DNA from: Armatimonadota bacterium
Lineage (GTDB): Bacteria > Armatimonadota > Fimbriimonadia > Fimbriimonadales > Fimbriimonadaceae
Reading direction: 5' to 3'
Assembly (NCBI GenBank): GCA_027451905.1
Contig: DAIDHV010000001.1
Coordinates: 472,667-536,666 of the forward strand
Length of the DNA: 64,000 nucleotides
Position 1 is the stretch's first letter, and each line of letters begins with the position of its first letter. Made by a program: the position numbers and the translations under genes. This document shows, in pieces, positions 1-64,000 of this stretch. The notes below the pieces were generated by a model. That model ran no database searches. It was not told where the DNA came from and worked only from the letters and a program-made list of their open reading frames with translations.

Positions 1-1319
1 CCTTCGAAGGCGGCACGAAAATCCTCCCAAGTGTCTACTCGAACCGTGTTTGCGGTGCGGAAAGCGAGGGCCCTTTGATACATCTCCTGCTGAATGGTTT
101 CTAGCAAGTCAACAAGGACTCCGCTTAGATTTTCATCAAGTTGGACACTGCTCTTGTTTCCGGTATCTCGCCGACAAACCGGTACAACTCCGTTTTCAAG
201 ATCCCTTGGGCCAATTTCCACCCTAACGGTGGCTCCATGCAGCTCCCAATGGTTGAATTTGAACCCAGGACTTTCTTTTTCTCGATCATCAATCGTGACT
301 CTGATTGGCAATCCCCAAGCCGATTTCGAGGCCAACTCTTCTTTGAGCCGGGTTGCTGCTCCCACTGTCTTAGACCTTGTTTCTGCATCTCGTCCCATTG
401 GAATCAAAACGATCTGAACCGGCGCCAATCGAGGGGGCGGAACAAACCCTTTGTCATCGGAGTGGGCCATGATGAGGGCACCAATCAGCCGAGTCGAGAC
501 TCCCCAACTGGTTGCGTAGACGTAATCTCGCTTGCCTTCTGGGGTCTGAAACTGTACGTCAAAAGCCTTGGCAAAATTTTGGCCGAGGTGGTGGGAGGTC
601 CCTGCTTGGATCGCTCTTAAATCTTGGGTTAGAGCTTCAATGCAGTAGGTGTGGTCTGCCCCTGCAAACTTCTCTCCTTCCGATTTCAGCCCCACCAAAA
701 CCGGCACAGCCATCCACTCTTCGGCAAATCTCCGATAGATGTTGAGAATCGTGAGGGCTTCCGCTTCCGCTTCATCATAAGTGGCGTGAGCGGTATGGCC
801 CTCTTGCCATAGGAACTCCGACGTTCTTAAGAACAGTCGCGTTCTCATTTCCCACCTCATAACATTAGCCCATTGATTGATAAGAAGCGGCAGGTCTCGG
901 TAGCTTTGGATCCAGTTTCGATAGGTGTTCCAGATGATCGTTTCGGAAGTAGGGCGAATGATAAATTCTTCTTCTAACTTCGCTTCGGGATCAACAACAA
1001 CCCCGGCGACAGGATCACTCTTCAGACGGTAATGCGTAACAACCGCGCACTCTTTGGCAAAACCATCCACGTGGGCTGCTTCTTTGGCCAGATAAGATTT
1101 GGGGATCAAAAGCGGAAAATAAGCATTGCTGTGGCCGGTGTCTTTGAACATATCATCCAGCCCTCTTTGCATTAGCTCCCAAACACGGTAGCCGTGAGGC
1201 TTGATGACCATGCAGCCTCTCACGGAGGAGTGGTCGGCAAGGTTGGCTTTTACAACAAGCTCGTTGTACCAATCCGAGTAGTTTTCTGCCCTTGATGTAA
1301 TTCCTAAATCTGATGCCAT
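1..1319 (-). CDS. proS: Prolyl-tRNA synthetase, 3' end cut by window edge
   Basis: Charges tRNA-Pro with proline in the cytoplasm. The translation from ATG at 1319 is open to base 1, giving about 439 residues without the C-terminal end. It begins [18 protein letters not shown] and continues with a [11 protein letters not shown] stretch, the type-3 (archaeal/eukaryotic-like) ProRS N terminus. Class II features are present: RPTSETIIW near residue 123 and the [20 protein letters not shown] block near 150-170. The order resembles ThermusProRS/type 3 rather than the E. coli type with an inserted editing domain; no INS domain is visible. No Shine-Dalgarno is obvious before the start. It diverges from the gene at 1445. 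Family assignment is firm; the type is inferred from remembered family sequences. Confidence 0.95.
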
Positions 1320-1444
1320 AAGTTCAATTCTGCTTTGAACTTCAAATTATGAAAGAATTATAGAAACTTGACAAGACTGAACCCTAATTCGGCATCAGAA
1401 GCAGCCAACGGCAAGAACCTGACCTGCGATTTATACGTCAAAAA

Positions 1445-2500
1445 ATGCGGAGCCTTAGCCAAATGATCAGTTCCCTTTTTCTGCTTGCCTTGCCGCGCCT
1501 GGCAGCTTTGCAGGGAATCCCAGGTTGGGTCAAACACGGAAACCGGACCCTCTACGAAATTGACGTCAACGCATGCAGTACTCGAAGCCACCTTCGCAAC
1601 CGGATCAATGCCCTTGATGACCAAATGCCCTACCTGCAGAGCCTTGGCGCAAAAGGATTTATTCTTGATGGCGTTCCTAAGGAATTAAGCCTTTCAAAAG
1701 AGGCCCGCTCCAGCTTAGATCACCTAGCCTTTGACCTTCACTCTCAGGATTTTGAAGTGTTGATCAACGTTGGCCAACAGAAATTGGATGGATTAAAACG
1801 GTTTGATGGGCAGGTGGTTACAGGCGATCAGAGCTACGCTTATTTCCCAAACTCTGGGCGAAAAAAAGTAAGTGCGGCCACTGATTCTAAGTGGCCGATC
1901 TCTAGCCTTGAGCCGTCAGATTGGAAGGCATTCTTAGAGCCTGCCGCCCAAAAACATCCCACATGGCCGGCAAGTTTAACCTCTGCCGAAGGATGGATTC
2001 AATCCAGCCCTCCAAGAGGTCAGCGACTCTTTTCTCTATTTAATGGAAACCTTAACTTGATAAAACAGGCATTGGTCTACTTGTTTACAACCCAAAGGGC
2101 ACCCATCGTCCAATATGGGGATGAAATTGGGCTGGCAGAAGAGAAGGGCATGATGATCTGGGACCAAAGCCGGCAAAACCTCGATTTGCTCAACTTCTTG
2201 CAAACCTTAACTCAGATTCGTGGGAATCGTGAGTCGCTCGCACAGGGCGATCTCAAGCCAATTCCCATTGATGGGGCAAGAGGAGTTGTTGCCTTTCAAC
2301 GCACCTATCGCTTCGAGACAACGGTTGTGGTTTGGAACACCCGCAACCGGTCCATGGATGCCAATTTGATTGTCAACGGGTTCGCCAATCACGACATTCG
2401 GTCGTTACTAGATGGGTCCGATCAGGGCTCGTATACATTTTCCTTACCGGTAACCATCGCCGCGCACGGGGTTATGATTCTAGCCCCGAACGGTATGTAA
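1445..2500 (+). CDS. Secreted, truncated GH13 (alpha-amylase-like) protein, probably catalytically dead
   Basis: A 351-residue protein with an N-terminal hydrophobic signal (ISSLFLLALPRLAAL). The C-terminal half carries recognisable GH13 landmarks: APIVQYGDEIGL near residues 220-231, an IWDQSR segment, and LLNFLQTLTQIRGN followed by a short beta domain, as in neopullulanase/amylase C termini. The N-terminal half keeps a barrel strand-helix (MPYLQSLGAKGFILDG) but the segment that should carry the DVVxNH, nucleophile Asp and acid/base Glu motifs is missing or unrecognisable. GH13 enzymes are usually 450-600 residues, so the barrel seems to have lost its middle. A second ATG at 1463 (MISSLF) is an alternative start. 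TATACG lies 6 nt before the 1445 ATG. Likely a non-catalytic binding protein or decaying enzyme; the reading frame is intact. Confidence 0.7.
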   Translation: MRSLSQMISSLFLLALPRLAALQGIPGWVKHGNRTLYEIDVNACSTRSHLRNRINALDDQMPYLQSLGAKGFILDGVPKELSLSKEARSSLDHLAFDLHSQDFEVLINVGQQKLDGLKRFDGQVVTGDQSYAYFPNSGRKKVSAATDSKWPISSLEPSDWKAFLEPAAQKHPTWPASLTSAEGWIQSSPPRGQRLFSLFNGNLNLIKQALVYLFTTQRAPIVQYGDEIGLAEEKGMMIWDQSRQNLDLLNFLQTLTQIRGNRESLAQGDLKPIPIDGARGVVAFQRTYRFETTVVVWNTRNRSMDANLIVNGFANHDIRSLLDGSDQGSYTFSLPVTIAAHGVMILAPNGM

Positions 2501-2568
2501 AAGCCCTTAAACCATTTCACCAAACAAAATTCAAACTTTTGCTCGTAAGTACCTTTAGGTTCCAATCT

Positions 2569-3513
2569 ATGATCATCCCCACAATTGCACTTGCCCTGCT
2601 TTCCCTCCATCAGCAAAAGCCAGTCAAACCGATTGAGGTTGCGATTCAGGCCGGACGGTATGAGCAGACGATTGAAGAAGGAAGTGTAAGCCGCAGCTTC
2701 ATTGTTGATGTTCCTAAGTCTTATCAAGGCAAAGCTCCGATTCCACTTGTCATCGTTCTTCATGGCTGGACTTCTAATGCCAAGCAAGCCGAAATTTACA
2801 CGATGATGAGGTTAGAGGCAGAAAAAGAAGGCTTTGCGGTTGTTTTTCCCAATGGACTTGGCACCCCCCAAGGATGGAATTGTGGATTTATCAACTTAGG
2901 CGGTGCTGGCGCCGATGACACCAAATTTCTTACCGACGTCATCGCCTATGTTGAGGGCGAAGTTAAAATCGACACAAGAAGAGTTTACGTGTGTGGACAT
3001 TCTAACGGGGCATTCATGAGCTATGTGATGGGGTCGGCTCTAAGCCATCAAATCGCTGCCATTGGTGTGGTTGCGGGGACAATTGGATTAGACAACAACA
3101 ACCAGTGGACCACCGTCAAAGCCCCCGATGGTCCCGTGAGTGCCGTTATTTTCCACGGGCAAAAAGACCAAATGGTTTGGTCTGGAAGCAGCACAAAAGC
3201 TCTTCTTTCCAATGCAATCCCACCGATGGATTCGGCGGCTTGGTGGGCCAGGGCCATCGGCATTACGACTCCACCCAAAACCATGACCTTGAGTTCAAAC
3301 TGTGAAGTGTATGACTGGAAGGGAAAGTTGGGTCAAGAAGTCAAGTACTACTCGATCCTTAACGGAACTCACGATTGGCCCGGTGGCTACGGATACAATG
3401 GACCCGAAACCAATACGGGAATCAATGCAGCCGACCTGATTTGGAAATTCTTTAAGGCCCATCCTTTGATTCCTTCCAAGTCTAATCAAGACCGCGGCAG
3501 ACCGAAAAGCTAA
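2569..3513 (+). CDS. Secreted LpqC / PHB-depolymerase-family esterase
   Basis: A 314-residue alpha/beta hydrolase of the LpqC (COG3509) family, which cleaves ester bonds such as feruloyl or polyhydroxyalkanoate esters outside the cytoplasm. Visible landmarks: a short hydrophobic start (MIIPTIALALLSL), oxyanion-hole region LVIVLHGWTSN at 60-70, PNGLGTPQGWN, nucleophile elbow GHSNG with Ser145, FHGQKDQMV carrying the likely catalytic Asp, and NGTHDWPGG carrying His. Homologous starts and the signal sequence favour ATG 2569 over the longer frame. A TAGGTT box ends 7 nt before that ATG and there is no Shine-Dalgarno, suggesting a leaderless mRNA. Substrate unknown. Confidence 0.85.
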   Translation: MIIPTIALALLSLHQQKPVKPIEVAIQAGRYEQTIEEGSVSRSFIVDVPKSYQGKAPIPLVIVLHGWTSNAKQAEIYTMMRLEAEKEGFAVVFPNGLGTPQGWNCGFINLGGAGADDTKFLTDVIAYVEGEVKIDTRRVYVCGHSNGAFMSYVMGSALSHQIAAIGVVAGTIGLDNNNQWTTVKAPDGPVSAVIFHGQKDQMVWSGSSTKALLSNAIPPMDSAAWWARAIGITTPPKTMTLSSNCEVYDWKGKLGQEVKYYSILNGTHDWPGGYGYNGPETNTGINAADLIWKFFKAHPLIPSKSNQDRGRPKS

Positions 3514-3633
3514 GAGCTCTTTGAGGCTGTAAAGACCCTTAGATTCGCCAATGACGGTAACTTTGCCATCGGGATGCTGCGTTGATATGGATAACCGCTC
3601 CAAGCTAGACAAGAGGAACGGTTAGGACACTCT

Positions 3634-4056
3634 ATGAAACTCAAATTGCCGATCTTTGGCGCAGTCGCACTTGCTGCTATAGCCGCAGGTTGCGCAGCCG
3701 CTCCTGTTGCCCATGCACTCGCGCCTCAAGCGCTGTCCAACTCCACCACCAGCCTTCAGGGACCTAAACATCAACGGTACCGAGGCGGAATGATGAAAGT
3801 CCTAAAGCAACTCAACCTCTCTAAGGCTCAATCAGACAAGATTCATGCGCTTATGACCCAAACCCGCCAAAAGATGATGGCGATCCGAAAGTCCAATGCA
3901 GATCAAGCCACTAAGCGCAAAGAAATGCACGATGTCTTTACAAATTCGCACAAGCAAATGATGGCAATCCTGACCCCTGCCCAGCGAGTGAAGTTTAAGC
4001 AGTTAATGAAGGCTCAGCGTCAGGGCCATAAGCCACCAACCAATCAAAAGCCTTGA
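3634..4056 (+). CDS. CpxP/Spy-like periplasmic protein
   Basis: A 140-residue exported protein. The N terminus MKLKLPIFGAVALAAIAAGC is a signal peptide; the Ala-Ala-Gly-Cys end could be a weak lipobox, or cleavage may fall at AHA a few residues later. The mature part is basic and helical with two LTxxQ-like units (LNLSKAQSDKIHALM and ILTPAQRVKFKQLM), the signature of the Spy/CpxP fold. Such proteins act as ATP-independent periplasmic chaperones or envelope stress sensors; here there is no adjacent cpxAR-type system. A GAGGAAC stretch lies about 16 nt upstream of the ATG, only a fair ribosome site. Confidence 0.7.
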   Translation: MKLKLPIFGAVALAAIAAGCAAAPVAHALAPQALSNSTTSLQGPKHQRYRGGMMKVLKQLNLSKAQSDKIHALMTQTRQKMMAIRKSNADQATKRKEMHDVFTNSHKQMMAILTPAQRVKFKQLMKAQRQGHKPPTNQKP

Positions 4057-4180
4057 ACGGATCTTCCTGATCTTGTTCATGTTCATGGAGGGCGTCGTTT
4101 TTGATCAAATGGCGCCCGCTTCTTTTGAGCCTGACTCTACGCAAACGTTGCGAGACTAAGATATCGGCTAAGCTATTAAA

Positions 4181-6655
4181 ATGTTGCTGCCCATCGTTGC
4201 GCTCCTCGCAGCCAGTTCAACACAGTCCCCAGTTCAACCTAGAATCCTTACTCAAGGTTTTGCCCTCCGCGACCACCAATCAGGACCGTTCCAACTTCCC
4301 AAAGATCAAGTTTTTTATGACATTGCCCAGGGAAATTGGAACGAAGCCTATGGGGCAATGGCAGCTGGCTGGACCAAGATTTCTGCCGATAAAAAGGGAC
4401 ACTTTACCGGTCACTTTGCCAATAACGGCTGGATCGATATCAAAGTCCATGAAGATGCCGATGAGACGGTTTTACTCGATGCGCTTGGAGACAGCTACGT
4501 TCTTGTTAACGGAGCGCCAAGAGTGGGAGATGTTTATGAATCTGGCTACGCGAAACTGCCGATTCACCTTCATGCCGGCAACAATGACCTCCTCTTCCGT
4601 TGCGTGAGGGGCGATCTTTTTGTCCAACTGCTGCCTATTCATCATTTCCTTGCCCTTGATGCATCGGATCCAACCTTGCCAGACCTACGCCCTCACCAAT
4701 CAGGAAAAGTTTGGGGTGCGCTCCTTCTGCGCAACTCAACCAAGAGTTGGCAAAACCATCTTGTGATCAAGGTTCAGCAAGGAGGGGCTTCGACCTCAAC
4801 CCAAATTCCAAGCATCATGCCGATGAGCCTCAGAAAGGTCGGCTTCCAAATTCTTGCCAACAAAAGCCCTCAACTCCATTTGCAACTTTTAGACGGGTCT
4901 AAAGTGCTGGATTCACTGAACCTGACTTTGCGAGAACGTAAGGAAGGCGAGACGTACAAGCAAACTTTTGTCAGCAAAATTGATGGTTCGGTTCAATACT
5001 TTGCCGTCAACCCAGCTTGGCATCAAAAAAATGCAGCCCTTGCCCTGAGCCTCCATGGAGCTGGAGTTGAAGCCATCGGCCAAGCCGACGCTTACTCATC
5101 AAAGCCTTGGTGCAACATTGTCTGCCCAACAAACCGCCGACCTTTTGGTTTTGATTGGGAAGATTGGGGCAGAATGGATGCCCTTGAGGTCCTCAAAATT
5201 GCGGAGAAAGAACTTAAGCCAGACCCAAGCCGGATCTACCTGGTTGGCCACTCTATGGGGGGCCATGGAACGATTCTCAATGGTGCCCTCTATCCCGGAA
5301 AGTTTGCTGCCATCGCCCCGAGCGCGGGTTGGATTAGCGCAGCCACCTATGCAGGCATAAAGCCTGTCTCTCACCCTGGTCTCCAGGTTTCTATGCTTCA
5401 AAGAGCTTCGTATCAGGATGAGACCAGACGCTACCTCGCAAATTACAAGGCAGAAGGCGTCTATCTGCTTCAGGGCGGAGCTGACGACACGGTTCCACCC
5501 ACAGAGGAGCGCACCCTTTCAAAATTACTTTCTACTTTTGACCACGATTACGTCTATCATGAGGTGCCAGGTATGGGTCACTGGTGGGACATCAATCCCG
5601 AGCCAGGGGCCGATTGCATTGACCTCTCTAACCTGTGGGACTATTTGGCAAGGCACGCCTTGCCCCCGATTGAAAGCGTTCATAATATTGACTTTTCAAC
5701 CTCGAATCCAGAAGTGAGCCGCAAAGAGTACTGGGCAACGATTGAAGAGCAAAGAGTTCCCTTGCGTATTTCTCGAATTGTTCTTCATGCCGATCCGTTC
5801 TTGCGCAAGTTCTACGGAAACACCCGCAATGTCAAGGTTCTTAAGCTCAATTGCGTGGCACTGCACGCCGGCAAAGGGCTTGAAGTTGATCTTGACGGCC
5901 AAACTCTTACGCTAAACGTCAACGGCTCCAATAGTAACAACCAGTCGGTCTGGCTTAAGAAAGAAAACGGCAAGTGGCAGCAATCAACAAAGTTAGGAAG
6001 CATGGAAAAGACGCCGGAACGTAACGGTCCGTACCGATTTGCCTTTCAACACCGATTCCTTTTTGTCTATGGAACCCACGGCACAATGCTAGAAAACCGC
6101 CTATTGCTCCAGAAAGTGCGATACGACGCGGAAACTTGGTGGTACCGCGCCAACGGGAGTGTAGATGTTGAGCCAGACAGTGACTTTTCTCTGAGCCAAG
6201 CCAAAGACAGGAATGTCATACTTTACGGAAACGCAAACACCAACACCGCCTTTGGCGTTTTGCTGCCTCATTGCCCCGTTTCTATCCACGAGGGAGTGGC
6301 CCAGGCGTTCAGTGTAAAGTTTCAACCCGATAATGTTGCCGCACTGTATTGGTGGCCTAGAGCGGGGACCAGCAATCTATCGGTAGGTGTTGTGGGTGCG
6401 ACGGGACCGGCTGGTATTCGGTCCACCTTTTTGGTGCCTTACTTGCAGCCAATGACTGGTTTCCCTGATTACTTATTCTTTAATCCTTCGGCGTTTGACC
6501 CTCAGAGCCAAGGCGATCCCGGAGTATTGCAGGCTGGATTCTATACCAACCACTTTCAGTACATGTTTCCTGATGTTGGCGACCACCTCGCGGCGACACC
6601 TCTAGACCGAGTTGACAAATTAACTGCACCCGCCAATTCCAAAAAGCCTGCCTGA
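4181..6655 (+). CDS. Large secreted multidomain alpha/beta-hydrolase (esterase/peptidase-like)
   Basis: An 824-residue protein with a short signal (MLLPIVALLAASSTQS). Residues about 60-150 look like an all-beta carbohydrate- or ligand-binding region (NGWIDIKVHEDADETVLL, YAKLPIHLHAGNNDLLF). A central alpha/beta hydrolase domain follows (about 250-490): LSLHGAGVEA oxyanion region, nucleophile elbow GHSMGG with Ser358, LLQGGADDTVPP (Asp), PGMGHWWD (His). The last ~300 residues form an additional, unrecognised beta-rich part. The hydrolase core resembles the prolyl-oligopeptidase/esterase-D group. TAAGCT lies 6 nt before the ATG with no Shine-Dalgarno, and an intrinsic terminator overlaps the stop codon, so this is probably a single-gene transcript. 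Natural substrate unknown. Confidence 0.8.
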   Translation: MLLPIVALLAASSTQSPVQPRILTQGFALRDHQSGPFQLPKDQVFYDIAQGNWNEAYGAMAAGWTKISADKKGHFTGHFANNGWIDIKVHEDADETVLLDALGDSYVLVNGAPRVGDVYESGYAKLPIHLHAGNNDLLFRCVRGDLFVQLLPIHHFLALDASDPTLPDLRPHQSGKVWGALLLRNSTKSWQNHLVIKVQQGGASTSTQIPSIMPMSLRKVGFQILANKSPQLHLQLLDGSKVLDSLNLTLRERKEGETYKQTFVSKIDGSVQYFAVNPAWHQKNAALALSLHGAGVEAIGQADAYSSKPWCNIVCPTNRRPFGFDWEDWGRMDALEVLKIAEKELKPDPSRIYLVGHSMGGHGTILNGALYPGKFAAIAPSAGWISAATYAGIKPVSHPGLQVSMLQRASYQDETRRYLANYKAEGVYLLQGGADDTVPPTEERTLSKLLSTFDHDYVYHEVPGMGHWWDINPEPGADCIDLSNLWDYLARHALPPIESVHNIDFSTSNPEVSRKEYWATIEEQRVPLRISRIVLHADPFLRKFYGNTRNVKVLKLNCVALHAGKGLEVDLDGQTLTLNVNGSNSNNQSVWLKKENGKWQQSTKLGSMEKTPERNGPYRFAFQHRFLFVYGTHGTMLENRLLLQKVRYDAETWWYRANGSVDVEPDSDFSLSQAKDRNVILYGNANTNTAFGVLLPHCPVSIHEGVAQAFSVKFQPDNVAALYWWPRAGTSNLSVGVVGATGPAGIRSTFLVPYLQPMTGFPDYLFFNPSAFDPQSQGDPGVLQAGFYTNHFQYMFPDVGDHLAATPLDRVDKLTAPANSKKPA

Positions 6656-6677
6656 TTGGATACGCGGGCAGGCTTTT
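6642..6677 (+). terminator. Intrinsic terminator of the 824-aa hydrolase gene
   Basis: AAAAGCCTGCC at 6642-6652 pairs perfectly with GGCAGGCTTTT at 6667-6677, an 11-bp stem with a 14-nt loop and a T run in the 3' arm. The left arm overlaps the last codons and the stop codon lies at the start of the loop. The A/T-flanked symmetry means it could work in both directions. Confidence 0.8.
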
Positions 6678-7039
6678 GTCAGGCTTCGGCCGGGGGATTC
6701 GGTTAAGGCTATTGAAATGGGAAGGAAGCTGGTTTGGGCGGGGAATGAGCCTCGAGTGCCTCTTGTTCAAAACCGTTCCAGGCCCTGTCAACTGAGAGGG
6801 TCGGCGCAATTTCGTCCTCAAGTTTGTCCTCAAAAGGACCGATAGTATTCTGTGCGTTGGAGAGCGCCACGTCATCTCTCTTGTTTTACATTGGTGTTGT
6901 TGGGGTCAGGAACTTCGTTTTTGACCCAACTTTTCAGAATCCACTAGAGTTCAAGAGACCCATTTAGCAAAGACCTTTCCAAAGAAAGCCAAAATGGAAC
7001 TGATGTCTAGGCTTTTGTGTCATAATTTATAGAGAAATT
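6678..7039. other. Gene-free 360-nt stretch before tmRNA
   Basis: No convincing coding frame. A possible minus-strand frame of 131 codons runs through it but mostly mirrors the preceding gene and resembles nothing. The only structures I see are a terminator-like hairpin at 6899-6934 and, at the right edge, AT-rich sequence that must hold the tmRNA promoter: TATAGA at 7028-7033 sits at the right distance from the first tmRNA base, and CATAAT at 7021-7026 is an alternative. Confidence 0.6.
6899..6934 (+). terminator. Orphan terminator-like hairpin
   Basis: GTTGGGGTCA (6899-6908) can pair with TGACCCAAC (6922-6930) with one bulged G, and is followed by TTTT. It points along the plus strand but the nearest upstream plus-strand gene already has its own terminator at 6642. 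It may be a back-up terminator or the end of a small transcript from the gap. Confidence 0.35.
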
Positions 7040-7394
7040 GGGGGCGAACGGGCTCGACAGAGCTGGTTCGACCGCTAGTTGCGAGCCGAGGCGCCGCTGG
7101 CCTCGTTAAAAGCGGCAAAAAAGTAAACGCGAACAATAACAACTTCGCCTACGCTGCCTAAGTTGCAGCGCGTCCGACAATTCCTTGCCGGTTGGAATTG
7201 ACCCGGGTGTAACAAAGTCCGGCTAGCAATCAAAGCTTCTGTTCGTAGCAATGAAAGCGAAACTAATCGAACTGGATGTGGTGCCAGGCAACCCCCGCAG
7301 AGGCATCCGTTAAGATAGAGTAGAGGGGAGACGCTCGTGGTAACTGTCGGGCCGACAGTTTTGGAAGGGGGTTCAATTCCCCCCGCCTCCACCA
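7040..7394 (+). ncRNA. ssrA: tmRNA (transfer-messenger RNA)
   Basis: A 355-nt tmRNA that rescues stalled ribosomes. The 5' end GGGGGCG (7040-7046) pairs with CGCCTCC (7384-7390, one G-U) to form the acceptor stem, followed by discriminator A and an encoded CCA (7392-7394). A T arm with GGTTCAATTCC sits just upstream. The tag frame starts at the resume codon GCG at 7129 and ends at TAA 7159-7161, encoding ANNNFAYAA. The 9-residue length and ANN start match known tags, but the C terminus is AYAA rather than the usual ALAA or AVAA. One-piece, not permuted. Confidence 0.96.
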
Positions 7395-7454
7395 ATTTCA
7401 TGCTTAAGGCAGAATGCCCATACCGTGCCCTAGGAACGGTAAACTTGATTCGAT

Positions 7455-7997
7455 TTGAACGAAAGGGAAATTGTTGTCCCCGCTGAATTTGAGTACCTTT
7501 ATGCTAAAGGGCCGGAAAGGCCAGTGGTTAAAATCCCTAGCCCCGTACTCAGACAAAAAGCGGCGGAAATTAAGAAAATAGACAGCAAAGTTGACCAACT
7601 CATTGATCGCATGTTCAAGATCATGAAGATGGCCAACGGTGTTGGCCTTGCCGCAACTCAGGTAGGCACTCTTCAGCGCTTGTTTGTGATGGCGCCGGAA
7701 GGAATGAAGCCAGTTGCTCTTATCAACCCCGTCATTATCAAGTCAGAAGGCAGCTACTGTGGACAAGAAGGCTGTCTTAGCATTCCTGGCCTCTATGGAG
7801 ATGTGACGAGGCCCGATTCCGTGATCATCCACGCCATGGATCGAAAAGGACGAGAGTTAGAATATGAGCTAGAAGGCATGCCCGCAAAAGTTGCCCAGCA
7901 TGAACTTGACCATTTGGATGGAATTTTGTTTATTGATTTGGTTGATTTAGCGACTGTTCATTGGTCCCACCCCGACGGCGAACCCAAAGCTGACTAA
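7455..7997 (+). CDS. def: Peptide deformylase
   Basis: Removes the formyl group from nascent N-terminal formyl-methionine in the cytoplasm; metal-dependent. All three family motifs are present: GVGLAATQ (62-69), QEGCLSIP (104-111, metal ligand Cys107) and HELDH (149-153, two His ligands and the catalytic Glu). Length is 180 residues from TTG 7455, slightly long at the N terminus; GTG at 7524 would give MVKIPSPVLRQKAA, a more typical start, so the true start is uncertain. TAAACT lies 9 nt before the TTG. It is followed after 7 nt by fmt, the enzyme that adds the formyl group, a classic pairing. Confidence 0.95.
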   Translation: MNEREIVVPAEFEYLYAKGPERPVVKIPSPVLRQKAAEIKKIDSKVDQLIDRMFKIMKMANGVGLAATQVGTLQRLFVMAPEGMKPVALINPVIIKSEGSYCGQEGCLSIPGLYGDVTRPDSVIIHAMDRKGRELEYELEGMPAKVAQHELDHLDGILFIDLVDLATVHWSHPDGEPKAD

Positions 7998-8004
7998 AAC
8001 GGCC

Positions 8005-8916
8005 ATGAAAATCGTGTACTTTGGCACGTCTTCGTTTGCTGTCCCTGCCTTAATCCGCGTTGCCTCCCATGTGCAATTGGTGGTGAGCCAGCCGGATCGA
8101 CCCAGTGGCCGTGGAATGAAACTGCACGCTTCTGAGGTCAAACAAGCCGCTCTTCAACTGGGCCTTCCCATCGAAACACCGGTTTCCTGTCGAGATGAAG
8201 GCTTTATCAGTCATATTCGGTCACTTCAAGCCGATCTCCTTTTAGTAGCCGCTTATGGGCAAATCATGCCCATGGCCCTCTTGGAATCGGCTAATCAAGG
8301 CGGATTCAATTTGCACGGGTCTCTTCTTCCCCGCTATCGGGGGGCTGCCCCGATCCAAAGAAGCCTCATGGCTGGAGATTCCGAAACGGGGGTCACTTTG
8401 ATGAAGATGGCAAAGGGGATGGACACGGGAGACATGATTGCCAAAGTCAAAACCTTGATCTTGCCTGATGAAACCTATGGAGAACTTCACGAGCGGCTTG
8501 CCGAACTAGCCGCTGAAATGGCCGCCGAGTGGCTGCCAAAGCTCTATGAGGGAAGCTACCCCCACGAAGCCCAAGATTCTTCCCTAGCGACGATTGCCCC
8601 CAAAATCGAAAAGGAAGAAACTTTGCTGTCCGTCCAACAGGGCGGGCAACAGGCTTATCAAATGTTTAGGGGGCTTACTCCAAAGCCAGGCGCCTCCCTT
8701 TTCACCAGTTTGGGCAGAATCAAACTTTTGGAAGCAAGGCTTTGGCACGGGAACGAAAAACCTGGCAAAATCGTTCAATCCGATGCTGGATTTGGAGTTG
8801 CCTTTCAGTCTGATGGGCTGCTGCTAAAATCTGTACAACCGGAAGGGAAAAAGCCTATGACGGGTAAAGATTGGATAAATGGGGCACACTTGAAGCCAGG
8901 AAATTTTGTAATTTAG
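8005..8916 (+). CDS. fmt: Methionyl-tRNA formyltransferase
   Basis: Transfers formyl from 10-formyl-tetrahydrofolate to Met-tRNA-fMet for initiation. 303 residues, a normal length. N-terminal formyltransferase domain with FGTSSFAVPAL at 6-16, catalytic region FNLHGSLLPRYRGAAPIQ (101-118; Asn102, His104) and GMDTGDM with the catalytic Asp; the rest is the C-terminal beta-barrel tRNA-binding domain. Transcribed with def, 7 nt downstream. No strong ribosome site before ATG 8005, so translational coupling to def is likely. Confidence 0.97.
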   Translation: MKIVYFGTSSFAVPALIRVASHVQLVVSQPDRPSGRGMKLHASEVKQAALQLGLPIETPVSCRDEGFISHIRSLQADLLLVAAYGQIMPMALLESANQGGFNLHGSLLPRYRGAAPIQRSLMAGDSETGVTLMKMAKGMDTGDMIAKVKTLILPDETYGELHERLAELAAEMAAEWLPKLYEGSYPHEAQDSSLATIAPKIEKEETLLSVQQGGQQAYQMFRGLTPKPGASLFTSLGRIKLLEARLWHGNEKPGKIVQSDAGFGVAFQSDGLLLKSVQPEGKKPMTGKDWINGAHLKPGNFVI

Positions 8917-8920
8917 TTTC

Positions 8921-10210
8921 ATGAGCGCTAAACAACCTCTTATCAACCGCAAGATGCAGCTTCGGCTTGCACTTGGGCTCTTTGTTATTGCCGGACTTTA
9001 TGTGGGCCGCCGGTTGGTTGGTCACTTTTTAGAAGACCCCGATACAGGCACCATCCAGTCAGCGGGTTGGATCGCGGCTGTTGAAGATACCAATAATGGC
9101 ACCGTGGCCGTCATTATTAAGCCAGATGGCACCATTGTTAAGGCTCCCAAATATCAAGATGGCGAGCAAGATCAACAAGTCGCTTGGCAGCCAGACGGAA
9201 ATCGCATCTATTTCTCTAGCAATCGGGAAGGCGCCAACAAGGCATACCATATCTATCGGTGGAATCCTGCCCATGACCTTGTCCAAAGAAGATCTACTGG
9301 CTCAAGATCACAAAGCAATCCTAAGTTTCCGTACGATAACACCGTTCCTGGAGAGCAAGACATGCTGACCATTTCCGGAGGGCTGGTGGTGACTTTGAAT
9401 CCACGCACCGGAGTTACCCACCAACAATTGCCCTTTGTTGGGCGAGACCCCTCCACCGTCGCTCAAAGCGAAGGCGGTGGCGTGGGCAGTCAATTTGGAC
9501 CTGAATATGATCACCTTGGCAACAGTTTTCGAGTTGCCAAATGGGCCGATAAAAAGGGATACATTGCTGGCGTTCTTGAGAAAAACAGCGGTGGAGAAAC
9601 GCTTATTTTGCAAAATATGAACCCCACCAAGCAAAATCAGGCATATCCTACTCCCATCGTCGCCGCCGATCATATTGACTTCAGTGTTGATCCTTCTTCG
9701 GGCAGGATTGTATTTGCGGCTCAGAATTGGCAATGGCCAGATTCCAGCAATGTGCCAAAGAAGTTCATTAAGGGCAATCAGATTTTAAAGCCCTATGACC
9801 ATGTTGTTGGCTTTTTGAATCCAGAGACGGGCAAGGCAGGAATCGTCTTCGCGTCTAATTCCGATAAAATTTCATTCGCTCAGCCTCAGCCTTCGCCGGA
9901 CGGAAGCAAGGTCTTGCTGACCTTTGGCCCTTATCAAAACGACGGGGTTGTATCTCAAGGACTCATCGTGGCCCCTCTTGCCGAGCAAGGCGGAGCTTCT
10001 GGAACTGCCATTTTTAGAGGCCCTGCCTACAATCCCCACTGGAGCCCAGATGGAAACCAGATTGTATTCATCGAGGAGAATCCTGGCGGACACAACGACG
10101 TTTGTGTGATCAATGCCGATGGAAGCGGCTTCAAGGACATCACCAATGGTTCGGGAGACTTTGATGACCCTCTTTTCAGCCCTCAAAAGCCAGCCGCGAC
10201 AGCACCTTAA
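8921..10210 (+). CDS. Membrane-anchored TolB-like beta-propeller protein
   Basis: 429 residues. A single N-terminal membrane segment (MQLRLALGLFVIAGLYVG, about 12-29) anchors an extracytoplasmic domain with repeated PD40/WD40-like blades: QVAWQPDGNRIYFSS, DFSVDPSSGRIVFA, QPSPDGSKVLLTF and NPHWSPDGNQIVFI, followed by NADGSGFKDITN. This is the TolB/PD40 propeller pattern, usually a protein- or ligand-binding platform. There is no TolA, Pal or peptidase domain nearby, so a Tol role is not supported. A TAATTT box overlapping the end of fmt lies 6 nt before the ATG, suggesting its own leaderless start in addition to read-through. Confidence 0.8.
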   Translation: MSAKQPLINRKMQLRLALGLFVIAGLYVGRRLVGHFLEDPDTGTIQSAGWIAAVEDTNNGTVAVIIKPDGTIVKAPKYQDGEQDQQVAWQPDGNRIYFSSNREGANKAYHIYRWNPAHDLVQRRSTGSRSQSNPKFPYDNTVPGEQDMLTISGGLVVTLNPRTGVTHQQLPFVGRDPSTVAQSEGGGVGSQFGPEYDHLGNSFRVAKWADKKGYIAGVLEKNSGGETLILQNMNPTKQNQAYPTPIVAADHIDFSVDPSSGRIVFAAQNWQWPDSSNVPKKFIKGNQILKPYDHVVGFLNPETGKAGIVFASNSDKISFAQPQPSPDGSKVLLTFGPYQNDGVVSQGLIVAPLAEQGGASGTAIFRGPAYNPHWSPDGNQIVFIEENPGGHNDVCVINADGSGFKDITNGSGDFDDPLFSPQKPAATAP

Positions 10211-10717
10211 TTAACTGTTTGGTTTGACTTTCAAACTAGACTTCACGGAGCGATGGGTACGGTTGACAACCGTAATTTCCCCGTCCGTTTCCATGACCGC
10301 GTACTTGACGCCGGCTAAGTCCTCTGTACCGCGCTCTCGGATAGCCTCTTCAACAAGTTCTTGGCTTAACCCAAACCGAAGGAGATTCTCCTGAATCGGC
10401 TTTCCGTTTTGCACAAGGATTATAGGATTACCCCCAAAGAGGGCTTGAGTCCGTTTGGTGCGTCGAATCAACTTTCCTACTGCCCAGGTGCACACAAAGA
10501 GAACGGAAGAACACACAATTCCTGCCGGCAAAGACAGGTTCCCCGCTACCATTGCCGTTTCGACCGCACTGCCCATCAACAAAATCGCAATGAGGTCAAT
10601 AACCGTTAATTGGCCTAATATTCTTCGCGCCGCAAACCGGAAAGACACCAAGAGGAACAGGTAAATGGTGACTGTATGCCAAGCCACTTGCCCCATTTGA
10701 CCAAAAAATGATGCCAT
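10211..10717 (-). CDS. DUF421 (YetF-family) membrane protein, copy 1
   Basis: About 168 residues from ATG 10717 (a frame upstream reaches ATG 10744). Two to three N-terminal membrane helices (VTIYLFLLVSFRFAARRILGQ, VIDLIAILLMGSAVETAMV) precede a cytoplasmic YetF/DUF421 C-terminal domain with IQENLLRFGLS, LVEEAIRERG and YAVMETDGEITVV. The family's function is poorly known; some members have been linked to spore or envelope traits. ATG 10717 is preferred because TATTCT ends 6 nt before it. It diverges from two further DUF421 genes. Confidence 0.8.
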   Translation of the reverse strand: MASFFGQMGQVAWHTVTIYLFLLVSFRFAARRILGQLTVIDLIAILLMGSAVETAMVAGNLSLPAGIVCSSVLFVCTWAVGKLIRRTKRTQALFGGNPIILVQNGKPIQENLLRFGLSQELVEEAIRERGTEDLAGVKYAVMETDGEITVVNRTHRSVKSSLKVKPNS

Positions 10718-10722
10718 TAAGA

Positions 10723-10729
10723 TAGAATA
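10723..10729. promoter_or_regulatory. Interlocked divergent -10 boxes between DUF421 genes
   Basis: On the plus strand TAGAAT (10723-10728) lies 9 nt before GTG 10738; on the minus strand TATTCT (10729-10724) lies 6 nt before ATG 10717. The two boxes share five base pairs, so polymerase could open only one at a time. Positions are seen directly; promoter function is inferred. Confidence 0.5.
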
Positions 10730-10737
10730 TCTCGCAA

Positions 10738-11283
10738 GTGGCATTTCTAAATTGGCTGTCTCAGGTCTTTGATCATCCCACCTTTCTTGGCGGGCTTGTC
10801 ATCGCCGCCAAAACTACAATCGTGTACCTATTTTTAGTGGCGGGATTAAGGCTTTTTGGAAAACGGCAGCTGGGACAAATGAACCTGTATGACCTCGTCT
10901 TGATCATCGTCCTTGCCAACGCAGTTCAAAACTCCATGGTTGGAAATGACAACAGCCTTGTCGGAGGAATCATTGCCGCCTCGACCCTTCTTCTCCTCAA
11001 CCGATTATTCGCCCTGTTAATTCGACGCAGCCCCCTCATTGAGCAGAAAATGGTGGGAGTGCCAGTTGTGATTGTGGAAGAAGGAAAAATCCTTTTTCAG
11101 GCCATGAACAAAGAAGGCGTAACCCAAGAACAGCTTATGGCTGCGCTCCGAGAACACGGAATGTCCAATGTCAACGCGGTACAACTCGCAGTCTTAGAAG
11201 TCGATGGAGCTATCAGCATTGTGCCCTCTGATAGTGTCATCCATAAAACAAGGCGCCACTATAAAGGGCTGCGATTGACGTAA
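10738..11283 (+). CDS. DUF421 (YetF-family) membrane protein, copy 2
   Basis: 181 residues from GTG 10738. Membrane helices (TIVYLFLVAGLRLFGKRQLGQMN, YDLVLIIVLANAVQNSMVG, GGIIAASTLLLLNRL) are followed by the DUF421 soluble domain (ILFQAMNKEGVTQEQLMAAL, VQLAVLEVDGAISIV). The GKRxLGQxxxYDL stretch after the first helix is the family hallmark. It ends one base before copy 3 begins, so the two are co-transcribed. Copies 2 and 3 resemble each other more than copy 1, suggesting tandem duplication. Role unknown. Confidence 0.85.
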   Translation: MAFLNWLSQVFDHPTFLGGLVIAAKTTIVYLFLVAGLRLFGKRQLGQMNLYDLVLIIVLANAVQNSMVGNDNSLVGGIIAASTLLLLNRLFALLIRRSPLIEQKMVGVPVVIVEEGKILFQAMNKEGVTQEQLMAALREHGMSNVNAVQLAVLEVDGAISIVPSDSVIHKTRRHYKGLRLT

Positions 11284-11284
11284 G

Positions 11285-11755
11285 GTGGCCATGGTTCACA
11301 CAATCCACCTCGCTGTTCAAATTGCAGTTCGCACCGCAGTGGTCATGCTGTTTCTCATCTTTGGCTTCCGATTCTTCGGCAAAAGGCAAATGGGGCAATT
11401 GAACGTTTACGACCTTTCTATGATTATGTTGGTTGCGAATGCGGTTCAAAATGCAATGACGGAGGGTAAAGGCAATGTTGCGGTCGGGATTGCATCTTCA
11501 GGGACCCTCATGTTGGTTGGCATCCTGCTCACCTACATCGTGGCCCGCAAACCGGTTGTAGCGCGGTTGGTTACCGGCTCTCCGACGGTTTTAGTCAGCC
11601 GTGGCGAGTGGATCCCCCGTAATCTGCGAAGAGAAGGAGTCACCAAAGAGCAAGTCATGGCCGCCGCCAGAGAACACGAAATAGGAAAGCTTCAGATGAT
11701 TCAGTTAGCCGTGTTGGAAGTCGATGGTGACATCTCAATCATTCCTGTCCAATAG
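11285..11755 (+). CDS. DUF421 (YetF-family) membrane protein, copy 3
   Basis: 156 residues from GTG 11285; ATG 11291 is an equally possible start. Same architecture as the preceding gene: helices around VVMLFLIFGFRFFGKRQMGQLNVYDL and IMLVANAVQNAM, then the soluble domain with RNLRREGVTKEQVMAAAREHE and IQLAVLEVDGDISIIPVQ. Forms an operon with copy 2 (one-base gap). Such families often form hetero-oligomers, which would explain adjacent copies, but that is inference. Confidence 0.85.
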   Translation: MAMVHTIHLAVQIAVRTAVVMLFLIFGFRFFGKRQMGQLNVYDLSMIMLVANAVQNAMTEGKGNVAVGIASSGTLMLVGILLTYIVARKPVVARLVTGSPTVLVSRGEWIPRNLRREGVTKEQVMAAAREHEIGKLQMIQLAVLEVDGDISIIPVQ

Positions 11756-11806
11756 GGCCCCGAACTGCATCATTCTCTTTTTTGTTATTGGCAGGGCTTA
11801 ACTTGC

Positions 11807-12571
11807 TCAAGCAATAGGTGGGGCTGCGCTCACAAACCCGTGAGATTTTAACCATGCGGCGCTTTCATAAACTGCATCCCACATATCAGTGGCACATTCA
11901 TCCAGTTCCACCACAAGCCACTTCAAGACGTTTGGATCGGCAGCCTCAATGGCTTCCATTAGTTGGACCTTCCCTTTACCAAGAGCGGTATGCGGCTCTC
12001 CCTTCACTAAGGGTCCGTCTTTCACGTGCAAAAGCGGAATGATAGAGCGGTAAGTTTGCACGAGTTCAACCAGATCGTTGTCACCAAAATGGTTTGCCCA
12101 ATAAATGTCTAATTCCAGATTTAATCCGGGGCACAGGTCTAAGAGTTTGGCTACTGCAAGGCGATCTCCCACTTTTTCAAATTCGAACCAGTGATTGTGA
12201 AGGCATAAGATCAGGCCAGACTTTTTGAACTTATCCACATAAGGAGCCAGAGCCTCAGCCGTTTTCTGAATGGCTGCGTCCGATTCAAAATCCGGAATCC
12301 AAAAGCCACAAACAACATGTTGGACTTTCAGACCTTGGGCAGTTTCGATGATTTCTTGAACATTCTCCGCAGTGGGCACAGCACCAAAGTAACTAGAGAC
12401 GGTCAGCCCGCAGTCCTTGGCTTTTTGCAAGTAATCAGCAGGGTCTGGAATGCGTCCACCCGTTTCAACTGCCTGATAGCCAGCCTCTGCCAATTTGAGG
12501 AAATTTCTTTCGACGCCATCATCTTGGTATTGCCGAATTGTATAAAGCTGGATGGAAAGAGGATACGCCAC
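11807..12571 (-). CDS. Sugar phosphate isomerase/epimerase-like TIM-barrel protein
   Basis: 254 residues of the xylose-isomerase-like AP_endonuc_2 fold (COG1082), enzymes that isomerise or epimerise sugars and related polyols using a metal. Seen: SIQLYTIRQ at the start, the loop VETGGRIPDP, LCLHNHWFEF with a conserved His/Glu region, LELDIYWANHFGDN and PLLHVKDG, then LVVELDE. These are the usual metal-ligand positions. No signal peptide, so cytoplasmic. The start is GTG 12571 with TACACT 6 nt upstream and no Shine-Dalgarno. Specific substrate cannot be told. Confidence 0.85.
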   Translation of the reverse strand: MAYPLSIQLYTIRQYQDDGVERNFLKLAEAGYQAVETGGRIPDPADYLQKAKDCGLTVSSYFGAVPTAENVQEIIETAQGLKVQHVVCGFWIPDFESDAAIQKTAEALAPYVDKFKKSGLILCLHNHWFEFEKVGDRLAVAKLLDLCPGLNLELDIYWANHFGDNDLVELVQTYRSIIPLLHVKDGPLVKGEPHTALGKGKVQLMEAIEAADPNVLKWLVVELDECATDMWDAVYESAAWLKSHGFVSAAPPIA

Positions 12572-12602
12572 TTGGCAAGTGTATCCAATACCGAATTAAT
12601 CT

Positions 12603-13955
12603 TTATGCGGCAGTAAGGATTTCCGAATCGGATTCGAAGATGGAGTGAAGCGCTATAAGACAATCGGGATCAAACGCAGTTCCGCAATCCCTATCCATAA
12701 TCGAAAACACCTTTTCGAGAGGCATCGGGTCTTTGTAGGGCCTTGCCGCGGTGAGAGCGTCAAAAACATCTGCAGTCGTGACAATTCTTGTTGCCAAATT
12801 AATTTGACTAGCCTCAAGTCCCTGCCAATATCCCTTGCCATCAAGCCGCTCGTGATGAGAGGACGCAATCTCTGAGATGGCTCCAAATGTGGGAACCCTT
12901 GCCAGAATTTGATAAGAGTACATGGGGTGCTTCCTAACAACTGCCATCTCCTCATCAGAAAGTCGGTCCGGCTTTTCTAGGATGGCGGTGCTGATGCCTA
13001 ACTTGCCGATGTCGTGAACCATTGCCGCTCTTCGAATAGTTGTAATGTCTTGCAATGGAATGCCTAGTTCGATGGCGATTAGGGTTGCGTACTTAGTCAC
13101 TCGCGAGGAATGCTGCCAAGTGAAAGAAGATTTTGCGTCAACAATCATGCCAAACGCCTCGCAGATCGCATCAATATCAACCTCCAGCGCTTCTTCAAAA
13201 ACGGCGGGCAATTCTTGGTTTAGTGCGATGCCACAAGCATCATCCCTTAAAGAATTCCAGAAATCATCGTCACTAATAACAGATAGCAACGCGTTGGCAA
13301 CAGCTGGAGAAAACCAAGTGCCAGTCCTTGCAATCACCATCTCTTTAGCGATCTGCTTGTCGAAGGCGGCGTAAAAAATCTCTACGGTTTGAGCGGCGCC
13401 GATTATAAGAGAATGGATGGGTATATCGTAGCCCGCCATCCCCAGCGGAGCACCCTTGCCGTCCCAGTGTTCATCCAAATGTTGAATGGCATCGGCGACT
13501 GCATCTCCCATTCCCAGCTTGCGGGCAATATCGGCTCCTCGATTGCATCGGGCGGCGGTAACCTCATTCATGATTTTGGAGGGCGGACCAAGATTAGCGG
13601 CCATCCTTCTGAGCTTTGCCCCGATCTTTTTTCCTTTTTCGGTATGAGATATGGCAAATTTCAGGGATTCATATGTGTTGGACCAGTCAATGAGTTTGAC
13701 CGCCCTTTTATTGGAAACTTCGTCACCGCCAAAAATATGGAAGATGCGCACTGCATTGTTGGAGCAGCCAGAGTCTTTGAGCAAAGACGCAAAATAGAGC
13801 TCACTTAAAGTTGATTCTGGTAAGCCCAGTTTTCGACCGACCTGCAGGGTTAAGAGACAAGTTCTAAGGGCATGACCTTCAGGTTGACCTTCAACAAGGT
13901 CCAGTGCCTGGCTGAGAGATGCTAATATCTCGGCCTTTGTTAGATGCTTGCTCAC
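12603..13955 (-). CDS. HD-GYP domain protein with a degenerate tandem HD domain
   Basis: 450 residues. The C-terminal half is an HD-GYP c-di-GMP phosphodiesterase domain: HDIGK at 314-318, KHP near 343, and HHERLDGKGYW at 367-377. The consensus GYP triplet is GYW here, so activity or specificity may differ. The N-terminal half looks like a worn second copy: LLKDSGC at 59-64 where HD(I)GK belongs and EHWDGKGAP at 162-170 where HHExxDGxGYP belongs. No sensor, receiver or membrane domain is visible, so it is a cytoplasmic two-domain protein. GTG start with GATAAT 6 nt upstream. Confidence 0.9.
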   Translation of the reverse strand: MSKHLTKAEILASLSQALDLVEGQPEGHALRTCLLTLQVGRKLGLPESTLSELYFASLLKDSGCSNNAVRIFHIFGGDEVSNKRAVKLIDWSNTYESLKFAISHTEKGKKIGAKLRRMAANLGPPSKIMNEVTAARCNRGADIARKLGMGDAVADAIQHLDEHWDGKGAPLGMAGYDIPIHSLIIGAAQTVEIFYAAFDKQIAKEMVIARTGTWFSPAVANALLSVISDDDFWNSLRDDACGIALNQELPAVFEEALEVDIDAICEAFGMIVDAKSSFTWQHSSRVTKYATLIAIELGIPLQDITTIRRAAMVHDIGKLGISTAILEKPDRLSDEEMAVVRKHPMYSYQILARVPTFGAISEIASSHHERLDGKGYWQGLEASQINLATRIVTTADVFDALTAARPYKDPMPLEKVFSIMDRDCGTAFDPDCLIALHSIFESDSEILTAA

Positions 13956-14060
13956 ATTTCTATTATCGGCAACACATTTTGCAAAATTTCATAAAACAGA
14001 TAAGCAACTGTGTCTAGGAGCGGCAAACAGAAGTACCCTGATGTCAAGTAGAAACAGCTA

Positions 14061-15584
14061 ATGACGGAATCTCGATATGATTTTCTTGTGATAGGTTCGG
14101 GGTTGGCGGGCCTAAGTTTTGCAATTGAAGCTTCTGTTGCTGGTTCCGTATGCATCCTTACAAAAAACGCGATCACAGAATCGAACACCAGTTGGGCTCA
14201 GGGAGGGATCGCGGCAGCTATAGGAGAGGCGGACTCTTGGAAAAGCCATGAGCAAGACACTTTAATTGCAGGAGATGGTCTTTGCAACCCAAGTTCGGTT
14301 CGGTTCTTGGTGCAGCAGGCACCGGAAAGCATCCAATGGTTAGAAACCTGGGGCGCCCAGTTTGATTTGGATCATAGCGGCCAGCACGAATTGGGGCGTG
14401 AAGGAGGTCATAGCCAGAGCCGCATTGTTCATCATCGTGATCGAACGGGTTGGGAAGTGGAAAGAGCAGTGAGTGAAGCTGTGTCTACCAACCCCAATAT
14501 CTCGATATTCGAGCATGCTTTTGCCACAAATCTGCTTCTTAGTGACGGTCAGTGCGTAGGTGCTGACGCCCAGATTGAAGGGTTGGGGTCGAGAAGATTC
14601 CTTGCCAAGGCTGTTTTTTTGGCAACTGGCGGATGCGGAAAACTTTACACCCACACCACCAACCCTCCGATTGCCACCGGTGATGGCATTGCTCTTGCCA
14701 GCGACATCGGGGCCGAAATTGGAGGAATGGAGTTCATGCAATTTCATCCAACCACCCTATATCATCCTCAGCACCGGTCTTTCCTGATTTCAGAAGCGGT
14801 TAGGGGAGCAGGAGGGACGTTGAAGAATCACCTTGGCCGCCGGTTTATGTACGATTACGACGACCGGCTTGAATTGGCGCCGAGAGATGTTGTGGCAAGA
14901 GCCATTGACGCAGAAATGAAGAAGCACGATACCTGGTGCGTTTATTTAGATACAACCCACTTGCCTCCTGCGCAACTCCAGGTTGAATTCCCGACGATTT
15001 ATCAAAGGCTGGATTCGATTGGAATTCGGATGGAAAGAGACCTTATTCCGGTTGTGCCTGCCCAGCACTATTCCTGCGGGGGCATTGTGACTGACCTAGA
15101 TGGACGGACTTCGGTCCCCGCGCTCTATGCGGGTGGTGAGTGTGCCAGCACCGGCGTCCACGGTGCCAATCGGCTTGCCAGCAATAGCTTGCTAGAAGCC
15201 CTCGTGTTTGCAAGAGCGGCGGCAGGGCACGCCATAGCCAACATTGCAACGGGCAACCAAATTGTGAGTCCGGTTGAGGGAAAGGCTCCCCATGCCATTT
15301 CTGAAGCGGAGGCAATTAGAATCCGCAGAAAACTTCAGCGAATCATGACCAAAAACGCAGGAATTGTCAAAACCAGCGAAGGTCTCCATGACTCATTGGC
15401 AGACGTGAGGCAATTGTTAAACGATTACGAAAAGGCAAAGCCGTCTGCCTTTTCTGTTTACTCTTTAGAAACCAGAAACCTTTTAGTCACTGCAATCCAC
15501 GTTTTGGAAGGCGCCATTGCCAGAAACGCCAATGTGGGCCTCCACTTTAATCTGGACTTAGTGGAAAGCGCTACAACGCCTTAG
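14061..15584 (+). CDS. nadB: L-aspartate oxidase
   Basis: Oxidises L-aspartate to iminoaspartate, the first step of de novo NAD synthesis; FAD enzyme of the succinate dehydrogenase/fumarate reductase flavoprotein family. 507 residues. FAD-binding GSGLAGLSFA at 12-21, SNTSWAQGGIAAA, HHRDRTGWE, MEFMQFHPT, SEAVRGAGG, and the C-terminal GGECASTGVHGANRLASNSLLEALVF block, which in this family reads as NadB. No nadA or nadC is next to it. TAGAAA lies 6 nt before the ATG. Confidence 0.95.
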   Translation: MTESRYDFLVIGSGLAGLSFAIEASVAGSVCILTKNAITESNTSWAQGGIAAAIGEADSWKSHEQDTLIAGDGLCNPSSVRFLVQQAPESIQWLETWGAQFDLDHSGQHELGREGGHSQSRIVHHRDRTGWEVERAVSEAVSTNPNISIFEHAFATNLLLSDGQCVGADAQIEGLGSRRFLAKAVFLATGGCGKLYTHTTNPPIATGDGIALASDIGAEIGGMEFMQFHPTTLYHPQHRSFLISEAVRGAGGTLKNHLGRRFMYDYDDRLELAPRDVVARAIDAEMKKHDTWCVYLDTTHLPPAQLQVEFPTIYQRLDSIGIRMERDLIPVVPAQHYSCGGIVTDLDGRTSVPALYAGGECASTGVHGANRLASNSLLEALVFARAAAGHAIANIATGNQIVSPVEGKAPHAISEAEAIRIRRKLQRIMTKNAGIVKTSEGLHDSLADVRQLLNDYEKAKPSAFSVYSLETRNLLVTAIHVLEGAIARNANVGLHFNLDLVESATTP

Positions 15585-15603
15585 TAGGGCAAGGGTTGCT
15601 CGA

Positions 15604-17316
15604 TTAGTGGGAAGACGCCTCGATCTTGCTTAGCGTGATTTGCCCTGGCTGCAGTCCTGCTAACAGCAACGCCACATATCTGCCTTCCGAATTGTAGCTG
15701 TGGCTTCTGATTGGCAATCCCTGGTCTTCCAGTTCGTAGCCATTTTTAACCCAAAGCCGGATTCGAGAAGGATCACCATTTTCGCTCCAGTTGAGGGTCA
15801 AACTTCCGTTATTGCCAACTGTCAGCCACATTTTTTGCGCCGACAAAGCGCGAAGTGGAGACTTGAACAGCTGTTGCCCTAGAGAACCGGTTGGGGCTCG
15901 AAAGCCTTCCGGAGCATTGAGAAACCGAAGGTTATAGAAAGATATCAGTAGCGAGAGGTAAGGAGGTTCCTCTATGATTTTGGTTTGCCAATGGCTCCAA
16001 AGTCCAGCGGTCTGCATGGCTCCAAATAGCTGCAACGATGGATTTGTAGAAAGCCCCATTGCAATGCAGCTTTTGATAATGGCGTGATTAAACTGAGGGG
16101 CTTGGCCCGGATGGAGCCAAGGCAACCAAGAAAGCCAATCCACTGCCCAAGATTGGTTGATCAGGAACGGGTTCTCTTTGCGTTCTGGCGAAAGTGTTTG
16201 GCTAAAGATGGCTAACTGCGATGTTCTTGCATACCCCTTGCCTCTTTGATTAAAAGAGATCAAATCCTTGGTATAGGGTTCGGTTGAAAAAGGGGTGGAT
16301 GCAAAGAGGGCTTGGAATTGCCTTGTAAGCTGCTCCTTGTTTTTGGTGGAGCAGTCTGCAAACAAGGGCTGGACTGGCGCAGGGGTGAGGCTACTTGAAG
16401 GATCAAGAATCCTAACTGGACGCCCTTCTGGCACTTCTGCAATTGGAAATCGGATTTTTAGTCTTGGTTCTAATGAAAAAATCAAGGGGCCATCGGTGGT
16501 CGTGTAACCAGTTCTAAAAATCTGGGATGTCACAAGCAGCGGATATCCATTTTGCTGAGCAAGAATAGCCGGAGCAGGAACTATCGCTGTCCCTGTAAAT
16601 TCCCAATCCCCCAAAATTCCACCCTTGTAGGCAACCTGGCGGATTCCTCTTAAGGTAGCTGGCTCGCTTATCCAAAATTTTTGCTGCTTGGCAAAGGCGT
16701 TCGCCATATCACCCAAGGTTCCAGCCGTGCTTGTTGCCATGGGTTTGTCGCCAAAAGGGCAACCCAGCCTGATCCAACCCTTAAAAGACTTTTCCCCGCT
16801 AAGTACCCAGTTGCCGGCGGATCCAGAGACTTGCAGAGAGTGGGATGTCCCTGCTGGAAAACAGATCAACAACGGTGGCTGAGCCCGTGACCAGCTAAGC
16901 AAAAACCAACTGGAGGGTGGGGTGGGAACCCCCGGTGCAACGCTTCCTTGCGGCCAAGTTAAGTATGGCGTGGACTTGCATACTAGCTTAAACTGCATTC
17001 CACTTGGAAAATCGAGACCAACTTCTCCATTAAGGAGATTTGCGCTAATGCGGGAAGGTTGCTGAGGTCCTCCCGAGAGGTCCACAAATTGCTGATAGGG
17101 CGATGTAAACGTTGGCTGCCATTTTGTTGAGGGTGCCAAGAACTGGAGTTGAGCAGACCCAGGAAGCTCGTTGCCAACCCCAGAAGCAGAAGCCTTTAAG
17201 CCAACAAAACGCCAATGGTTGATGAACCCAAACCTACCAAAGGGATGAGACCAAGCCGAAAGAGTCAATGACAGGAGGGCAAGACCAGTTAAGATTTTAA
17301 AACAGCGGTGTTCCAA
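15604..17316 (-). CDS. Secreted protein of unknown function, last gene of surface cluster
   Basis: 570 residues from TTG 17316, with a signal peptide (ILTGLALLSLTLSAWS, cut near AWS-HP). The rest is Trp/Pro/Ser-rich, apparently beta-rich, with no family I recognise; the end (SLTLNWSENGDPSRIRLWV ... SKIEASSH) resembles a fibronectin-III-like fold without a clear match. It overlaps the end of the preceding barrel gene by 20 nt, so the two are almost certainly translated from one mRNA. Likely an extracytoplasmic partner of that barrel. No evidence for an enzyme. Confidence 0.7.
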   Translation of the reverse strand: MEHRCFKILTGLALLSLTLSAWSHPFGRFGFINHWRFVGLKASASGVGNELPGSAQLQFLAPSTKWQPTFTSPYQQFVDLSGGPQQPSRISANLLNGEVGLDFPSGMQFKLVCKSTPYLTWPQGSVAPGVPTPPSSWFLLSWSRAQPPLLICFPAGTSHSLQVSGSAGNWVLSGEKSFKGWIRLGCPFGDKPMATSTAGTLGDMANAFAKQQKFWISEPATLRGIRQVAYKGGILGDWEFTGTAIVPAPAILAQQNGYPLLVTSQIFRTGYTTTDGPLIFSLEPRLKIRFPIAEVPEGRPVRILDPSSSLTPAPVQPLFADCSTKNKEQLTRQFQALFASTPFSTEPYTKDLISFNQRGKGYARTSQLAIFSQTLSPERKENPFLINQSWAVDWLSWLPWLHPGQAPQFNHAIIKSCIAMGLSTNPSLQLFGAMQTAGLWSHWQTKIIEEPPYLSLLISFYNLRFLNAPEGFRAPTGSLGQQLFKSPLRALSAQKMWLTVGNNGSLTLNWSENGDPSRIRLWVKNGYELEDQGLPIRSHSYNSEGRYVALLLAGLQPGQITLSKIEASSH

Positions 17317-19354
17317 GGACGACGATTCCCAATCGCCCAGTGTACCGAGACCACGTCAATCCCACCTGTTCACCACTGATTGTGTACAAGAGGGTTAAGT
17401 TGTAGTCAAGATATCCTAGCCCCGCTATTTCGTCTTCGGTGTAACCAGATTGAAACTGCCACTTCGGCGCAAATCGGTAACCGGCAAAAGCACTGACATT
17501 AAAATTGTTGAACCCAAGGCTGGTACCTGTCGAGACGTTGAAGAATCCGCCACCCTTACTATAATCAAAAGTTGTTGAGACTCTTTGATTGCCAAATTGA
17601 CTAGAAATGAACGGATCTTGCGAGTATGAGTAAGTTAAAAACAATGATGATGATTGGCTAAGCGTGTGGCTTAGGCTCATCAGCAAATTGTAACTTAAGC
17701 CCTTGGAAACATTTTGACCTTCGAAGTCGTTCACCTGAAGGCTCGAATTAAAGGTGGTAGCTCGATCCAATCGCGCAGGATCAAGCTCAAAGTTGGTTGT
17801 CAGTCCGTACCCAGCCTGAGACTGGATAGGAACTGGCAAGCTGGTTGACTGCCGTGTGGCGCTTAGACCGTAAGAGAGATGAACTGGCAAGGTGCCGAGT
17901 TTGATCGGGCTATGAAGCAAGTTTAGACTCTGGCTGAGATCGGTCTCTTTGATGCCAGTTAGGGTTTGAGTGTAGTTGGAAGCCAAACTTAGATTAAAAG
18001 GGCCAATTTGCCGGTTTGCGCTCACGGCACCAAACAGGCTTTTGAATTGGGGCGATTGAACTTGGGCAAAAATACTGCTCTTGGAGTCAAGTTGGTAATA
18101 CTGATGAAAACCCAATCCCCAGTTAGATTGGCCAATCCCATTGAGAAGCACGCCTCCACTATTGGTTGGTCCCTTCTTCCAATCCACTTCATAGTCAAAT
18201 TGGGGACCATTCCCAGCTCCATATCCGGTTGAACCTTCATCACCGAGATGGAATCGCAGAAAACTAGTTTGCTCGGGAGACAGGCTCAGATAGTAAGGGT
18301 AGCTGATTGCAAGTTGGTTATCATTAACCGCAAGCACCTGGCTTTGGTAAGGCAACGCGCCGCCAGTTAAGGAGACTCGGTACAGCGGAGTTGCAAAGGT
18401 GCGCGCGCCTCCCACATCATAGGCAAAGTGCTGAAAGTCCACTTCTTGGTGAGGCACCAACACAGCAGATTTTCCGGTGAAGATAAATGGCAGTTGGCTG
18501 AAATCGGCTATGGAAAACAGATACTTGTTGTAATTCTGATTGAGTCCGTGGGTTTCATCACCAACAATCGAAACCATTCCAAAAAGCTCTTGCTGATAGA
18601 CCGGTACAAAGAAGAGAGGTGGAAATAATGGCCAGCTCAAGATGATGTTGCTGGCCTCGAAGCTAGAGTAGCTTCCCAGCGCGTAGCCTCGATTTGTCGC
18701 CAAATTGTAGTTTAGTTCAGGAAACTTACGTTTAACCTTTCCCAAGGTTAGTGTTGCCCTTCGACAGTGCACTTCCATGGTTTGGGGATTGAGCTGAATT
18801 TTTTCACCGGTGATGATAGTTCCGTCATAATCAACTTCAGCATCCGATCCTCCCGACAAAAGTTCAATGAGCTGAGATCTAGGGTCGTATTCGACCCCAC
18901 CGGGTCCGATCAACTTGGCGTAATCGTTGAGACTAGAGAGGTCATCACGGGTCCTAACAAACTTGATTGGATAAGTTGCAGGGGGAATAATAAGCCCTAC
19001 AACTTTGACCGTAATGGTAGCGACGCCGGCAACGCCACCTGCGATTAAGGTGCCGTGAGCGTATCCATTTTTAGTCGTGACAATGGTTTGCTGGAAGCTG
19101 CCCAAGTCGGTTGTGAATTCCACTTCGGTGCCATCTGGCACCGCATTGCCGTGAGTGTCGGTTGCAACCGCGGTAATAATAATTTGGCTATGGTTATCTG
19201 CCACTGCCGCATTGGGGAAGGCGGAAAGCTGAACGTAGCCAGTTTGACAATAGCTAAGAATTGGCAGGCAAAGAAGAAAGAAAAGGACGACTAGAGGTCG
19301 CCGTAAATAGGTACGCAGACCCAGGTTAAAGTTAAATTCAACCCAGGTCTGCAT
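17297..19354 (-). CDS. Outer-membrane beta-barrel with N-terminal Ig domain and LptA/LptD-like region
   Basis: 685 residues. After a signal sequence (VVLFFLLCLPILSYC) comes a bacterial Ig/invasin-type domain (about 48-140: VQLSAFPNAAVADN, ITAVATDTHGNAVPDGTEVEF, GVAGVATITVKV). Residues about 170-235 recall the OstA/LptA fold (YDGTIITGEKIQLNP, VHCRRATLTLG). The remainder is alternating beta strands rich in Tyr/Ser/Gly/Gln, ending ...GIVVLGTPLF with a C-terminal Phe as in Bam-assembled outer-membrane proteins. The middle-plus-barrel layout suggests an LptD relative but size and Ig domain are atypical. It follows the 955-aa gene by 6 nt and overlaps the next. Confidence 0.65.
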   Translation of the reverse strand: MQTWVEFNFNLGLRTYLRRPLVVLFFLLCLPILSYCQTGYVQLSAFPNAAVADNHSQIIITAVATDTHGNAVPDGTEVEFTTDLGSFQQTIVTTKNGYAHGTLIAGGVAGVATITVKVVGLIIPPATYPIKFVRTRDDLSSLNDYAKLIGPGGVEYDPRSQLIELLSGGSDAEVDYDGTIITGEKIQLNPQTMEVHCRRATLTLGKVKRKFPELNYNLATNRGYALGSYSSFEASNIILSWPLFPPLFFVPVYQQELFGMVSIVGDETHGLNQNYNKYLFSIADFSQLPFIFTGKSAVLVPHQEVDFQHFAYDVGGARTFATPLYRVSLTGGALPYQSQVLAVNDNQLAISYPYYLSLSPEQTSFLRFHLGDEGSTGYGAGNGPQFDYEVDWKKGPTNSGGVLLNGIGQSNWGLGFHQYYQLDSKSSIFAQVQSPQFKSLFGAVSANRQIGPFNLSLASNYTQTLTGIKETDLSQSLNLLHSPIKLGTLPVHLSYGLSATRQSTSLPVPIQSQAGYGLTTNFELDPARLDRATTFNSSLQVNDFEGQNVSKGLSYNLLMSLSHTLSQSSSLFLTYSYSQDPFISSQFGNQRVSTTFDYSKGGGFFNVSTGTSLGFNNFNVSAFAGYRFAPKWQFQSGYTEDEIAGLGYLDYNLTLLYTISGEQVGLTWSRYTGRLGIVVLGTPLF

Positions 19355-19360
19355 GGACCA

Positions 19361-22228
19361 CTAGCGGACCACGTTAATGGTCACGATCTTTCGAACTCTC
19401 TGCCCGTTAGCAGTATCGGCTGTGATTTCAACACGATACACGCCAGGTGCAACGCTTCGGTTAGCGTTATCTTTGAGGTTCCAAGTAACGGAGTTTGTAC
19501 CCATTGCATCGGCTCTGCCCGCAATGACGTTGTACACCGTTTCCCCTGTTGCCGATAGGATTCTCACCGAGGTTGTAGCAGCCGACGCCAAGTTGTACAT
19601 GATTGTAAACGGAGCGTTGGGGCTTCTTGAAGGCCGGGTCACAACGACGTTGCCAATTGTAGCAGTGCCAATTGTTCCTGTAGAAACCTCTAACTTGAAC
19701 TGTCGGGTTGTATTGGCCTGAGCGGTGAACGTGTACCCAGATGTCTGGTTCAGCGATCTAGTGACGCCAGTTGCCGTATCCACCAATGTGAATTGGAGGT
19801 TATGAGGCAGGCTAGGCATGTTTGGCCAAGTGAGGGTCACCGTTCCCGCTTTCGCGGCGGTGACGTCTACCTTATAGGTCTGGTTAGCAGTCGCAGTGGA
19901 GAGGGCTTGAGCCATTTCGTAGCTGCGACCGTTGACGGTTCCTTCGATGGCAAGGCTAACATTATTATCCTTTGGCAACGATGGCGGCTTCATAACTTGA
20001 AGTTGAGTAGCCTTCTGCTGGGTGGGAACCACACCAATATAGTTCTGGGTATCGCCTCCGTAGTTATTTCTAACAGCCAATTGGAGTCTCCAATCGGTTG
20101 CGCTCTGGGGCCACTGCGAAGCGGTGGAACGACTTGCAGCGGGATCGTTAATGTACTCTTGATCTACGGTTGGGTAGTTCAGAGTGAGGACGCTTGTCCC
20201 ATTAACATAGACCCAATATCCAATATTTGGCAACATGTCATCAGTGAGGTTCTGAATGTAGCTATAACCTGAACTTTGAGTTGGGTCATAGTAAGCTAGC
20301 GCACCATTAACATATCCCTGGTTGACAAGATCCAACCAGCTGTAGCTTTGATTTGGATTCTGAGCATCAACTCCAACCAATCCACCCAATGGAATTGAGT
20401 ATGGATACGGGTCAGCAATGATGTTCCACCCTGGTTGGAGGTTGACGGTCAGCGTACCGTTGGTCGTGTACATGTCCGTTGGCTCCTGAGGATCGGATGC
20501 TGGATTCAACGCCAAGGAGCCTAGCTCATTGGTGGAGTAAATCCAAGTTCCTTTGCCTCTTGCTACGCTTGAGGAAGGGACGTATCCGTTCTGGGTTGGA
20601 TCAAAGTTGAAGGCCTGGAATTGAGTTGGACTCTGCAGGTTCAAGATGTTTGTCCATGACGAATCCGAGAAGCTAAATGGTGTTGAAACCAGGTTCAGTC
20701 CTTGGTGCAAGGTTACTCTTGCCGTTGTTGGAACATTAAAGACACCGGTAATGGTCTTTGTTGGTCCAGGGTTTGGTGCCACCGTTACCGTGTAAGGCAA
20801 CGCTCCAAACTGCACTCCGTTCGGCAGCACATGGAAGTCTACGTGACTGATTGTATCTGAAGCTGGCACAACGTTGGGGATAATCTTTGTTGCAGAATCT
20901 CCTGGAACCAAGCTGACTCCCTGAGGCAATGCCAACGTAACCGACACATCTTGAAGAGAAATAGTTTTGTCAACGGTAGAGAATCCACGAGTGTTGTCAA
21001 TCCAAACCCGGATGTCATATCCTCCAGCAGGCTGAAGCAAGTTGGGCGGATTGACAGGATCAACCCCTAGCACCGTGGGGGCATCAATAGACACCGAGTA
21101 TGGCTTGAAGTAGTTAGCCGAACCCCAGGTTCCGCGATAATAACAGACAATTTGCCTGCTGCTGCCCGCGCCTACAACTTGCTCATAGTACTTTTGGATA
21201 AAGCCTGGCGAATCATTGATGGTAACGTCACCAGCCGGTTGCTCTGTAAGAACTTTTCCATCTGGCTGGGTAATGCTGATGTTTCCCGCACCGAACATGA
21301 TGTTTGGCATGGTTGTATCGGTACCGAGGTCTGCATCAATCAAGAAGAATGCGCTTCCAATGTCAAATTCATCTACCTGAGTTGCGTCTGAGTTCAACCC
21401 ATTGCTGTCCTCAGTCGCTGGTGTTGGTCCGCACAAGACCTGAAGTCCGTAGGATTGGCTTTGACCGTAGTCAAAGTCAACATATTGTGGCAAAGGAAAT
21501 TGTGAACTGTAAGACACCGTCGAGGCGAACATTCTGCGCTCGGTTGTAATCGGCTTGTATCCAGGAGCAACAATATAAACCGCCTTGTTGCTGGTGGGGC
21601 CACCCGCTGAATCACCAACCGCTGATCCAATTGCGGCATGGGCACCGTACCACAGCCCAATTCCATGACTTGTGGTGTCGTTGTTGGTAATGTTGTAGCT
21701 GACCCTTGCTGCGTCCGCAATAACATCAAGCCTAACTTGGACATCAAGCTTAGAATTCACAGTTTCTTCCAAGAATGCATAGCGGTCACTAGCACCTTGG
21801 AATGATGTTATGGGAGCGCTCGAACCTAAAAGGTAAAGCTTGCCGTCTTCCGAGATATTTGTGTAGTCCCAAGTAGCAGCAGGAAGCGGCCAACCGAAGG
21901 TAAAGGCAATACTGTCATCAAAATTGGTCTGAATTGAGCCAGTGGTACCGGAGCCAAACCCAATTCGACCGTTAAAATTTCCAGTGACGGCGGGATTGAA
22001 GCATGGTCCAGGCGGGGTTCCTGATCCTCCGTAAGTGACGGTTCCGGTTGCACCCATGACTCCGGAGAAAATCTCATCCGCAACCGGATACCAAATTGCT
22101 CCGATTGAAATAGGCTGCGTATTCTTTGGATTGATACAACCTGCCCAGCCCGATTGTGCGCTAGCGATGCCGTGGACGCCGACCGCGAAGGCGGCTGCGA
22201 CTGTCAGTTTTGTGAAAAAAGATTTCAT
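19361..22228 (-). CDS. 955-aa secreted surface protein with C-terminal FlgD-Ig-like domain
   Basis: Signal peptide MKSFFTKLTVAAAFAVGVHGIASAQ. The long body is beta-rich, with no catalytic motif I can see; the stretch near 500-680 repeats forms like LHQGLNLVSTPFSF and LQPGWNIIADPYPY, typical of modular surface proteins. The last ~90 residues (NAPFTIMYNLASAATTSVRILSATGETV ... GVYRVEITADTANGQRVRKIVTINVVR) match the FlgD Ig-like domain often found at the C terminus of cell-surface proteins. ATG with TACATT 7 nt upstream; a stem-loop at 22244-22280 separates it from the upstream gene. Probably displayed on or secreted from the cell. Confidence 0.75.
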   Translation of the reverse strand: MKSFFTKLTVAAAFAVGVHGIASAQSGWAGCINPKNTQPISIGAIWYPVADEIFSGVMGATGTVTYGGSGTPPGPCFNPAVTGNFNGRIGFGSGTTGSIQTNFDDSIAFTFGWPLPAATWDYTNISEDGKLYLLGSSAPITSFQGASDRYAFLEETVNSKLDVQVRLDVIADAARVSYNITNNDTTSHGIGLWYGAHAAIGSAVGDSAGGPTSNKAVYIVAPGYKPITTERRMFASTVSYSSQFPLPQYVDFDYGQSQSYGLQVLCGPTPATEDSNGLNSDATQVDEFDIGSAFFLIDADLGTDTTMPNIMFGAGNISITQPDGKVLTEQPAGDVTINDSPGFIQKYYEQVVGAGSSRQIVCYYRGTWGSANYFKPYSVSIDAPTVLGVDPVNPPNLLQPAGGYDIRVWIDNTRGFSTVDKTISLQDVSVTLALPQGVSLVPGDSATKIIPNVVPASDTISHVDFHVLPNGVQFGALPYTVTVAPNPGPTKTITGVFNVPTTARVTLHQGLNLVSTPFSFSDSSWTNILNLQSPTQFQAFNFDPTQNGYVPSSSVARGKGTWIYSTNELGSLALNPASDPQEPTDMYTTNGTLTVNLQPGWNIIADPYPYSIPLGGLVGVDAQNPNQSYSWLDLVNQGYVNGALAYYDPTQSSGYSYIQNLTDDMLPNIGYWVYVNGTSVLTLNYPTVDQEYINDPAASRSTASQWPQSATDWRLQLAVRNNYGGDTQNYIGVVPTQQKATQLQVMKPPSLPKDNNVSLAIEGTVNGRSYEMAQALSTATANQTYKVDVTAAKAGTVTLTWPNMPSLPHNLQFTLVDTATGVTRSLNQTSGYTFTAQANTTRQFKLEVSTGTIGTATIGNVVVTRPSRSPNAPFTIMYNLASAATTSVRILSATGETVYNVIAGRADAMGTNSVTWNLKDNANRSVAPGVYRVEITADTANGQRVRKIVTINVVR

Positions 22229-22243
22229 ATCAGTAAATGTAGA

Positions 22244-22280
22244 GGGTTGGCTTAACCGTTAGACGCGATTCAGCCAACCC
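22244..22280 (-). terminator. Intergenic stem-loop between surface-cluster genes
   Basis: GGGTTGGCT (22244-22252) and AGCCAACCC (22272-22280) form a perfect 9-bp stem with a 19-nt loop. Read on the minus strand it follows the 666-aa gene by about 45 nt and is trailed by TCTACATTT, a poor T tract, so it could be a leaky terminator, an mRNA-stabilising structure or an operator overlapping the next promoter. Confidence 0.4.
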
Positions 22281-22325
22281 AGGTTCTCATGATCTTGCGT
22301 AATGACGAGTCTTTTGCATACTAGC

Positions 22326-24326
22326 CTATGGCACAGCTGTCTTCTTCAGAGCATATCCGCTGACTGGGAAGACAAACCGATTCCCTAGTGAGTCTGGTAC
22401 TGGTCCCGGGCTATCAGCCACGTTCGCTCCACCTACTCTCCAATACACCAAACTTGCATTTCGGATGAACGCAGGGGTCGTGGCTGCATTCAAATTGTAA
22501 GCCTGAGTTGTTACCGTGCCAGACTGGGAAGACTGGAACACAGGGAACGAGTAAGTATCAATCTTAAGGAACTGAGGATCTGCCGAAACTTCCAACATGT
22601 AGCTAGCAGTGAATGGCGTGCTTGCCGTCACCACCGAAGTTACTGAGAAACTTACCGGGCCGGTTGCAGTTGCGCCATTGGCAGGGCTTGTTCCGGTTGG
22701 AGGAGCAATCGGGGTCACCTGGCCAGACTGGGAAGATGGAGGCGACACGAACCAGCAATAAGTGGTTCCGGTGGTCGTTCCAGTCGATCCCGTGGTACCA
22801 GTTGTGCCGGTTGCCGTTGTGCCTGTCGTACCTGTCGTACCTGTCGTACCAGTTAAGCCAGTTGTACCCCCGGTTGTTCCGGTTGTTCCTGTTGTACCGG
22901 TGGTGCCGGTTGCAGTTCCAGTTGTTCCGGTGGCAGTAGTTCCGGTAGACAGTCCACCAGTGCCGCCGCCTGTTGTGCCTGAAGAATTTAACAATCCAGG
23001 GACGTCAAGCGCATTGAGCATGTAGACCAGTTCTACGGAGTAGGTGTAAGGCCGACCAGGGACCAATGCAGTTGTTGACACGGGGGTTTGCCCAGGTCCA
23101 CCGACGCAAGCAACTTGAGGCCAAGGTGTCACGCCGCTGTCATATGTTAATCCTGTTTGCGGAGTTACCGAATCGTAACCCACCGTGCTGTGGCCAGGAG
23201 CCACCGCGACTGGGGTTCCCGCAACATCGCTTCGGAAGATCAAGAACTGCTGATTCTCAACCGAGCTCTTAGCAAATCCATCGGGCGAGAAGCTGATTTG
23301 AACACCAGGCACGTTGTTAGTATTGACATTATCAAGCGCACTCGCAACAACCCCACCCACCGGTGCAGTTGAAGAGCCCTTGCCTCCACCAAGCAGCAAT
23401 GCCATCAGACCAACAACAAGGAGCACGGAAATCAAAGCCGAATCATTTGAGTGACTCTTGGGTTTGATAATGTGGACACCGCCACTGTTGGTGAAATTGG
23501 ACGCCACATGAGGCACTTGGAAGATAACTCTTACCGTGTCTCCAGGCTGAATGCCCTGAATTTCCTTGACGAGCTTCACCGTGGATTGATCAGGTTGAAC
23601 ATCCTCGATTTTTCCGATTCCAACTTCCAATGAACCACGATCAATAATGACCGTCTGGCCATTTTCAAACCCGGTTCTGGTTCCTTGGTTCATCAAAGCA
23701 GAATTGACATAAGTGTTCAAGACCGTACCAACCGGTAAGGTTTGACTGATGATCTTTTGAACCGAATCACTGGCTGCCTGATCAAGCGCGTCAGCAAGCA
23801 TGTCTGCGTCGCTGGTGCTCATTGAACGGACGGGTGATGAAGCCGATAGAGCCGCACCATTAATTGGCAGACCAGACGAAACGTCAACCGCCTCACTAGT
23901 CATGATCACTTGAGCTTGCTTCCCACCGTCAACGTCAACAACCCTAGAGTTGACAACATGGCCGGTAATAAGCACTTTGGCGCGAAGCGCCTGCCCAACT
24001 CTCAAAAGGCTGGTCTGGTCAACCACAGGTGACACATATCCCAAACTTTCGATCTGCCGATTAACCTGGTCATTAGATGCCACATCAATCGGAGGGTTGA
24101 AGCTCTGAGCCGCTTTGGATAGTTCTGTTTGGAACTGATCCGATGCAACTGGTCCAAGCTTTCCACCATGATCGTCTACAAACGGCATAACCGCCCACTC
24201 TTGTCTAGTTACAAATTGAGCTTGTGCCCTCAGCACCAAGCCCAATGTAAACGACGGCAACGTTACCGTTACCGCAACGAATTGACAGGTCAGTTTGCCT
24301 GGCAATGTATCAAAAAAACGCCTCAC
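22326..24326 (-). CDS. CsgG/FlgT-like exported protein with Thr-Gly repeat
   Basis: 666 residues from GTG 24326. An N-terminal hydrophobic stretch, then residues about 40-180 (EWAVMPFVDDHG, FQTELSKAA, VLRVGQALRAKVLITGHVV) resemble the CsgG/TolB-N fold of outer-membrane secretion lipoproteins. Around 200-265 a small beta domain (GFENGQTVIIDRGSLEVGIGKIEDV) is like the FlgT C-terminal domain. A hydrophobic segment (ALISVLLVVGLMALLLGGG, about 290-308) follows, then a Thr/Gly repeat (447-521) and a beta-sandwich tail. AAGGAGG lies 12 nt before the start. First gene of the surface cluster, with its own strong promoter. Surface assembly or secretion role inferred. Confidence 0.65.
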   Translation of the reverse strand: MRRFFDTLPGKLTCQFVAVTVTLPSFTLGLVLRAQAQFVTRQEWAVMPFVDDHGGKLGPVASDQFQTELSKAAQSFNPPIDVASNDQVNRQIESLGYVSPVVDQTSLLRVGQALRAKVLITGHVVNSRVVDVDGGKQAQVIMTSEAVDVSSGLPINGAALSASSPVRSMSTSDADMLADALDQAASDSVQKIISQTLPVGTVLNTYVNSALMNQGTRTGFENGQTVIIDRGSLEVGIGKIEDVQPDQSTVKLVKEIQGIQPGDTVRVIFQVPHVASNFTNSGGVHIIKPKSHSNDSALISVLLVVGLMALLLGGGKGSSTAPVGGVVASALDNVNTNNVPGVQISFSPDGFAKSSVENQQFLIFRSDVAGTPVAVAPGHSTVGYDSVTPQTGLTYDSGVTPWPQVACVGGPGQTPVSTTALVPGRPYTYSVELVYMLNALDVPGLLNSSGTTGGGTGGLSTGTTATGTTGTATGTTGTTGTTGTTGGTTGLTGTTGTTGTTGTTATGTTGTTGSTGTTTGTTYCWFVSPPSSQSGQVTPIAPPTGTSPANGATATGPVSFSVTSVVTASTPFTASYMLEVSADPQFLKIDTYSFPVFQSSQSGTVTTQAYNLNAATTPAFIRNASLVYWRVGGANVADSPGPVPDSLGNRFVFPVSGYALKKTAVP
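22762..22985. repeat. Low-complexity (GTT/GTA-CC) coding repeat
   Basis: About 220 bp of short imperfect repeats on the theme GTTGT(T/A)CC(G/T) encode a run of TTGTTG-like residues (447-521) of the minus-strand CsgG-like protein. Such a tract is likely to be a flexible linker and prone to slippage and length change. The plus strand shows long open frames here only because of the repeat. Confidence 0.85.
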
Positions 24327-24459
24327 TCTTTAGGGGGTCCTCCTTCCCATTTTCCTTCACAAATTTGTTTTTCGCGACAGTCCGCACCAAGCGGAAGCCT
24401 GCTAACGATACAACCTTGACGGCACAACCGTAGTCATTCGTTCGCGAGCAACGCCGTTG

Positions 24460-24488
24460 AGTATAGCACTGCTTGAAGTTCTCTGCAA
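24460..24488 (-). promoter_or_regulatory. Consensus sigma-70 type promoter for the surface cluster
   Basis: On the minus strand TTGCAG (24488-24483), a 17-nt spacer and TATACT (24465-24460) give the best canonical promoter in the window. It lies just after the coaE stop and predicts a leader of about 125 nt before GTG 24326, which carries an AAGGAGG ribosome site. No known riboswitch motif is visible in the leader. Confidence 0.65.
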
Positions 24489-24498
24489 GCGGCTTCCC

Positions 24499-25119
24499 TC
24501 AATTACCTAGCTTTCGACTGCCAAAAAGCCTTGTCGCCGCAATAAGCAACTCCGCTTTCTCTGTCAATAATGGCACATCTGTGCGAAAATTTTTTGTTGC
24601 CAACAAAAGCTTCTCTTCTCGCTTCATTTGAACCTGGGTGAACTCTTCACCGGGTTCAAAACCGTATCGTTCCCAAAGCCGCTTTTTCTTGATTTCATCC
24701 GGACACCAAACCAGCCAACTTTCGTCAAAAGCTAAATCTAGATTTTTTTCGAACAAAAGTGGAATTTCAAAAAATTCTGCATCCTCTTCACAAAGCTTCC
24801 GCCAAATCAAAGGGTGCAAAATCTGATCCGCTGCCTCGACCAATTCTTTGCCAGTCGTGAGCTTTGCCCGCAAATCAGCAGAAGCAAAGTCTGAATCCAT
24901 AGATAGAGCATCCGCCAACTCTTGGCGAACAGCGGGAATTAGCAGAACTTCTTTGGCTGCCTCGTCTGCAGAAGCTGTTTTGTAGCCACATTCAGCCAGC
25001 AGCTTTAAGGCAGTGGATTTTCCTTCTGCAATACCGCCAGTTATAGCAACACAAGGCCGCCTTGGGCCCGTTTGAACTGCATAATCCGGCAGAGTCCGCA
25101 TGTTGTGATCCATATCCAC
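24499..25119 (-). CDS. coaE: Dephospho-CoA kinase
   Basis: Phosphorylates dephospho-CoA to CoA, the last step of CoA synthesis. 206 residues from GTG 25119; ATGs at 25113 and 25101 are other possible starts. The P-loop is GGIAEGKST (28-36), where most CoaE proteins have GxGxGKS. ASADEAAKEVL corresponds to the conserved DAD/DxLxH region, and the FEIPLLFEKNLDLAFDESWLVW block matches the lid/substrate region. The N terminus before the P-loop is longer than usual, so a downstream start is possible. It follows rpsA across a terminator. Confidence 0.88.
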   Translation of the reverse strand: MDMDHNMRTLPDYAVQTGPRRPCVAITGGIAEGKSTALKLLAECGYKTASADEAAKEVLLIPAVRQELADALSMDSDFASADLRAKLTTGKELVEAADQILHPLIWRKLCEEDAEFFEIPLLFEKNLDLAFDESWLVWCPDEIKKKRLWERYGFEPGEEFTQVQMKREEKLLLATKNFRTDVPLLTEKAELLIAATRLFGSRKLGN

Positions 25120-25157
25120 CTTAGTGCCTTTTTCTGCCGCGGAATTGCCTGACTGCT

Positions 25158-25195
25158 AAAAAATCAGGGCGCACCTTATCGGCGCACCCTGATTT
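25158..25195 (-). terminator. Intrinsic terminator of rpsA
   Basis: On the minus strand AAATCAGGGTGCGCC, a 5-nt loop and GGTGCGCCCTGATTT form a 15-bp stem (two G-U pairs) ending in TTTTTT at 25163-25158. It begins 6 nt after the rpsA stop and lies before coaE. Confidence 0.9.
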
Positions 25196-25201
25196 GATCT
25201 T

Positions 25202-26956
25202 TTATTCAGAAGGGGCTTCTGAATTAGCAGGCTTTTCTTCGGCACTGCCTTCTTTCTTCGAACTGTCTTCTGCTTCAGCATGATCGTCTACAGGCCGGAA
25301 GAATCCCCTTAGGGCCCCAAGCCGCTCTCCAATCGTGGCTCCGCCACCAGAGGCTACGCCGCGACGCTTATCAAGCGAATCGTCAAAATCATCCATTTGC
25401 GAGTCTCGACCGCGGTTGTTGGGCCGGCGACCTCTCTGAGGTCCTTGGTTCTTACCCCTAAAATCACGCCTGTCTCGTTCTTGGCCAGGAATATCCGAAG
25501 TATAAGACCCAGTCGAAGCTCCATCGCGAAGACTCAGCACCATACGCCGCTGGTCAGGCTTAAGATCAATAATCCTTGCATCGACTTCAGCCCCTTCTTC
25601 CAGAGCCTCTTCTGGCTTTCTGATCCGCTGATTTGACATTTCAGAAAGGGGCATGAATGCCTCGGCTCCTTCTGGCAATTTGATAAAGGCTCCTGAAGGA
25701 ACAAACCTGGTTACAGTGACCTTGATCGTATCTCCAATCTTGTAATTCTCTTTAACCAAATTCCAAGGATCAGGCAACACCTGCCGGTGGCCCAAAGAAA
25801 TTTTCCCGGTCTGAGAATCAAGCCGCAAAACTTGAACCTTGATCTTTTGCCCCTCTTTAAACATTTCTTTGGGGTGCGAGATCCGAGACCAAGACATCTC
25901 CGAAATGTGCAGAAGCCCATCGACGCCGCCGAGATCAACAAAGGCGCCATAATCGGTCAATCTACGTACAGTGCCTTCCAAAACATCAGAGACACGGACG
26001 TTGCTAAAGATATCTTCTTTAACCTTGCTGCGCCGCTGCTCTTCCGCCTCCCGATTGCTTAAAACGACCTTTTTGCGTTCTCGATCAATTTCAATGACCT
26101 TAAGCTTAAGTTCTTGGCCCACGTACTTATCGATATTGCGCAGTTTGCCGTTGCCAACATGGGTTGCAGGAACAAAGCCTCGAACACCAATATCAACCAC
26201 CAATCCACCTTTGATTCTTTCAAGCACAGTTGCGGTTAGCATTTCGCCGGACGCCATTGCATCCTCAATTCGATTCCAAATCAGTTCAAAATCGGCACGT
26301 TTCTTCGAAACAATCGGCTGCCTGTCTCCCCCTTCTGGCTTGACAACAACAACGTTGATCGTGTCTCCGACCTTAAACGCATTGCCAATTTCAGTAAGGT
26401 TGTGGCCCAATTCAGAAAGGGGAATCACGCCCTCACTTTTCGTTCCGAGGTCAACAAAAACGCGGTCTTGCTCAACCTGAACAATTCTCGCTTCAATTCG
26501 CTCGCCTTTACTAAGCTTACGGTAGCTAGAATCACCCTCAAACCCGTCGTCTGATAGGGTGTTCATGTAGCTGTCGAAAAGGGCCGAGTCATCAATGACC
26601 TCGACCGATTGGCTTGGCGATGCAGCAGGCTCAGCAGCCGCAACAGGAGCCGGCTGATGGACTTCAACCTTCGGCTCAGCTTCTTTAGCGCTTGTTGGCT
26701 CGTCTGCTGTGACCGCCTCGTGAGTGGTTGAGGTTTCTAGCTTTTCGGCAGGCGCGGCCGGGGTTTCCTCGGCTGGAGCATGTGAGGCTGGAACTGTTTC
26801 GTTAGAAACAGTTGTTTCAACAGATGATGATTCCGCCTCTGAAGTCGTCGGAGATAGAGTTGAAGAAACTTCTTGAGAAGCTTCTGACTGGGCGGGAGCT
26901 GACTGCCCTTTCTCTTCCGAGGGGGTCTCTAGCGTCTGGGTGTCGTCGATTGTCAT
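25202..26956 (-). CDS. rpsA: 30S ribosomal protein S1
   Basis: Binds mRNA on the small subunit. From ATG 26956 (MTIDDTQTLE) 584 residues; a longer frame reaches GTG/ATG codons upstream to 27028 but has no homologous look. Four S1 RNA-binding domains are visible, each with the G-x-V-x(n)-GAFV/GLVVDIG pattern: from about EGDSSYRKLSKGERI, from MLTATVLERIKGGLVVDIG, VLEGTVRRLTDYGAFVDLG and IKVTVTRFVPSGAFIKL. The first ~140 residues are a Pro/Ala/Glu/Ser-rich acidic extension; the tail is Arg/Gly-rich (GKNQGPQRGRRPNNRGR). Four domains rather than six is normal outside Proteobacteria. AATACT lies 7 nt before the ATG. Confidence 0.93.
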   Translation of the reverse strand: MTIDDTQTLETPSEEKGQSAPAQSEASQEVSSTLSPTTSEAESSSVETTVSNETVPASHAPAEETPAAPAEKLETSTTHEAVTADEPTSAKEAEPKVEVHQPAPVAAAEPAASPSQSVEVIDDSALFDSYMNTLSDDGFEGDSSYRKLSKGERIEARIVQVEQDRVFVDLGTKSEGVIPLSELGHNLTEIGNAFKVGDTINVVVVKPEGGDRQPIVSKKRADFELIWNRIEDAMASGEMLTATVLERIKGGLVVDIGVRGFVPATHVGNGKLRNIDKYVGQELKLKVIEIDRERKKVVLSNREAEEQRRSKVKEDIFSNVRVSDVLEGTVRRLTDYGAFVDLGGVDGLLHISEMSWSRISHPKEMFKEGQKIKVQVLRLDSQTGKISLGHRQVLPDPWNLVKENYKIGDTIKVTVTRFVPSGAFIKLPEGAEAFMPLSEMSNQRIRKPEEALEEGAEVDARIIDLKPDQRRMVLSLRDGASTGSYTSDIPGQERDRRDFRGKNQGPQRGRRPNNRGRDSQMDDFDDSLDKRRGVASGGGATIGERLGALRGFFRPVDDHAEAEDSSKKEGSAEEKPANSEAPSE

Positions 26957-27119
26957 AAGGTGTAGTATTGAATGCCTTCCGTCTTGGTAGCGCCGTATCA
27001 TACCCGGAATCAAGCCGGAGAAAACCATGCCGCAATTGGTGAGCGTCTGTCTATTTTAACCCAGAATGCAAGCAGATTGCAGAATTACCAGAGAAAAAGT
27101 TCGTAAAAGGGCTAAGTTC

Positions 27120-28562
27120 TTAACCTTTTGGCCTAGAATAATCCCTGAAATAGGGAGTTTCCTTGAATATCTGAAGGGGAAGCCTATAGTCTAAACCCGA
27201 TGGATGTATGACTTCAGTTTCTTTCACCCCCGCCGCGGCAGCCTCAACTGAATCAAAGACTTTGGCACCAACTCCTGCCAACAAAGCTGCACCATAGGAT
27301 GGTCCCTCGGACGTCTCCAGCCGAGCAACCGGAACCTCAAAAACGTCGGCTAAAATTTGAAGCCACAGGTTGCTTTTTGATCCTCCACCCGTCACGCGGA
27401 TTTGTTCTGCCCGCGCCCCCAAAGAAGCTAAAACATCGTAACTGCCCTTGAGTCCAAAACAAACTCCTTCAATCACAGAACGGATCAGCACTCCTTGATC
27501 ACTGCCTAAACTGAGTCCCAGCCAGGAGCCTCTTGCATAAGGATCTATGATCGGCGATCTTTCCCCTGCCAAATACGGTTGAAATAAGACGCCCCGACTT
27601 CCGGCCGGCACAGATTCGGCAAGACCATCAAACTCCTTATAAGTGATGTGGGAAAATAAGGATTTTTTCAGCCACTCTACCGCTCCTCCGCAGCTCAACA
27701 TAACCCCCATAGCGTGCCATCCTCCGTTGGCATGGCAAAATGTGTGAACTCTCCCCTCATCATCATAAGCGGGTGAATTCAACGCTGTAAACACAACTCC
27801 GCTTGTGCCAAGACTCATGCTAACTGGCCCCGCCTTAATAATTCCAGACCCGATTGCTCCTGCGGCTTGATCGCCACCACCTCCCACAATCGGAATACCG
27901 TCTACTAAGCCTGCAAACCCACCTTTGGTGTAACTAGTCACGGCGTAGGACTCGGAGACGGTGGGAAAGAATTGATTTGGAAGCTTCAGCTCATCTAGCA
28001 TTGATTGAGACCAGTTCCTTTTCGATAAATCAAGCAGTCCGACCCCGCTTGCATCGCTGACCTCGGTTGCAAACTCACCGGACAGCACAAAACGAACGTA
28101 ATCTTTAGGAAGAAGGACCTTCTTGAGTTTCTCAAAGTGGTGTGGCTCATGATTTCTAAGCCACAAAATCTTGGGAGCCTGAAATCCGGTTAGAGGCGGG
28201 TTTCCCGTGATTTTTTTGACTTCATCGCTTCCAACCCTCTCATTGATTTCTTGGCACTCCTTTGCCGTCCGTTGATCATTCCACAGCAGCGCAGGCCGAA
28301 TCACTTCATTGTCTCTGCCCAGAAACACCGACCCATGCATCTGGCCGGTTAAGCCAATTGCGTCTGGCTTCAACTCTCCAATCGCCTCAATAACCTTTTT
28401 GACGCCACCAACCCATTCCTGCGGGTCTTGTTCGGTCCAGCCAGGTTGTGGGGTCATAAAGGGATACTCAGCCAATGCCTGCTTTAAAACCACTCCAAAT
28501 TCATCAATCAGTACTGCCTTGCAGCCTGATGTTCCAACATCAATCCCAAGCAAACGGGCCAT
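27120..28562 (-). CDS. xylB: Xylulokinase (FGGY sugar kinase)
   Basis: Phosphorylates D-xylulose to xylulose 5-phosphate for the pentose phosphate pathway. 480 residues, standard FGGY length. N-terminal ATPase-fold motif LLGIDVGTSGCKAVLID (4-20), TGQMHGSVFL, LLWNDQRT, and C-terminal LGLSLGSDQGVLIRSVIEGVCFGL with RVTGGGSKSNLW. The MHG motif and overall pattern fit XylB; a different ketose substrate cannot be excluded since no xylA is in view. TAATCT lies 6 nt before the ATG. Neighbours are unrelated housekeeping genes. Confidence 0.9.
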   Translation of the reverse strand: MARLLGIDVGTSGCKAVLIDEFGVVLKQALAEYPFMTPQPGWTEQDPQEWVGGVKKVIEAIGELKPDAIGLTGQMHGSVFLGRDNEVIRPALLWNDQRTAKECQEINERVGSDEVKKITGNPPLTGFQAPKILWLRNHEPHHFEKLKKVLLPKDYVRFVLSGEFATEVSDASGVGLLDLSKRNWSQSMLDELKLPNQFFPTVSESYAVTSYTKGGFAGLVDGIPIVGGGGDQAAGAIGSGIIKAGPVSMSLGTSGVVFTALNSPAYDDEGRVHTFCHANGGWHAMGVMLSCGGAVEWLKKSLFSHITYKEFDGLAESVPAGSRGVLFQPYLAGERSPIIDPYARGSWLGLSLGSDQGVLIRSVIEGVCFGLKGSYDVLASLGARAEQIRVTGGGSKSNLWLQILADVFEVPVARLETSEGPSYGAALLAGVGAKVFDSVEAAAAGVKETEVIHPSGLDYRLPLQIFKETPYFRDYSRPKG

Positions 28563-28634
28563 TGCAAAAGATTACTCTCTGCCCCCATATCAAGAAGAGG
28601 GACAGATCGGGCACAATTAACCAACGTCAACCCT

Positions 28635-29570
28635 ATGCGCAAAGCTTGCATCGATGTCGGTTCTAATTCTCTGTTGCTTCTTGTTGAAGAACGAACCGAT
28701 TCTGGGTGGCGCACCCTTCAGGATTGCAGCACGGTAACCGCCCTTGGCGAAGGAGTCAAGCAGACCGGTGTCCTAGCCCCCGAAGCCATGCAACGGACCC
28801 TATCGGTCCTAAAAAGCTATTTTGAGCTTGCCAAGTCCCTAAATTGCGATGAAATTCATGCTGCCGGCACTATGGCGGTGCGCATGGCCCAAAATCAGGT
28901 TGAGTTTCTTGAGCTTGCTGCTAAACAGCAAACCCCGATTTCGGTCCTTTCTGGCGAGGATGAAGCTCGACTCGGCCTGGAATCAGTAATTTTCGATCCC
29001 CTCTTTGCTGGCCAAACCAAGATAGCCGTCATTGATCCAGGGGGGCAAAGTACCGAAATAACTTTGGCGGAACGAACCCAAAACACTTACAAGACCGTAT
29101 TTTCTCACTCTTTTCCAATTGGCACGCTTGGGATTCGGTCTAACTTTATGCCTTCTGCCAAACCCAATGCGGAAGAGCGGTTTAGGGCCATGTTAGAAGC
29201 CGATCAGTTTTCCGAAGTTTCCAAGTCTGCTAAAGTCTTTGCAAATGATGGTCCTTTGACTGCGGTTGTGCTGGGGGCAAGCGCAACAAACTTGGCTTCA
29301 ATCGAGCTTCAATTAACCAATTGGGAGCCGGAAAGGGTCCATGGATACATCCTTTCCTTTACCCAGATCAGCCAGCTATTTGATCGGCTTTGCAGCCTAG
29401 ACGATGCGGGCAGAGCTTGTTTGCACGGCATAGAGCCAGGCCGAGAACGGACGATTCATATTGGCGCCCTGATTATCGAAAGAGCGCTTTTTGCTCTGGG
29501 AGCCAAAGAGTGTGTGGTGAGCGTGAGGGGTTGGAGATACGCACTTTTGGAAAGAGGTCTTCATCCATGA
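28635..29570 (+). CDS. Ppx/GppA-family phosphatase
   Basis: Exopolyphosphatase/guanosine-pentaphosphatase family (hydrolyses polyphosphate or pppGpp). 311 residues, the short form with only the two ASKHA domains. Seen: ACIDVGSNSLLLLV (4-17), the phosphate-binding VLSGEDEARLGL, and VIDPGGQSTEI where DxGGxSxE is expected; SFPIGTLGIR follows. No C-terminal HD extension, so it resembles the short exopolyphosphatases of Aquifex and actinobacteria. It overlaps the next gene by 4 nt (ATGA). Confidence 0.88.
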   Translation: MRKACIDVGSNSLLLLVEERTDSGWRTLQDCSTVTALGEGVKQTGVLAPEAMQRTLSVLKSYFELAKSLNCDEIHAAGTMAVRMAQNQVEFLELAAKQQTPISVLSGEDEARLGLESVIFDPLFAGQTKIAVIDPGGQSTEITLAERTQNTYKTVFSHSFPIGTLGIRSNFMPSAKPNAEERFRAMLEADQFSEVSKSAKVFANDGPLTAVVLGASATNLASIELQLTNWEPERVHGYILSFTQISQLFDRLCSLDDAGRACLHGIEPGRERTIHIGALIIERALFALGAKECVVSVRGWRYALLERGLHP

Positions 29571-30142
29571 CGCCGGATGGGAAAGGTCCGCTCTACGCGG
29601 CTCTCTTTTTCGGGGCCCTTGCTTTTGGCATTGCCTTTAACTTCACCCCTTCTGCTCCCACAACCGGCAAGGCGACCTTAGTATCGAATTCAGCCCAAGA
29701 GCCAACCTTGGCCCAAATTGAAGAGGAAGCGGCGGCTCATCCCGATCCTGAAATCTCATTCGGTTCTGCAAATGTTGCTCCAGCGGGCGGGGCCGCAAAT
29801 CCCGCCAACATCGCCCCGCCCGCCGTGAACTCCGGGCAAAGCAACCAAGCTTCCTTAGCCCAACCTAGCTCGACAAACCCGAGTCTGATCCAACAAAATC
29901 AACCAGAGCCTTCAACCGCAAAGGGAGGCAAAAAACAGCTACCAGCCCTTGGTTCGATTTCCTTAAATCAAGCCACCCAGGCTGATCTCACCCAACTCCC
30001 GGGAGTGGGACCGGTGCTGGCGGCTAGAATCATCGAATTCCGCCAGCAAATGAACGGATTTACTTCTCTCGACCAACTTCGGCAGGTCAAGGGAATTGGT
30101 CCTAAGCGATTCCAAAAGATTGCGCCCTATTTGAAGCTCTAA
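29567..30142 (+). CDS. ComEA-like helix-hairpin-helix protein
   Basis: 191 residues. One N-terminal membrane segment (ALFFGALAFGIAFNF), a Pro/Ala/Gln/Ser-rich linker of about 90 residues, then a C-terminal tandem HhH domain: ISLNQATQADLTQLPGVGPVLAARIIEFR and FTSLDQLRQVKGIGPKRFQKIAPYL. That is the ComEA layout: a membrane-tethered periplasmic DNA-binding protein that ratchets DNA inward during natural transformation. The start at 29567 overlaps the stop of the preceding gene (ATGA); a longer frame to 29390 lies inside that gene. No comEC nearby. Confidence 0.85.
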   Translation: MTPDGKGPLYAALFFGALAFGIAFNFTPSAPTTGKATLVSNSAQEPTLAQIEEEAAAHPDPEISFGSANVAPAGGAANPANIAPPAVNSGQSNQASLAQPSSTNPSLIQQNQPEPSTAKGGKKQLPALGSISLNQATQADLTQLPGVGPVLAARIIEFRQQMNGFTSLDQLRQVKGIGPKRFQKIAPYLKL

Positions 30143-30159
30143 ACTGCCTTGACCGTCCG

Positions 30160-32481
30160 CTATGAGCCTTCGATCGTGTGACTTCCTGACTTAAGCTCCA
30201 CTAGGGAGCCCTTGAAAGGCTTGCCATCAACTTTGGTAATTTGATTTGGAAGGGCAAATTTAGCCTGAACGCCATTCGGAATTTGCACCGTCACCGTCAA
30301 CATCGAGCCATCATTGTGGGCTGCGCTCACTTTGAGAATTCCGTGAGGAGTTGGGACTTTGCCTTTGGCCCACTTTAGATCCCCCAAATGAGGCTCGATA
30401 GTGCAGGTTGCAAATCCAGGACCGGTTGACTTCACCCCGAGGACAAACTCTGTGAGATAGTTGGTAGGTCCAGCCGACCAGCCATGGCACAAGCTCACTT
30501 GATAGCCGGCGTCGGGGTTATTATGGTTGTCCCAAGCCAAATGGGCATGAAAATGATCTTTCTCCCAAAACGGATCGTAAACCTCATAAAAGGTGGTAGC
30601 CCCATCCAAGATCATCTGCCCCCAAAAGCTTCTGATATAGTTGATTCCCTGTTCAATATGCCCCGAATCTCCCATTGCCCTCAGAACAAAATTGCCGTAG
30701 TAGGGTGAAACGATATCGGTCCTTGGTCCTGTTTCAGGAGCGAAAATTCCAGCCTTGAAAATGTCATCAACTTCATCGGTTGTAGCCACTCCCGCATCGA
30801 TTGCCATCGCGTTTTCCTGCTCTCGAGTGCCAAAGGTTCCGTCGGTGGTCAGCAAATGGGCCTGGGCCGAGGCGGTGAGCTCCTTTGCCCATTTGGCATA
30901 CTTTTCTGCATTCTTTTCATCGCCAAGCTGCTTCAGGATAAAGACGGCTTCTTTGACCCCCTTAATCAGGTAAAGGTCAGTCGTAGCCCTTGCCGCCTCA
31001 GAATCGTTGCTAAGCCCGGGTGACCAGTCCACAAAAACCCATTCGTGGTGACTGTTGTCAAAGAGATCATCGCTGCCAACATCCTCTTTGCAGTATTTCA
31101 ACATTGTTAAGAGGGCTTGGTGTTGGCTTGCCAAATACTTTTTATCTCCGCTGTGGCGATAGAAATCAGCAAGGCCCGCCATCCAAGCATAGGAGTAGCC
31201 GGGGATTCCGTTGACGTTCTGGGTTGGCAAGTCGGTTTCTGGCTTTCCTCCCTGAGCATCTTGCCGAAGAAGCCGCATGGTTTGCTCCATAAGGAATCGG
31301 TCTGCAAAAACGTTGTTGATGACTTCTCCAGAAATCTCCAGGTCCCCCATCCATCGTCGACGGTCTCTTTTGGGAGCATCCCATATATTCCGCTGCATGC
31401 AAAGATGAGCCGTATAAGCTCCTGTATACCAAACCTTGTTGAGTAAAGAGTCCGAGCAATCAAAGCTGCCTAAGTACTGCACTGGATAATAAACAAAATC
31501 CATATGAACAGCCGCGTTCAGGGTTTTCTCGCTGGCAGGAATCGTTAAAGTGGCATACCGCAAGGCGGTGTACGGGCTTTTGCCAGAAACCGAGGTTGTC
31601 CATGGCCGATTCAAAGCCTCACCAACCGATTCACCGGTCCCAATCTCGATCCCCGTTCCATTAGATTGAACAATGATTCTTCCCGCTAGTTCCTTTCCAA
31701 AGTCGTAAATAACCCTCCACGTGGATTGACCGGTTTGGTCTGATTGGTCTTCAAAACTCTCAGAGCTAGAGGCAGAATGCCATACAAGATGGTCTTCCCC
31801 CGTATCATATGCCCACCTGACGGGCTGAATTGGCATGTGAATCATGTAGGGCGGCACTGACCTGATGGGAGTTGGCCAACCCCTTAAGGAATCACCCCAA
31901 GGCCCCACTCCTACTTTGCCTTCATCGGTTGCCTTTGTCCACGAACCATCCTGAAAAGAGCTCTCGTTCCAGTCCTTAGCAGGTACCGATTCGGCAGCTT
32001 TCCAACTCTTATCGGTAAGGACCAAAGCCTTGCCATCGACTTCTAATCTTGCCAAGACGCCGGCTTCCGCCGCCTGGTTATAAGCCTTGATGGCAATCGT
32101 GTTGACACCTTTTTTCAGATAAGGCAGAACATCTTCGGCTTGAACTCGTTGCCATAAATTGTCATCAGAGGGATCAACCGGAGACGAACCCACATTGTGG
32201 CCGTTGACATAAGCTATGAAGTGGTTATCGGCAGTGATGAAGAAAAGGGCTTTCTTTGGGATGGAATTGAGCCTAAAGCTCTTTCGCAGGTAAATGGTTT
32301 GGTTATCAGCGACGTTTGCCGTCCAAATCCAATCGCTATTTGGCGGGGACTTTCGGTGCCAGTCAATCTTCGGAATGGGCAGACCATAGGTTGGGTCTAA
32401 GGTTGGAGGCTTGACTTGGGCAACTCCCAACCCCGCGAACGAACCTAGAAAAAGAGAAGTGGCAACACGTCGAAAGTCCAT
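30160..32481 (-). CDS. Secreted GH78 alpha-L-rhamnosidase-like glycosidase
   Basis: 773 residues from ATG 32481, with a signal peptide (RRVATSLFLGSFAGLGVAQ). An N-terminal beta-sandwich (FFITADNHFIAYVNGHNVG, VNTIAIKAYNQAAEAGVLARL) is followed by an alpha/alpha-barrel with the GH78-type block WDAPKRDRRRWMGDLEISGE, where the acidic residues supply the general acid, then VDWSPG and, near the end, LCHGWSAGPTNYL before a C-terminal beta domain. The order matches bacterial alpha-L-rhamnosidases; other deoxy-sugar specificity is possible. TATACT lies 8 nt before the ATG. A frame extending upstream to 32583 would delete the signal position and overlaps the permease gene. It sits next to the ABC importer. 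Confidence 0.82.
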   Translation of the reverse strand: MDFRRVATSLFLGSFAGLGVAQVKPPTLDPTYGLPIPKIDWHRKSPPNSDWIWTANVADNQTIYLRKSFRLNSIPKKALFFITADNHFIAYVNGHNVGSSPVDPSDDNLWQRVQAEDVLPYLKKGVNTIAIKAYNQAAEAGVLARLEVDGKALVLTDKSWKAAESVPAKDWNESSFQDGSWTKATDEGKVGVGPWGDSLRGWPTPIRSVPPYMIHMPIQPVRWAYDTGEDHLVWHSASSSESFEDQSDQTGQSTWRVIYDFGKELAGRIIVQSNGTGIEIGTGESVGEALNRPWTTSVSGKSPYTALRYATLTIPASEKTLNAAVHMDFVYYPVQYLGSFDCSDSLLNKVWYTGAYTAHLCMQRNIWDAPKRDRRRWMGDLEISGEVINNVFADRFLMEQTMRLLRQDAQGGKPETDLPTQNVNGIPGYSYAWMAGLADFYRHSGDKKYLASQHQALLTMLKYCKEDVGSDDLFDNSHHEWVFVDWSPGLSNDSEAARATTDLYLIKGVKEAVFILKQLGDEKNAEKYAKWAKELTASAQAHLLTTDGTFGTREQENAMAIDAGVATTDEVDDIFKAGIFAPETGPRTDIVSPYYGNFVLRAMGDSGHIEQGINYIRSFWGQMILDGATTFYEVYDPFWEKDHFHAHLAWDNHNNPDAGYQVSLCHGWSAGPTNYLTEFVLGVKSTGPGFATCTIEPHLGDLKWAKGKVPTPHGILKVSAAHNDGSMLTVTVQIPNGVQAKFALPNQITKVDGKPFKGSLVELKSGSHTIEGS

Positions 32482-32569
32482 TTGCGCCAAGTATACAAGT
32501 AGATTCCAGGGTTTGCCAGACCTTCTTGGCGAAGGTTCTAAAGCCTCTTTCGGGTCAGCTAAAAAGTGG

Positions 32570-34351
32570 TTACCGACCGCCAAGGCCGCTTAAAGTCACA
32601 CCTTCAATAAAGTACTTCTGGGCAAAGAAGAACAAAAGCAAAACCGGAAGGATGGTAAGCACCGTAAACGCCATTAAAAGCCCATATTCTCCACCATGGT
32701 CTCCGTTGTAAAGAGCCAAAGCGTAAGTAATCGGCATGTGTTCAGGAGAACTGATATAGATCAGGGGCCCCATGATATCACCCCAAGTTCCCATGAAGGT
32801 CCAAATTCCGATGACGGCAAGTGCAGGCTTGATTTGGGGAATCATAACCTTCCAAAAAGTCCGCAAATACGTACAGCCGTCAATTTTCGCCGCGTCCTCA
32901 AGCTCCATTGGGATTTGCATGAAGAATTGGCGCAGCAAAAAGATGTTGAAGGCAGATGCAAAAAAGGCAGGCACCCACAAGGGTTTTAAGGTATCTATCC
33001 AGCCCAAAGATCGAAAGATCAAGAACTGCGGAAGCATGGTCACCGCACCGGGCAGCATCATTGTGCTTAAAACAAGCGCAAACAAAAAGTTCTTGCCGGG
33101 GAAGCGCATCCGAGAAAACGCGTAAGCCACAATTGACGAGCTCAGAATCGTCCCGACCACGTTAAGGACCACCAAAATCAGAGTGTTCTCTAAGTAAGTG
33201 AGGCCATAGTGAGTTGAAGGAGGCAGATAATCAAGGGCATCTGGATAATTCTTCCAGTCAAGCCCCACGTGTCTAACCTTCTTGACGTCTTTTTGAAGAG
33301 CAATATAGCTTTGGTTTTTCAGCTGAGGAGGAGACGTAATAATAATCTTGTCGCTACCATCTGGTAAGTCTTCCGCGTCAAAACCCACAATGGGCGTTCC
33401 CTTGTAAGTCCCTGAAACGATGTTGACGTCCTTTGGCACAAGTTTGAGCTTTGCGGGGTTCAAAGTCTCCGTTCTTCCCGCTATCGATGATGGATGGATG
33501 ACGTTGATGGTCCAAGTTCCATCAGGATTCTTGGACTGGACATCACCCACAATGCTCATGCCTTCCGCCCTGCCCTCATACATCGGGTCATTGGGGTCAA
33601 AGTAGGGCCGAGTTTGAGTGACCTTTGGAATCCAGATGATTCCATGGGCGGAAGACATGTCTTGGTCTTCCTTGAAGCTTGTTACCAGCAGCCATAGAAA
33701 TGGCAAAGCAAACAGGATCGAGCCGGTCAGGAGCATGGCATGAATAACCGCGATCTTCGCCCACCCTCTGGCTCGGGCCGCATTAGCCGCTGCCGCCATG
33801 GCAAAAATGGCAGCCACCGCTAAGACCACGAATCCTATTGCAACCGTCCAATGGATTGGAACGTACCCCTTGTACACAAGCACAATGGGCCCCTTGCCAA
33901 CCGCATCTTTGTCGAATAACTGGATAGCCAAAAAGGCAATTCCAGCCGCTATCCAGCCAAGAGCATTTTTAATTTTATTTTGCCGGACAACCTGGCTTGG
34001 CTCCGCAAAAAACTGAGCAAAGCAAACCCCAGCACCAACCAAGCAACCAAGAATCAGCCAAGTCACCAACGGCAAAACAAACCAAACCAAAGGAAGGTTT
34101 ATTGTGCCGGCGTGTAGGTTAGCAGGCTTCCAGCCTGTAACGCGAATCGCTAAAAACGCTCCGCTGAAGATAACGCCGAGAGCTCCAAGAACCCCATCGA
34201 AAAGGAAAGATTTTTGCCAGGACGAGCGCTCTTCCGGTAATGGTGCCGGCAAGTACATCCTTGTGAGGCAATAAATTGACCTGAATAGCAAGATTAGCCC
34301 GCCCCATCGCAGGACGCTTCCCAGCAAAAATAAGATTCCTCCTGCGATCAT
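32570..34351 (-). CDS. Sugar ABC importer permease (MalG-type) with extra membrane region and periplasmic insert
   Basis: 593 residues, about twice a normal MalG-type subunit. The first ~200 residues hold about five additional membrane helices. A standard first helix (AMLLTGSILFALPFLWLLVTSFK) follows, then an insert of about 140 residues with short beta-strand-like runs (MSIVGDVQSKNPDGTWTINV, VSGTYKGTPIVGFDAEDL), then the usual five helices and the ATPase-docking EAA loop (LEDAAKIDGCTYLRTFWKV). The start ATG overlaps the stop of the fusion gene (ATGA), so the two subunits form the translocation pore together. No ABC ATPase gene is nearby. Confidence 0.88.
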   Translation of the reverse strand: MIAGGILFLLGSVLRWGGLILLFRSIYCLTRMYLPAPLPEERSSWQKSFLFDGVLGALGVIFSGAFLAIRVTGWKPANLHAGTINLPLVWFVLPLVTWLILGCLVGAGVCFAQFFAEPSQVVRQNKIKNALGWIAAGIAFLAIQLFDKDAVGKGPIVLVYKGYVPIHWTVAIGFVVLAVAAIFAMAAAANAARARGWAKIAVIHAMLLTGSILFALPFLWLLVTSFKEDQDMSSAHGIIWIPKVTQTRPYFDPNDPMYEGRAEGMSIVGDVQSKNPDGTWTINVIHPSSIAGRTETLNPAKLKLVPKDVNIVSGTYKGTPIVGFDAEDLPDGSDKIIITSPPQLKNQSYIALQKDVKKVRHVGLDWKNYPDALDYLPPSTHYGLTYLENTLILVVLNVVGTILSSSIVAYAFSRMRFPGKNFLFALVLSTMMLPGAVTMLPQFLIFRSLGWIDTLKPLWVPAFFASAFNIFLLRQFFMQIPMELEDAAKIDGCTYLRTFWKVMIPQIKPALAVIGIWTFMGTWGDIMGPLIYISSPEHMPITYALALYNGDHGGEYGLLMAFTVLTILPVLLLFFFAQKYFIEGVTLSGLGGR

Positions 34352-36810
34352 TTATCAGCCTCATAGTGAACCCACTTTGGTGCGACGATAAACTGCAAAT
34401 AAGTGAGGCCAAAAATAACCGCAAAGATGACCCATGCTATTGCACTGGCGTATCCCATCTTGAAGTAGGAGAATCCTTGATCAAACAGATAATAAACCGG
34501 AACAATCAGGCTATTGGCAGGGCCAACCGGTCCATTGGGATCTCGCAAAACAAACACTTGGACAAAAATCTGAACCGCGCCAATGACTCCCATAATTGCG
34601 TTGAAGAACACAATCGGGCTCAGCATCGGCATTGTAACCTTCCAAAATGCCTTTGTATTGCTGGCACCGTCAAGCTCGGCTGCCTCATACAGAGTGTTTG
34701 GCACCCCTTTCAATCCTGCAAGCCAAAGAATCATCCCACTACCTGCCCCCCATAGGCCCATGAAGATCAAAGAAGGTTTAGCCCAGCTTTCGGATGTGAA
34801 CCACCCGGGCATTGGAATGTGCATCCACTTTTCTAAAGTTGCATGCCATGCCGCATTGAGTAGCCCTTTGCTTGGGTCGGGGGTCAACAACCACTGCCAC
34901 AAGACAACACTGGCAACGGTGGGGACAATGGCAGGAAGATAAAATGCGGTTCGATAAAATCGCATTCCCCTTACCGCTGCATTGAGTAGCAGGGCCACGG
35001 CAAGTCCGGTGGCAAGTCCTAACGGCACTCCAAAAAGCCCCAGATAGGCAGCGTCGTAGAAGGACTTGGATAAATCGGGCCAACCACTGGTAAACAGGTT
35101 GCGATAATTATTGAGGTAGTAAAAATGGGCAGGAGTTAAAACATTCCACTCGGTAAAGCTAAAGAGTAGCGAGGCAATCATCGGTCCAAAGGTAAAAACA
35201 AAAAAGCCGAAAAACCAGGGGGAAATAAATGCGTACGCCCACTTGGCTTCATTCCTATCCAGCCTTCCAATCTTCAAAAATTTGAACCAAATGACGAACG
35301 CTAAGATTCCGATCGCAATTAAAGCTGCCGAAAGGTAGGCGGCTATGTTCAAATCAATGATGGGATACCTATCTTCGTGATAATAAGCATCCAAATCTCG
35401 CTGAACTTGGGCTTGTCCTTGCTGCAATGCCCTTTTGATGCTCATTTTGCCACGAAGGGCTTCGTCTTGAGCACGCACCTGAGCTTGCCAAAGTTGGTTG
35501 CTGACAACCGTAGGGGGGCGAACTCTTCCGAATTCCGCCATTTTCTCGTGCATGGCAACACTGGCTTGAAATCTAGGATCTGCAGGCTTAAAGATTTTAG
35601 TTTGCATTTCGTTGGCAACACGGCTTGCCAACTGTCTGGGGATGTAGATTCTGCCTTTAGATTGATCCCACCTTTGCTGGGCATGATCCGCAATTTCCCA
35701 CCCCTTTAAACTTGTGGCAAATCTTATAAACTTCCAAGCTGCGTCGACGTGTTTGGCATTCCTTGGGATCGCATAGCAGAAACCTCCAAACCAAGTGATA
35801 AAAGTATCTTTGACATCCTTGAAACGGCCACGGTGGTAGTAGCGATCATCAGGAACTGGTGCCGGAGCAACCCCAAAATCGAGGCTAGGACCGTACCTTG
35901 CGATGCCGTCATCAATCCAGTCACCATCAACCTTCATCGCAATTTTTCCGATGATGAAAGGGTCGTTTTCATTGCCCTGAAATCCGCTTTCGAACTCTTG
36001 ATCCTTCTCGTATCCGCCCAAAATGTCATAGCCCTTCTTCATGAACTCAAGGGCTTGCTGAACGTACTTAGAATCTAAGGTACAGGTCCGCAAATCTGGA
36101 GACATAAAAGGGGCTCGGTTCTGAAAGGCATAGAGATAAAGCCAAGAGTTGCCTCCGTTCGGGATATATCCTGCCCTCTTCAATGTGCCGTCTTTATGGA
36201 ACTCGGTGAGAACCTTGCTGTAGGCCAGCAGTTCACTCCAGGTTCGAGGCGGACGGTTTGGATCCAGACCAGCTGCCCGCAATTTGGCAGCATCTTTTTT
36301 GAAGATAGATTTGTTGTAGTAAAGAATTCGGTTATCGGCTCCAGTTGGGATGCCATAAACGTGACCCTGGTAATTGGCCTCCGTCCATGGTGCCGAATAG
36401 TAGTCACTGGCCTTCGGATCATCTGGTTTGTTCTGATCCCGCTTCATTAATGGGTCTAGGGGCAAAAATGCGCCTCGACTAGCCCAATCCGAAACTTCAA
36501 ACCGATCTTGGTTGACGATATCGGGGGAAACATTGCCCACGATTGCGGTCATGAGCTTTTGATTGTTCATCCCGCCTGCCCCCATGCTAAGCACCCTTAG
36601 CTTGATGTCGGGATGCAACTTCTCGAACGCATCCTTGACCGCTTCAAAATCTTTACTGTCTGGCCCCGTTGCAACGCCCCAAATCGTCACGGTTGTGATT
36701 TTTGGTCCGGAAGCCTTAGCCGCGCCGCAGCCCTGAAGACCCAAAATCGTCAGCACGGCGGTCCCCACTGCAAGTGCGGTTTTGATCGATTGAGCGGCTT
36801 TGTTTATCAA
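34348..36810 (-). CDS. Sugar-binding lipoprotein fused to MalF-type ABC permease
   Basis: 820 residues from TTG 36810 (GGAGAGG 6 nt upstream). A lipoprotein signal ends LGLQGC (Cys28). Residues 35-480 are a family-1 extracellular solute-binding protein (TTVTIWGVATG, ILYYNKSIFKKD, GDWIDDGIARYG, ITWFGGFCYAIPRNAK). An extra helix (about 487-510, AALIAIGILAFVIWF) brings the chain back to the cytoplasm, and a MalF-type permease fills the rest with six helices and an EAA loop (LYEAAELDGASNTKAFWKV from 707). Topology is consistent: binding domain outside, linker helix, permease starting inside. Binding-protein fusions are known in glycine-betaine importers; I know of none as standard in the CUT1 sugar family. 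Confidence 0.9.
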   Translation of the reverse strand: MINKAAQSIKTALAVGTAVLTILGLQGCGAAKASGPKITTVTIWGVATGPDSKDFEAVKDAFEKLHPDIKLRVLSMGAGGMNNQKLMTAIVGNVSPDIVNQDRFEVSDWASRGAFLPLDPLMKRDQNKPDDPKASDYYSAPWTEANYQGHVYGIPTGADNRILYYNKSIFKKDAAKLRAAGLDPNRPPRTWSELLAYSKVLTEFHKDGTLKRAGYIPNGGNSWLYLYAFQNRAPFMSPDLRTCTLDSKYVQQALEFMKKGYDILGGYEKDQEFESGFQGNENDPFIIGKIAMKVDGDWIDDGIARYGPSLDFGVAPAPVPDDRYYHRGRFKDVKDTFITWFGGFCYAIPRNAKHVDAAWKFIRFATSLKGWEIADHAQQRWDQSKGRIYIPRQLASRVANEMQTKIFKPADPRFQASVAMHEKMAEFGRVRPPTVVSNQLWQAQVRAQDEALRGKMSIKRALQQGQAQVQRDLDAYYHEDRYPIIDLNIAAYLSAALIAIGILAFVIWFKFLKIGRLDRNEAKWAYAFISPWFFGFFVFTFGPMIASLLFSFTEWNVLTPAHFYYLNNYRNLFTSGWPDLSKSFYDAAYLGLFGVPLGLATGLAVALLLNAAVRGMRFYRTAFYLPAIVPTVASVVLWQWLLTPDPSKGLLNAAWHATLEKWMHIPMPGWFTSESWAKPSLIFMGLWGAGSGMILWLAGLKGVPNTLYEAAELDGASNTKAFWKVTMPMLSPIVFFNAIMGVIGAVQIFVQVFVLRDPNGPVGPANSLIVPVYYLFDQGFSYFKMGYASAIAWVIFAVIFGLTYLQFIVAPKWVHYEADK

Positions 36811-36833
36811 AAGGTCCTCTCCAGTGAGGTTAA

Positions 36834-36845
36834 GAATACGTATTC
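36834..36845. promoter_or_regulatory. Perfect palindrome, candidate operator of the importer
   Basis: GAATACGTATTC is a perfect 12-bp palindrome with central CG, 24-35 nt before the TTG start of the fusion gene. Palindromes of this size with a central CpG are typical LacI- or GntR/AraR-type operators in sugar loci. No regulator gene lies within view. Confidence 0.45.
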
Positions 36846-37068
36846 ATGCCAGATACGCGTTCCTTGATAGTGTAGACCTTCTTCTCTTTTCAAGGCAACA
36901 ACCCTGGACTAATCTGTGCAAGTGGAATGAGGCGCATCAACCTTGCCTTCGAGACTAGTGAATAGCATTTTAACTCACAAGGCCAAGTTTGTGCTCCCAA
37001 ATACAGAGATGAGTTCAACAGTTTGTGGGTTCTTTTACGTAAAGAAGTCATAATCCCCGGACGTATAA

Positions 37069-38355
37069 ATGGAATCTCTATCTCAAGATGAAGCGTCAAA
37101 ACCTGCCAATAGTTCCCAATTAAAGTCTCCTTTTGGGCTCAAAAGTCTGCCTCCTTTGCCTGGGCTGATGCTCACCGTCTTCGTGGACCTCCTTGCCTTT
37201 GGCATGTTTATCCCCGATCTTCAGCTTCGAGGCAAAGAATTTGGTCTGAGTGGCATAGAATTGGGACTTCTCTTTGCAAGTTTTAGTGGAGCTCAGGTGA
37301 TTTCTTCTCCCTGGCTTGGGCACCTCAGTGACAACCGTGGAAGACGAGTCGTTTTGATTTCATCTTCGATTCTTTCGGTTTTTGCCTATCTGGTTTATGC
37401 AAATCTCAACCATCTCATCTTTCTGCTGGTTGTCAGCCGGGTTCTGCTTGGCATCGCTTCTAGCAATTTGGGAGTTGCCTTTGCCTACGCGGCCGACATA
37501 AGCACCGATGAGCAAAGGGCGAGAAGCGTGGGATCTTTAGGAGCAGCAGTTGGGGTCGGCTTTATTCTTGGCCCTGTTTTGGGGGCTGGCCTCCTCAAGC
37601 TTGGAGGCGGCGGCACAGCGGTGCTGGGATACACTGGCTCGTTCTTAGTCTTTCTCAACCTCCTGTATATTGTTTTCTTTTTGCCAGAGCCAATTCGAGA
37701 TCGTAAAGAATCTCAAAAAAGAAAAGCTCTGGATGCCTACAAAATTGCCTTCCAAACCCCCTCTCTTGCCATTCTGCTGGTGATGCTCACTTTCCTTTCC
37801 CTTGGCTTTACCAATCTAGAATCAACATTCTTTCTTCTTCTCAGCTCCTCTCACGGGCCCTACCACTTGCCCGATAATTCAGCAAGAACCGCTGGCGCCA
37901 TCTTGTTGGGCCTCGTTGGGGTCTGCTCTGCCTTTTCTCAGGGCTTCTTGGTGCGGGCTCTAGCCCCCAAGCTGGGCGAAGCCACCATTCTGCGAATTTG
38001 CTACCCTATCATGGGAATCCTCTTCTTTTTTGTGCCTTACTCGTCACTATGGCTGCCCGCGATTCTTCTCTTTGGCACGTTTGCACTCACCAGTGGATTA
38101 GCCAACCCTAGCCTGAACAGCCTGCTATCAAGGGCGGCTCCTGACGAGCTTCAAGGTTCAACCTTTGGGATTGCTCAAAGCTTGCAGGGGTTTGCGAGGC
38201 TCTTTGGACCTCTCATCAGCTTGCCCTTGTTTGCCATTAAGATCAGCTATCCGTACGAACTTGGTGCTGCTCTCATTGTCTTTGGCGCCGCAATCTCGAT
38301 GTTTATAAAATTGCCAGGATTGAACCAAACCGAGACAAAAATCGTCGAAGCCTAA
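37069..38355 (+). CDS. MFS transporter (TetA/sugar-efflux-like)
   Basis: 428 residues with about twelve membrane helices. The N-terminal half carries the MFS motif A between helices 2 and 3 (GHLSDNRGRRVVLISS) and motif C-like LGAAVGVGFILGPVLGAGL in helix 5, which is typical of drug/H+ antiporters of the TetA group. The N terminus (MESLSQDEASKPAN) is cytoplasmic. Upstream a TTTACGTAAA palindrome lies at 37034-37043 and TATAA abuts the ATG. Substrate unknown; it is not obviously part of the importer locus, which is divergent. Confidence 0.88.
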   Translation: MESLSQDEASKPANSSQLKSPFGLKSLPPLPGLMLTVFVDLLAFGMFIPDLQLRGKEFGLSGIELGLLFASFSGAQVISSPWLGHLSDNRGRRVVLISSSILSVFAYLVYANLNHLIFLLVVSRVLLGIASSNLGVAFAYAADISTDEQRARSVGSLGAAVGVGFILGPVLGAGLLKLGGGGTAVLGYTGSFLVFLNLLYIVFFLPEPIRDRKESQKRKALDAYKIAFQTPSLAILLVMLTFLSLGFTNLESTFFLLLSSSHGPYHLPDNSARTAGAILLGLVGVCSAFSQGFLVRALAPKLGEATILRICYPIMGILFFFVPYSSLWLPAILLFGTFALTSGLANPSLNSLLSRAAPDELQGSTFGIAQSLQGFARLFGPLISLPLFAIKISYPYELGAALIVFGAAISMFIKLPGLNQTETKIVEA

Positions 38356-38395
38356 AAGGTTCGATGCACTTTGCAAGGTATCGTTAATTCTACGG

Positions 38396-38737
38396 TTGGA
38401 ACCATCACAATTCATCACCCTGGAAGGATCGGGCAAAGAGCCACCTAAGCCCAAGTTCCACCGAGACTGGCTATGCTCTTTAATTGGGCTTACTGTCTTT
38501 GTGGCAGGAATTGGCCTTTTAGCCCTGACCTTTAAACTTGCTTTTCAGATTTTTGAGGCTCCTCCCCAGTCTGCCCTCGGTGCCTCCAAGGGGCAGCCCA
38601 TTGATCTGGCAGTTGCTGGAAACTCCTTGGCAACATTGCTTTTTCGGTTTGTGCTGCTTCTACTCATGGCAGTGGTGGGATCCATGGTCTCCAATCGAGG
38701 CATCGCCCTGTACGCCCACGCCAAAACCAAAGCCTAG
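38396..38737 (+). CDS. Small two-helix membrane protein, unknown
   Basis: 113 residues from TTG 38396. A 20-residue polar start, then two membrane helices (WLCSLIGLTVFVAGIGLLALTF and LATLLFRFVLLLLMAVVGSMVS) separated by a ~35-residue loop. I recognise no family. Spacing of 3 nt to the next gene, also a small membrane protein, points to co-transcription. TTAATT lies 6 nt before the start. Confidence 0.65.
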   Translation: MEPSQFITLEGSGKEPPKPKFHRDWLCSLIGLTVFVAGIGLLALTFKLAFQIFEAPPQSALGASKGQPIDLAVAGNSLATLLFRFVLLLLMAVVGSMVSNRGIALYAHAKTKA

Positions 38738-38740
38738 ATC

Positions 38741-39106
38741 GTGTTTAACATTCTGCTAGGACTTGCTTTTGGAATATGGATGGCCCAAGTTGGACTGCTT
38801 TGGGCGTGGCTGAAGCGAAGGTCGAAGCCGCTTTTTGTCGGTGATTCGGCGGGGATCTTCGCCGTCCTTTCGATGTTCAGCGGTTTTGCCGTGCTTATGG
38901 GCGGTTACTTCTTGATTCAGGCCCTACATGGCATCTCACCAGGGAAAATGAGTTGGCTGGGCTTCTCGATTTTGGCCATTTCCGGCAGTTTGTTTGTTGA
39001 TTCTCAAACCATTGCTGTGCGTACATTGCTTGAAGCTTTCCTTCCACCCGTAACCCAATCCCCTGATCAGCCGTCAGAAGAAAAGTCCAACACCACAAAA
39101 TTCTAA
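38741..39106 (+). CDS. Small membrane protein, unknown
   Basis: 121 residues from GTG 38741. Three to four membrane helices (ILLGLAFGIWMAQVGLLWAWL, AGIFAVLSMFSGFAVLMGGYFLI, MSWLGFSILAISGSLF) and a short polar C-terminal tail (SPDQPSEEKSNTTKF). No family recognised. It starts 3 nt after the preceding membrane protein and ends 22 nt before a secreted protein gene; the three may form one operon. Confidence 0.65.
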   Translation: MFNILLGLAFGIWMAQVGLLWAWLKRRSKPLFVGDSAGIFAVLSMFSGFAVLMGGYFLIQALHGISPGKMSWLGFSILAISGSLFVDSQTIAVRTLLEAFLPPVTQSPDQPSEEKSNTTKF

Positions 39107-39128
39107 GTGGAAGCGGTAGAACGTAGTT

Positions 39129-39743
39129 ATGAAAAGAGTCTTTTGTGCCTTGATCTTTGTTGGCTTATTGGGCCAATTTGCCGCAGCCCAGGTTGAACCT
39201 TTGGCTAATCCCGCTCATGCGGCTGCAAGCGCGCGAGTGATGAAAAAATATCATGAAGTCATGCTACTTGGTCAGCTGCTTCCTATCAACTTTTCCCAGA
39301 GCCAATGGAATAAAGTTCTCGATGCAGTAGAAGCAGCCCGAGAACAAGTCAGAAAAACGGAAGAAAATGAGTACAACGTGCTGATTGGAGACGAGGGCAT
39401 GCTAGACGACATGATTGACGCGGCCCTCAAAAAAGACCAAGAACCAGACGTGAAAAAAATTGCAAAATTCCAAGCTGATCTGAAGGCACTAGGGGAAACA
39501 AGGGCAATCTTTGCCGCCGGAAATGTCACCGCCGTGTTCGACGCCGTCAAGAAAGTGGGCCATGTTGGACAGCTTCACGAAATGGAAAATTCACTCAACA
39601 TCAACTTGATTGACCCATCCAAAGACCCCAAGAAAATGACGGAAGACGAAAAGCTTCGCTTTTTCGTGAAGACAATCCTGCTTGATCCCGATGCCTATCC
39701 GCTGATGGTCAAACTCTCGGTTAAGGCTTCTCTAGGGAAATAG
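39129..39743 (+). CDS. Secreted helical protein, unknown
   Basis: 204 residues. Signal peptide MKRVFCALIFVGLLGQFAAAQ. The mature protein is Lys/Asp/Glu-rich and mostly helical (WNKVLDAVEAAREQVRKTEENEY, LDDMIDAALKKDQEPDVKKIAKFQADLKALGE), with no Cys and no catalytic motif. Similar lengths and helical patterns occur in exported scaffold or chaperone-like proteins, but I cannot assign a family. TAGAAC lies 6 nt before the ATG. Confidence 0.7.
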   Translation: MKRVFCALIFVGLLGQFAAAQVEPLANPAHAAASARVMKKYHEVMLLGQLLPINFSQSQWNKVLDAVEAAREQVRKTEENEYNVLIGDEGMLDDMIDAALKKDQEPDVKKIAKFQADLKALGETRAIFAAGNVTAVFDAVKKVGHVGQLHEMENSLNINLIDPSKDPKKMTEDEKLRFFVKTILLDPDAYPLMVKLSVKASLGK

Positions 39744-39754
39744 CGAAATTCCGT

Positions 39755-40372
39755 TCAAGATAACGTGTTGTGGGGTTTGCTAATATAAGCCAACTCTGCT
39801 TCATCCACAAACCGCCAAGGCAAAAGTTCACCTTTTCCAGCCGCGATGCCAACCCTGACCCCCGAGACAATTGAGCCTACTTCAACACCTGGCTGAAGCT
39901 GAAGGCTTGGATCTTCAAACAAGTTCAAGCCGTTGTGGGCCCGATCAATCCCGAGTGCTTGGCAGATCTTGCCGGGACCACTCAGAAGATTCTTTTCCCT
40001 AATGTCTGCCCCCCGGCGGCTTTGCATGAAAACTTGACCAGAAATTGGCTTGGCGGCCCTAATCAAAACCGCAGCCGCGGTTCCAGGTTCATGGGCAGTG
40101 ACATTGAGCATCCAATGGTGGCCATAGGTGAAGTAAACGTAGGCAAATCCGGGCGGACCATACATCACCGCGGTTCGAGGAGTCGGCCCTCTATGGGCGT
40201 GGCAAGCAGGATCATCAGGCGTTCGGTAAGCCTCGGTTTCCACAATCTGAACGCAAGTGGTGGAGGTCACGATGTTCCAACCCAAAAGAGCTTTTGCCGC
40301 CTCAATGACGTCTTGATGAAGTAAGTGAAGAAGCCTTTCCTTTGGGTGACTTCTTAGGCCATCGTTGCTCAT
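39755..40372 (-). CDS. mpg: 3-methyladenine DNA glycosylase (AAG/MPG family)
   Basis: Excises alkylated purines (3-methyladenine, hypoxanthine) in base-excision repair. 205 residues. Key blocks: AAKALLGWNIV, catalytic VETEAYRTPDDPACHAHRG (Glu in ETEAY), MYGPPGFAYVYFTYGHHWMLNV and LLSGPGKICQALGI. Length and order are those of the MPG/AAG fold, distinct from AlkA. Its start diverges from the lysine-dehydrogenase-like gene through overlapping -10 boxes. Confidence 0.93.
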   Translation of the reverse strand: MSNDGLRSHPKERLLHLLHQDVIEAAKALLGWNIVTSTTCVQIVETEAYRTPDDPACHAHRGPTPRTAVMYGPPGFAYVYFTYGHHWMLNVTAHEPGTAAAVLIRAAKPISGQVFMQSRRGADIREKNLLSGPGKICQALGIDRAHNGLNLFEDPSLQLQPGVEVGSIVSGVRVGIAAGKGELLPWRFVDEAELAYISKPHNTLS

Positions 40373-40377
40373 TTAGG

Positions 40378-40387
40378 TACAATTATG
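40378..40387. promoter_or_regulatory. Overlapping divergent -10 boxes (mpg / lysine dehydrogenase-like)
   Basis: Plus-strand TACAAT at 40378-40383 and minus-strand CATAAT at 40387-40382 overlap by 2 bp. The plus box would start transcription after ATG 40385, which supports ATG 40427 as the real start of the rightward gene. The minus box is 9 nt from the mpg ATG. Confidence 0.4.
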
Positions 40388-40426
40388 GCTTGGACGGTCC
40401 AAGAGACAACGTCGTCACTCTGTACC

Positions 40427-41581
40427 ATGAAACACACCTACGCCATTCTTGGCGCCGGCATGCAAGGCACTGCCGTCGCCTACGATCTCGTCAAATTTGC
40501 CAACCCCGCCGAAGTTCTTTTGGTGGATGCTTCTCTTGAACAAGCCGCCAAAAGCGCATCTCGAGTCAATCAGCTAACTGGCGATTCTCTGTGCACCCCT
40601 CATCAAGTGGATGCGTTAAACCCAGACCAGCTAGAAGCATTTTTGCGGCCAGTTGATTTGGTTGTTAGCTGCGTGCCGTACTGGATGCACCCTCAGATTG
40701 CGCCGGTTGCAATAAGATCTCACACTCACATGGTTGACATGGGTGGTGACACCCGCGTGGCAAGAAAGACTCTTTGCTTCAACGAAGAAGCCGCCAATGA
40801 AGGAGTCACCATTGTGCCGGATACCGGCCTTGCTCCGGGGCTGGTCAATAATCTGGCGGCTTGGCTGATCGAGGAATTTGATTCCTGTGATTCCGTCAAC
40901 CTTTATTGCGGAGGGCTGCCCCAGCATCCCAAACCGCCTCTTAACTATAAGCTGGTTTTTAATATCGAGGGGCTAATCACGGAATACATGGATCATGCCG
41001 ACGTCATTAGAAATGGTAAGCCGGCACTTGTACCCACTCTAGAAGAATTGGAAACCCTTTACATCAAAGGGCTTGGCCCGATCGAAGCTTTTGTCACTTC
41101 TGGAGGAGTCAGCACCGCAACCGAAACCTTCTTGGGTAAGGTCCAGAATTACGAATACAAAACCATTCGGTTTCCGGGCCACTGCGAAATCATGAAGTTG
41201 TTTAAGGATTATGGTTTTTGGTCAAACGATAAAATTGAAACACGGTCAGGATCCGCGATTCCTCGTGAAGTCTTTTGTTCCATCATGAATCCTCAGCTCA
41301 AAGACCCCAACGACACGGACCAAGTCATTGTCCGCGCCATCGGCAAAGGCGTCAAAAACAATGAAAATCGCGCCTTGCAGTTAGACATACACCATCACCA
41401 CAATGCATCCACCGGATTTTCTGCAATGGAGCAGCTGACTGGGTTCTCGACATCAATCTACGCTCAGCACGTGGCTTCCGGAAAGCTCCCATCTGGCTGC
41501 CTGAAGTATGAAACCGCAATGACCGGCCACCATTTTGTTGACGAATTGCGGAAAAGAGGGATTGAGGTCAAAGAAAGCTAG
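40427..41581 (+). CDS. Saccharopine/L-lysine dehydrogenase-family oxidoreductase
   Basis: 384 residues from ATG 40427 (MKHTYAILGAGMQG). An N-terminal Rossmann fold (ILGAGMQGTAVAYDL, GxGxxG) is followed by a saccharopine-reductase-type C-terminal domain: VDMGGDTRVAR, VPDTGLAPGLVNNLA, YCGGLPQHPKPPLNYKLVFN, GLITEYMDHADVIRNGK and EAFVTSGGVST ... YEYKTIRFPGHCE. This last half closely recalls the Geobacillus L-lysine 6-dehydrogenase as I remember it. Likely NAD(P)-dependent lysine or related amino-acid dehydrogenase; a saccharopine or carboxynorspermidine role is possible. The frame is open to ATG 40385, but that ATG abuts the -10 box. Confidence 0.85.
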   Translation: MKHTYAILGAGMQGTAVAYDLVKFANPAEVLLVDASLEQAAKSASRVNQLTGDSLCTPHQVDALNPDQLEAFLRPVDLVVSCVPYWMHPQIAPVAIRSHTHMVDMGGDTRVARKTLCFNEEAANEGVTIVPDTGLAPGLVNNLAAWLIEEFDSCDSVNLYCGGLPQHPKPPLNYKLVFNIEGLITEYMDHADVIRNGKPALVPTLEELETLYIKGLGPIEAFVTSGGVSTATETFLGKVQNYEYKTIRFPGHCEIMKLFKDYGFWSNDKIETRSGSAIPREVFCSIMNPQLKDPNDTDQVIVRAIGKGVKNNENRALQLDIHHHHNASTGFSAMEQLTGFSTSIYAQHVASGKLPSGCLKYETAMTGHHFVDELRKRGIEVKES

Positions 41582-41601
41582 CTGCTTGCTCTAATGCCAG
41601 A

Positions 41602-42342
41602 TTAAGTCCCCTTGGTATCCCCAAAGAGGTCAATCTGAATTCGAGGCGCCAACCGCCACCCGCGCTCTAGGCAAATCGGAACCAGTAGCCTTGCCCGTTC
41701 CCAAAGGATGTCTGAACTCCTGCCTTCTGGCATCAAGAAGATTCTGTCGGCTGGTACGCCCAAATTGTTCAAAAGGGCATCAATTTCGCTCAGGTCGGTC
41801 TTTAATGCAGAGGAATCGGATGGGCTGGGGGTGACCACAAATTTAATTTGGCACCGGTAACGCTCGACCAGACTTTTTAACGCGGCGCGGTCTTCCATGA
41901 TTTTGCGATGCTGCCGCTCTTTAGGGTCACCAAAGGGGATGGAGTTAGCAAGTTTGGGGCTTATTGACATCAAGTCGACTGGCATATCCCGGTACACGGT
42001 CCCCGCGGTTTCTACCGTAACAAACCGATTCAGCCTCTTGATGCCATCGATAAGCGGCTCGATCCCATCAAACAGCATCGGTTCGCCTCCCGTAACCACC
42101 ACATCAGGAGCGGATGACTCTTTGACGCGTTCCAGTATCTGAGACAGACTCATGATAGCTCCTTCCGGATGCCAACTTGCGTAAGGAGTGTCGCACCAGA
42201 TGCAGCGCAGATTGCAGCCGGAAATACGAATAAAAAGAGATGGCACACCGATCCGATCGCCTTCACCTTGCAAACTCGTAAAGATTTCAGCGATCTTGAG
42301 AGTGGCTAGGGAGCTGGTTTCAGCCTCGATTCCAAGATTCAT
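41602..42342 (-). CDS. queE: 7-carboxy-7-deazaguanine synthase
   Basis: Radical SAM enzyme that converts 6-carboxy-tetrahydropterin to 7-carboxy-7-deazaguanine in queuosine (7-deazapurine) synthesis. 246 residues. [15 protein letters not shown] at 25-39, then CNLRCIWCD with the 4Fe-4S cysteines Cys43, Cys47, Cys50; [10 protein letters not shown] and VTVETAGT follow. The CxxxCxxC spacing is the normal radical SAM form. It overlaps queC by 4 nt (ATGA) and is translated after it. queD and queF are not in view. Confidence 0.95.
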
Positions 42343-43019
42343 CGGTACCGAATAGGATCGGTGAGTCCCAAATCCTTAAATGCCCTGAGGCGTATTTGGC
42401 AAGCGTCGCACTCGCCGCAAGCCACTCCGTCGTCGGTTGGATCATAGCAGCTGCTGGTGAGGCTATAGTCAACACCCAACTTGATGCCGCGCTCTATAAT
42501 CTGAGCTTTCGTGAGGGCAATCAGAGGGGCATGAATGATGGTTTGCCTACCTTCGACTCCTGCCTTCGTCGCAACATTGGCAAGCTTCTCAAACGCCTGA
42601 ATAAACTCTGGTCGGCAGTCGGGATAGCCGCTATAGTCCACTGCATTGACTCCAACAAAGATGTCACTTGCACCGATGACTTCCGCGTATCCAAGGGCGA
42701 TGCTTAGCATCACCGTGTTTCTTGCCGGAACATACGTCACTGGGATGCCATGAGACATCTCTTCGGGTGATCGCCCTTTGGGGATTGCGATTTCATCGGT
42801 CAGGGCACTGCCACCAATCGCATTGAGGTTGACCGACACATACCGATGCTCCTTGGCCCCCATGATATGGGCGATTTTCTCTGCCGCTTCTGCTTCAAAG
42901 AGATGGCGCTGACCGTACAGCACGGTCAATGCGTGCACCTCGTAGCCAAGCGACTTGGCAATTGCGAAACAGGTCGCCGAGTCCAATCCGCCACTTAATA
43001 GCAAAACGCAAGAAATCAT
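42339..43019 (-). CDS. queC: 7-cyano-7-deazaguanine synthase
   Basis: Turns 7-carboxy-7-deazaguanine into preQ0 using ATP and ammonia. 226 residues. The PP-loop ATP motif LSGGLDSAT lies at 8-16, [11 protein letters not shown] in the middle, and the zinc site at Cys191, Cys201, Cys204, Cys207 (SCYDP ... CGECDAC). Promoter region before ATG 43019 is only 43 nt, shared with the divergent transporter; no preQ1 riboswitch fits in that space. Operon with queE. Confidence 0.96.
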
Positions 43020-43062
43020 AGATACATAATGGCTTACCCAATACGTAGATTTTTCTATTGCC

Positions 43063-44256
43063 TTGAAGGATTTAACCTTAGAAAAACTTTTAGAAAGGGA
43101 TTGGAAGCTGTTTATATGGCTAACCTTTCTCTTTATGTTTGGATTTGCCGTTTACAATGGAGTTTTTCTTAACTTTTTTAGAGACGTCTTAACCGCCAAT
43201 GAGCTTGATCTTGGGCGGATTGAATCCTTTCGAGAAATCCCCGGATTGCTGGCTGCCATTTCGGCTGGAATTCTGGTTTCGATGGCAGAACATCGTATGG
43301 CAGCGTTTGGTCTATTTATTTGTGCGATTGGGATTACCGCCAATGGATTTCAGCACACGATGCTGCATCTGACCCTTTCCACGGTTTTTTGGTCGATAGG
43401 TTTTCACCTTTATCAAACCGTAGCAAGCGCCATCACAATGGCACTTGCCAAAGGAGAAGATGGCGGCAAACACCTCGGAAAAATGAAAATGGTGGGCTCG
43501 GCAGCAACTATTTTTGGCTTGCTGGTTGCCTATCTAGGCTCCCTGCTCTTGCCCAAGGGAATGTATTTGCCCTATTTTGTGATTGGAGGCGGTTCCATCG
43601 GAATCAGCGCCATCCTTTGTTTGATGCTCAGCAATCATGCCCATGGCGGAAGACGCCAGTCCATTGTGTTCAAAAAGAAGTACAAGTTGTACTACTTGCT
43701 TTCGTTTTTAGAAGGCTGCCGTCGCATGATCTTTTCCATTTTTGCCGCCTTCACCTTGGTTCTCGTTTATCATCAAGGGCTTGTTGCCATGCTCGCAGTT
43801 CAGCTTGTCAATGCGGTTTTGATTGTGGCAACCGCACCCGCAATCGGAAAGCTCATTGACCGGATTGGAGAGCGAACCCCGCTCACTTGGTACGCAGCAG
43901 GCCTGATTCTTGTGTTCATTGGCTATGCGGTGACTAGAAACTTGATCACCCTTTATGCCTTGTTCATTATCGACAACATGCTTTTTTCCTTTGGAATCGG
44001 TATCACAACCTACCTGCACCGCATTGCCGCCAAAGAGGACTTTACACCTTCATTAGCGATGGGAGTCACCATGAACCACATTGCGGCTGTGACGGTTCCC
44101 TACTTTGGAGCCCTCCTGTGGTTGAAAATGAGGGACTACCAAGCTCCTTTTTGGGTTGGAGTTGGCGTAGCCGCCGTCTCTTTGATTGTCACCAGATTCT
44201 TACCGGCGGCAAAAGCAATACGATCCGTTGCCGATCCCGCCCTCGGGACCAATTAG
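43063..44256 (+). CDS. MFS transporter
   Basis: 397 residues from TTG 43063, with about twelve membrane helices in two halves and a central cytoplasmic loop ([23 protein letters not shown]). [16 protein letters not shown] corresponds to the helix 2-3 motif A but is degenerate, and [15 protein letters not shown] is its counterpart in the second half. This looks like a diverged major facilitator; the substrate is unknown. Divergent from the queC-queE operon across 43 nt, so joint regulation with deazapurine genes is possible but unproven. Confidence 0.85.
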
Positions 44257-44263
44257 CCTTGTT

Positions 44264-45124
44264 TTAGCCAGCCCTTGCCACATTTTCATGAGAAAACTTG
44301 GCAAGGGTTTTGCTATACAAACCATTAGTCACCCAACGATCCATCGCCTGAGCCCGATGGATTGGCATGGGATGGGTTAACGTTTTACCAATAACGGCAA
44401 AGACCACAGCCTGGCCCAACTTATCAAGCGGAGCCGCCCCTTGATACGTCCGAGCTTGCTCCAAGAAGGCTTCTCGACTTAGCTCATGCCTAAGTCGGCT
44501 GGGGCCTGCTGTCAAGGCAATCATGGCATCTAGACTGGTTTCTAAGTTCTGAGAGACCAGTAAACCGGCGCGGTCAGCCGAAAATTCAGCCTGACGAGAC
44601 CACTCAAATAGGGCTAGAGTCAATGCGTAGGTCGCGATGTCAGAGGCACCAAGCGTCCGCTGACCAAGGATATCTAGCAGTGGGTAGAGCAAAAATCCAA
44701 TAGAAAAGTAAAGCACATGGTTTGCCTTAATGTGGCCCAGTTCGTGGCCAATCAAGTGGTACATCTGCTCATCATTCATCGTTTCGATGATGGAGGAGCG
44801 CAGAGTGATATAGGGCCTTTCAACCCCGCCCGCAAAGGCATTGGGAAAAGGGTTGTTGGTGACGTATAGCTCGGGAATCGGCATATCCAGCACTTCGCAA
44901 GACTCCACCAGAATGTTGTAGAGAGTAGGGTACTGATTGGGCCCGCACCGAACCGACATCCCCATGTTATAGCAATAAAGCCATCGGTCAAGCCCTAGTT
45001 CAAAGAATTTTGCAACAACCTTGGGCAGCAAAGGGATGGCTTTGAGCTTTTTGAGTGCCCACCGATCCGCGTCGGACATGTAATCGTCGGACGTTAGCCC
45101 TTTGAGGATGAGCCTGTCACTCAT
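44264..45124 (-). CDS. M48-family zinc metallopeptidase
   Basis: 286 residues. HELGHIKANH gives the HExxH site (127-131) and EFSADRAG supplies the third zinc ligand at Glu180, the M48 (Ste24/HtpX) pattern. One hydrophobic stretch (VLYFSIGFLLYPLLDILG) follows the active site; there is no N-terminal helix pair as in HtpX and no TPR region as in BepA, so it resembles the stand-alone soluble or peripherally bound M48 proteins. Converges with the MFS gene, 8 nt apart. Confidence 0.92.
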   Translation of the reverse strand: MSDRLILKGLTSDDYMSDADRWALKKLKAIPLLPKVVAKFFELGLDRWLYCYNMGMSVRCGPNQYPTLYNILVESCEVLDMPIPELYVTNNPFPNAFAGGVERPYITLRSSIIETMNDEQMYHLIGHELGHIKANHVLYFSIGFLLYPLLDILGQRTLGASDIATYALTLALFEWSRQAEFSADRAGLLVSQNLETSLDAMIALTAGPSRLRHELSREAFLEQARTYQGAAPLDKLGQAVVFAVIGKTLTHPMPIHRAQAMDRWVTNGLYSKTLAKFSHENVARAG

Positions 45125-45192
45125 GATAATTCTCTATACGTTCAGTTTTGCAAGAGCTATTCCATGGGCAACAAGTTTCTTGGCAATCTCGT

Positions 45193-46059
45193 TTAGGCCG
45201 CTGACTCTTTGAACATTGCGTCGTGCTTGGCAAAAGCCTTGGCAAACTCTGCCTTCAGCTCCTCAAATTTCTGATCGTCAATTCCCTGTCTCACTAAGGC
45301 CTCACGGTCAAATTCATAGCATGGCCATTCTCCGGAATATCCAATCTGGAGCTCCATTGCCATCGCGTCGGCAATATGAACGCAATCGGCTAGGGATTGA
45401 TGGACCTTGGCATCCGAGGGGCGATGGTGAAATTGAATTGGTTCTGAAATTGCAGAAGGCAGATTCCAGCTTTCCGCCAGATACCCTCCAATTTCGGCGT
45501 GATCATGCCCAAAGAGCTGACGCTCTAATTGGTCAAATCCCACATTAGCGCGCTCTGCGATATCTTTCATCCCCACAACTTTGTTCTCAAGCCAAACCGA
45601 GAGGGCAACCTTGCCAATATTGTGGAGCAAACCGGCGGTAAAGGCAACTTCGGGAGATGCGGTTTTCATTTCGCCTGCAATCAGTTGGGCACCGATTCCG
45701 GTTGCAAAACTGTGCTGCCAAAGAGATTCTGGGCTCACTTCATAGCCTCGAAGAGGTCTTGCCAAAAACGGATACGTTGCCGCGATGACGGCAAGGCTGC
45801 GGACGCATCTCAACCCAAGCACAACCACCGCTTCCTGAGGATCTTTGACCTTTCGGCTGAGGCCATAATAAGCTGAATTGGCAAGCCTTAAAACTCGGGC
45901 CGTTAACGATTGGTCATAAGACAAGTGCCTCGCTACCGATTGGGCCGAACCGTTGCTCGATTCTGCTTCTTTCATGACTTGGATTGCGGCAGATGGCAAA
46001 GCGGGCAGGTCCGTTGTTTTTGAAATGAGTTCTTCGATAGACAGATTCAAGACAGACAT
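45193..46059 (-). CDS. HDOD-domain signalling protein
   Basis: 288 residues filled by one HDOD domain (about 12-210): LPALPSAAIQVMKEA, SYDQSLTARVLRLANSAYYG, AVVVLGLRCVRSLAV, LLHNIGKVAL and FGHDHAEIGGYLAESWNLP. The HD motif is HN (146-147) in LHNIGK; many HDOD proteins have lost catalytic residues and act as regulators or adaptors. No output domain is attached. TAGTAC lies 6 nt before the ATG. Confidence 0.92.
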   Translation of the reverse strand: MSVLNLSIEELISKTTDLPALPSAAIQVMKEAESSNGSAQSVARHLSYDQSLTARVLRLANSAYYGLSRKVKDPQEAVVVLGLRCVRSLAVIAATYPFLARPLRGYEVSPESLWQHSFATGIGAQLIAGEMKTASPEVAFTAGLLHNIGKVALSVWLENKVVGMKDIAERANVGFDQLERQLFGHDHAEIGGYLAESWNLPSAISEPIQFHHRPSDAKVHQSLADCVHIADAMAMELQIGYSGEWPCYEFDREALVRQGIDDQKFEELKAEFAKAFAKHDAMFKESAA

Positions 46060-46201
46060 GACTTTGTACTAATGGCAAAGCTAAATACTAATGAAAATTT
46101 TTTTAGTTGTTTAGCTTTAGTCTTATAAAGTTTCGGCATTTAAGTTACAAAAACACTATGTTATTGAGACTTTTTGCAAACATAGTGGACTCAAACTGTG
46201 T

Positions 46202-46312
46202 TAGAATAAGGACAGAGTCGTGTTTAAACGACCGCATTGCGCAATAAACGACGCAATAAAACCTCTCCGATGGGACGCACTCGGATGGCAAGCGCCAGTG
46301 CGTTCCTTTTTT
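46202..46312 (+). ncRNA. Candidate small RNA with intrinsic terminator
   Basis: A plus-strand -10-like TAGAAT (46202-46207) is followed by about 100 nt that ends in a strong intrinsic terminator. In between, GTCGT/ACGAC and ATTGCG/CGCAAT can form short stems, and TCCGA (46266-46270) can pair with TCGGA (46281-46285), an alternative hairpin that blocks the terminator stem. No coding frame on this strand explains a terminator here; flanking genes run leftward. The -35 region is weak, so promoter and exact 5' end are uncertain. Confidence 0.4.
46272..46312 (+). terminator. Strong orphan intrinsic terminator
   Basis: GGGACGCACT (46272-46281) pairs with AGTGCGTTCC (46297-46306; one G-U) in a 10-bp stem followed by six T (46307-46312). 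It faces the plus strand, opposite to both neighbouring genes. Confidence 0.8.
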
Positions 46313-46355
46313 CTGGGTGTTGAGAAGTCTGACGAACCGTATGCTGCTCTGGTGG

Positions 46356-46763
46356 TCAGATTCGAGATGGGTCCGGCAGATCGCAAGAGCTAGAAACTTG
46401 GGGTCGGTCTCGCACTCTATCCACCACGCACACAAAACCAAACGGCACGTTACCAGAGTTTCGGAACTGATGCTTTTGCCACGGTGCCACATAAACAAAG
46501 TCTGAAACCGCAATCGGCTGCCAAATTTGGTCTAGCCAGACCTCACCATGACCTGAAATCACAAAAACGCAGTGCTCATGTTCGTGCTCTTCCAAACTTG
46601 TGTAGCCTTCTGGCTCAATTTCAAAATAGCGCATCTCAAAATCAGTAGAAGCAAGTGGCTCAAAAGTAAATCGACTGACCCCCATCCAGGTTCCGGGCTG
46701 ATCTTTATATTGCTGAGCGGGAATCCCTTCCCATCCTTCTTTTGTGCGTTTATGAACCATCAA
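46356..46763 (-). CDS. Cupin-domain protein
   Basis: 135 residues, single cupin barrel. HEHEHCVFVISGHGEVW carries the metal-binding His cluster of motif 1 and VAPWQKHQFRNSG the motif 2 His. A small oxidoreductase, isomerase or sensor; the exact role cannot be told. Its start lies 14 nt inside the end of the dehydrogenase gene (46750-47712), so it is the last gene of a three-gene operon with two zinc dehydrogenases, which suggests it acts on the same sugar or alcohol pathway. Confidence 0.85.
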   Translation of the reverse strand: MMVHKRTKEGWEGIPAQQYKDQPGTWMGVSRFTFEPLASTDFEMRYFEIEPEGYTSLEEHEHEHCVFVISGHGEVWLDQIWQPIAVSDFVYVAPWQKHQFRNSGNVPFGFVCVVDRVRDRPQVSSSCDLPDPSRI

Positions 46764-47712
46764 ATACCACCATCGGCTTGAGAATCTTGCCGGATTTCAT
46801 ATTTTGATAGGCTTCCGGAAGCTGCTCTATTGCTATAAAGTCGCTGACGAAGTCCTCTGCTCTTAAGACGTTTTGAGAGGCTATCTGAGTTGCTTGCTGG
46901 AAGTCATTGGGGCCTGCCGAGTAGCTGGTTACTACCGAAACATCTTCAAAATATGCCAGATTCACATTGAATGTTGGCACATCAGACGGAGAAAACGGGG
47001 CAAACAGCAACACAACTCCGCCGGTAGCGACAATGGATTGCCCAAAATCAAAAGCCGCCTGACTGCCAGGACACACATACACAACGTCAAACTTTTGAGC
47101 CGATCTAGGCTTCCTCGCATCGATTCCAACAGATACAGCATGGCGAATCCGATCTTCGTTGAGCTCAAAACCAACCGCGCTCTTCCCTAGAACCTTGGCA
47201 TGGATCAGGCCCATGACCCCCAGCCCAATGACGGCGGAAGAATTTGAAGGTCGACCTGCAAGCCTTATGGACTTGCAAACACAGGCAATTGGCTCGATAA
47301 GGGCCGCCAAATGAGGATCGATTCCATCAACTTTGGCACAGTCTCGTAGCAAGACTTCAGACACGGCTGCGTATTCTGCCATTCCGCCCGGCAATAATTT
47401 GGACTTCCGCCAAGTTTCGCATTGCACAAAATGCCCCCGTCGACACTTGTCACAATCAAAGCATGGAGCGTGGTGGTGAGGGGCAATCTTTGTTCCAACC
47501 GGAAACCCAGCATGGTTCGATTCAACAACCGTTCCGCTCACTTCATGGCCCAAAACATGGGGGATTTTTTGATCCATGTACCAATCCATCAATTCCCCCG
47601 AACACAATCCAGAGGCGGCCACCTTCATCAGCACGCCATTGGGCGGGCACTCGGGGACTGGTTCTTCGACGATGGCAACCTCACCATGACCTATGTATCG
47701 TGCAACTTTCAT
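46750..47712 (-). CDS. Zinc-dependent medium-chain alcohol/polyol dehydrogenase (second)
   Basis: 320 residues. Catalytic zinc ligands Cys37 and GHE at 55-57; structural zinc Cys84, Cys87, Cys90, Cys98; Rossmann motif GLGVMGLIHAKVLG. This is the sorbitol/threonine dehydrogenase-like group, a little shorter than the ~345 residue norm. The start ATG overlaps the stop of the preceding dehydrogenase by 4 nt. Substrate unknown. Confidence 0.9.
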   Translation of the reverse strand: MKVARYIGHGEVAIVEEPVPECPPNGVLMKVAASGLCSGELMDWYMDQKIPHVLGHEVSGTVVESNHAGFPVGTKIAPHHHAPCFDCDKCRRGHFVQCETWRKSKLLPGGMAEYAAVSEVLLRDCAKVDGIDPHLAALIEPIACVCKSIRLAGRPSNSSAVIGLGVMGLIHAKVLGKSAVGFELNEDRIRHAVSVGIDARKPRSAQKFDVVYVCPGSQAAFDFGQSIVATGGVVLLFAPFSPSDVPTFNVNLAYFEDVSVVTSYSAGPNDFQQATQIASQNVLRAEDFVSDFIAIEQLPEAYQNMKSGKILKPMVVFDGS

Positions 47713-48698
47713 GGGATGAGGGCGTATTTGATTCCGTTACGGTTTTGTAGCTTTTGCAAGACTTCCGGAAGGTATTGCAACCCCACTTTTGCCGAAATGA
47801 GAGGCATAAACGAATCAGGATAACTCTGGAGCAGGTCCCAAGCCATCTTGACTGGCTGAGACCCAAAATGGAAAGGGCTTAGGATTTTTATTTGGGAGTA
47901 ATGAAGCAAACCGGCGTCAAATTGGGCTTGGGTTCCGGATGGCAAGCCACCAAACAGGACTACCGTACCGCCTTTTCTCACATAGTTTAAAGAAGACTGC
48001 CACACATCTAAGGTGCCGGTGCATTCAATAACGGCATCATATTGTCCAAGCACTAAATCATTGGTGTGGGCACTACGGATTCCCATTGATTCTGCAAGGC
48101 GCAGCCGTTCTTGGGTCCGACCATAGATGACCACATTATGGTGTCCAAACTTTTGAAGGGCCACTGCAAACAGAAGCCCGATGGCCCCTGGACCGATAAT
48201 GGCAATTTCGTCTTCACGATCAGGCTTAAGCTGGCTATACCCTTCCATAACACATGCCAACGGCTCGATGAGACACCCAACTTCAGGAGGAAACCCTAAG
48301 GGCAACCGAAAAACGTTGACGTCGGCAATGCGCTTTGGCACAAGCAAATGGGTTGCAAACGATCCCATGACCTTGGTTTGCATGATAGTCTCACAAAGGT
48401 TTTCTTGCCCTCTTAGGCACCAGCGGCAATGAAAGCAGGGAGCAGTATGGACTCCACAAACTTCATCTCCCGCGCTGTACTTTGCACCTGTGCCAGCCTT
48501 CTCAACAACTCCGCACCATTCATGTCCAAATCCGCCAGGCATAGGAATTTGAGGATGCCCCCGCAAGTATGCCTTAAGGTCCGTTCCGCATGTGGTTGCC
48601 GCTAACACCCTGATCAGCAAGTCTCCCTCGTTAGGGGTCGGCTTAAGTACGGTCTCTAATGAAATCTGCCCAGGGCTATGCAAAATCCACTGCTGCAT
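47709..48698 (-). CDS. Zinc-dependent medium-chain alcohol/polyol dehydrogenase (first)
   Basis: 329 residues from ATG 48698, preferred because AGGAAG ends 5 nt before it; ATG 48722 and codons to 48791 are open alternatives that run into the divergent gene. Catalytic zinc Cys37 and GHE (58-60), structural zinc Cys88, Cys91, Cys94, Cys102, and the NAD motif GPGAIGLLFAVAL. Family: threonine/sorbitol dehydrogenase-like. Two different enzymes of the same family side by side suggest consecutive oxidation steps or two alcohols of one pathway. Confidence 0.9.
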   Translation of the reverse strand: MQQWILHSPGQISLETVLKPTPNEGDLLIRVLAATTCGTDLKAYLRGHPQIPMPGGFGHEWCGVVEKAGTGAKYSAGDEVCGVHTAPCFHCRWCLRGQENLCETIMQTKVMGSFATHLLVPKRIADVNVFRLPLGFPPEVGCLIEPLACVMEGYSQLKPDREDEIAIIGPGAIGLLFAVALQKFGHHNVVIYGRTQERLRLAESMGIRSAHTNDLVLGQYDAVIECTGTLDVWQSSLNYVRKGGTVVLFGGLPSGTQAQFDAGLLHYSQIKILSPFHFGSQPVKMAWDLLQSYPDSFMPLISAKVGLQYLPEVLQKLQNRNGIKYALIP

Positions 48699-48783
48699 TA
48701 AATCTTCCTGCGTTGAATTCATTGGAGTCGTGTTTCTGCCGTGATCTTGGCACCATATCTTTTGTGCGGGTACCTTCTTCCTG

Positions 48784-49224
48784 ATGCCCAAGGTTGAAGT
48801 ATCCGTTTGGATTAACGCGCCGAGAGATAAAGTTTACGCGATCTGCAAAGACTCCCCAACCTTTCCCGACTACATGAAAGATGTCAAATCGGTAGAAAGA
48901 ATCGAAGAAGACGGATCCCGCGTTGTTAGTGATTGGGTTGGCATTGTCCCTACTTTTGGGCTCAAAATAAGATGGCGTCAAGAAGACTTGTGGGATGATT
49001 CCACCTACACTTGCCGTTTTAAGCAACTCCAAGGCGATTACGACATGTTAGAGGGGCTTTGGACTTTTTCGGAAGAAAATGGGGGTTGCCGGTTAGCAAC
49101 AAGCCTTGATTACGAATACAATGTTCCAACTCTTGGCCCCCTTGTAAAGAAGGTGATTCATGGCATTGTTGTCAAAAACTTAGAGAGTATGAACGCCGCT
49201 TTCAAAGTTCGAGCCGAAGCATGA
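48784..49224 (+). CDS. SRPBCC/Coq10-like ligand-binding protein
   Basis: 146 residues of the START/SRPBCC fold (polyketide cyclase or Coq10-type): VEVSVWINAPRDKVYAICKDSPTFPDYMKDVKSVERI at the N terminus, the aromatic middle, and the amphipathic C-terminal helix (VKKVIHGIVVKNLESMNAAF). Binds a hydrophobic ligand such as a quinone or lipid. TACCTT lies 7 nt before the ATG and no Shine-Dalgarno is present. Diverges from the dehydrogenase operon. Confidence 0.88.
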   Translation: MPKVEVSVWINAPRDKVYAICKDSPTFPDYMKDVKSVERIEEDGSRVVSDWVGIVPTFGLKIRWRQEDLWDDSTYTCRFKQLQGDYDMLEGLWTFSEENGGCRLATSLDYEYNVPTLGPLVKKVIHGIVVKNLESMNAAFKVRAEA

Positions 49225-49229
49225 GATCT

Positions 49230-49826
49230 TTATTGATCCCTTGGTTTTAGGTTTTCATAGGCATCGCGGGTGTCAATATCCGATAAATCCCAATCCGGAT
49301 GGCAAGAAACCACCGAAAGTGAGGGTAACTTCAGGATTTGTTTTGCACCTATATCTCCCTTCAGTTCAAGCAGTTTCGGAATGATATTGCTATGGAATGC
49401 GCAGGGTGCGCCAAGCCCATCTGGATATTGGGTCGCGGCAGCCATTGATCCGCTTTCTTCCAGATTCACAAGAAGCTTATTAAGATGAGTTCCAGAGACA
49501 AAGGGCTGGTCGCCTAACAAAACCAAAACCTGCTCATAGCTTTTGAGGATTTTTATTCCAAGAACCAAAGAACTGGCAATTCCCGCTTCCCAGTTAGGAT
49601 TCTGAACCACCTCAACCGGCTGATTCTCTAGTAATTTCATGATTTCTGGCGCGTACTGGCCCGCCACAATCACCGTTCGATTAGCCCTAAATTCTAGCCC
49701 GGTCGATACAACATGTTCCAGGAGGGTTTTGCTCTTCCACTGGACCAACATCTTTGGCGAACCAAACCGCGCCGATCCCCCCGCGGCAAGGATCAGGACG
49801 GCAGTGTTAGTCTTTTCTGCTGACAT
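49230..49826 (-). CDS. mocA: MocA-like molybdenum cofactor nucleotidyltransferase
   Basis: 198 residues of the MobA/MocA nucleotidyltransferase fold: LILAAGGSARFGSPKML (11-27), VIVAGQYAPEI, VLLGDQPFV and YPDGLGAPCAFH. In xanthine-dehydrogenase-type operons this enzyme makes the cytosine form of molybdopterin (MCD), the cofactor form used by such oxidoreductases. It overlaps xdhC by 20 nt, so it is translated with it. Confidence 0.88.
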   Translation of the reverse strand: MSAEKTNTAVLILAAGGSARFGSPKMLVQWKSKTLLEHVVSTGLEFRANRTVIVAGQYAPEIMKLLENQPVEVVQNPNWEAGIASSLVLGIKILKSYEQVLVLLGDQPFVSGTHLNKLLVNLEESGSMAAATQYPDGLGAPCAFHSNIIPKLLELKGDIGAKQILKLPSLSVVSCHPDWDLSDIDTRDAYENLKPRDQ

Positions 49827-50814
49827 CGTGAATCGGAGAATCGCTCTCTCTTAAACTAAAAACCGACGCTCCACTCGTCAACGCAAGGATTTCCGAGATA
49901 ATGCTAACCGCGATTTCTGCAGGAGTTTCTGCACCAAGATTTAATCCAACTGGTGCATGAATCTTATTCTCTAAATTGTCGTTCCCAATCGATTCCAGTA
50001 GCTTCTTTGCGCGTGATTTTGGCCCTAAAATACCCAAATAAATCAAATCTTGATTGCAAATGGCGTCTAGCACTCTTCGGTCATTTTCAAAAGAGTGAGT
50101 CATAATGACGGCTGCACTGAGCCGTTCCTGATAAATCTCCTCTTGCCAAGAGGTTGTCACAATGCGATCTGCTTTCGGAAAGTTGGCTCTGTTTGCATAA
50201 GCTGGTCTCGCATCAACGATGGTCGTCGTCCATCCCAAAGCGTAGCCAATTTCCGCAAGGGGAATGGCATCCTTTCCAGCTCCATAAATGACCAAAGATA
50301 GCGGAGGACCCACCATTTCTTCATAAAGAACTTCACCTTGGTCCCGATTAAGAACCGTCTCTGCAAAGCCGACTTCCACCTGACCATGACCTTTTTGCAG
50401 ACAAACCAATCGGCTTGATTTGCCAGATTTCCAGACATCAATTAGCAAGGGCATGGAGCCTTCTAAAGCTTGCAGCCCTCCTTCTTGAGACGGCTTGACA
50501 TAGGGCTCCATCAAGACCTGAACAGTGCCTTGGCAGCCAAGCCCAAAACCAAACCAGATATCGTCTGGAGAGCTGGCATCAAAGGTCGCAATGACCGATC
50601 CATTTGCCGTGCGATCAAAGGCGGTCTTGATGAGGTCGGCCTCTAAACAGCCGCCGCTGATCGAGCCAGCAAGCCACCCTTCTTGGCATAATAAAACTCT
50701 TGCTCCTCGCCGCCTATAGACAGATCCAGTGGTACCGATGACAGTTGCAAGGACTAGATTTTGCCCCGCTGGAGCCTCAGTCCAGGCGCGGCATATAGCT
50801 TGCAAATCTTTCAT
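49807..50814 (-). CDS. xdhC: XdhC/CoxI-family molybdenum enzyme maturation factor
   Basis: 335 residues. N-terminal XdhC domain (LATVIGTTGSVYRRRGARVLL, GSISGGCLEADLI) and a C-terminal Rossmann domain (SLVIYGAGKDAIPLAEIGYALG, ILGPKSRAKKLLE). XdhC binds molybdenum cofactor and helps sulfurate and insert it into xanthine-dehydrogenase-type enzymes. It follows the large subunit by 42 nt. TAAAGT lies 7 nt before ATG 50814, so a second, leaderless start is possible within the operon. Confidence 0.92.
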   Translation of the reverse strand: MKDLQAICRAWTEAPAGQNLVLATVIGTTGSVYRRRGARVLLCQEGWLAGSISGGCLEADLIKTAFDRTANGSVIATFDASSPDDIWFGFGLGCQGTVQVLMEPYVKPSQEGGLQALEGSMPLLIDVWKSGKSSRLVCLQKGHGQVEVGFAETVLNRDQGEVLYEEMVGPPLSLVIYGAGKDAIPLAEIGYALGWTTTIVDARPAYANRANFPKADRIVTTSWQEEIYQERLSAAVIMTHSFENDRRVLDAICNQDLIYLGILGPKSRAKKLLESIGNDNLENKIHAPVGLNLGAETPAEIAVSIISEILALTSGASVFSLRESDSPIHDVSRKD

Positions 50815-50856
50815 CTGTTCAACTTTAATTTCTTGGCTTGTTTTTTGCGAAGGAGC

Positions 50857-53046
50857 CTAAGACAACAGCTTCTCGACCGTAATCGGGAGGTCCCTCACCC
50901 TCTTGCCGGTAGCATTCGCAACCGCGTTTGCGATTGCAGCAGCAACCCCAGCAAGTCCGATTTCACCAATTCCCCTCGCCCCAAGTTGATTGATATGGAA
51001 GTCCGGATAGTCTAAAAAGTGGACATCAACATCGGGTGCGTCCATATGAGTTGGCACCAAATATTCGGCAAAGTTGCTGTTGATTGGCGCACCGCTTTGC
51101 CGATCGTAAATGGACTGCTCCATAAGAGCCATTCCAACCCCCATGATGACGGCACCTTCAATCTGATTTTTGCCAGTGAGAGGATTGATGATTTTGCCAG
51201 CATCAATAACGCTACAAACTCGGCTGACCCGTATCTGAGCCAGTTGTGGCTGCCACACCACTTCTGCAAAATGACATCCATAGCTGTGCATCGAAACCGG
51301 TGTTTGATCGGGGCTGGCATACTGCGAGTTTCCCTTGCCGCTCATCGATTTCCTTTTTAGCTTCTTAAGCAGGTCTCCCCACGGCACACCCGAATTAGCG
51401 GATTGACTGGCTTGGTGCACAAACCCATTGGTTAGGGCAAGATCATGAGGGGAAATGCCAGAAAATGGGCTGCTGGAATCGGTTGAAGCGGCTTGAAGGA
51501 GGTTCACAACCGCATTTTCGGCAGCCGACAAAACGGCAGGGACCAGACCAGCGGTTGCGGTAGATCCTCCTGAGGTAGGTCCAGGAGGAAACCTAGAATC
51601 GCCGATTTTGACGTTGACAAGGTGAGGGTCAATGCCAAGGCGATCAGCTGCCATTTGAGCGACAACCGTATAGGTGCCAGTTCCTATATCTTGGGTTGCA
51701 CAAGCCACCGAGGCTGTGCCGTCATCGAGAAGTTCCAACAAGACGTCTCCCCAGCCTCTGCCTGCAAACCAAGAGCAGCCTGCAACCCCGTAGCCATGGA
51801 TATTTCCATTGGCATCGGGCTGCCCTGGAGTCGACTTGCGCTTGTGCCACCCGAATCGTTTTGCCCCTTCTTCAAGGCACTCTAAATAGTGCCGAGATGA
51901 GAAGGGTCGGCCATTGCTAAGGTCCAGCTTAGGCTCATTCATCTTCCTCAGTTCAATCGGATCCATGCCCAGCTTTTGTGCCAGTTCATCCATGGCGCAC
52001 TCGGTGGCGTAGGTTCCTGGGACTGCTCCAGGGCCTCGCATCGCAGTTGGTGAGCCTACATTGAGGTGGTATATGCCACTGGTGACTCTAAGATTTTGGG
52101 CTCCGTACAAGGATGGTGTTGCCTCTCCGCAGTTTTCGCGGTACCCAGAACCCATAGACGATTCCGACCCATATTCGTGAATGAGGCTGTTGATCTTTCC
52201 GTCCTGCTCAGCACCCAACCGAACCCTTTGGTGGGTGCCTGGCCTATGCCCAACCGTTTCTGCTGCCATCTTGCGAGTGATCATGAGCTTGACCGGCAGT
52301 TTGAGATCCTTAGACGCAACCGCAGCAAGGGTTGCATGGGGCCACAAGGCTAACTTGCCACCGAACCCAGAACCGATGAACTGGGCAACCACGCGCATCC
52401 TTTCCTGTGGCTCTCCAAGCTGGTTCATTAGCCCCCTTTGGGAGCCCATCACGCTTTGGGTGGATTCATACACCGTAAAGCCCTCCTCCTTGTAATCCAC
52501 GACGGTTGCATGAAGTTCCATCGGATTGTGGACCTCGGTGGGGGTTGAGTAATTGGCATCGACCTGAACAGGTGAAGAGGCAAATGTCCCGCCCGCATCA
52601 CCTCGAGCCGATGCTTGGCCTAGATCGTTTCCTAACCCTTGGGCAGTGACGGTCGGCGGCTGGGCGCTGTACTCAACCTTGATTTCCGACGCGGCTGCCT
52701 GGGCTTGCTCTAAGGTTTTGGCAACCACAAGGGCAATGTACTGCCCGTAATACTCAATAGTCTCATCCGATAAGGGAATCCGTTGTTCATGGGCATGGTC
52801 CCCTCCGCTGTATAGACCAGAAACATTGTGATGATGGTAGACCTTAACAACCCCAGGCATCGATTCAGCACCTTGAACATTCATGCTGACAATCTTTCCG
52901 TTTGCCACCGTACTGCCCACGGGAACCGCATAAAGCAACCCCTTCAGGTTGTGGTCGGCGGCGTACTTTGCCCGCCCCGTGACCTTTAACGGACCATCCA
53001 CCCTTGTGACTTCTTTGCCAATTGAATTACCGACCTTCGACGACAT
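50857..53046 (-). CDS. Aldehyde oxidoreductase/xanthine dehydrogenase, molybdopterin-binding subunit
   Basis: 729 residues from ATG 53046 (MSSKVGNSIGKEVTRVDG), close to PaoC size. Two ald_xan_dh domains: GRAKYAADHNLKGLLYAV at the start and the Moco loops GSGFGGKLALWPHATLA and GGSTATAG, with GARGIGEIGLAG near the C terminus carrying the catalytic Glu. The start overlaps the FAD subunit stop by one base (TAATG). A frame upstream to 53094 is inside that subunit. With the Tat-tagged iron-sulphur partner this is likely periplasmic. Confidence 0.92.
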   Translation of the reverse strand: MSSKVGNSIGKEVTRVDGPLKVTGRAKYAADHNLKGLLYAVPVGSTVANGKIVSMNVQGAESMPGVVKVYHHHNVSGLYSGGDHAHEQRIPLSDETIEYYGQYIALVVAKTLEQAQAAASEIKVEYSAQPPTVTAQGLGNDLGQASARGDAGGTFASSPVQVDANYSTPTEVHNPMELHATVVDYKEEGFTVYESTQSVMGSQRGLMNQLGEPQERMRVVAQFIGSGFGGKLALWPHATLAAVASKDLKLPVKLMITRKMAAETVGHRPGTHQRVRLGAEQDGKINSLIHEYGSESSMGSGYRENCGEATPSLYGAQNLRVTSGIYHLNVGSPTAMRGPGAVPGTYATECAMDELAQKLGMDPIELRKMNEPKLDLSNGRPFSSRHYLECLEEGAKRFGWHKRKSTPGQPDANGNIHGYGVAGCSWFAGRGWGDVLLELLDDGTASVACATQDIGTGTYTVVAQMAADRLGIDPHLVNVKIGDSRFPPGPTSGGSTATAGLVPAVLSAAENAVVNLLQAASTDSSSPFSGISPHDLALTNGFVHQASQSANSGVPWGDLLKKLKRKSMSGKGNSQYASPDQTPVSMHSYGCHFAEVVWQPQLAQIRVSRVCSVIDAGKIINPLTGKNQIEGAVIMGVGMALMEQSIYDRQSGAPINSNFAEYLVPTHMDAPDVDVHFLDYPDFHINQLGARGIGEIGLAGVAAAIANAVANATGKRVRDLPITVEKLLS

Positions 53047-54035
53047 TAAAGGGCTCCTCCATTGGCAAGTTGAGAAAGGGTGTAGACCGTGCACCTTTTG
53101 ATAAGTTCAACCTTAAACGCATTTTCCGATTGCACAGCGGCACCGATCAACTCGGCATCGGCTGCATCTGCAAAATTCTGAGTGGTCGGCGCTTTGCCTT
53201 TTAGGCTTTGCTCGGCTCGATTGGCCCTCCAAGGGACTGTTCCAACCCCACCAAAGGCAATCTGCACCGATTCTACAACTCCAGAAGATATTTTCATGAT
53301 GGCGGCGCAAGAGGCGAGTGCAAATTCATAGGAAGCACGATCTCTTAACTTGACGTAAAGACTCTTGGCTCCTTTTGGCTGAGCATTCACGGTGACGGCA
53401 GTGATGATTTCACCGCGCATCATTGCAAATTCTTGATGAGGAGTGCCTCCTGGCAGCAAGTAAAAGTCTTGGATCGGCACGGCGCGCTCGTTCTTTCCGT
53501 CATGAAGATGGATCATAGCTCCTAATGCCATGAGGGCAACGTTCATATCAGAAGGGTTTACGGCAATGCAATGCTCACTGCCGCCAAGAATTGCCTGATT
53601 GCGATTGTGCCCTTCGATGGCAGGGCATCCCGAGCCGGGCGAACGTTTGTTGCAGGCAAAAGCAACGTCTCGATAATAAGGACACCTTGTTTTCTGGAGC
53701 AAGTTGCCGCCCGTTGTTGCCATATTTCTTAATTGGGGAGAAGCCCCAGACAGAATCGCTTCTGATAAAACCGCAAACCTTTCTTTGACCAATCTATGTT
53801 CAGCTAGCTCACTATTGCGGACCATGGCACCAATCCTAAGATTCCCATGAGAATCCGATTCAATCTGATTCATGCCAAGTTTGGTGACGTCTACCAACCG
53901 AGACGGCGATTCCACATTCAGCTTCATCAAATCCACGATATTGGTGCCTCCCGCAATAAACGAAGTCCCCATAGCCGCGCTCTCTGCTGCTGCGTGACCT
54001 AATGAAGAAGCCTGAATAAAGGAAAAGGCTTTCAT
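53046..54035 (-). CDS. Aldehyde oxidoreductase, FAD-binding subunit
   Basis: 329 residues from ATG 54035 (MKAFSFIQASSLG). FAD-binding PCMH-type fold: FIAGGTNIVDLMKL, LRIGAMVRNSELAEH and the ATTGGNLLQKTRCPYYRD block; a cysteine in RCPYYRD hints at the iron-sulphur-containing PaoB type. C-terminal CO-dehydrogenase flavoprotein domain (RDRASYEFALASCAA). The ATG overlaps the preceding stop as ATGA; the end overlaps the next start by one base. Confidence 0.92.
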   Translation of the reverse strand: MKAFSFIQASSLGHAAAESAAMGTSFIAGGTNIVDLMKLNVESPSRLVDVTKLGMNQIESDSHGNLRIGAMVRNSELAEHRLVKERFAVLSEAILSGASPQLRNMATTGGNLLQKTRCPYYRDVAFACNKRSPGSGCPAIEGHNRNQAILGGSEHCIAVNPSDMNVALMALGAMIHLHDGKNERAVPIQDFYLLPGGTPHQEFAMMRGEIITAVTVNAQPKGAKSLYVKLRDRASYEFALASCAAIMKISSGVVESVQIAFGGVGTVPWRANRAEQSLKGKAPTTQNFADAADAELIGAAVQSENAFKVELIKRCTVYTLSQLANGGAL

Positions 54036-54709
54036 GATTGGACTCCCATTTTGGATTGCGCCTCTTGAATGGCAGCCACGATATTGTTGTAGGCACCACA
54101 GCGGCAAATATTTCCGCTCATCCCCTGCTTAATGGCGGTTGGATCCAGGTGGCCAGATTCCGAAAGCAGCCCCATTGCCGACATGATCTGGCCGGAGGTG
54201 CAGTAGCCGCATTGGTAGCCATCATGGGTGATGAATGCCTCTTGGAGGGGATGGAGGTGCTCCGGCGATCCCAATCCCTCGATGGTGATTACGTTCTTGC
54301 CATGGCACATGATTGCCAAGGTAAGGCAGGCATTCACTCGTTTGCCATCTACCAGCACGGTACAAGCCCCGCATTGACCGTGATCACAGCCTTTCTTTGT
54401 GCCAGTTAAATCCATGTTCTCTCGAAGGCAGTCCAAGAGAGTGGTTCGGGGGTCTATTTTTAGATTCTGCTCTTTTCCGTTGACAATAAAAGTGAGGCTG
54501 GATGTGTGGCCTAACTCTGCCATCGAGGCATCTTGCGTTTCAGCAGGTTGATCGTGTTTTTCCGCAAAAATTGCCAATGGTCCAAGGCTGGCTACGGCTC
54601 CGACCGCGCCGGCTTGTGCCAAGAACGATCTTCGGGAAGACGATTTGGGCGTTGCAGGGGTGCCAGCCTCATTGGGAGTGGGATCTTGTTTATCAGAATC
54701 TGGTGGCAA
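54032..54709 (-). CDS. Aldehyde oxidoreductase, [2Fe-2S] subunit with Tat signal
   Basis: 225 residues from TTG 54709; GAGGTGA lies 8 nt upstream. A Tat signal RRSFLAQAGAVGA (RR at 26-27) precedes the ferredoxin-like domain with Cys108, Cys113, Cys116, Cys128 and the helical second cluster domain with Cys167, Cys170, Cys202, Cys204. This is the PaoA arrangement; folded, cofactor-loaded trimer is then exported through Tat. First gene of the operon. Confidence 0.93.
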   Translation of the reverse strand: MPPDSDKQDPTPNEAGTPATPKSSSRRSFLAQAGAVGAVASLGPLAIFAEKHDQPAETQDASMAELGHTSSLTFIVNGKEQNLKIDPRTTLLDCLRENMDLTGTKKGCDHGQCGACTVLVDGKRVNACLTLAIMCHGKNVITIEGLGSPEHLHPLQEAFITHDGYQCGYCTSGQIMSAMGLLSESGHLDPTAIKQGMSGNICRCGAYNNIVAAIQEAQSKMGVQS

Positions 54710-54817
54710 AGTCTAAATCACCTCAAGGGTTATTGATAACTTACTTTGCATCCCAAGGGAAAGTTGCGCGTTCTCGAGAAAGTCTGCTAGAAAAGAAGAG
54801 GATTCTTTGCAACCGAA

Positions 54818-56776
54818 TCAGGCGGCTTTGATCAATTCCAAGTTCTGCACCGCGCCTTTGTGGCGTGGGTTCTGGCGTATAGCCTCGGCATAAGCAACTT
54901 CAGCCCCATCCAAGATGTTGAGCATAGCAAGGGAGTTGCCAAATACAAACCAGCCTTCTGAGTTTTGCGGTTCAATTTGCAAACCCGATTGATACAAATG
55001 AGCGGCGTCTCTAAACTGACCCAACTTATACAGCAAATCTCCACAATTAAAGTAGGCGTTCGCATCATCGGGGGCAATTTTTAATGCCTCCGAGAAGCAG
55101 TTGAGAGCACGCTGATGGTCTCCTGAGGATGCAAGGCACCGACCCCAGTTGATGAGCACGCTGTGGTTGGCAACCGGCTTTGCCGCAAAGGCTTCAAATG
55201 CGTTGGCAATCGCAACCGCGTCGCCACTTTTTTCTGCAACTTCAGCCCACGCCGACCAATCTGAGAACTGATCTGGATTCCTGCTGTAGCATTTACTGTA
55301 AAGATGGGTTGCCTGAGTCCACTCTTCTAAGCCATGGTGGCATCTGGCCTGAAGGAGCATGGCTGGTTGAACCAGCGGCCCCGATTGAGACAGCTTCTGA
55401 AAAGCGGGCAGAGCTTCGGCAAACCTTCCCAACCCTAATAAAGCGGAAGCGCGATGGAATTGCGCGCTTTGGAATTCTGGCTGCTGTTTGAGTGCATAGT
55501 CCAGAATCTCAATCGCTTCTTCAAAGCGGCCAAGTCCGGTCAAGATTTGACCCTTCACCACATGACGCTTGAATAGGTACAGCGTGTAGTCGCCAATTGT
55601 ATCGGTGGTCCACTCAAACTGCATAGATTTCTCTATGGATTCTAGGGCATCTTCAAATTGGCCCATCGCAATCTGGGCGTTGGCTAACTCAAAGTTAGAA
55701 AAGATGTCATCAATTCCACGCTCTTTGGCGGATTGGATGGTGCTCACTGCAGCCTGTGGCTTCCCTAACGACGTCTGAGCCGCCGCCAAAAGTTGAACAG
55801 CAAGAGGAAGGCTTTGGTCGTTATTCGGCAGCAATTTCACTGCCATCTTAGCCGCATGCTCTTGTTCTTCTAGCTTCATTGCTACACAAAACGTATTGGC
55901 AAGATTGAACCAATGGAATCCATTGGTTGGATCTTGTTTAACCTCCGCTTCTAGCATCGTCAAAAACCGATTGATCTTATCTTTTCGAGCCATCTCGCTG
56001 GGCCGATACCCATAATGTCGAAGCGTTGCGCCCTCTAAAGTGGTGACCCTGAGGCCCTGATCTTCAATGCTGGCTCCGATTTGTTCGTGGATTTTCCCTC
56101 GGAAGCGGATGTGGGGGCTGTGCTTAAAGAGTCGGATCGGAGCGTGGGTGTAAGTTTCTTGCTCGTTGTAATCATCCAAGAAGTTGATAATCCGAACATT
56201 AAACCCGCCGAAGTGGGGCCGAATGAGGGCTCTTTGAATCGCAGGGATGCTATCTGCGGTTAGTTCTTCATCGGCATCAATCCACAAAACCCAATCTCCG
56301 CATGACCGCTCAAGGGCAAAGTTGCGAGCAGCAGAAAAGTCGTTGGTCCATTCAAATTTGCCTAGCTTGAGGTGAGGAATATCCAGATAGCGGACGATAG
56401 AAAGCGTACGGTCGGTACTTCCTGTATCAATAAGCACGATTTCATCAGCGACCCCCACTAAGCTCTTGAGGCACCGAGAAATGTGTAGCTCCTCATTTTT
56501 AACAATGATCGCTGCGCTCAGATAGCACCGAGGAATGAAATTGGGATGGTCACCGTACTTTTTAGCCCAGGCGGCTCCGATTGGATCATCAACTTTGAGC
56601 TTGTTCGACATCGCTTCTCGGGATGCGAAGTGAGTCGCCAACAGGTCATGAACATGACTGGCTTCAGAGTTAAATTCTAGGTCAGAAATAAGTTCAGCCG
56701 CTTCAACTTCTTTTTGCTCATAGCAGAGTTGAAGGGCAGTTGCAGCTAGGCTATTCGCGTCGATTACTGAACTCAT
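54818..56776 (-). CDS. Family-2 glycosyltransferase fused to TPR repeats
   Basis: 652 residues from ATG 56776; a TTG at 56809 gives an 11-residue longer form. A short helical lead is followed by a GT-A glycosyltransferase-2 domain (about 85-300): AAIIVKNEELHISRCLKSL, LIDTGSTDRTL and WIDADEELT with the DxD-like metal site; RFRGKIHEQIG follows. The rest is TPR repeats (ALKQQPEFQSAQFHRASALLGLGRFAEAL, ALKIAPDDANAYFNCGDLLYKLGQF). SPBc/SunS-like GT-TPR proteins glycosylate peptides or cell-surface polymers; substrate unknown. The MerR gene lies just upstream on the same strand. Confidence 0.85.
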   Translation of the reverse strand: MSSVIDANSLAATALQLCYEQKEVEAAELISDLEFNSEASHVHDLLATHFASREAMSNKLKVDDPIGAAWAKKYGDHPNFIPRCYLSAAIIVKNEELHISRCLKSLVGVADEIVLIDTGSTDRTLSIVRYLDIPHLKLGKFEWTNDFSAARNFALERSCGDWVLWIDADEELTADSIPAIQRALIRPHFGGFNVRIINFLDDYNEQETYTHAPIRLFKHSPHIRFRGKIHEQIGASIEDQGLRVTTLEGATLRHYGYRPSEMARKDKINRFLTMLEAEVKQDPTNGFHWFNLANTFCVAMKLEEQEHAAKMAVKLLPNNDQSLPLAVQLLAAAQTSLGKPQAAVSTIQSAKERGIDDIFSNFELANAQIAMGQFEDALESIEKSMQFEWTTDTIGDYTLYLFKRHVVKGQILTGLGRFEEAIEILDYALKQQPEFQSAQFHRASALLGLGRFAEALPAFQKLSQSGPLVQPAMLLQARCHHGLEEWTQATHLYSKCYSRNPDQFSDWSAWAEVAEKSGDAVAIANAFEAFAAKPVANHSVLINWGRCLASSGDHQRALNCFSEALKIAPDDANAYFNCGDLLYKLGQFRDAAHLYQSGLQIEPQNSEGWFVFGNSLAMLNILDGAEVAYAEAIRQNPRHKGAVQNLELIKAA

Positions 56777-56814
56777 CCTGATATCTTCATTGCTTCGATT
56801 ACGGTCCAAGGGCT

Positions 56815-57069
56815 TTATGCCGCAATTTTTGTTTTTCTGGCTAAATACCGTTTGGCCCCCGCGATAGAAAACATCTCATCGCGCAAAAGCTTTTTGATTT
56901 CAAAGACAGTCTCAATATCTTGCGTTCGGTACCGTCGCTGCCCACCCTGAGTTCGGATTGGGTGTAAAAAAGAGTCAAACTCCTTTTCCCAATAACGAAG
57001 CGTGTGAACTTCGACATTTGTAATCTCGCTCACGTCTCCAATGCTTAGGCCAGGAGTTGGACGACCCAT
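56815..57069 (-). CDS. MerR-family transcriptional regulator
   Basis: 84 residues from ATG 57069, with GTGGA 7 nt upstream; ATGs at 57090 and 57087 and a GTG at 57111 are alternatives. The whole protein is the winged-helix MerR DNA-binding domain: LSIGDVSEITNVEVHTLRYWEKEFDSF, then GGQRRYRTQDIETVFEIKKLLRDEMFSIAGAKRYL. No effector domain, as in the short HspR/CarA-type members. Likely regulates its own promoter or the glycosyltransferase gene, 38 nt downstream. Confidence 0.85.
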   Translation of the reverse strand: MGRPTPGLSIGDVSEITNVEVHTLRYWEKEFDSFLHPIRTQGGQRRYRTQDIETVFEIKKLLRDEMFSIAGAKRYLARKTKIAA

Positions 57070-57191
57070 CCGTTTTCCACTGATCATCATGATTCGAAAG
57101 GTGGAAATCACGCTTTGTGATGCGCAATCCCTTTAATGTTATTGGCAGATAAACGCGAATTTGAATACGAATCGTGTAAAGTACACCAGTA

Positions 57192-57213
57192 TTTTCTGAA
57201 ATACAGCAGAAAA
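57192..57213. promoter_or_regulatory. Inverted repeat upstream of the MerR gene
   Basis: TTTTCTG (57192-57198) and CAGAAAA (57207-57213) form a perfect 7-bp dyad with an 8-nt spacer, in the 190-nt gap before the MerR gene. The dyad size fits a MerR-type operator, but the link to the regulator is a guess. Confidence 0.3.
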
Positions 57214-57301
57214 CGTTTGGGTTGGTTGGGAATTTCTACCCAAATCGAACCAGAGGCGACCAAAAAGGAGTTTTTAGATTAAAACCTAACTAAAACATGC
57301 C

Positions 57302-58075
57302 TCAAAATTGGTCTGTCAGAAACATTTGCATCCGGTCTGGGGCACCTTTGCTCATCACAAACAAGTGGCGAATGGGATGCAAAACAGGGACGCACATGGT
57401 CTCTGTTAAAGAGCGAAGCCCGCTCCATTCCGTTCCGGCTTCCACCGGCCATCCGTCTTCAGACCCTTCGACTCCAATCGCCTCTCGGCAGCTCTGACCT
57501 TCAACACAAACATAACCTGCGCCGACTTCTTGGGCAAGTTTCATATTCCAGTTCCACAATTTCCACCGAGATTGATTTCTCCTAAGCCGAGAAGGGCTTT
57601 TCTCGGCCCAAGCATTATACAGGGTTTCAATGTCTTGAGACCCTAATATTCGGTTGGAACGTTTTCCTTCACAGGTTAAAAGTGGCCCCCGAATCACTTC
57701 ATCAACCACTTCAAACCCATTGTTTCTGTACAGGGTTGGGTTATGAGCAAACAAAAATGCCGCCGTCTCCTGGTTTGCAATCGATTGGGCATGAACATGG
57801 CTTAGCAACTGGCTTGCAAATCCGTGACCTCTGAAATGTTTGACGGTTGCAACTCCCGCAATCCCGTATCCTTTTCCCCATCCAAACTCAAGTGGAGCGG
57901 TTGAACAGATTGACACCATATCGCCTTGTTCAAACAATGCCCATTTTCTAGTGAGGTCAAACATCGGTTCGCTATAATAAACCGTCCTCGCCCTTTCGAT
58001 ATCCAAGCCAAAAACTGAGCAAAGCAATCGCAAAAAGTCCTCTGCTTCGTGCCGATAGATGGTTCTGATTTCCAT
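57302..58075 (-). CDS. GNAT-family acetyltransferase
   Basis: 257 residues from ATG 58075; a frame to 58159 is inside the ybbR gene. An N-terminal GNAT domain: VSICSTAPLEFGWGKGYGIAGVATVKHFRGHGFASQLLSHVH, with RGHGFASQL matching the acetyl-CoA pyrophosphate loop (Q/RxxGxG/A), and LFAHNPTLYRNNGFE. The C-terminal part resembles the Eis-like sterol-carrier-type region in layout. It overlaps ybbR by one base (TAATG), so it is in the cdaA operon. Substrate unknown. Confidence 0.85.
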   Translation of the reverse strand: MEIRTIYRHEAEDFLRLLCSVFGLDIERARTVYYSEPMFDLTRKWALFEQGDMVSICSTAPLEFGWGKGYGIAGVATVKHFRGHGFASQLLSHVHAQSIANQETAAFLFAHNPTLYRNNGFEVVDEVIRGPLLTCEGKRSNRILGSQDIETLYNAWAEKSPSRLRRNQSRWKLWNWNMKLAQEVGAGYVCVEGQSCREAIGVEGSEDGWPVEAGTEWSGLRSLTETMCVPVLHPIRHLFVMSKGAPDRMQMFLTDQF

Positions 58076-59070
58076 TACGGTGCCTTTGAAGGTGGAGGGG
58101 TAATCACCGAGTTGTTGGTCGGAACCGGCTGAGGGGCAAGCTGAACTTTGACCGTACAAACCTGATGCCTTGCCAATGTAATGCCGGCGGGGAGGGTTGG
58201 CACCACGTCAACTTCATTCCATCCTGCATTGGTTAACTTAGAAAGGTCAACCGTTACATTGGCGGCTATCAGCTTGGCCAGGGCCTCACTCGGGCCGTGA
58301 ACGGTAACCGCTTGGGGAGAGATCGTCCAAGTTTTTAAGGAAAGGCCCGGCACAAGATGACCAACGAACTGAATGTTAAGAACAATCTGCTTTAACTGAG
58401 GTTTTGGCAACAGAATCGGTGAGGCTTCAACAACGGCTGGCAGCGCGGAAACCCCATCAACAAGGGCACCTTTGTGGTCGAGTGCTTGAACAGGCACCTC
58501 CATGAAATCCGAAGATGAACTGACATGGCTTAAATCGATGCTGACGGTGGGCTTAGCCAAATCAATCCGATCCTCCGGCCCACGGAGGGTCACTGTTGAA
58601 GGTTTCAGTTCAAAGTCACTTAAAAAGAACTCACTCGATGCGCTCATCTGCCCCGTCCAAACATCCACCACTTTCACGTTTGTGCGCACTGCCATTGGAA
58701 CAATCCTAACCTTGATGTAGTGATCACTCATGGAAAAGTGAAGTGGCGAATTTGGAGGGACTTCCAACTTCGCTAAATAATCATAGGTGCCGGTTTTTGC
58801 GGAGGCAAGGTTGACGTCTACCATGACCTTTCCGCGGTCACTTATAAACTGGTCTACCGCCTCGGTGGGACCTTCCACCGAGACCTTGACAGTGCTTAAA
58901 ACGTAGGCATAAAACTTAGAGGACAAGCTAGAAGTGTTGAGCTTGACCTGAATTGGGATCGGTCCTTTGTTTGGTGAACTTTGAACCTGCACAAACAGGT
59001 AAAGGGTCATGGCAAGGACAAACGAAAGGCCAAGAATTGGCAATCTTGCCAAAAATGTCCGCATTCTCAT
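58075..59070 (-). CDS. YbbR/CdaR-domain membrane protein
   Basis: 331 residues. One N-terminal membrane helix (ILGLSFVLAMTLYLFVQVQ) and two to three YbbR-type extracytoplasmic beta domains (VKVSVEGPTEAVDQFI, STVTLRGPEDRI, QAVTVHGPSEALAKLI), ending in a Pro/Ser/Thr-rich tail. In Firmicutes CdaR regulates the diadenylate cyclase CdaA at the membrane. It overlaps cdaA by 4 nt (ATGA), the conserved order. Confidence 0.92.
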   Translation of the reverse strand: MRMRTFLARLPILGLSFVLAMTLYLFVQVQSSPNKGPIPIQVKLNTSSLSSKFYAYVLSTVKVSVEGPTEAVDQFISDRGKVMVDVNLASAKTGTYDYLAKLEVPPNSPLHFSMSDHYIKVRIVPMAVRTNVKVVDVWTGQMSASSEFFLSDFELKPSTVTLRGPEDRIDLAKPTVSIDLSHVSSSSDFMEVPVQALDHKGALVDGVSALPAVVEASPILLPKPQLKQIVLNIQFVGHLVPGLSLKTWTISPQAVTVHGPSEALAKLIAANVTVDLSKLTNAGWNEVDVVPTLPAGITLARHQVCTVKVQLAPQPVPTNNSVITPPPSKAP

Positions 59071-59987
59071 AGGCTTTCTCCTAATTCTGAAGACGGCTCG
59101 GGGCTTCCTTTCTCTTCAGCCGAGGCCGTATTGTCAACTCCATGTTGACTCTGTTTTCTCGAGGACCGGCGGGTTCGGTGGCGGTGAACTCTTTCACCAT
59201 CTTCTCCCCTCAGCTCAGCGGTTAAAAACTCCCTCAACTGGCTGCTTCCTGAAAGCTGATAGAGATTGCCCTCTTTCGCAACCGAGATCCGCCCTCTTTC
59301 TTCGCTAATGACCACGGCTAGACAATCGTTGATTTCGGTAATGCCTACCGCCGCCCGATGCCTCATGTGTACGTGCGAATCTAAGGAAATGGATTCACTA
59401 AGCGGCAGCCTGCAGGCGGCGGCAATAACCCTTCCTCGCCGAACGACTGCGGCTCCGTCATGAAGGGGATTGCCTTCATAAAAAATCGCTCCGAGCAAGG
59501 GCGCACTAATCGTTGCGTCAATGGAGGTGCCGTTGGAAATCACGGAGTCTAAAATCGCTTCACGCTCTATAACAATAATAGCTCCCACTTTGGATTCCGA
59601 CATCTCGCTTGCGGCGGCAACAATTTCTTCGACAACGTGGGCCTCGACCGTCACCTCGGTGGCTCCAATTTTCTGAGGCAGCAACTTACCAAACCCCTCC
59701 AAAGCTTGCCGAAGCTCAGGCAAAAAGATAATCGCAATCGCAACCGGTGCAAGCAAGGTGGCCTTGTCTAAAATGTAATTGAGGGTGTCTAGCTGTAAGA
59801 ACTTGCTAAGACCAAGCAAAACAACATAAGCCGCAATCCCGGTGACAATCCTCCACGCCTGGGTGCCTCGAATCATCAGCAAGAGGCGATAAATCAAAAA
59901 GGTGACTAACGCAATATCCGCCCAATGCGTTAGTGAAGTCACATTAAGCTTACGGAGTGAATCAAGCTGGTCGAGAATCTGTCTCAA
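59067..59987 (-). CDS. cdaA: Diadenylate cyclase CdaA
   Basis: Makes c-di-AMP from two ATP. 306 residues from TTG 59987. Three N-terminal membrane helices (ALVTFLIYRLLLMI, IVTGIAAYVVLLGL, VAIAIIFL), then the DAC domain with DGA (177-179) and RHR (209-211), the two active-site motifs, and GAII. The C-terminal ~70 residues are polar, Ser/Glu/Arg-rich and not part of the catalytic fold. TAGACT lies 4 nt upstream. Forms an operon with ybbR and a GNAT gene; no glmM follows, unlike in Firmicutes. Confidence 0.95.
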   Translation of the reverse strand: MRQILDQLDSLRKLNVTSLTHWADIALVTFLIYRLLLMIRGTQAWRIVTGIAAYVVLLGLSKFLQLDTLNYILDKATLLAPVAIAIIFLPELRQALEGFGKLLPQKIGATEVTVEAHVVEEIVAAASEMSESKVGAIIVIEREAILDSVISNGTSIDATISAPLLGAIFYEGNPLHDGAAVVRRGRVIAAACRLPLSESISLDSHVHMRHRAAVGITEINDCLAVVISEERGRISVAKEGNLYQLSGSSQLREFLTAELRGEDGERVHRHRTRRSSRKQSQHGVDNTASAEEKGSPEPSSELGESL

Positions 59988-60082
59988 GGATAGTCTAACT
60001 AAGAGTGTATACCCATAGGGAATTCAGCACATGACCTACCTTTGCTGATTTCAAGCCAAAGGACTCATAATGAAGGGGCAGC

Positions 60083-61204
60083 ATGAGCGAGAATTCTAAC
60101 CATCTTAAGAGGAACATAGATCAGCCCAGGCCACTTCCCGAAATTCGATCGGAAATTGACTCGATTGACGCCCAGTTAGTCAAGCTACTTAGCCGACGAG
60201 CTGAATGCGCCATGGAAGTTGGCCAAGTTAAACTTACGGATGGCAGAGCCTTTTTTACACCAGAAAGAGAAAGGCAAATCTTTGACAGGCTTGCCGAGGA
60301 AAACCCAGGCCCACTTTCCAGCCGACAGCTTCAAAATATCTTTCGAGAAGTCATTAGCGCCGCCCGAGCCGCAGAAAAACCCCTCACCAGCGCCTACTGG
60401 GGCCCTCCAGGAACGTTTACCCACCTTGCTTCTTTACGCACCTTTGGCCAAAGCTCTACCCACCGGGCCGAAGAATCAATTCGAGATGTCTTTCTTGCCG
60501 TCGAGCATGGCAACGCCGATTACGGAGTTCTGCCGGTTGAAAACTCGGTGGCAGGAATCGTGCCAGAGACCCTTGATAATTTTCCCCTGACTAACGTCAA
60601 GATTTGTGCTGAAACATACATCCCAATCCACCATCATCTGCTTTCTGTTGCCAAGGATTTAGGTTCTGTAAAGCGAGTTTACAGCGGACCTCAGCCTGCA
60701 TCCCAATGCCGACGCTGGCTAAGAGCCAATTTGCCAAATTGTGAAATTGTTGAAGTTATGCCCACCGCAAAAGCGGCAGAAAGAGCCTTGACCGATCCAG
60801 AAGGAGCCGCAATTGCCAACTCATTGGGAGCAGAAACGGTTGGAATTCCAATTCTAGTGGAGCATATCGAAGACAATCCAAGCAACCGCACCCGATTCCT
60901 CGTCATTGGTTACAACGAGCCCGCCAAAACTGGAAAAGACAAAACAAGCGTTATGTTCAACCTTCGCAATCGGCCCGGTGAACTGGTAAGAGCCCTCAGT
61001 GCCTTTGAAAAACAAGGGATTGACTTAATGATGATTGAAAGCCGACCTGCCCCTCGAGCCACCTTTGAATACATTTTCTACTGTGACTGCGCGGGTCACC
61101 GGTCTGATGCCAACCTCGCAGCAGCCTTGGATGAAATCAAGGATTGCACTCTAGAAGCCACCATTTTAGGTAGCTATCCATTAGTCAACCCGTTTGGGGA
61201 TTAG
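60083..61204 (+). CDS. pheA: Bifunctional chorismate mutase / prephenate dehydratase
   Basis: Converts chorismate to prephenate and then to phenylpyruvate for phenylalanine synthesis. 373 residues. Chorismate mutase type AroQ about 15-95 (IRSEIDSIDAQLVKLLSRRAE, PERERQIFDRL), prephenate dehydratase about 102-280 (GPPGTFTHLASL, VLPVENSVAGIV, NRTRFLVIG with the TRF catalytic Thr) and a C-terminal ACT domain (RNRPGELVRALSAFEKQGIDL, MIESRPAP) for phenylalanine feedback. AAGGGG lies 4 nt before the ATG. Confidence 0.96.
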   Translation: MSENSNHLKRNIDQPRPLPEIRSEIDSIDAQLVKLLSRRAECAMEVGQVKLTDGRAFFTPERERQIFDRLAEENPGPLSSRQLQNIFREVISAARAAEKPLTSAYWGPPGTFTHLASLRTFGQSSTHRAEESIRDVFLAVEHGNADYGVLPVENSVAGIVPETLDNFPLTNVKICAETYIPIHHHLLSVAKDLGSVKRVYSGPQPASQCRRWLRANLPNCEIVEVMPTAKAAERALTDPEGAAIANSLGAETVGIPILVEHIEDNPSNRTRFLVIGYNEPAKTGKDKTSVMFNLRNRPGELVRALSAFEKQGIDLMMIESRPAPRATFEYIFYCDCAGHRSDANLAAALDEIKDCTLEATILGSYPLVNPFGD

Positions 61205-61256
61205 GCGGGTTGAGATCAAACCGCTCAGAAGACTGATTTCAGCTGAAGGGCCCTCA

Positions 61257-61278
61257 ATGGGTGGTTTGCCCCACCCAT
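61257..61278 (+). other. Intergenic hairpin between pheA and doxX
   Basis: ATGGGTGG (61257-61264) and CCACCCAT (61271-61278) form a perfect 8-bp stem with a 6-nt loop. No T run follows, so it is not a standard terminator; it could slow polymerase or protect pheA mRNA. Confidence 0.35.
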
Positions 61279-61331
61279 GAAATCAAATCAAGGCCCCGAA
61301 ACGTCTTGAAAGGAAATCTCACTTTACCCCC

Positions 61332-61805
61332 ATGAAACAGAACCCTTTTCACGACCTCGGACTGCTGATCTTGCGGCTTGGCCTTGGATTGATTACCCTT
61401 TTTTATGGATGCCAGAAGCTACTTGGCGTCTTTGGAGGCATGGGGTTTACCAATACCCTTAACCTGTTTCATGACAAGATGGGCCTTCCGACCGTCTTCG
61501 TCACCATATCCATTTGCACAGAGGCCTTTGCGTCGCTCGCGGTCATTTTCGGGCTACTCACGAGGCTTGCCGCCGTGGGGCTGGCGATAAATTTTGCGGT
61601 TGCCGTCTACTTTTCCACCCAAAAGGGGGCTGTCCTTAATGTATTGTTTACTCATCCGTCGCCTAACGACCCTCCCAAATTGTTTTATCCCCTTGCCCTT
61701 GCCGTGATGTCGCTGGCGCTTGCCTTCATTGGTCCGGGCAGAATTGCGATTGACGCCAGTCTCTTTAAGCCAAGGAAAAAGAGAAAGACCAAGGAAGTCC
61801 TTTAA
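61332..61805 (+). CDS. DoxX-family membrane protein
   Basis: 157 residues, four membrane helices: LILRLGLGLITLFYGCQKLL, VFVTISICTEAFASLAVIFGLL, AVGLAINFAVAVYFST and YPLALAVMSLALAFIG. The LGLGLITLFYGCQKLLGVFGG opening is the DoxX/DoxD signature; the family includes redox-linked membrane proteins of poorly known role. Its tail (KPRKKRKTKEVL) overlaps the end of the convergent AraC/Ogt gene by 4 nt. Confidence 0.88.
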   Translation: MKQNPFHDLGLLILRLGLGLITLFYGCQKLLGVFGGMGFTNTLNLFHDKMGLPTVFVTISICTEAFASLAVIFGLLTRLAAVGLAINFAVAVYFSTQKGAVLNVLFTHPSPNDPPKLFYPLALAVMSLALAFIGPGRIAIDASLFKPRKKRKTKEVL

Positions 61806-62632
61806 GGCTGATTTACCCATTCTCTTGCTAGCAAAGCTGCTTTTCGGGCATGATCCCAACGATACTGGCCGATAACCCCAGAAGCCTGGATCACCCGATG
61901 GCAAGGAATTAAATAGGCAATTTCATTGCTTCCAATTGCAGAACCTACCGCCCGAGAACCTTGAGGCTGGTGAATCGCAAGAGCAATATCTTGATAGGTG
62001 CATGCCATCCCCTGTGGAATGTTTAGCAGTGCCCTCCAAACCTGAATTCGGTAGGGAGACCCTTTCATCAGAATCCCGATCGGCTTTTTGGGTGTCCCAT
62101 GCATGAGTCGGCTCTTGATCTCCTCAATTTCTTCGATTTCTCCGGCCCGAGTCTCAACAAGGTGAGACATTGGCCAAGAGTTCTGAATCACTTCCGGGCC
62201 GTCTTCAGCGGGAGACAAAAACGAGAAGTGGCAGACGCCTTTCCATGTTTTGCCAAGGATCGCGTCACCCAAGGGAGTTGTAAACTTGGCCCACCTTATT
62301 TTGATTTCGCTGCCTCCAGCCCGATATTCACCGGGGGAGATGGATTCAATGCTTGTGAATAGATCGTGAAGCCGAGAAGAACTGGATAATCCCAGCTGCT
62401 CGCTTACATGAAGGTTGGAATACCGGCTTAGCCGCAGTTTTGCCTCTTTGATCCGAAGCACGTCTAAAAACTCCTTGGGGGAAACACCAACCCCTTCCAC
62501 AAACAGACGTTGCAGATGAAACTCACTGAGACCCACCTCTTGCCCAATCTCCTCTAAACAAGGATTTGCCAACTGATTGGCCTCTAAGTAGTTTAGGGCG
62601 AGGGCAACCCTCTCAAATTGATGGCTATTCAA
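61802..62632 (-). CDS. AraC-type HTH / methylated-DNA-cysteine methyltransferase fusion
   Basis: 276 residues from TTG 62632, with AGGAG about 10 nt upstream. An N-terminal AraC-type double helix-turn-helix (LEEIGQEVGLSEFHLQRLFVEGVGVSPKEFLDVLR, residues about 25-90) is followed by an Ogt-like domain with the active site IPCHRVI (Cys244) and GMACTYQDIA. This matches the Ada C-terminal two-thirds; the zinc-binding Ada domain that senses phosphotriesters is absent. It repairs O6-methylguanine by accepting the methyl group; DNA binding is by the HTH part. Confidence 0.92.
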   Translation of the reverse strand: MNSHQFERVALALNYLEANQLANPCLEEIGQEVGLSEFHLQRLFVEGVGVSPKEFLDVLRIKEAKLRLSRYSNLHVSEQLGLSSSSRLHDLFTSIESISPGEYRAGGSEIKIRWAKFTTPLGDAILGKTWKGVCHFSFLSPAEDGPEVIQNSWPMSHLVETRAGEIEEIEEIKSRLMHGTPKKPIGILMKGSPYRIQVWRALLNIPQGMACTYQDIALAIHQPQGSRAVGSAIGSNEIAYLIPCHRVIQASGVIGQYRWDHARKAALLAREWVNQP

Positions 62633-62640
62633 AACTTAAG

Positions 62641-62835
62641 GACTCCTGTATTTCAGTGTATTGTTTGAGGCTCCAACAAGCAATCCGATTCTTGCTAATG
62701 TGAAATTGGACCCTATCTTCAGCCCTGAATCAGGGCTGACTAGGTTCAAAAATGCAAAACCTCAAGTAAATTGCAAGGTTGAAAGCAATATTGTCCCTGA
62801 ACCTAGCAATTGTACGTGCCGATTCTGATATTGGG
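62641..62835 (+). promoter_or_regulatory. Structured leader of the flagellar rod genes
   Basis: Within this gap TCAGCCCTG / CAGGGCTGA (62719-62739) form a perfect 9-bp stem with a 3-nt loop, and CTAGGTTC (62740-62747) can pair with GAACCTAG (62799-62806) to enclose the following 50 nt. The structures abut, which suggests an RNA element in the flgF leader. I do not recognise a c-di-GMP riboswitch. Confidence 0.4.
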
Positions 62836-63567
62836 ATGAACCGTGGCATTTACTCAAGCGTAAGCAGCATGATCGGGCTGCAGACCTGGTTGGACGTAAC
62901 CACCAACAACCTTGCCAACGCAAGCACCACCGGTTATAAGGCTGACGGACTTTCCTTTACCGATGCCCTATCCCAACAACTGTATGCCAATGCAGGATCG
63001 GGTCCTGCGATCGGATCCTTAGGATCTGGTGAAGTCCCCACCGGCGAGTTCACCAACTTCTCTCAGGGACCCATTCAGGCAACCGGAAACCCATTGGATG
63101 TTGCGATTGAAAACAATGATGGGATGTTCTCGGTTCAAACTCCCAATGGGGTGTCTTACACCAGAGACGGGGCTTTTTCCTTGAACCAAGACGGAACCCT
63201 TGTCAACTCCAGCGGATATCCCGTGTTAGACAATACGGGAAGGTCCATTTCGGTCCCTACAGGCGACATTCAGATTTCTTCGTCAGGCGAACTTAGCGTT
63301 CGCACAAGTCAGGGCGTCCATCAGGTTGCCCAAATCGGCGTATACAAGGGTGCTTTCTCTAAGTTAGGAAGCAACCTCTACTCAGGCACAGGCACGGAAG
63401 CTCTTACTTCGCCTAAGCTCACCTCTGGTGCATTGGAAGGATCCAATGTGAACGCAATCCAGGCATTAACCGACCTCATCAAGATCGGCCGCCTGTACGC
63501 GCTCGAGCAGAAAGCGGTCACTCAACAAGACACTTCTTCCAACAAACTCTTGCAGGCGGTTGGATAG
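62836..63567 (+). CDS. flgF: Flagellar basal-body rod protein FlgF-like
   Basis: 243 residues from ATG 62836 (MNRGIYSSVSSM). A longer frame to TTG 62779 adds a sequence unlike the family. N-terminal flagellar rod motif SMIGLQTWLDVTTNNLANASTTGYKADG and C-terminal VNAIQALTDLIKIGRLYALEQK, as in rod and hook proteins that form coiled termini. The FlgF/FlgG length and location before flgG support FlgF. It assembles in the periplasm after export through the flagellar type III system. Confidence 0.9.
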   Translation: MNRGIYSSVSSMIGLQTWLDVTTNNLANASTTGYKADGLSFTDALSQQLYANAGSGPAIGSLGSGEVPTGEFTNFSQGPIQATGNPLDVAIENNDGMFSVQTPNGVSYTRDGAFSLNQDGTLVNSSGYPVLDNTGRSISVPTGDIQISSSGELSVRTSQGVHQVAQIGVYKGAFSKLGSNLYSGTGTEALTSPKLTSGALEGSNVNAIQALTDLIKIGRLYALEQKAVTQQDTSSNKLLQAVG

Positions 63568-63584
63568 AACAATGAGAATCTTCT

Positions 63585-64000
63585 ATGATCCGAAGCTTAA
63601 CAACAGCCGCGACCGGCATGGCCGCTCAGCAATATAACCTCGACGTTATCTCTAACAATCTCGCTAACGTCAACACAACTGGTTTCAAGTCTCAAAGAGC
63701 TGAGTTCCAAGACATCATCTATCAAACGATGAGGGGGTCTGGGACCTCAGTTGATGGAACTGTCTCTCAGCCTCAAGCCCTTCAGGTTGGCCTTGGCACA
63801 AGGCTCGCTGCCACAAGTAGCGATTTCTCCGAAGGCTCTATTCAAGTCACAAGCAATCCGTTGGACCTCGCCATCATTGGAAACGGATTCTTCCAGGTCA
63901 CCGGCCCGAATGGTCAGACCATGTACACAAGGGATGGAAGCTTTAAAACAAACTCTCAGGGCTTGTTGGTAACGTCTGACGGATACCCGGTTGCGGGAGA
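63585..64000 (+). CDS. flgG: Flagellar basal-body rod protein FlgG, cut by window edge
   Basis: Starts at ATG 63585 ([16 protein letters not shown]) and remains open to 64000, about 138 residues. It has the FlgG N terminus: [33 protein letters not shown], then [39 protein letters not shown] and [14 protein letters not shown]. Forms the distal rod in the periplasm. It follows flgF by 17 nt. Confidence 0.95.

Follow-up and report, generated by a model that had tools for sequence, protein, structure and literature searches.

Does the long minus-strand frame of this locus encode a sugar importer whose binding protein is a permanent part of its permease, or two ordinary genes that only appear as one? 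The window examined here, that is, the whole stretch of 64,000 nucleotides from an Armatimonadota bacterium, was searched for the component genes of such an importer (Table 1), and the fusion was then followed in other genomes.

Binding protein and permease in one frame

The initial annotation had read a lipobox, a complete family-1 solute-binding domain, an extra helix and a complete MalF-type permease in a single 820-residue frame, and most of this reading was borne out. The frame opens with TTG at 36810 and contains no internal stops. Hydropathy places the export signal at residues 12-30. The lipobox at its end is plausible in the window protein, albeit with an unusual Gln at -2, but it is not conserved among the orthologues, most of which end the signal with a type I (A-x-A) motif while a few have a plausible lipobox, so that a general lipid anchor does not hold. 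The binding domain is complete: Pfam SBP_bac_1, the family-1 extracellular solute-binding domain of CUT1 importers, covers residues 55-367 (profile positions 10-302 of 307, E-value = 1.3e-36, above the curated cut-off), and PDB sequence matches were obtained with 4r9f and 3k01. SBP_bac_1 and SBP_bac_8 were the only binding-domain families found by Pfam; the fused domain does not belong to the osmoprotectant or amino-acid families of the OpuA/GlnPQ type.

The extra helix is strongly hydrophobic (mean hydropathy 2.59) and is followed by those of the permease, six core helices being expected in a MalF/UgpA-type domain. Pfam BPD_transp_1 matches residues 598-812 almost in full (profile positions 5-181 of 184), the EAA loop is present, and the UgpA, GlcT and MalF profiles all match this part, in agreement with the proposal of a CUT1 importer whose MalF subunit is joined to the binding protein. 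Release of a separate MalF from an internal start was rejected for lack of a plausible start codon before the MalF part, where the window gene offers only TTG/CTG codons without a convincing Shine-Dalgarno sequence. An AlphaFold model of the fusion, built from a six-sequence alignment, reached a mean pLDDT of 39.6 and was set aside.

Table 1. Positions of the fusion gene, its domains and the neighbouring genes in the window.
Feature	Position	Strand	Evidence
SBP-MalF fusion gene, 820 aa, TTG start, single open frame	34348..36810	-	ORF, Pfam, phylum matches
GGAGAGGA, Shine-Dalgarno-like, directly 5' of the fusion TTG start	36815..36822	-	sequence
Export signal ending in plausible, non-conserved lipobox LQGC (Cys28)	36727..36810	-	sequence, hydropathy, orthologues
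Complete family-1 solute-binding domain, ~residues 39-477	35380..36696	-	Pfam SBP_bac_1 and SBP_bac_8; PDB sequence matches
Linker, ~11 residues (478-488), from last SBP helix to extra helix; SBP end, hence linker start, is an estimate	35347..35379	-	alignment, hydropathy
Extra transmembrane helix, residues 489-507, out-to-in, then basic KFLKIGRLDR	35290..35346	-	hydropathy
MalF/UgpA-type permease domain, residues 519-820, without P2 domain	34351..35256	-	Pfam, profiles, hydropathy
EAA coupling loop EAAELDGASNTKAFWKVTMP, residues 709-728	34627..34686	-	sequence; invariant positions in alignment
Partner MalG/UgpE-type permease, 593 aa	32570..34351	-	ORF, Pfam, profiles
MalG N-terminal extension, ~four to five hydrophobic helices, fast-evolving	33767..34351	-	hydropathy, orthologues
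MalG periplasmic insert, residues 247-358, between core TM1 and TM2	33278..33613	-	AF2, Foldseek, VIA-align
GH78-type alpha-L-rhamnosidase gene	30160..32583	-	Pfam

Partner permease, candidate ATPase and neighbouring genes

The malG gene and the fusion gene share four bases (ATGA), and the malG product matches the UgpE and MalG profiles. With an EAA loop in this subunit as well, two different permeases of the MalF and MalG types are encoded by adjacent, overlapping genes, as in CUT1 importers, and the extended MalG also adjoins the fusion at the orthologous loci opened. The non-conservation of the lipobox had been overlooked in the initial annotation, and so had two features of MalG, namely its membrane extension and its periplasmic, predicted SH3-like insert. 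The N-terminal extension has no Pfam family match, and the VIA-align matches of its helices were dismissed as long-helix coincidences. The insert matched neither Pfam nor PDB sequences. Its AF2 model (pLDDT ~69-86) predicts two tandem SH3-like (Tudor/KOW-like) repeats of ~50 aa, and the two halves are mutually homologous. VIA-align superposed 47-51 residues of the second repeat (309-361) at 1.2-1.6 A with Z ~7.5, while the best Foldseek E-value for the insert was 2.3e-3, for a fold that is small and common and with a shallow underlying alignment.

A TOBE_2 search of the genome, for the C-terminal regulatory domain, detected no MalK-type ATPase, but the full-length UgpC model (NF008653) found one protein above its curated cut-off, encoded away from the fusion locus (445 bits; the runner-up scored 141). 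Since this is the single MalK/UgpC-type candidate gene in the genome, we infer that it pairs with the fusion permease, and it is most likely common to the other sugar importers.

The longest rhamnosidase frame overlaps the end of malG by 14 bases, and the gene is probably co-transcribed with the fusion and malG, in this genome only; at the orthologous loci inspected it is not adjacent to the fusion. GH31, LacI and GH13 genes adjoin some of the orthologues. No conserved sugar gene neighbourhood was found across the fusion family, the neighbours varying between genomes. The fusion importer would presumably transport, and its substrate would be a sugar.

Distribution and origin of the fusion

A search for the same fusion in other genomes, as had been proposed, returned full-length uninterrupted matches in at least 138 of the 291 Armatimonadota genomes, a lower bound counted manually among the matches listed. 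We read 56 distinct fused frames directly. Binding domain and permease are covalently joined in a single frame in each of them, the extra helix is always kept, and its inner side almost always carries a net positive charge. The fused binding domain is strongly conserved in the alignment. The fusion is no isolated oddity but an architecture found across the phylum. The window's genome itself carries four fusions, two ordinary three-gene sets and the one MalK/UgpC-type ATPase. Judged from these sequences, the SBP-MalF fusion is an old feature throughout Armatimonadota, with the binding protein as a permanent domain of a membrane pump.

Our survey covered Armatimonadota, a sample of one Clostridia-containing phylum, and plasmids. 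Neither that sample nor the plasmid matches we looked at yielded an SBP-MalF fusion. Reported frames of 740-870 aa had hinted at fusions in Bacillota; SBP and MalF proved to be separate frames in 15 of the 16 loci fetched (with a broken permease part as well at L080), and the last, L081, encodes a 777-aa clostridial permease in which Pfam finds no SBP domain. Among the 40 best plasmid records, the annotated ones assign SBP and permease to different genes or name just one of the two, and both were separate in all seven loci opened. In the literature search, no SBP-permease fusion in a CUT1 importer came to light.

In the trees, the window's fusion type groups beside unfused clostridial sets. 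One common origin for all the fusions was rejected by the joined SBP and MalF data, not by MalF alone, in an AU test run on a reduced sequence set under a simpler model; the fusion apparently had more than one origin.

Proposed mechanism and relation to known importers

We consider it highly probable that the locus encodes an ABC sugar importer of the CUT1 family (type I) whose MalF subunit bears the binding protein as a permanent domain at its N-terminus. The signal would export the chain and the binding domain would fold outside the cell; after the short linker, the extra helix would bring the chain back to the cytoplasmic side, so that the six MalF helices could enter the membrane the normal way round, which supports the solution to topology put forward in the initial annotation. 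The product of the adjacent malG gene would complete the heterodimer, and the lone MalK/UgpC-type ATPase would power it. As each MalF-MalG heterodimer would have one fused MalF, there would be exactly one tethered binding domain per complex, which would close on the sugar, dock on its own MalF-MalG pair and open upon ATP binding, and diffusion of a free binding protein to the permease would not be required. A fixed stoichiometry and a raised local concentration of binding sites, as presumed in the initial annotation, may accompany the fusion. The MalG insert is probably a docking or capping element.

Free family-1 binding proteins are encoded in the two unfused sets of the genome and the apparently shared ATPase implies that parts may be mixed, so the fused domain could be an accessory or low-affinity site in a complex served mainly by separate binding proteins encoded elsewhere; this is unlikely, as the free proteins adjoin their own permeases and the fused domain is itself intact, with strong sequence conservation. 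It is quite improbable that the chain is cut after export to leave a free or lipid-anchored binding protein as in ordinary importers. Such cutting would suit the plausible lipobox that the window protein has in common with a few orthologues, since a domain tethered for good would have no need of one. But the lipid anchor was lost or never present in most orthologues, every fused frame examined retains both linker and extra helix, and the helix would serve no purpose once the chain was cut. The inconsistent linkage of sugar catabolic genes would fit a sugar sensor rather than an importer, a role rendered highly improbable by the EAA coupling loops kept in both permeases, the presence of the MalK-type ATPase gene and the glycoside hydrolase genes adjacent in this and some other genomes. 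A sequencing or assembly error that erased the stop separating two ordinary genes, conceivable as same-frame SBP/MalF neighbours split by a stop are common elsewhere and lead a search program to report long frames, can practically be dismissed, being refuted by the conservation of the uninterrupted fusion and its added helix throughout the phylum.

With the permanently tethered domain as the preferred reading, it is an even call whether Armatimonadota possess an unrecognised class of ABC sugar importers, with an SBP made obligate in MalF by several independent events, one tethered site per complex, a compensating MalG docking domain and one ATPase common to fused and unfused importers. Fused binding domains are known in amino-acid and osmolyte pumps, and for sugar pumps no report of them was retrieved. 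GlnPQ and OpuA, the studied tethered-domain systems, have two or more domains per complex; a sugar importer that is heterodimeric and has just one such domain would separate the effects of tethering from inter-domain cooperativity. Importers with and without the fusion that coexist in one cell, probably with one ATPase, would offer a natural experiment on why free binding protein is kept in excess by most sugar importers. Binding-protein and permease counts for Armatimonadota genomes (e.g., PMC4072686) need careful reading.

Compared with known CUT1 importers (MalEFGK2 and UgpBAEC of E. coli, mycobacterial LpqY-SugABC), the system shares the SBP_bac_1 protein, the MalF- and MalG-type permeases with EAA loops, which would form a heterodimer, and presumably the UgpC/MalK-type ATPase. 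It differs in that the SBP is a MalF domain placed before an extra helix, MalF lacks P2, and MalG is enlarged by a helical extension and a tandem insert of predicted SH3-like fold. Like P2 of the E. coli maltose transporter MalF, this insert is periplasmic and separates core helices one and two of a permease subunit, but it is on the MalG-type subunit and has a predicted SH3-like tandem fold; the likeness is one of position. In the Opu transporters, the binding domain is C-terminal to the permease, belongs to another family and is present twice per homodimer. The likeness to OpuA drawn in the initial annotation nevertheless stands, as OpuA tethers its domain through a linker of 11 aa and has a transmembrane anchor in addition (PMC11065425), resembling the ~11-residue linker and added membrane helix of the fusion; OpuF is also a permease-SBP fusion (cited in PMC6207618). 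As in GlnPQ, where the linker between binding domain and permease is 19 aa (PMC8025302), the binding domain is N-terminal to the permease and the linker is short, although the binding-protein families differ. Each chain of the GlnPQ homodimer carries two binding domains, whereas the distinct MalG-type partner encoded beside the fusion points to a heterodimer, in contrast to both OpuA and GlnPQ, with a single domain per complex as predicted from the genes.

Architecture of the fused gene and of its partner

The genome, of 2.87 Mb and 98% completeness (the window being positions 472667-536666 of its contig C1), has its relatives in the Armatimonadota and encodes a family-1 binding protein and a MalF-type permease in a single gene. 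The complete binding domain, the extra helix and the complete permease that the initial annotation had placed in one frame of 820 residues were recovered by Pfam, by hydropathy and by the single open frame itself. A Shine-Dalgarno sequence (GGAGAGGA) lies upstream of the TTG start. Neither an ATG nor a convincing ribosome site was found between the two domains of the window gene, so the permease would most simply be produced only within the fusion. The nearest NCBIfam models are UgpA, GlcT and MalF for the permease and UgpB for the binding domain, all with scores far under the curated cut-offs. Of the 25 PDB chains listed, not one covers both domains; 4r9f (MBP1) comes closest to the binding domain, and mycobacterial SugA and MalF come closest to the permease.

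Features of the fusion gene and of the genes following it
Feature	Position	Strand	Remarks
SBP-MalF fusion frame	36810 to 34348	minus	820 codons, start TTG, single open frame
Export signal	N-terminal part of fusion	minus	Sequence, hydropathy
SBP_bac_1, complete	residues 55-367	minus	Pfam
Short linker	after binding domain, ahead of extra helix	minus	
Extra hydrophobic helix	residues 489-507	minus	Mean hydropathy 2.59; basic stretch next
BPD_transp_1 permease, complete, with EAA loop	residues 598-812	minus	Pfam
MalG/UgpE-type permease	directly after fusion, ATGA overlap	minus	593 aa, about twice usual size
N-terminal extension of MalG	residues 1-195		Fast-evolving; 4-5 predicted helices
MalG insert	residues 247-358		Between core helices 1 and 2
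GH78-type rhamnosidase	in window, overlaps malG by 14 bases		Pfam

The lipobox of the same annotation stands in part. The signal of the window protein ends in LQGC, which is plausible as a lipobox despite its unusual Gln, and by eye a convincing one occurs in only about five other members of the window's type (its orthologues), the remainder resembling type I signals. Such sparse lipoboxes would fit a binding domain held through the fusion and not by lipid.

In E. coli it is MalF that bears a domain (P2) between core helices 1 and 2, whereas in the window's system the insert at this position is on MalG. The AlphaFold model of MalG is poor overall (mean 53), with the insert mostly at 77-86. The insert consists of two repeats, one per half and each about 50 residues long, which hhalign identifies as homologous (probability 96.7%). 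For 47-51 residues of the second repeat, structural alignment of the predicted model with Tudor/SH3-like barrels gave 1.2-1.6 A and a Z of about 7.5. The best Foldseek E-value for the insert was 2.3e-3, and neither a Pfam family nor a PDB sequence match was found for it. Outside the window's family the partner is shorter (about 370-455 aa), as is the insert region. Within the family the MalG core is more conserved than the binding domain (67-78% against 51-61% identity).

Conservation and distribution

A search of 291 Armatimonadota genomes with the fusion protein, the printed matches being counted by hand, gave a full-length uninterrupted match of 45-60% identity in at least 138. The same fusion, which the initial annotation had proposed to look for elsewhere, is thus present in other genomes, and an assembly artefact is ruled out. 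All 65 fused frames opened (56 distinct) have a hydrophobic helix between binding domain and permease, its inner side almost always carrying a net positive charge. The orthologue of genome G217 (L062, contig C1 2180721-2183102) has one in-frame TAG in the binding domain with both sides still open, which may be a real inactivation or a sequencing error. In another (L061:4233-7400, G059) the longest frame begins about 245 residues ahead of the binding domain; the added residues seem to be no domain but an open frame running on upstream.

The survey beyond Armatimonadota covered the phylum of one Clostridia bacterium (299 genomes, 82 with a match) and plasmid records. At the 16 loci fetched from the former, apparent long fused frames resolved into neighbouring but separate genes or, in one case, a permease that lacks a binding domain. 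Among the 40 best of 2158 matching plasmid records, whose annotation was inspected, the annotated ones have the genes separate or only one named, and binding-protein and permease genes are separate at all seven loci opened. A Sinorhizobium plasmid (NZ_CP104129.1; L068:1928-3715) has a 595-aa open frame joining the C-terminal OB/TOBE part of MalK to a family-1 binding protein, which is topologically odd and perhaps a frame accident.

Other fusions in the genome and their origin

Including the window's own on contig C1, this genome has four SBP-MalF fusions, with one more on C5 and a pair on C8. It also has two ordinary sets of SBP, MalF and MalG (C12 and C2, the SBP of the latter identified through a profile search). 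The C5 type is phylum-wide (71/151 genomes with a match at an E-value of 1e-60 or better, many full length), and the second C8 type looks lineage-specific. In the MalF tree the C5 fusion (L046:4816-7296) sits apart on a long branch of its own, and no MalG gene adjoins it. Contig C14 bears an orphan MalG-type permease of 522 aa (L049:4429-5997), with an insert of about 290 residues after the first helix that differs from that of the window MalG, and no MalF gene was recognised beside it; it could pair with the C5 fusion, which likewise has no MalG gene beside it. Only one MalK/UgpC-type ATPase exceeds the curated cut-off (445 bits; runner-up 141), so it is most likely common to all six importers. 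Multitask ATPases serving several importers are known.

In the tree of MalF alone, the window's type is one clade (100/99), the C5 type is another, far off, and both C8 fusions fall among unfused permeases, requiring four changes of state. The AU test on these data does not reject monophyly of all the fused proteins (p 0.166), although none of 200 bootstrap trees shows it. When binding domain and MalF were joined, neighbouring genes being paired for unfused sets, the unfused clostridial pair L097 adjoined the window's type (SH-aLRT 99). On a 32-row subset of the joined data (simple LG+G4 model, quick search), uniting all fusions in one clade is rejected (p about 1e-82). A grouping of the window's type with the first C8 type is likewise rejected (p 2e-5), while its grouping with the C5 type cannot be (p 0.073). 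Fusion was probably repeated, in at least two events, trees alone being unable to separate fusion from later splitting.

Substrate and comparison with known systems

In three related genomes (L009, by Pfam; L010 and L055, by sequence clustering) the gene pair lies near GH31, LacI-type and GH13 genes, which suggests alpha-glucans as the substrate there. No consistently linked sugar genes were found beside the fusion in the remaining inspected loci. A divergent MFS transporter gene (37069-38355) adjoins the fusion in the window, and six other genomes likewise have a relative of it next to theirs. The 666-aa protein at 22326-24326 of the window has no Pfam or NCBIfam match.

The SBP-MalF architecture is real and conserved. 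The initial annotation's interpretation of it is supported in part, and from the sequence we infer the importer's mechanism and substrate. The Fimbriimonas ginsengisoli genome paper counts, in part of its text, 68 permeases and 28 binding proteins, and that part does not mention a fusion (PMC4072686). No report of a CUT1 fusion was found in the literature searched; tethered binding domains are already known, and their version in a CUT1-type sugar importer is apparently undescribed. GlnPQ tethers its binding domain by a 19-aa linker (PMC8025302) and OpuA by an 11-aa linker and a transmembrane anchor (PMC11065425); the window fusion similarly does so by about 11 residues and one helix. Unlike both, the window's system would be a heterodimeric sugar importer, so each complex would carry one binding domain, against two or four.
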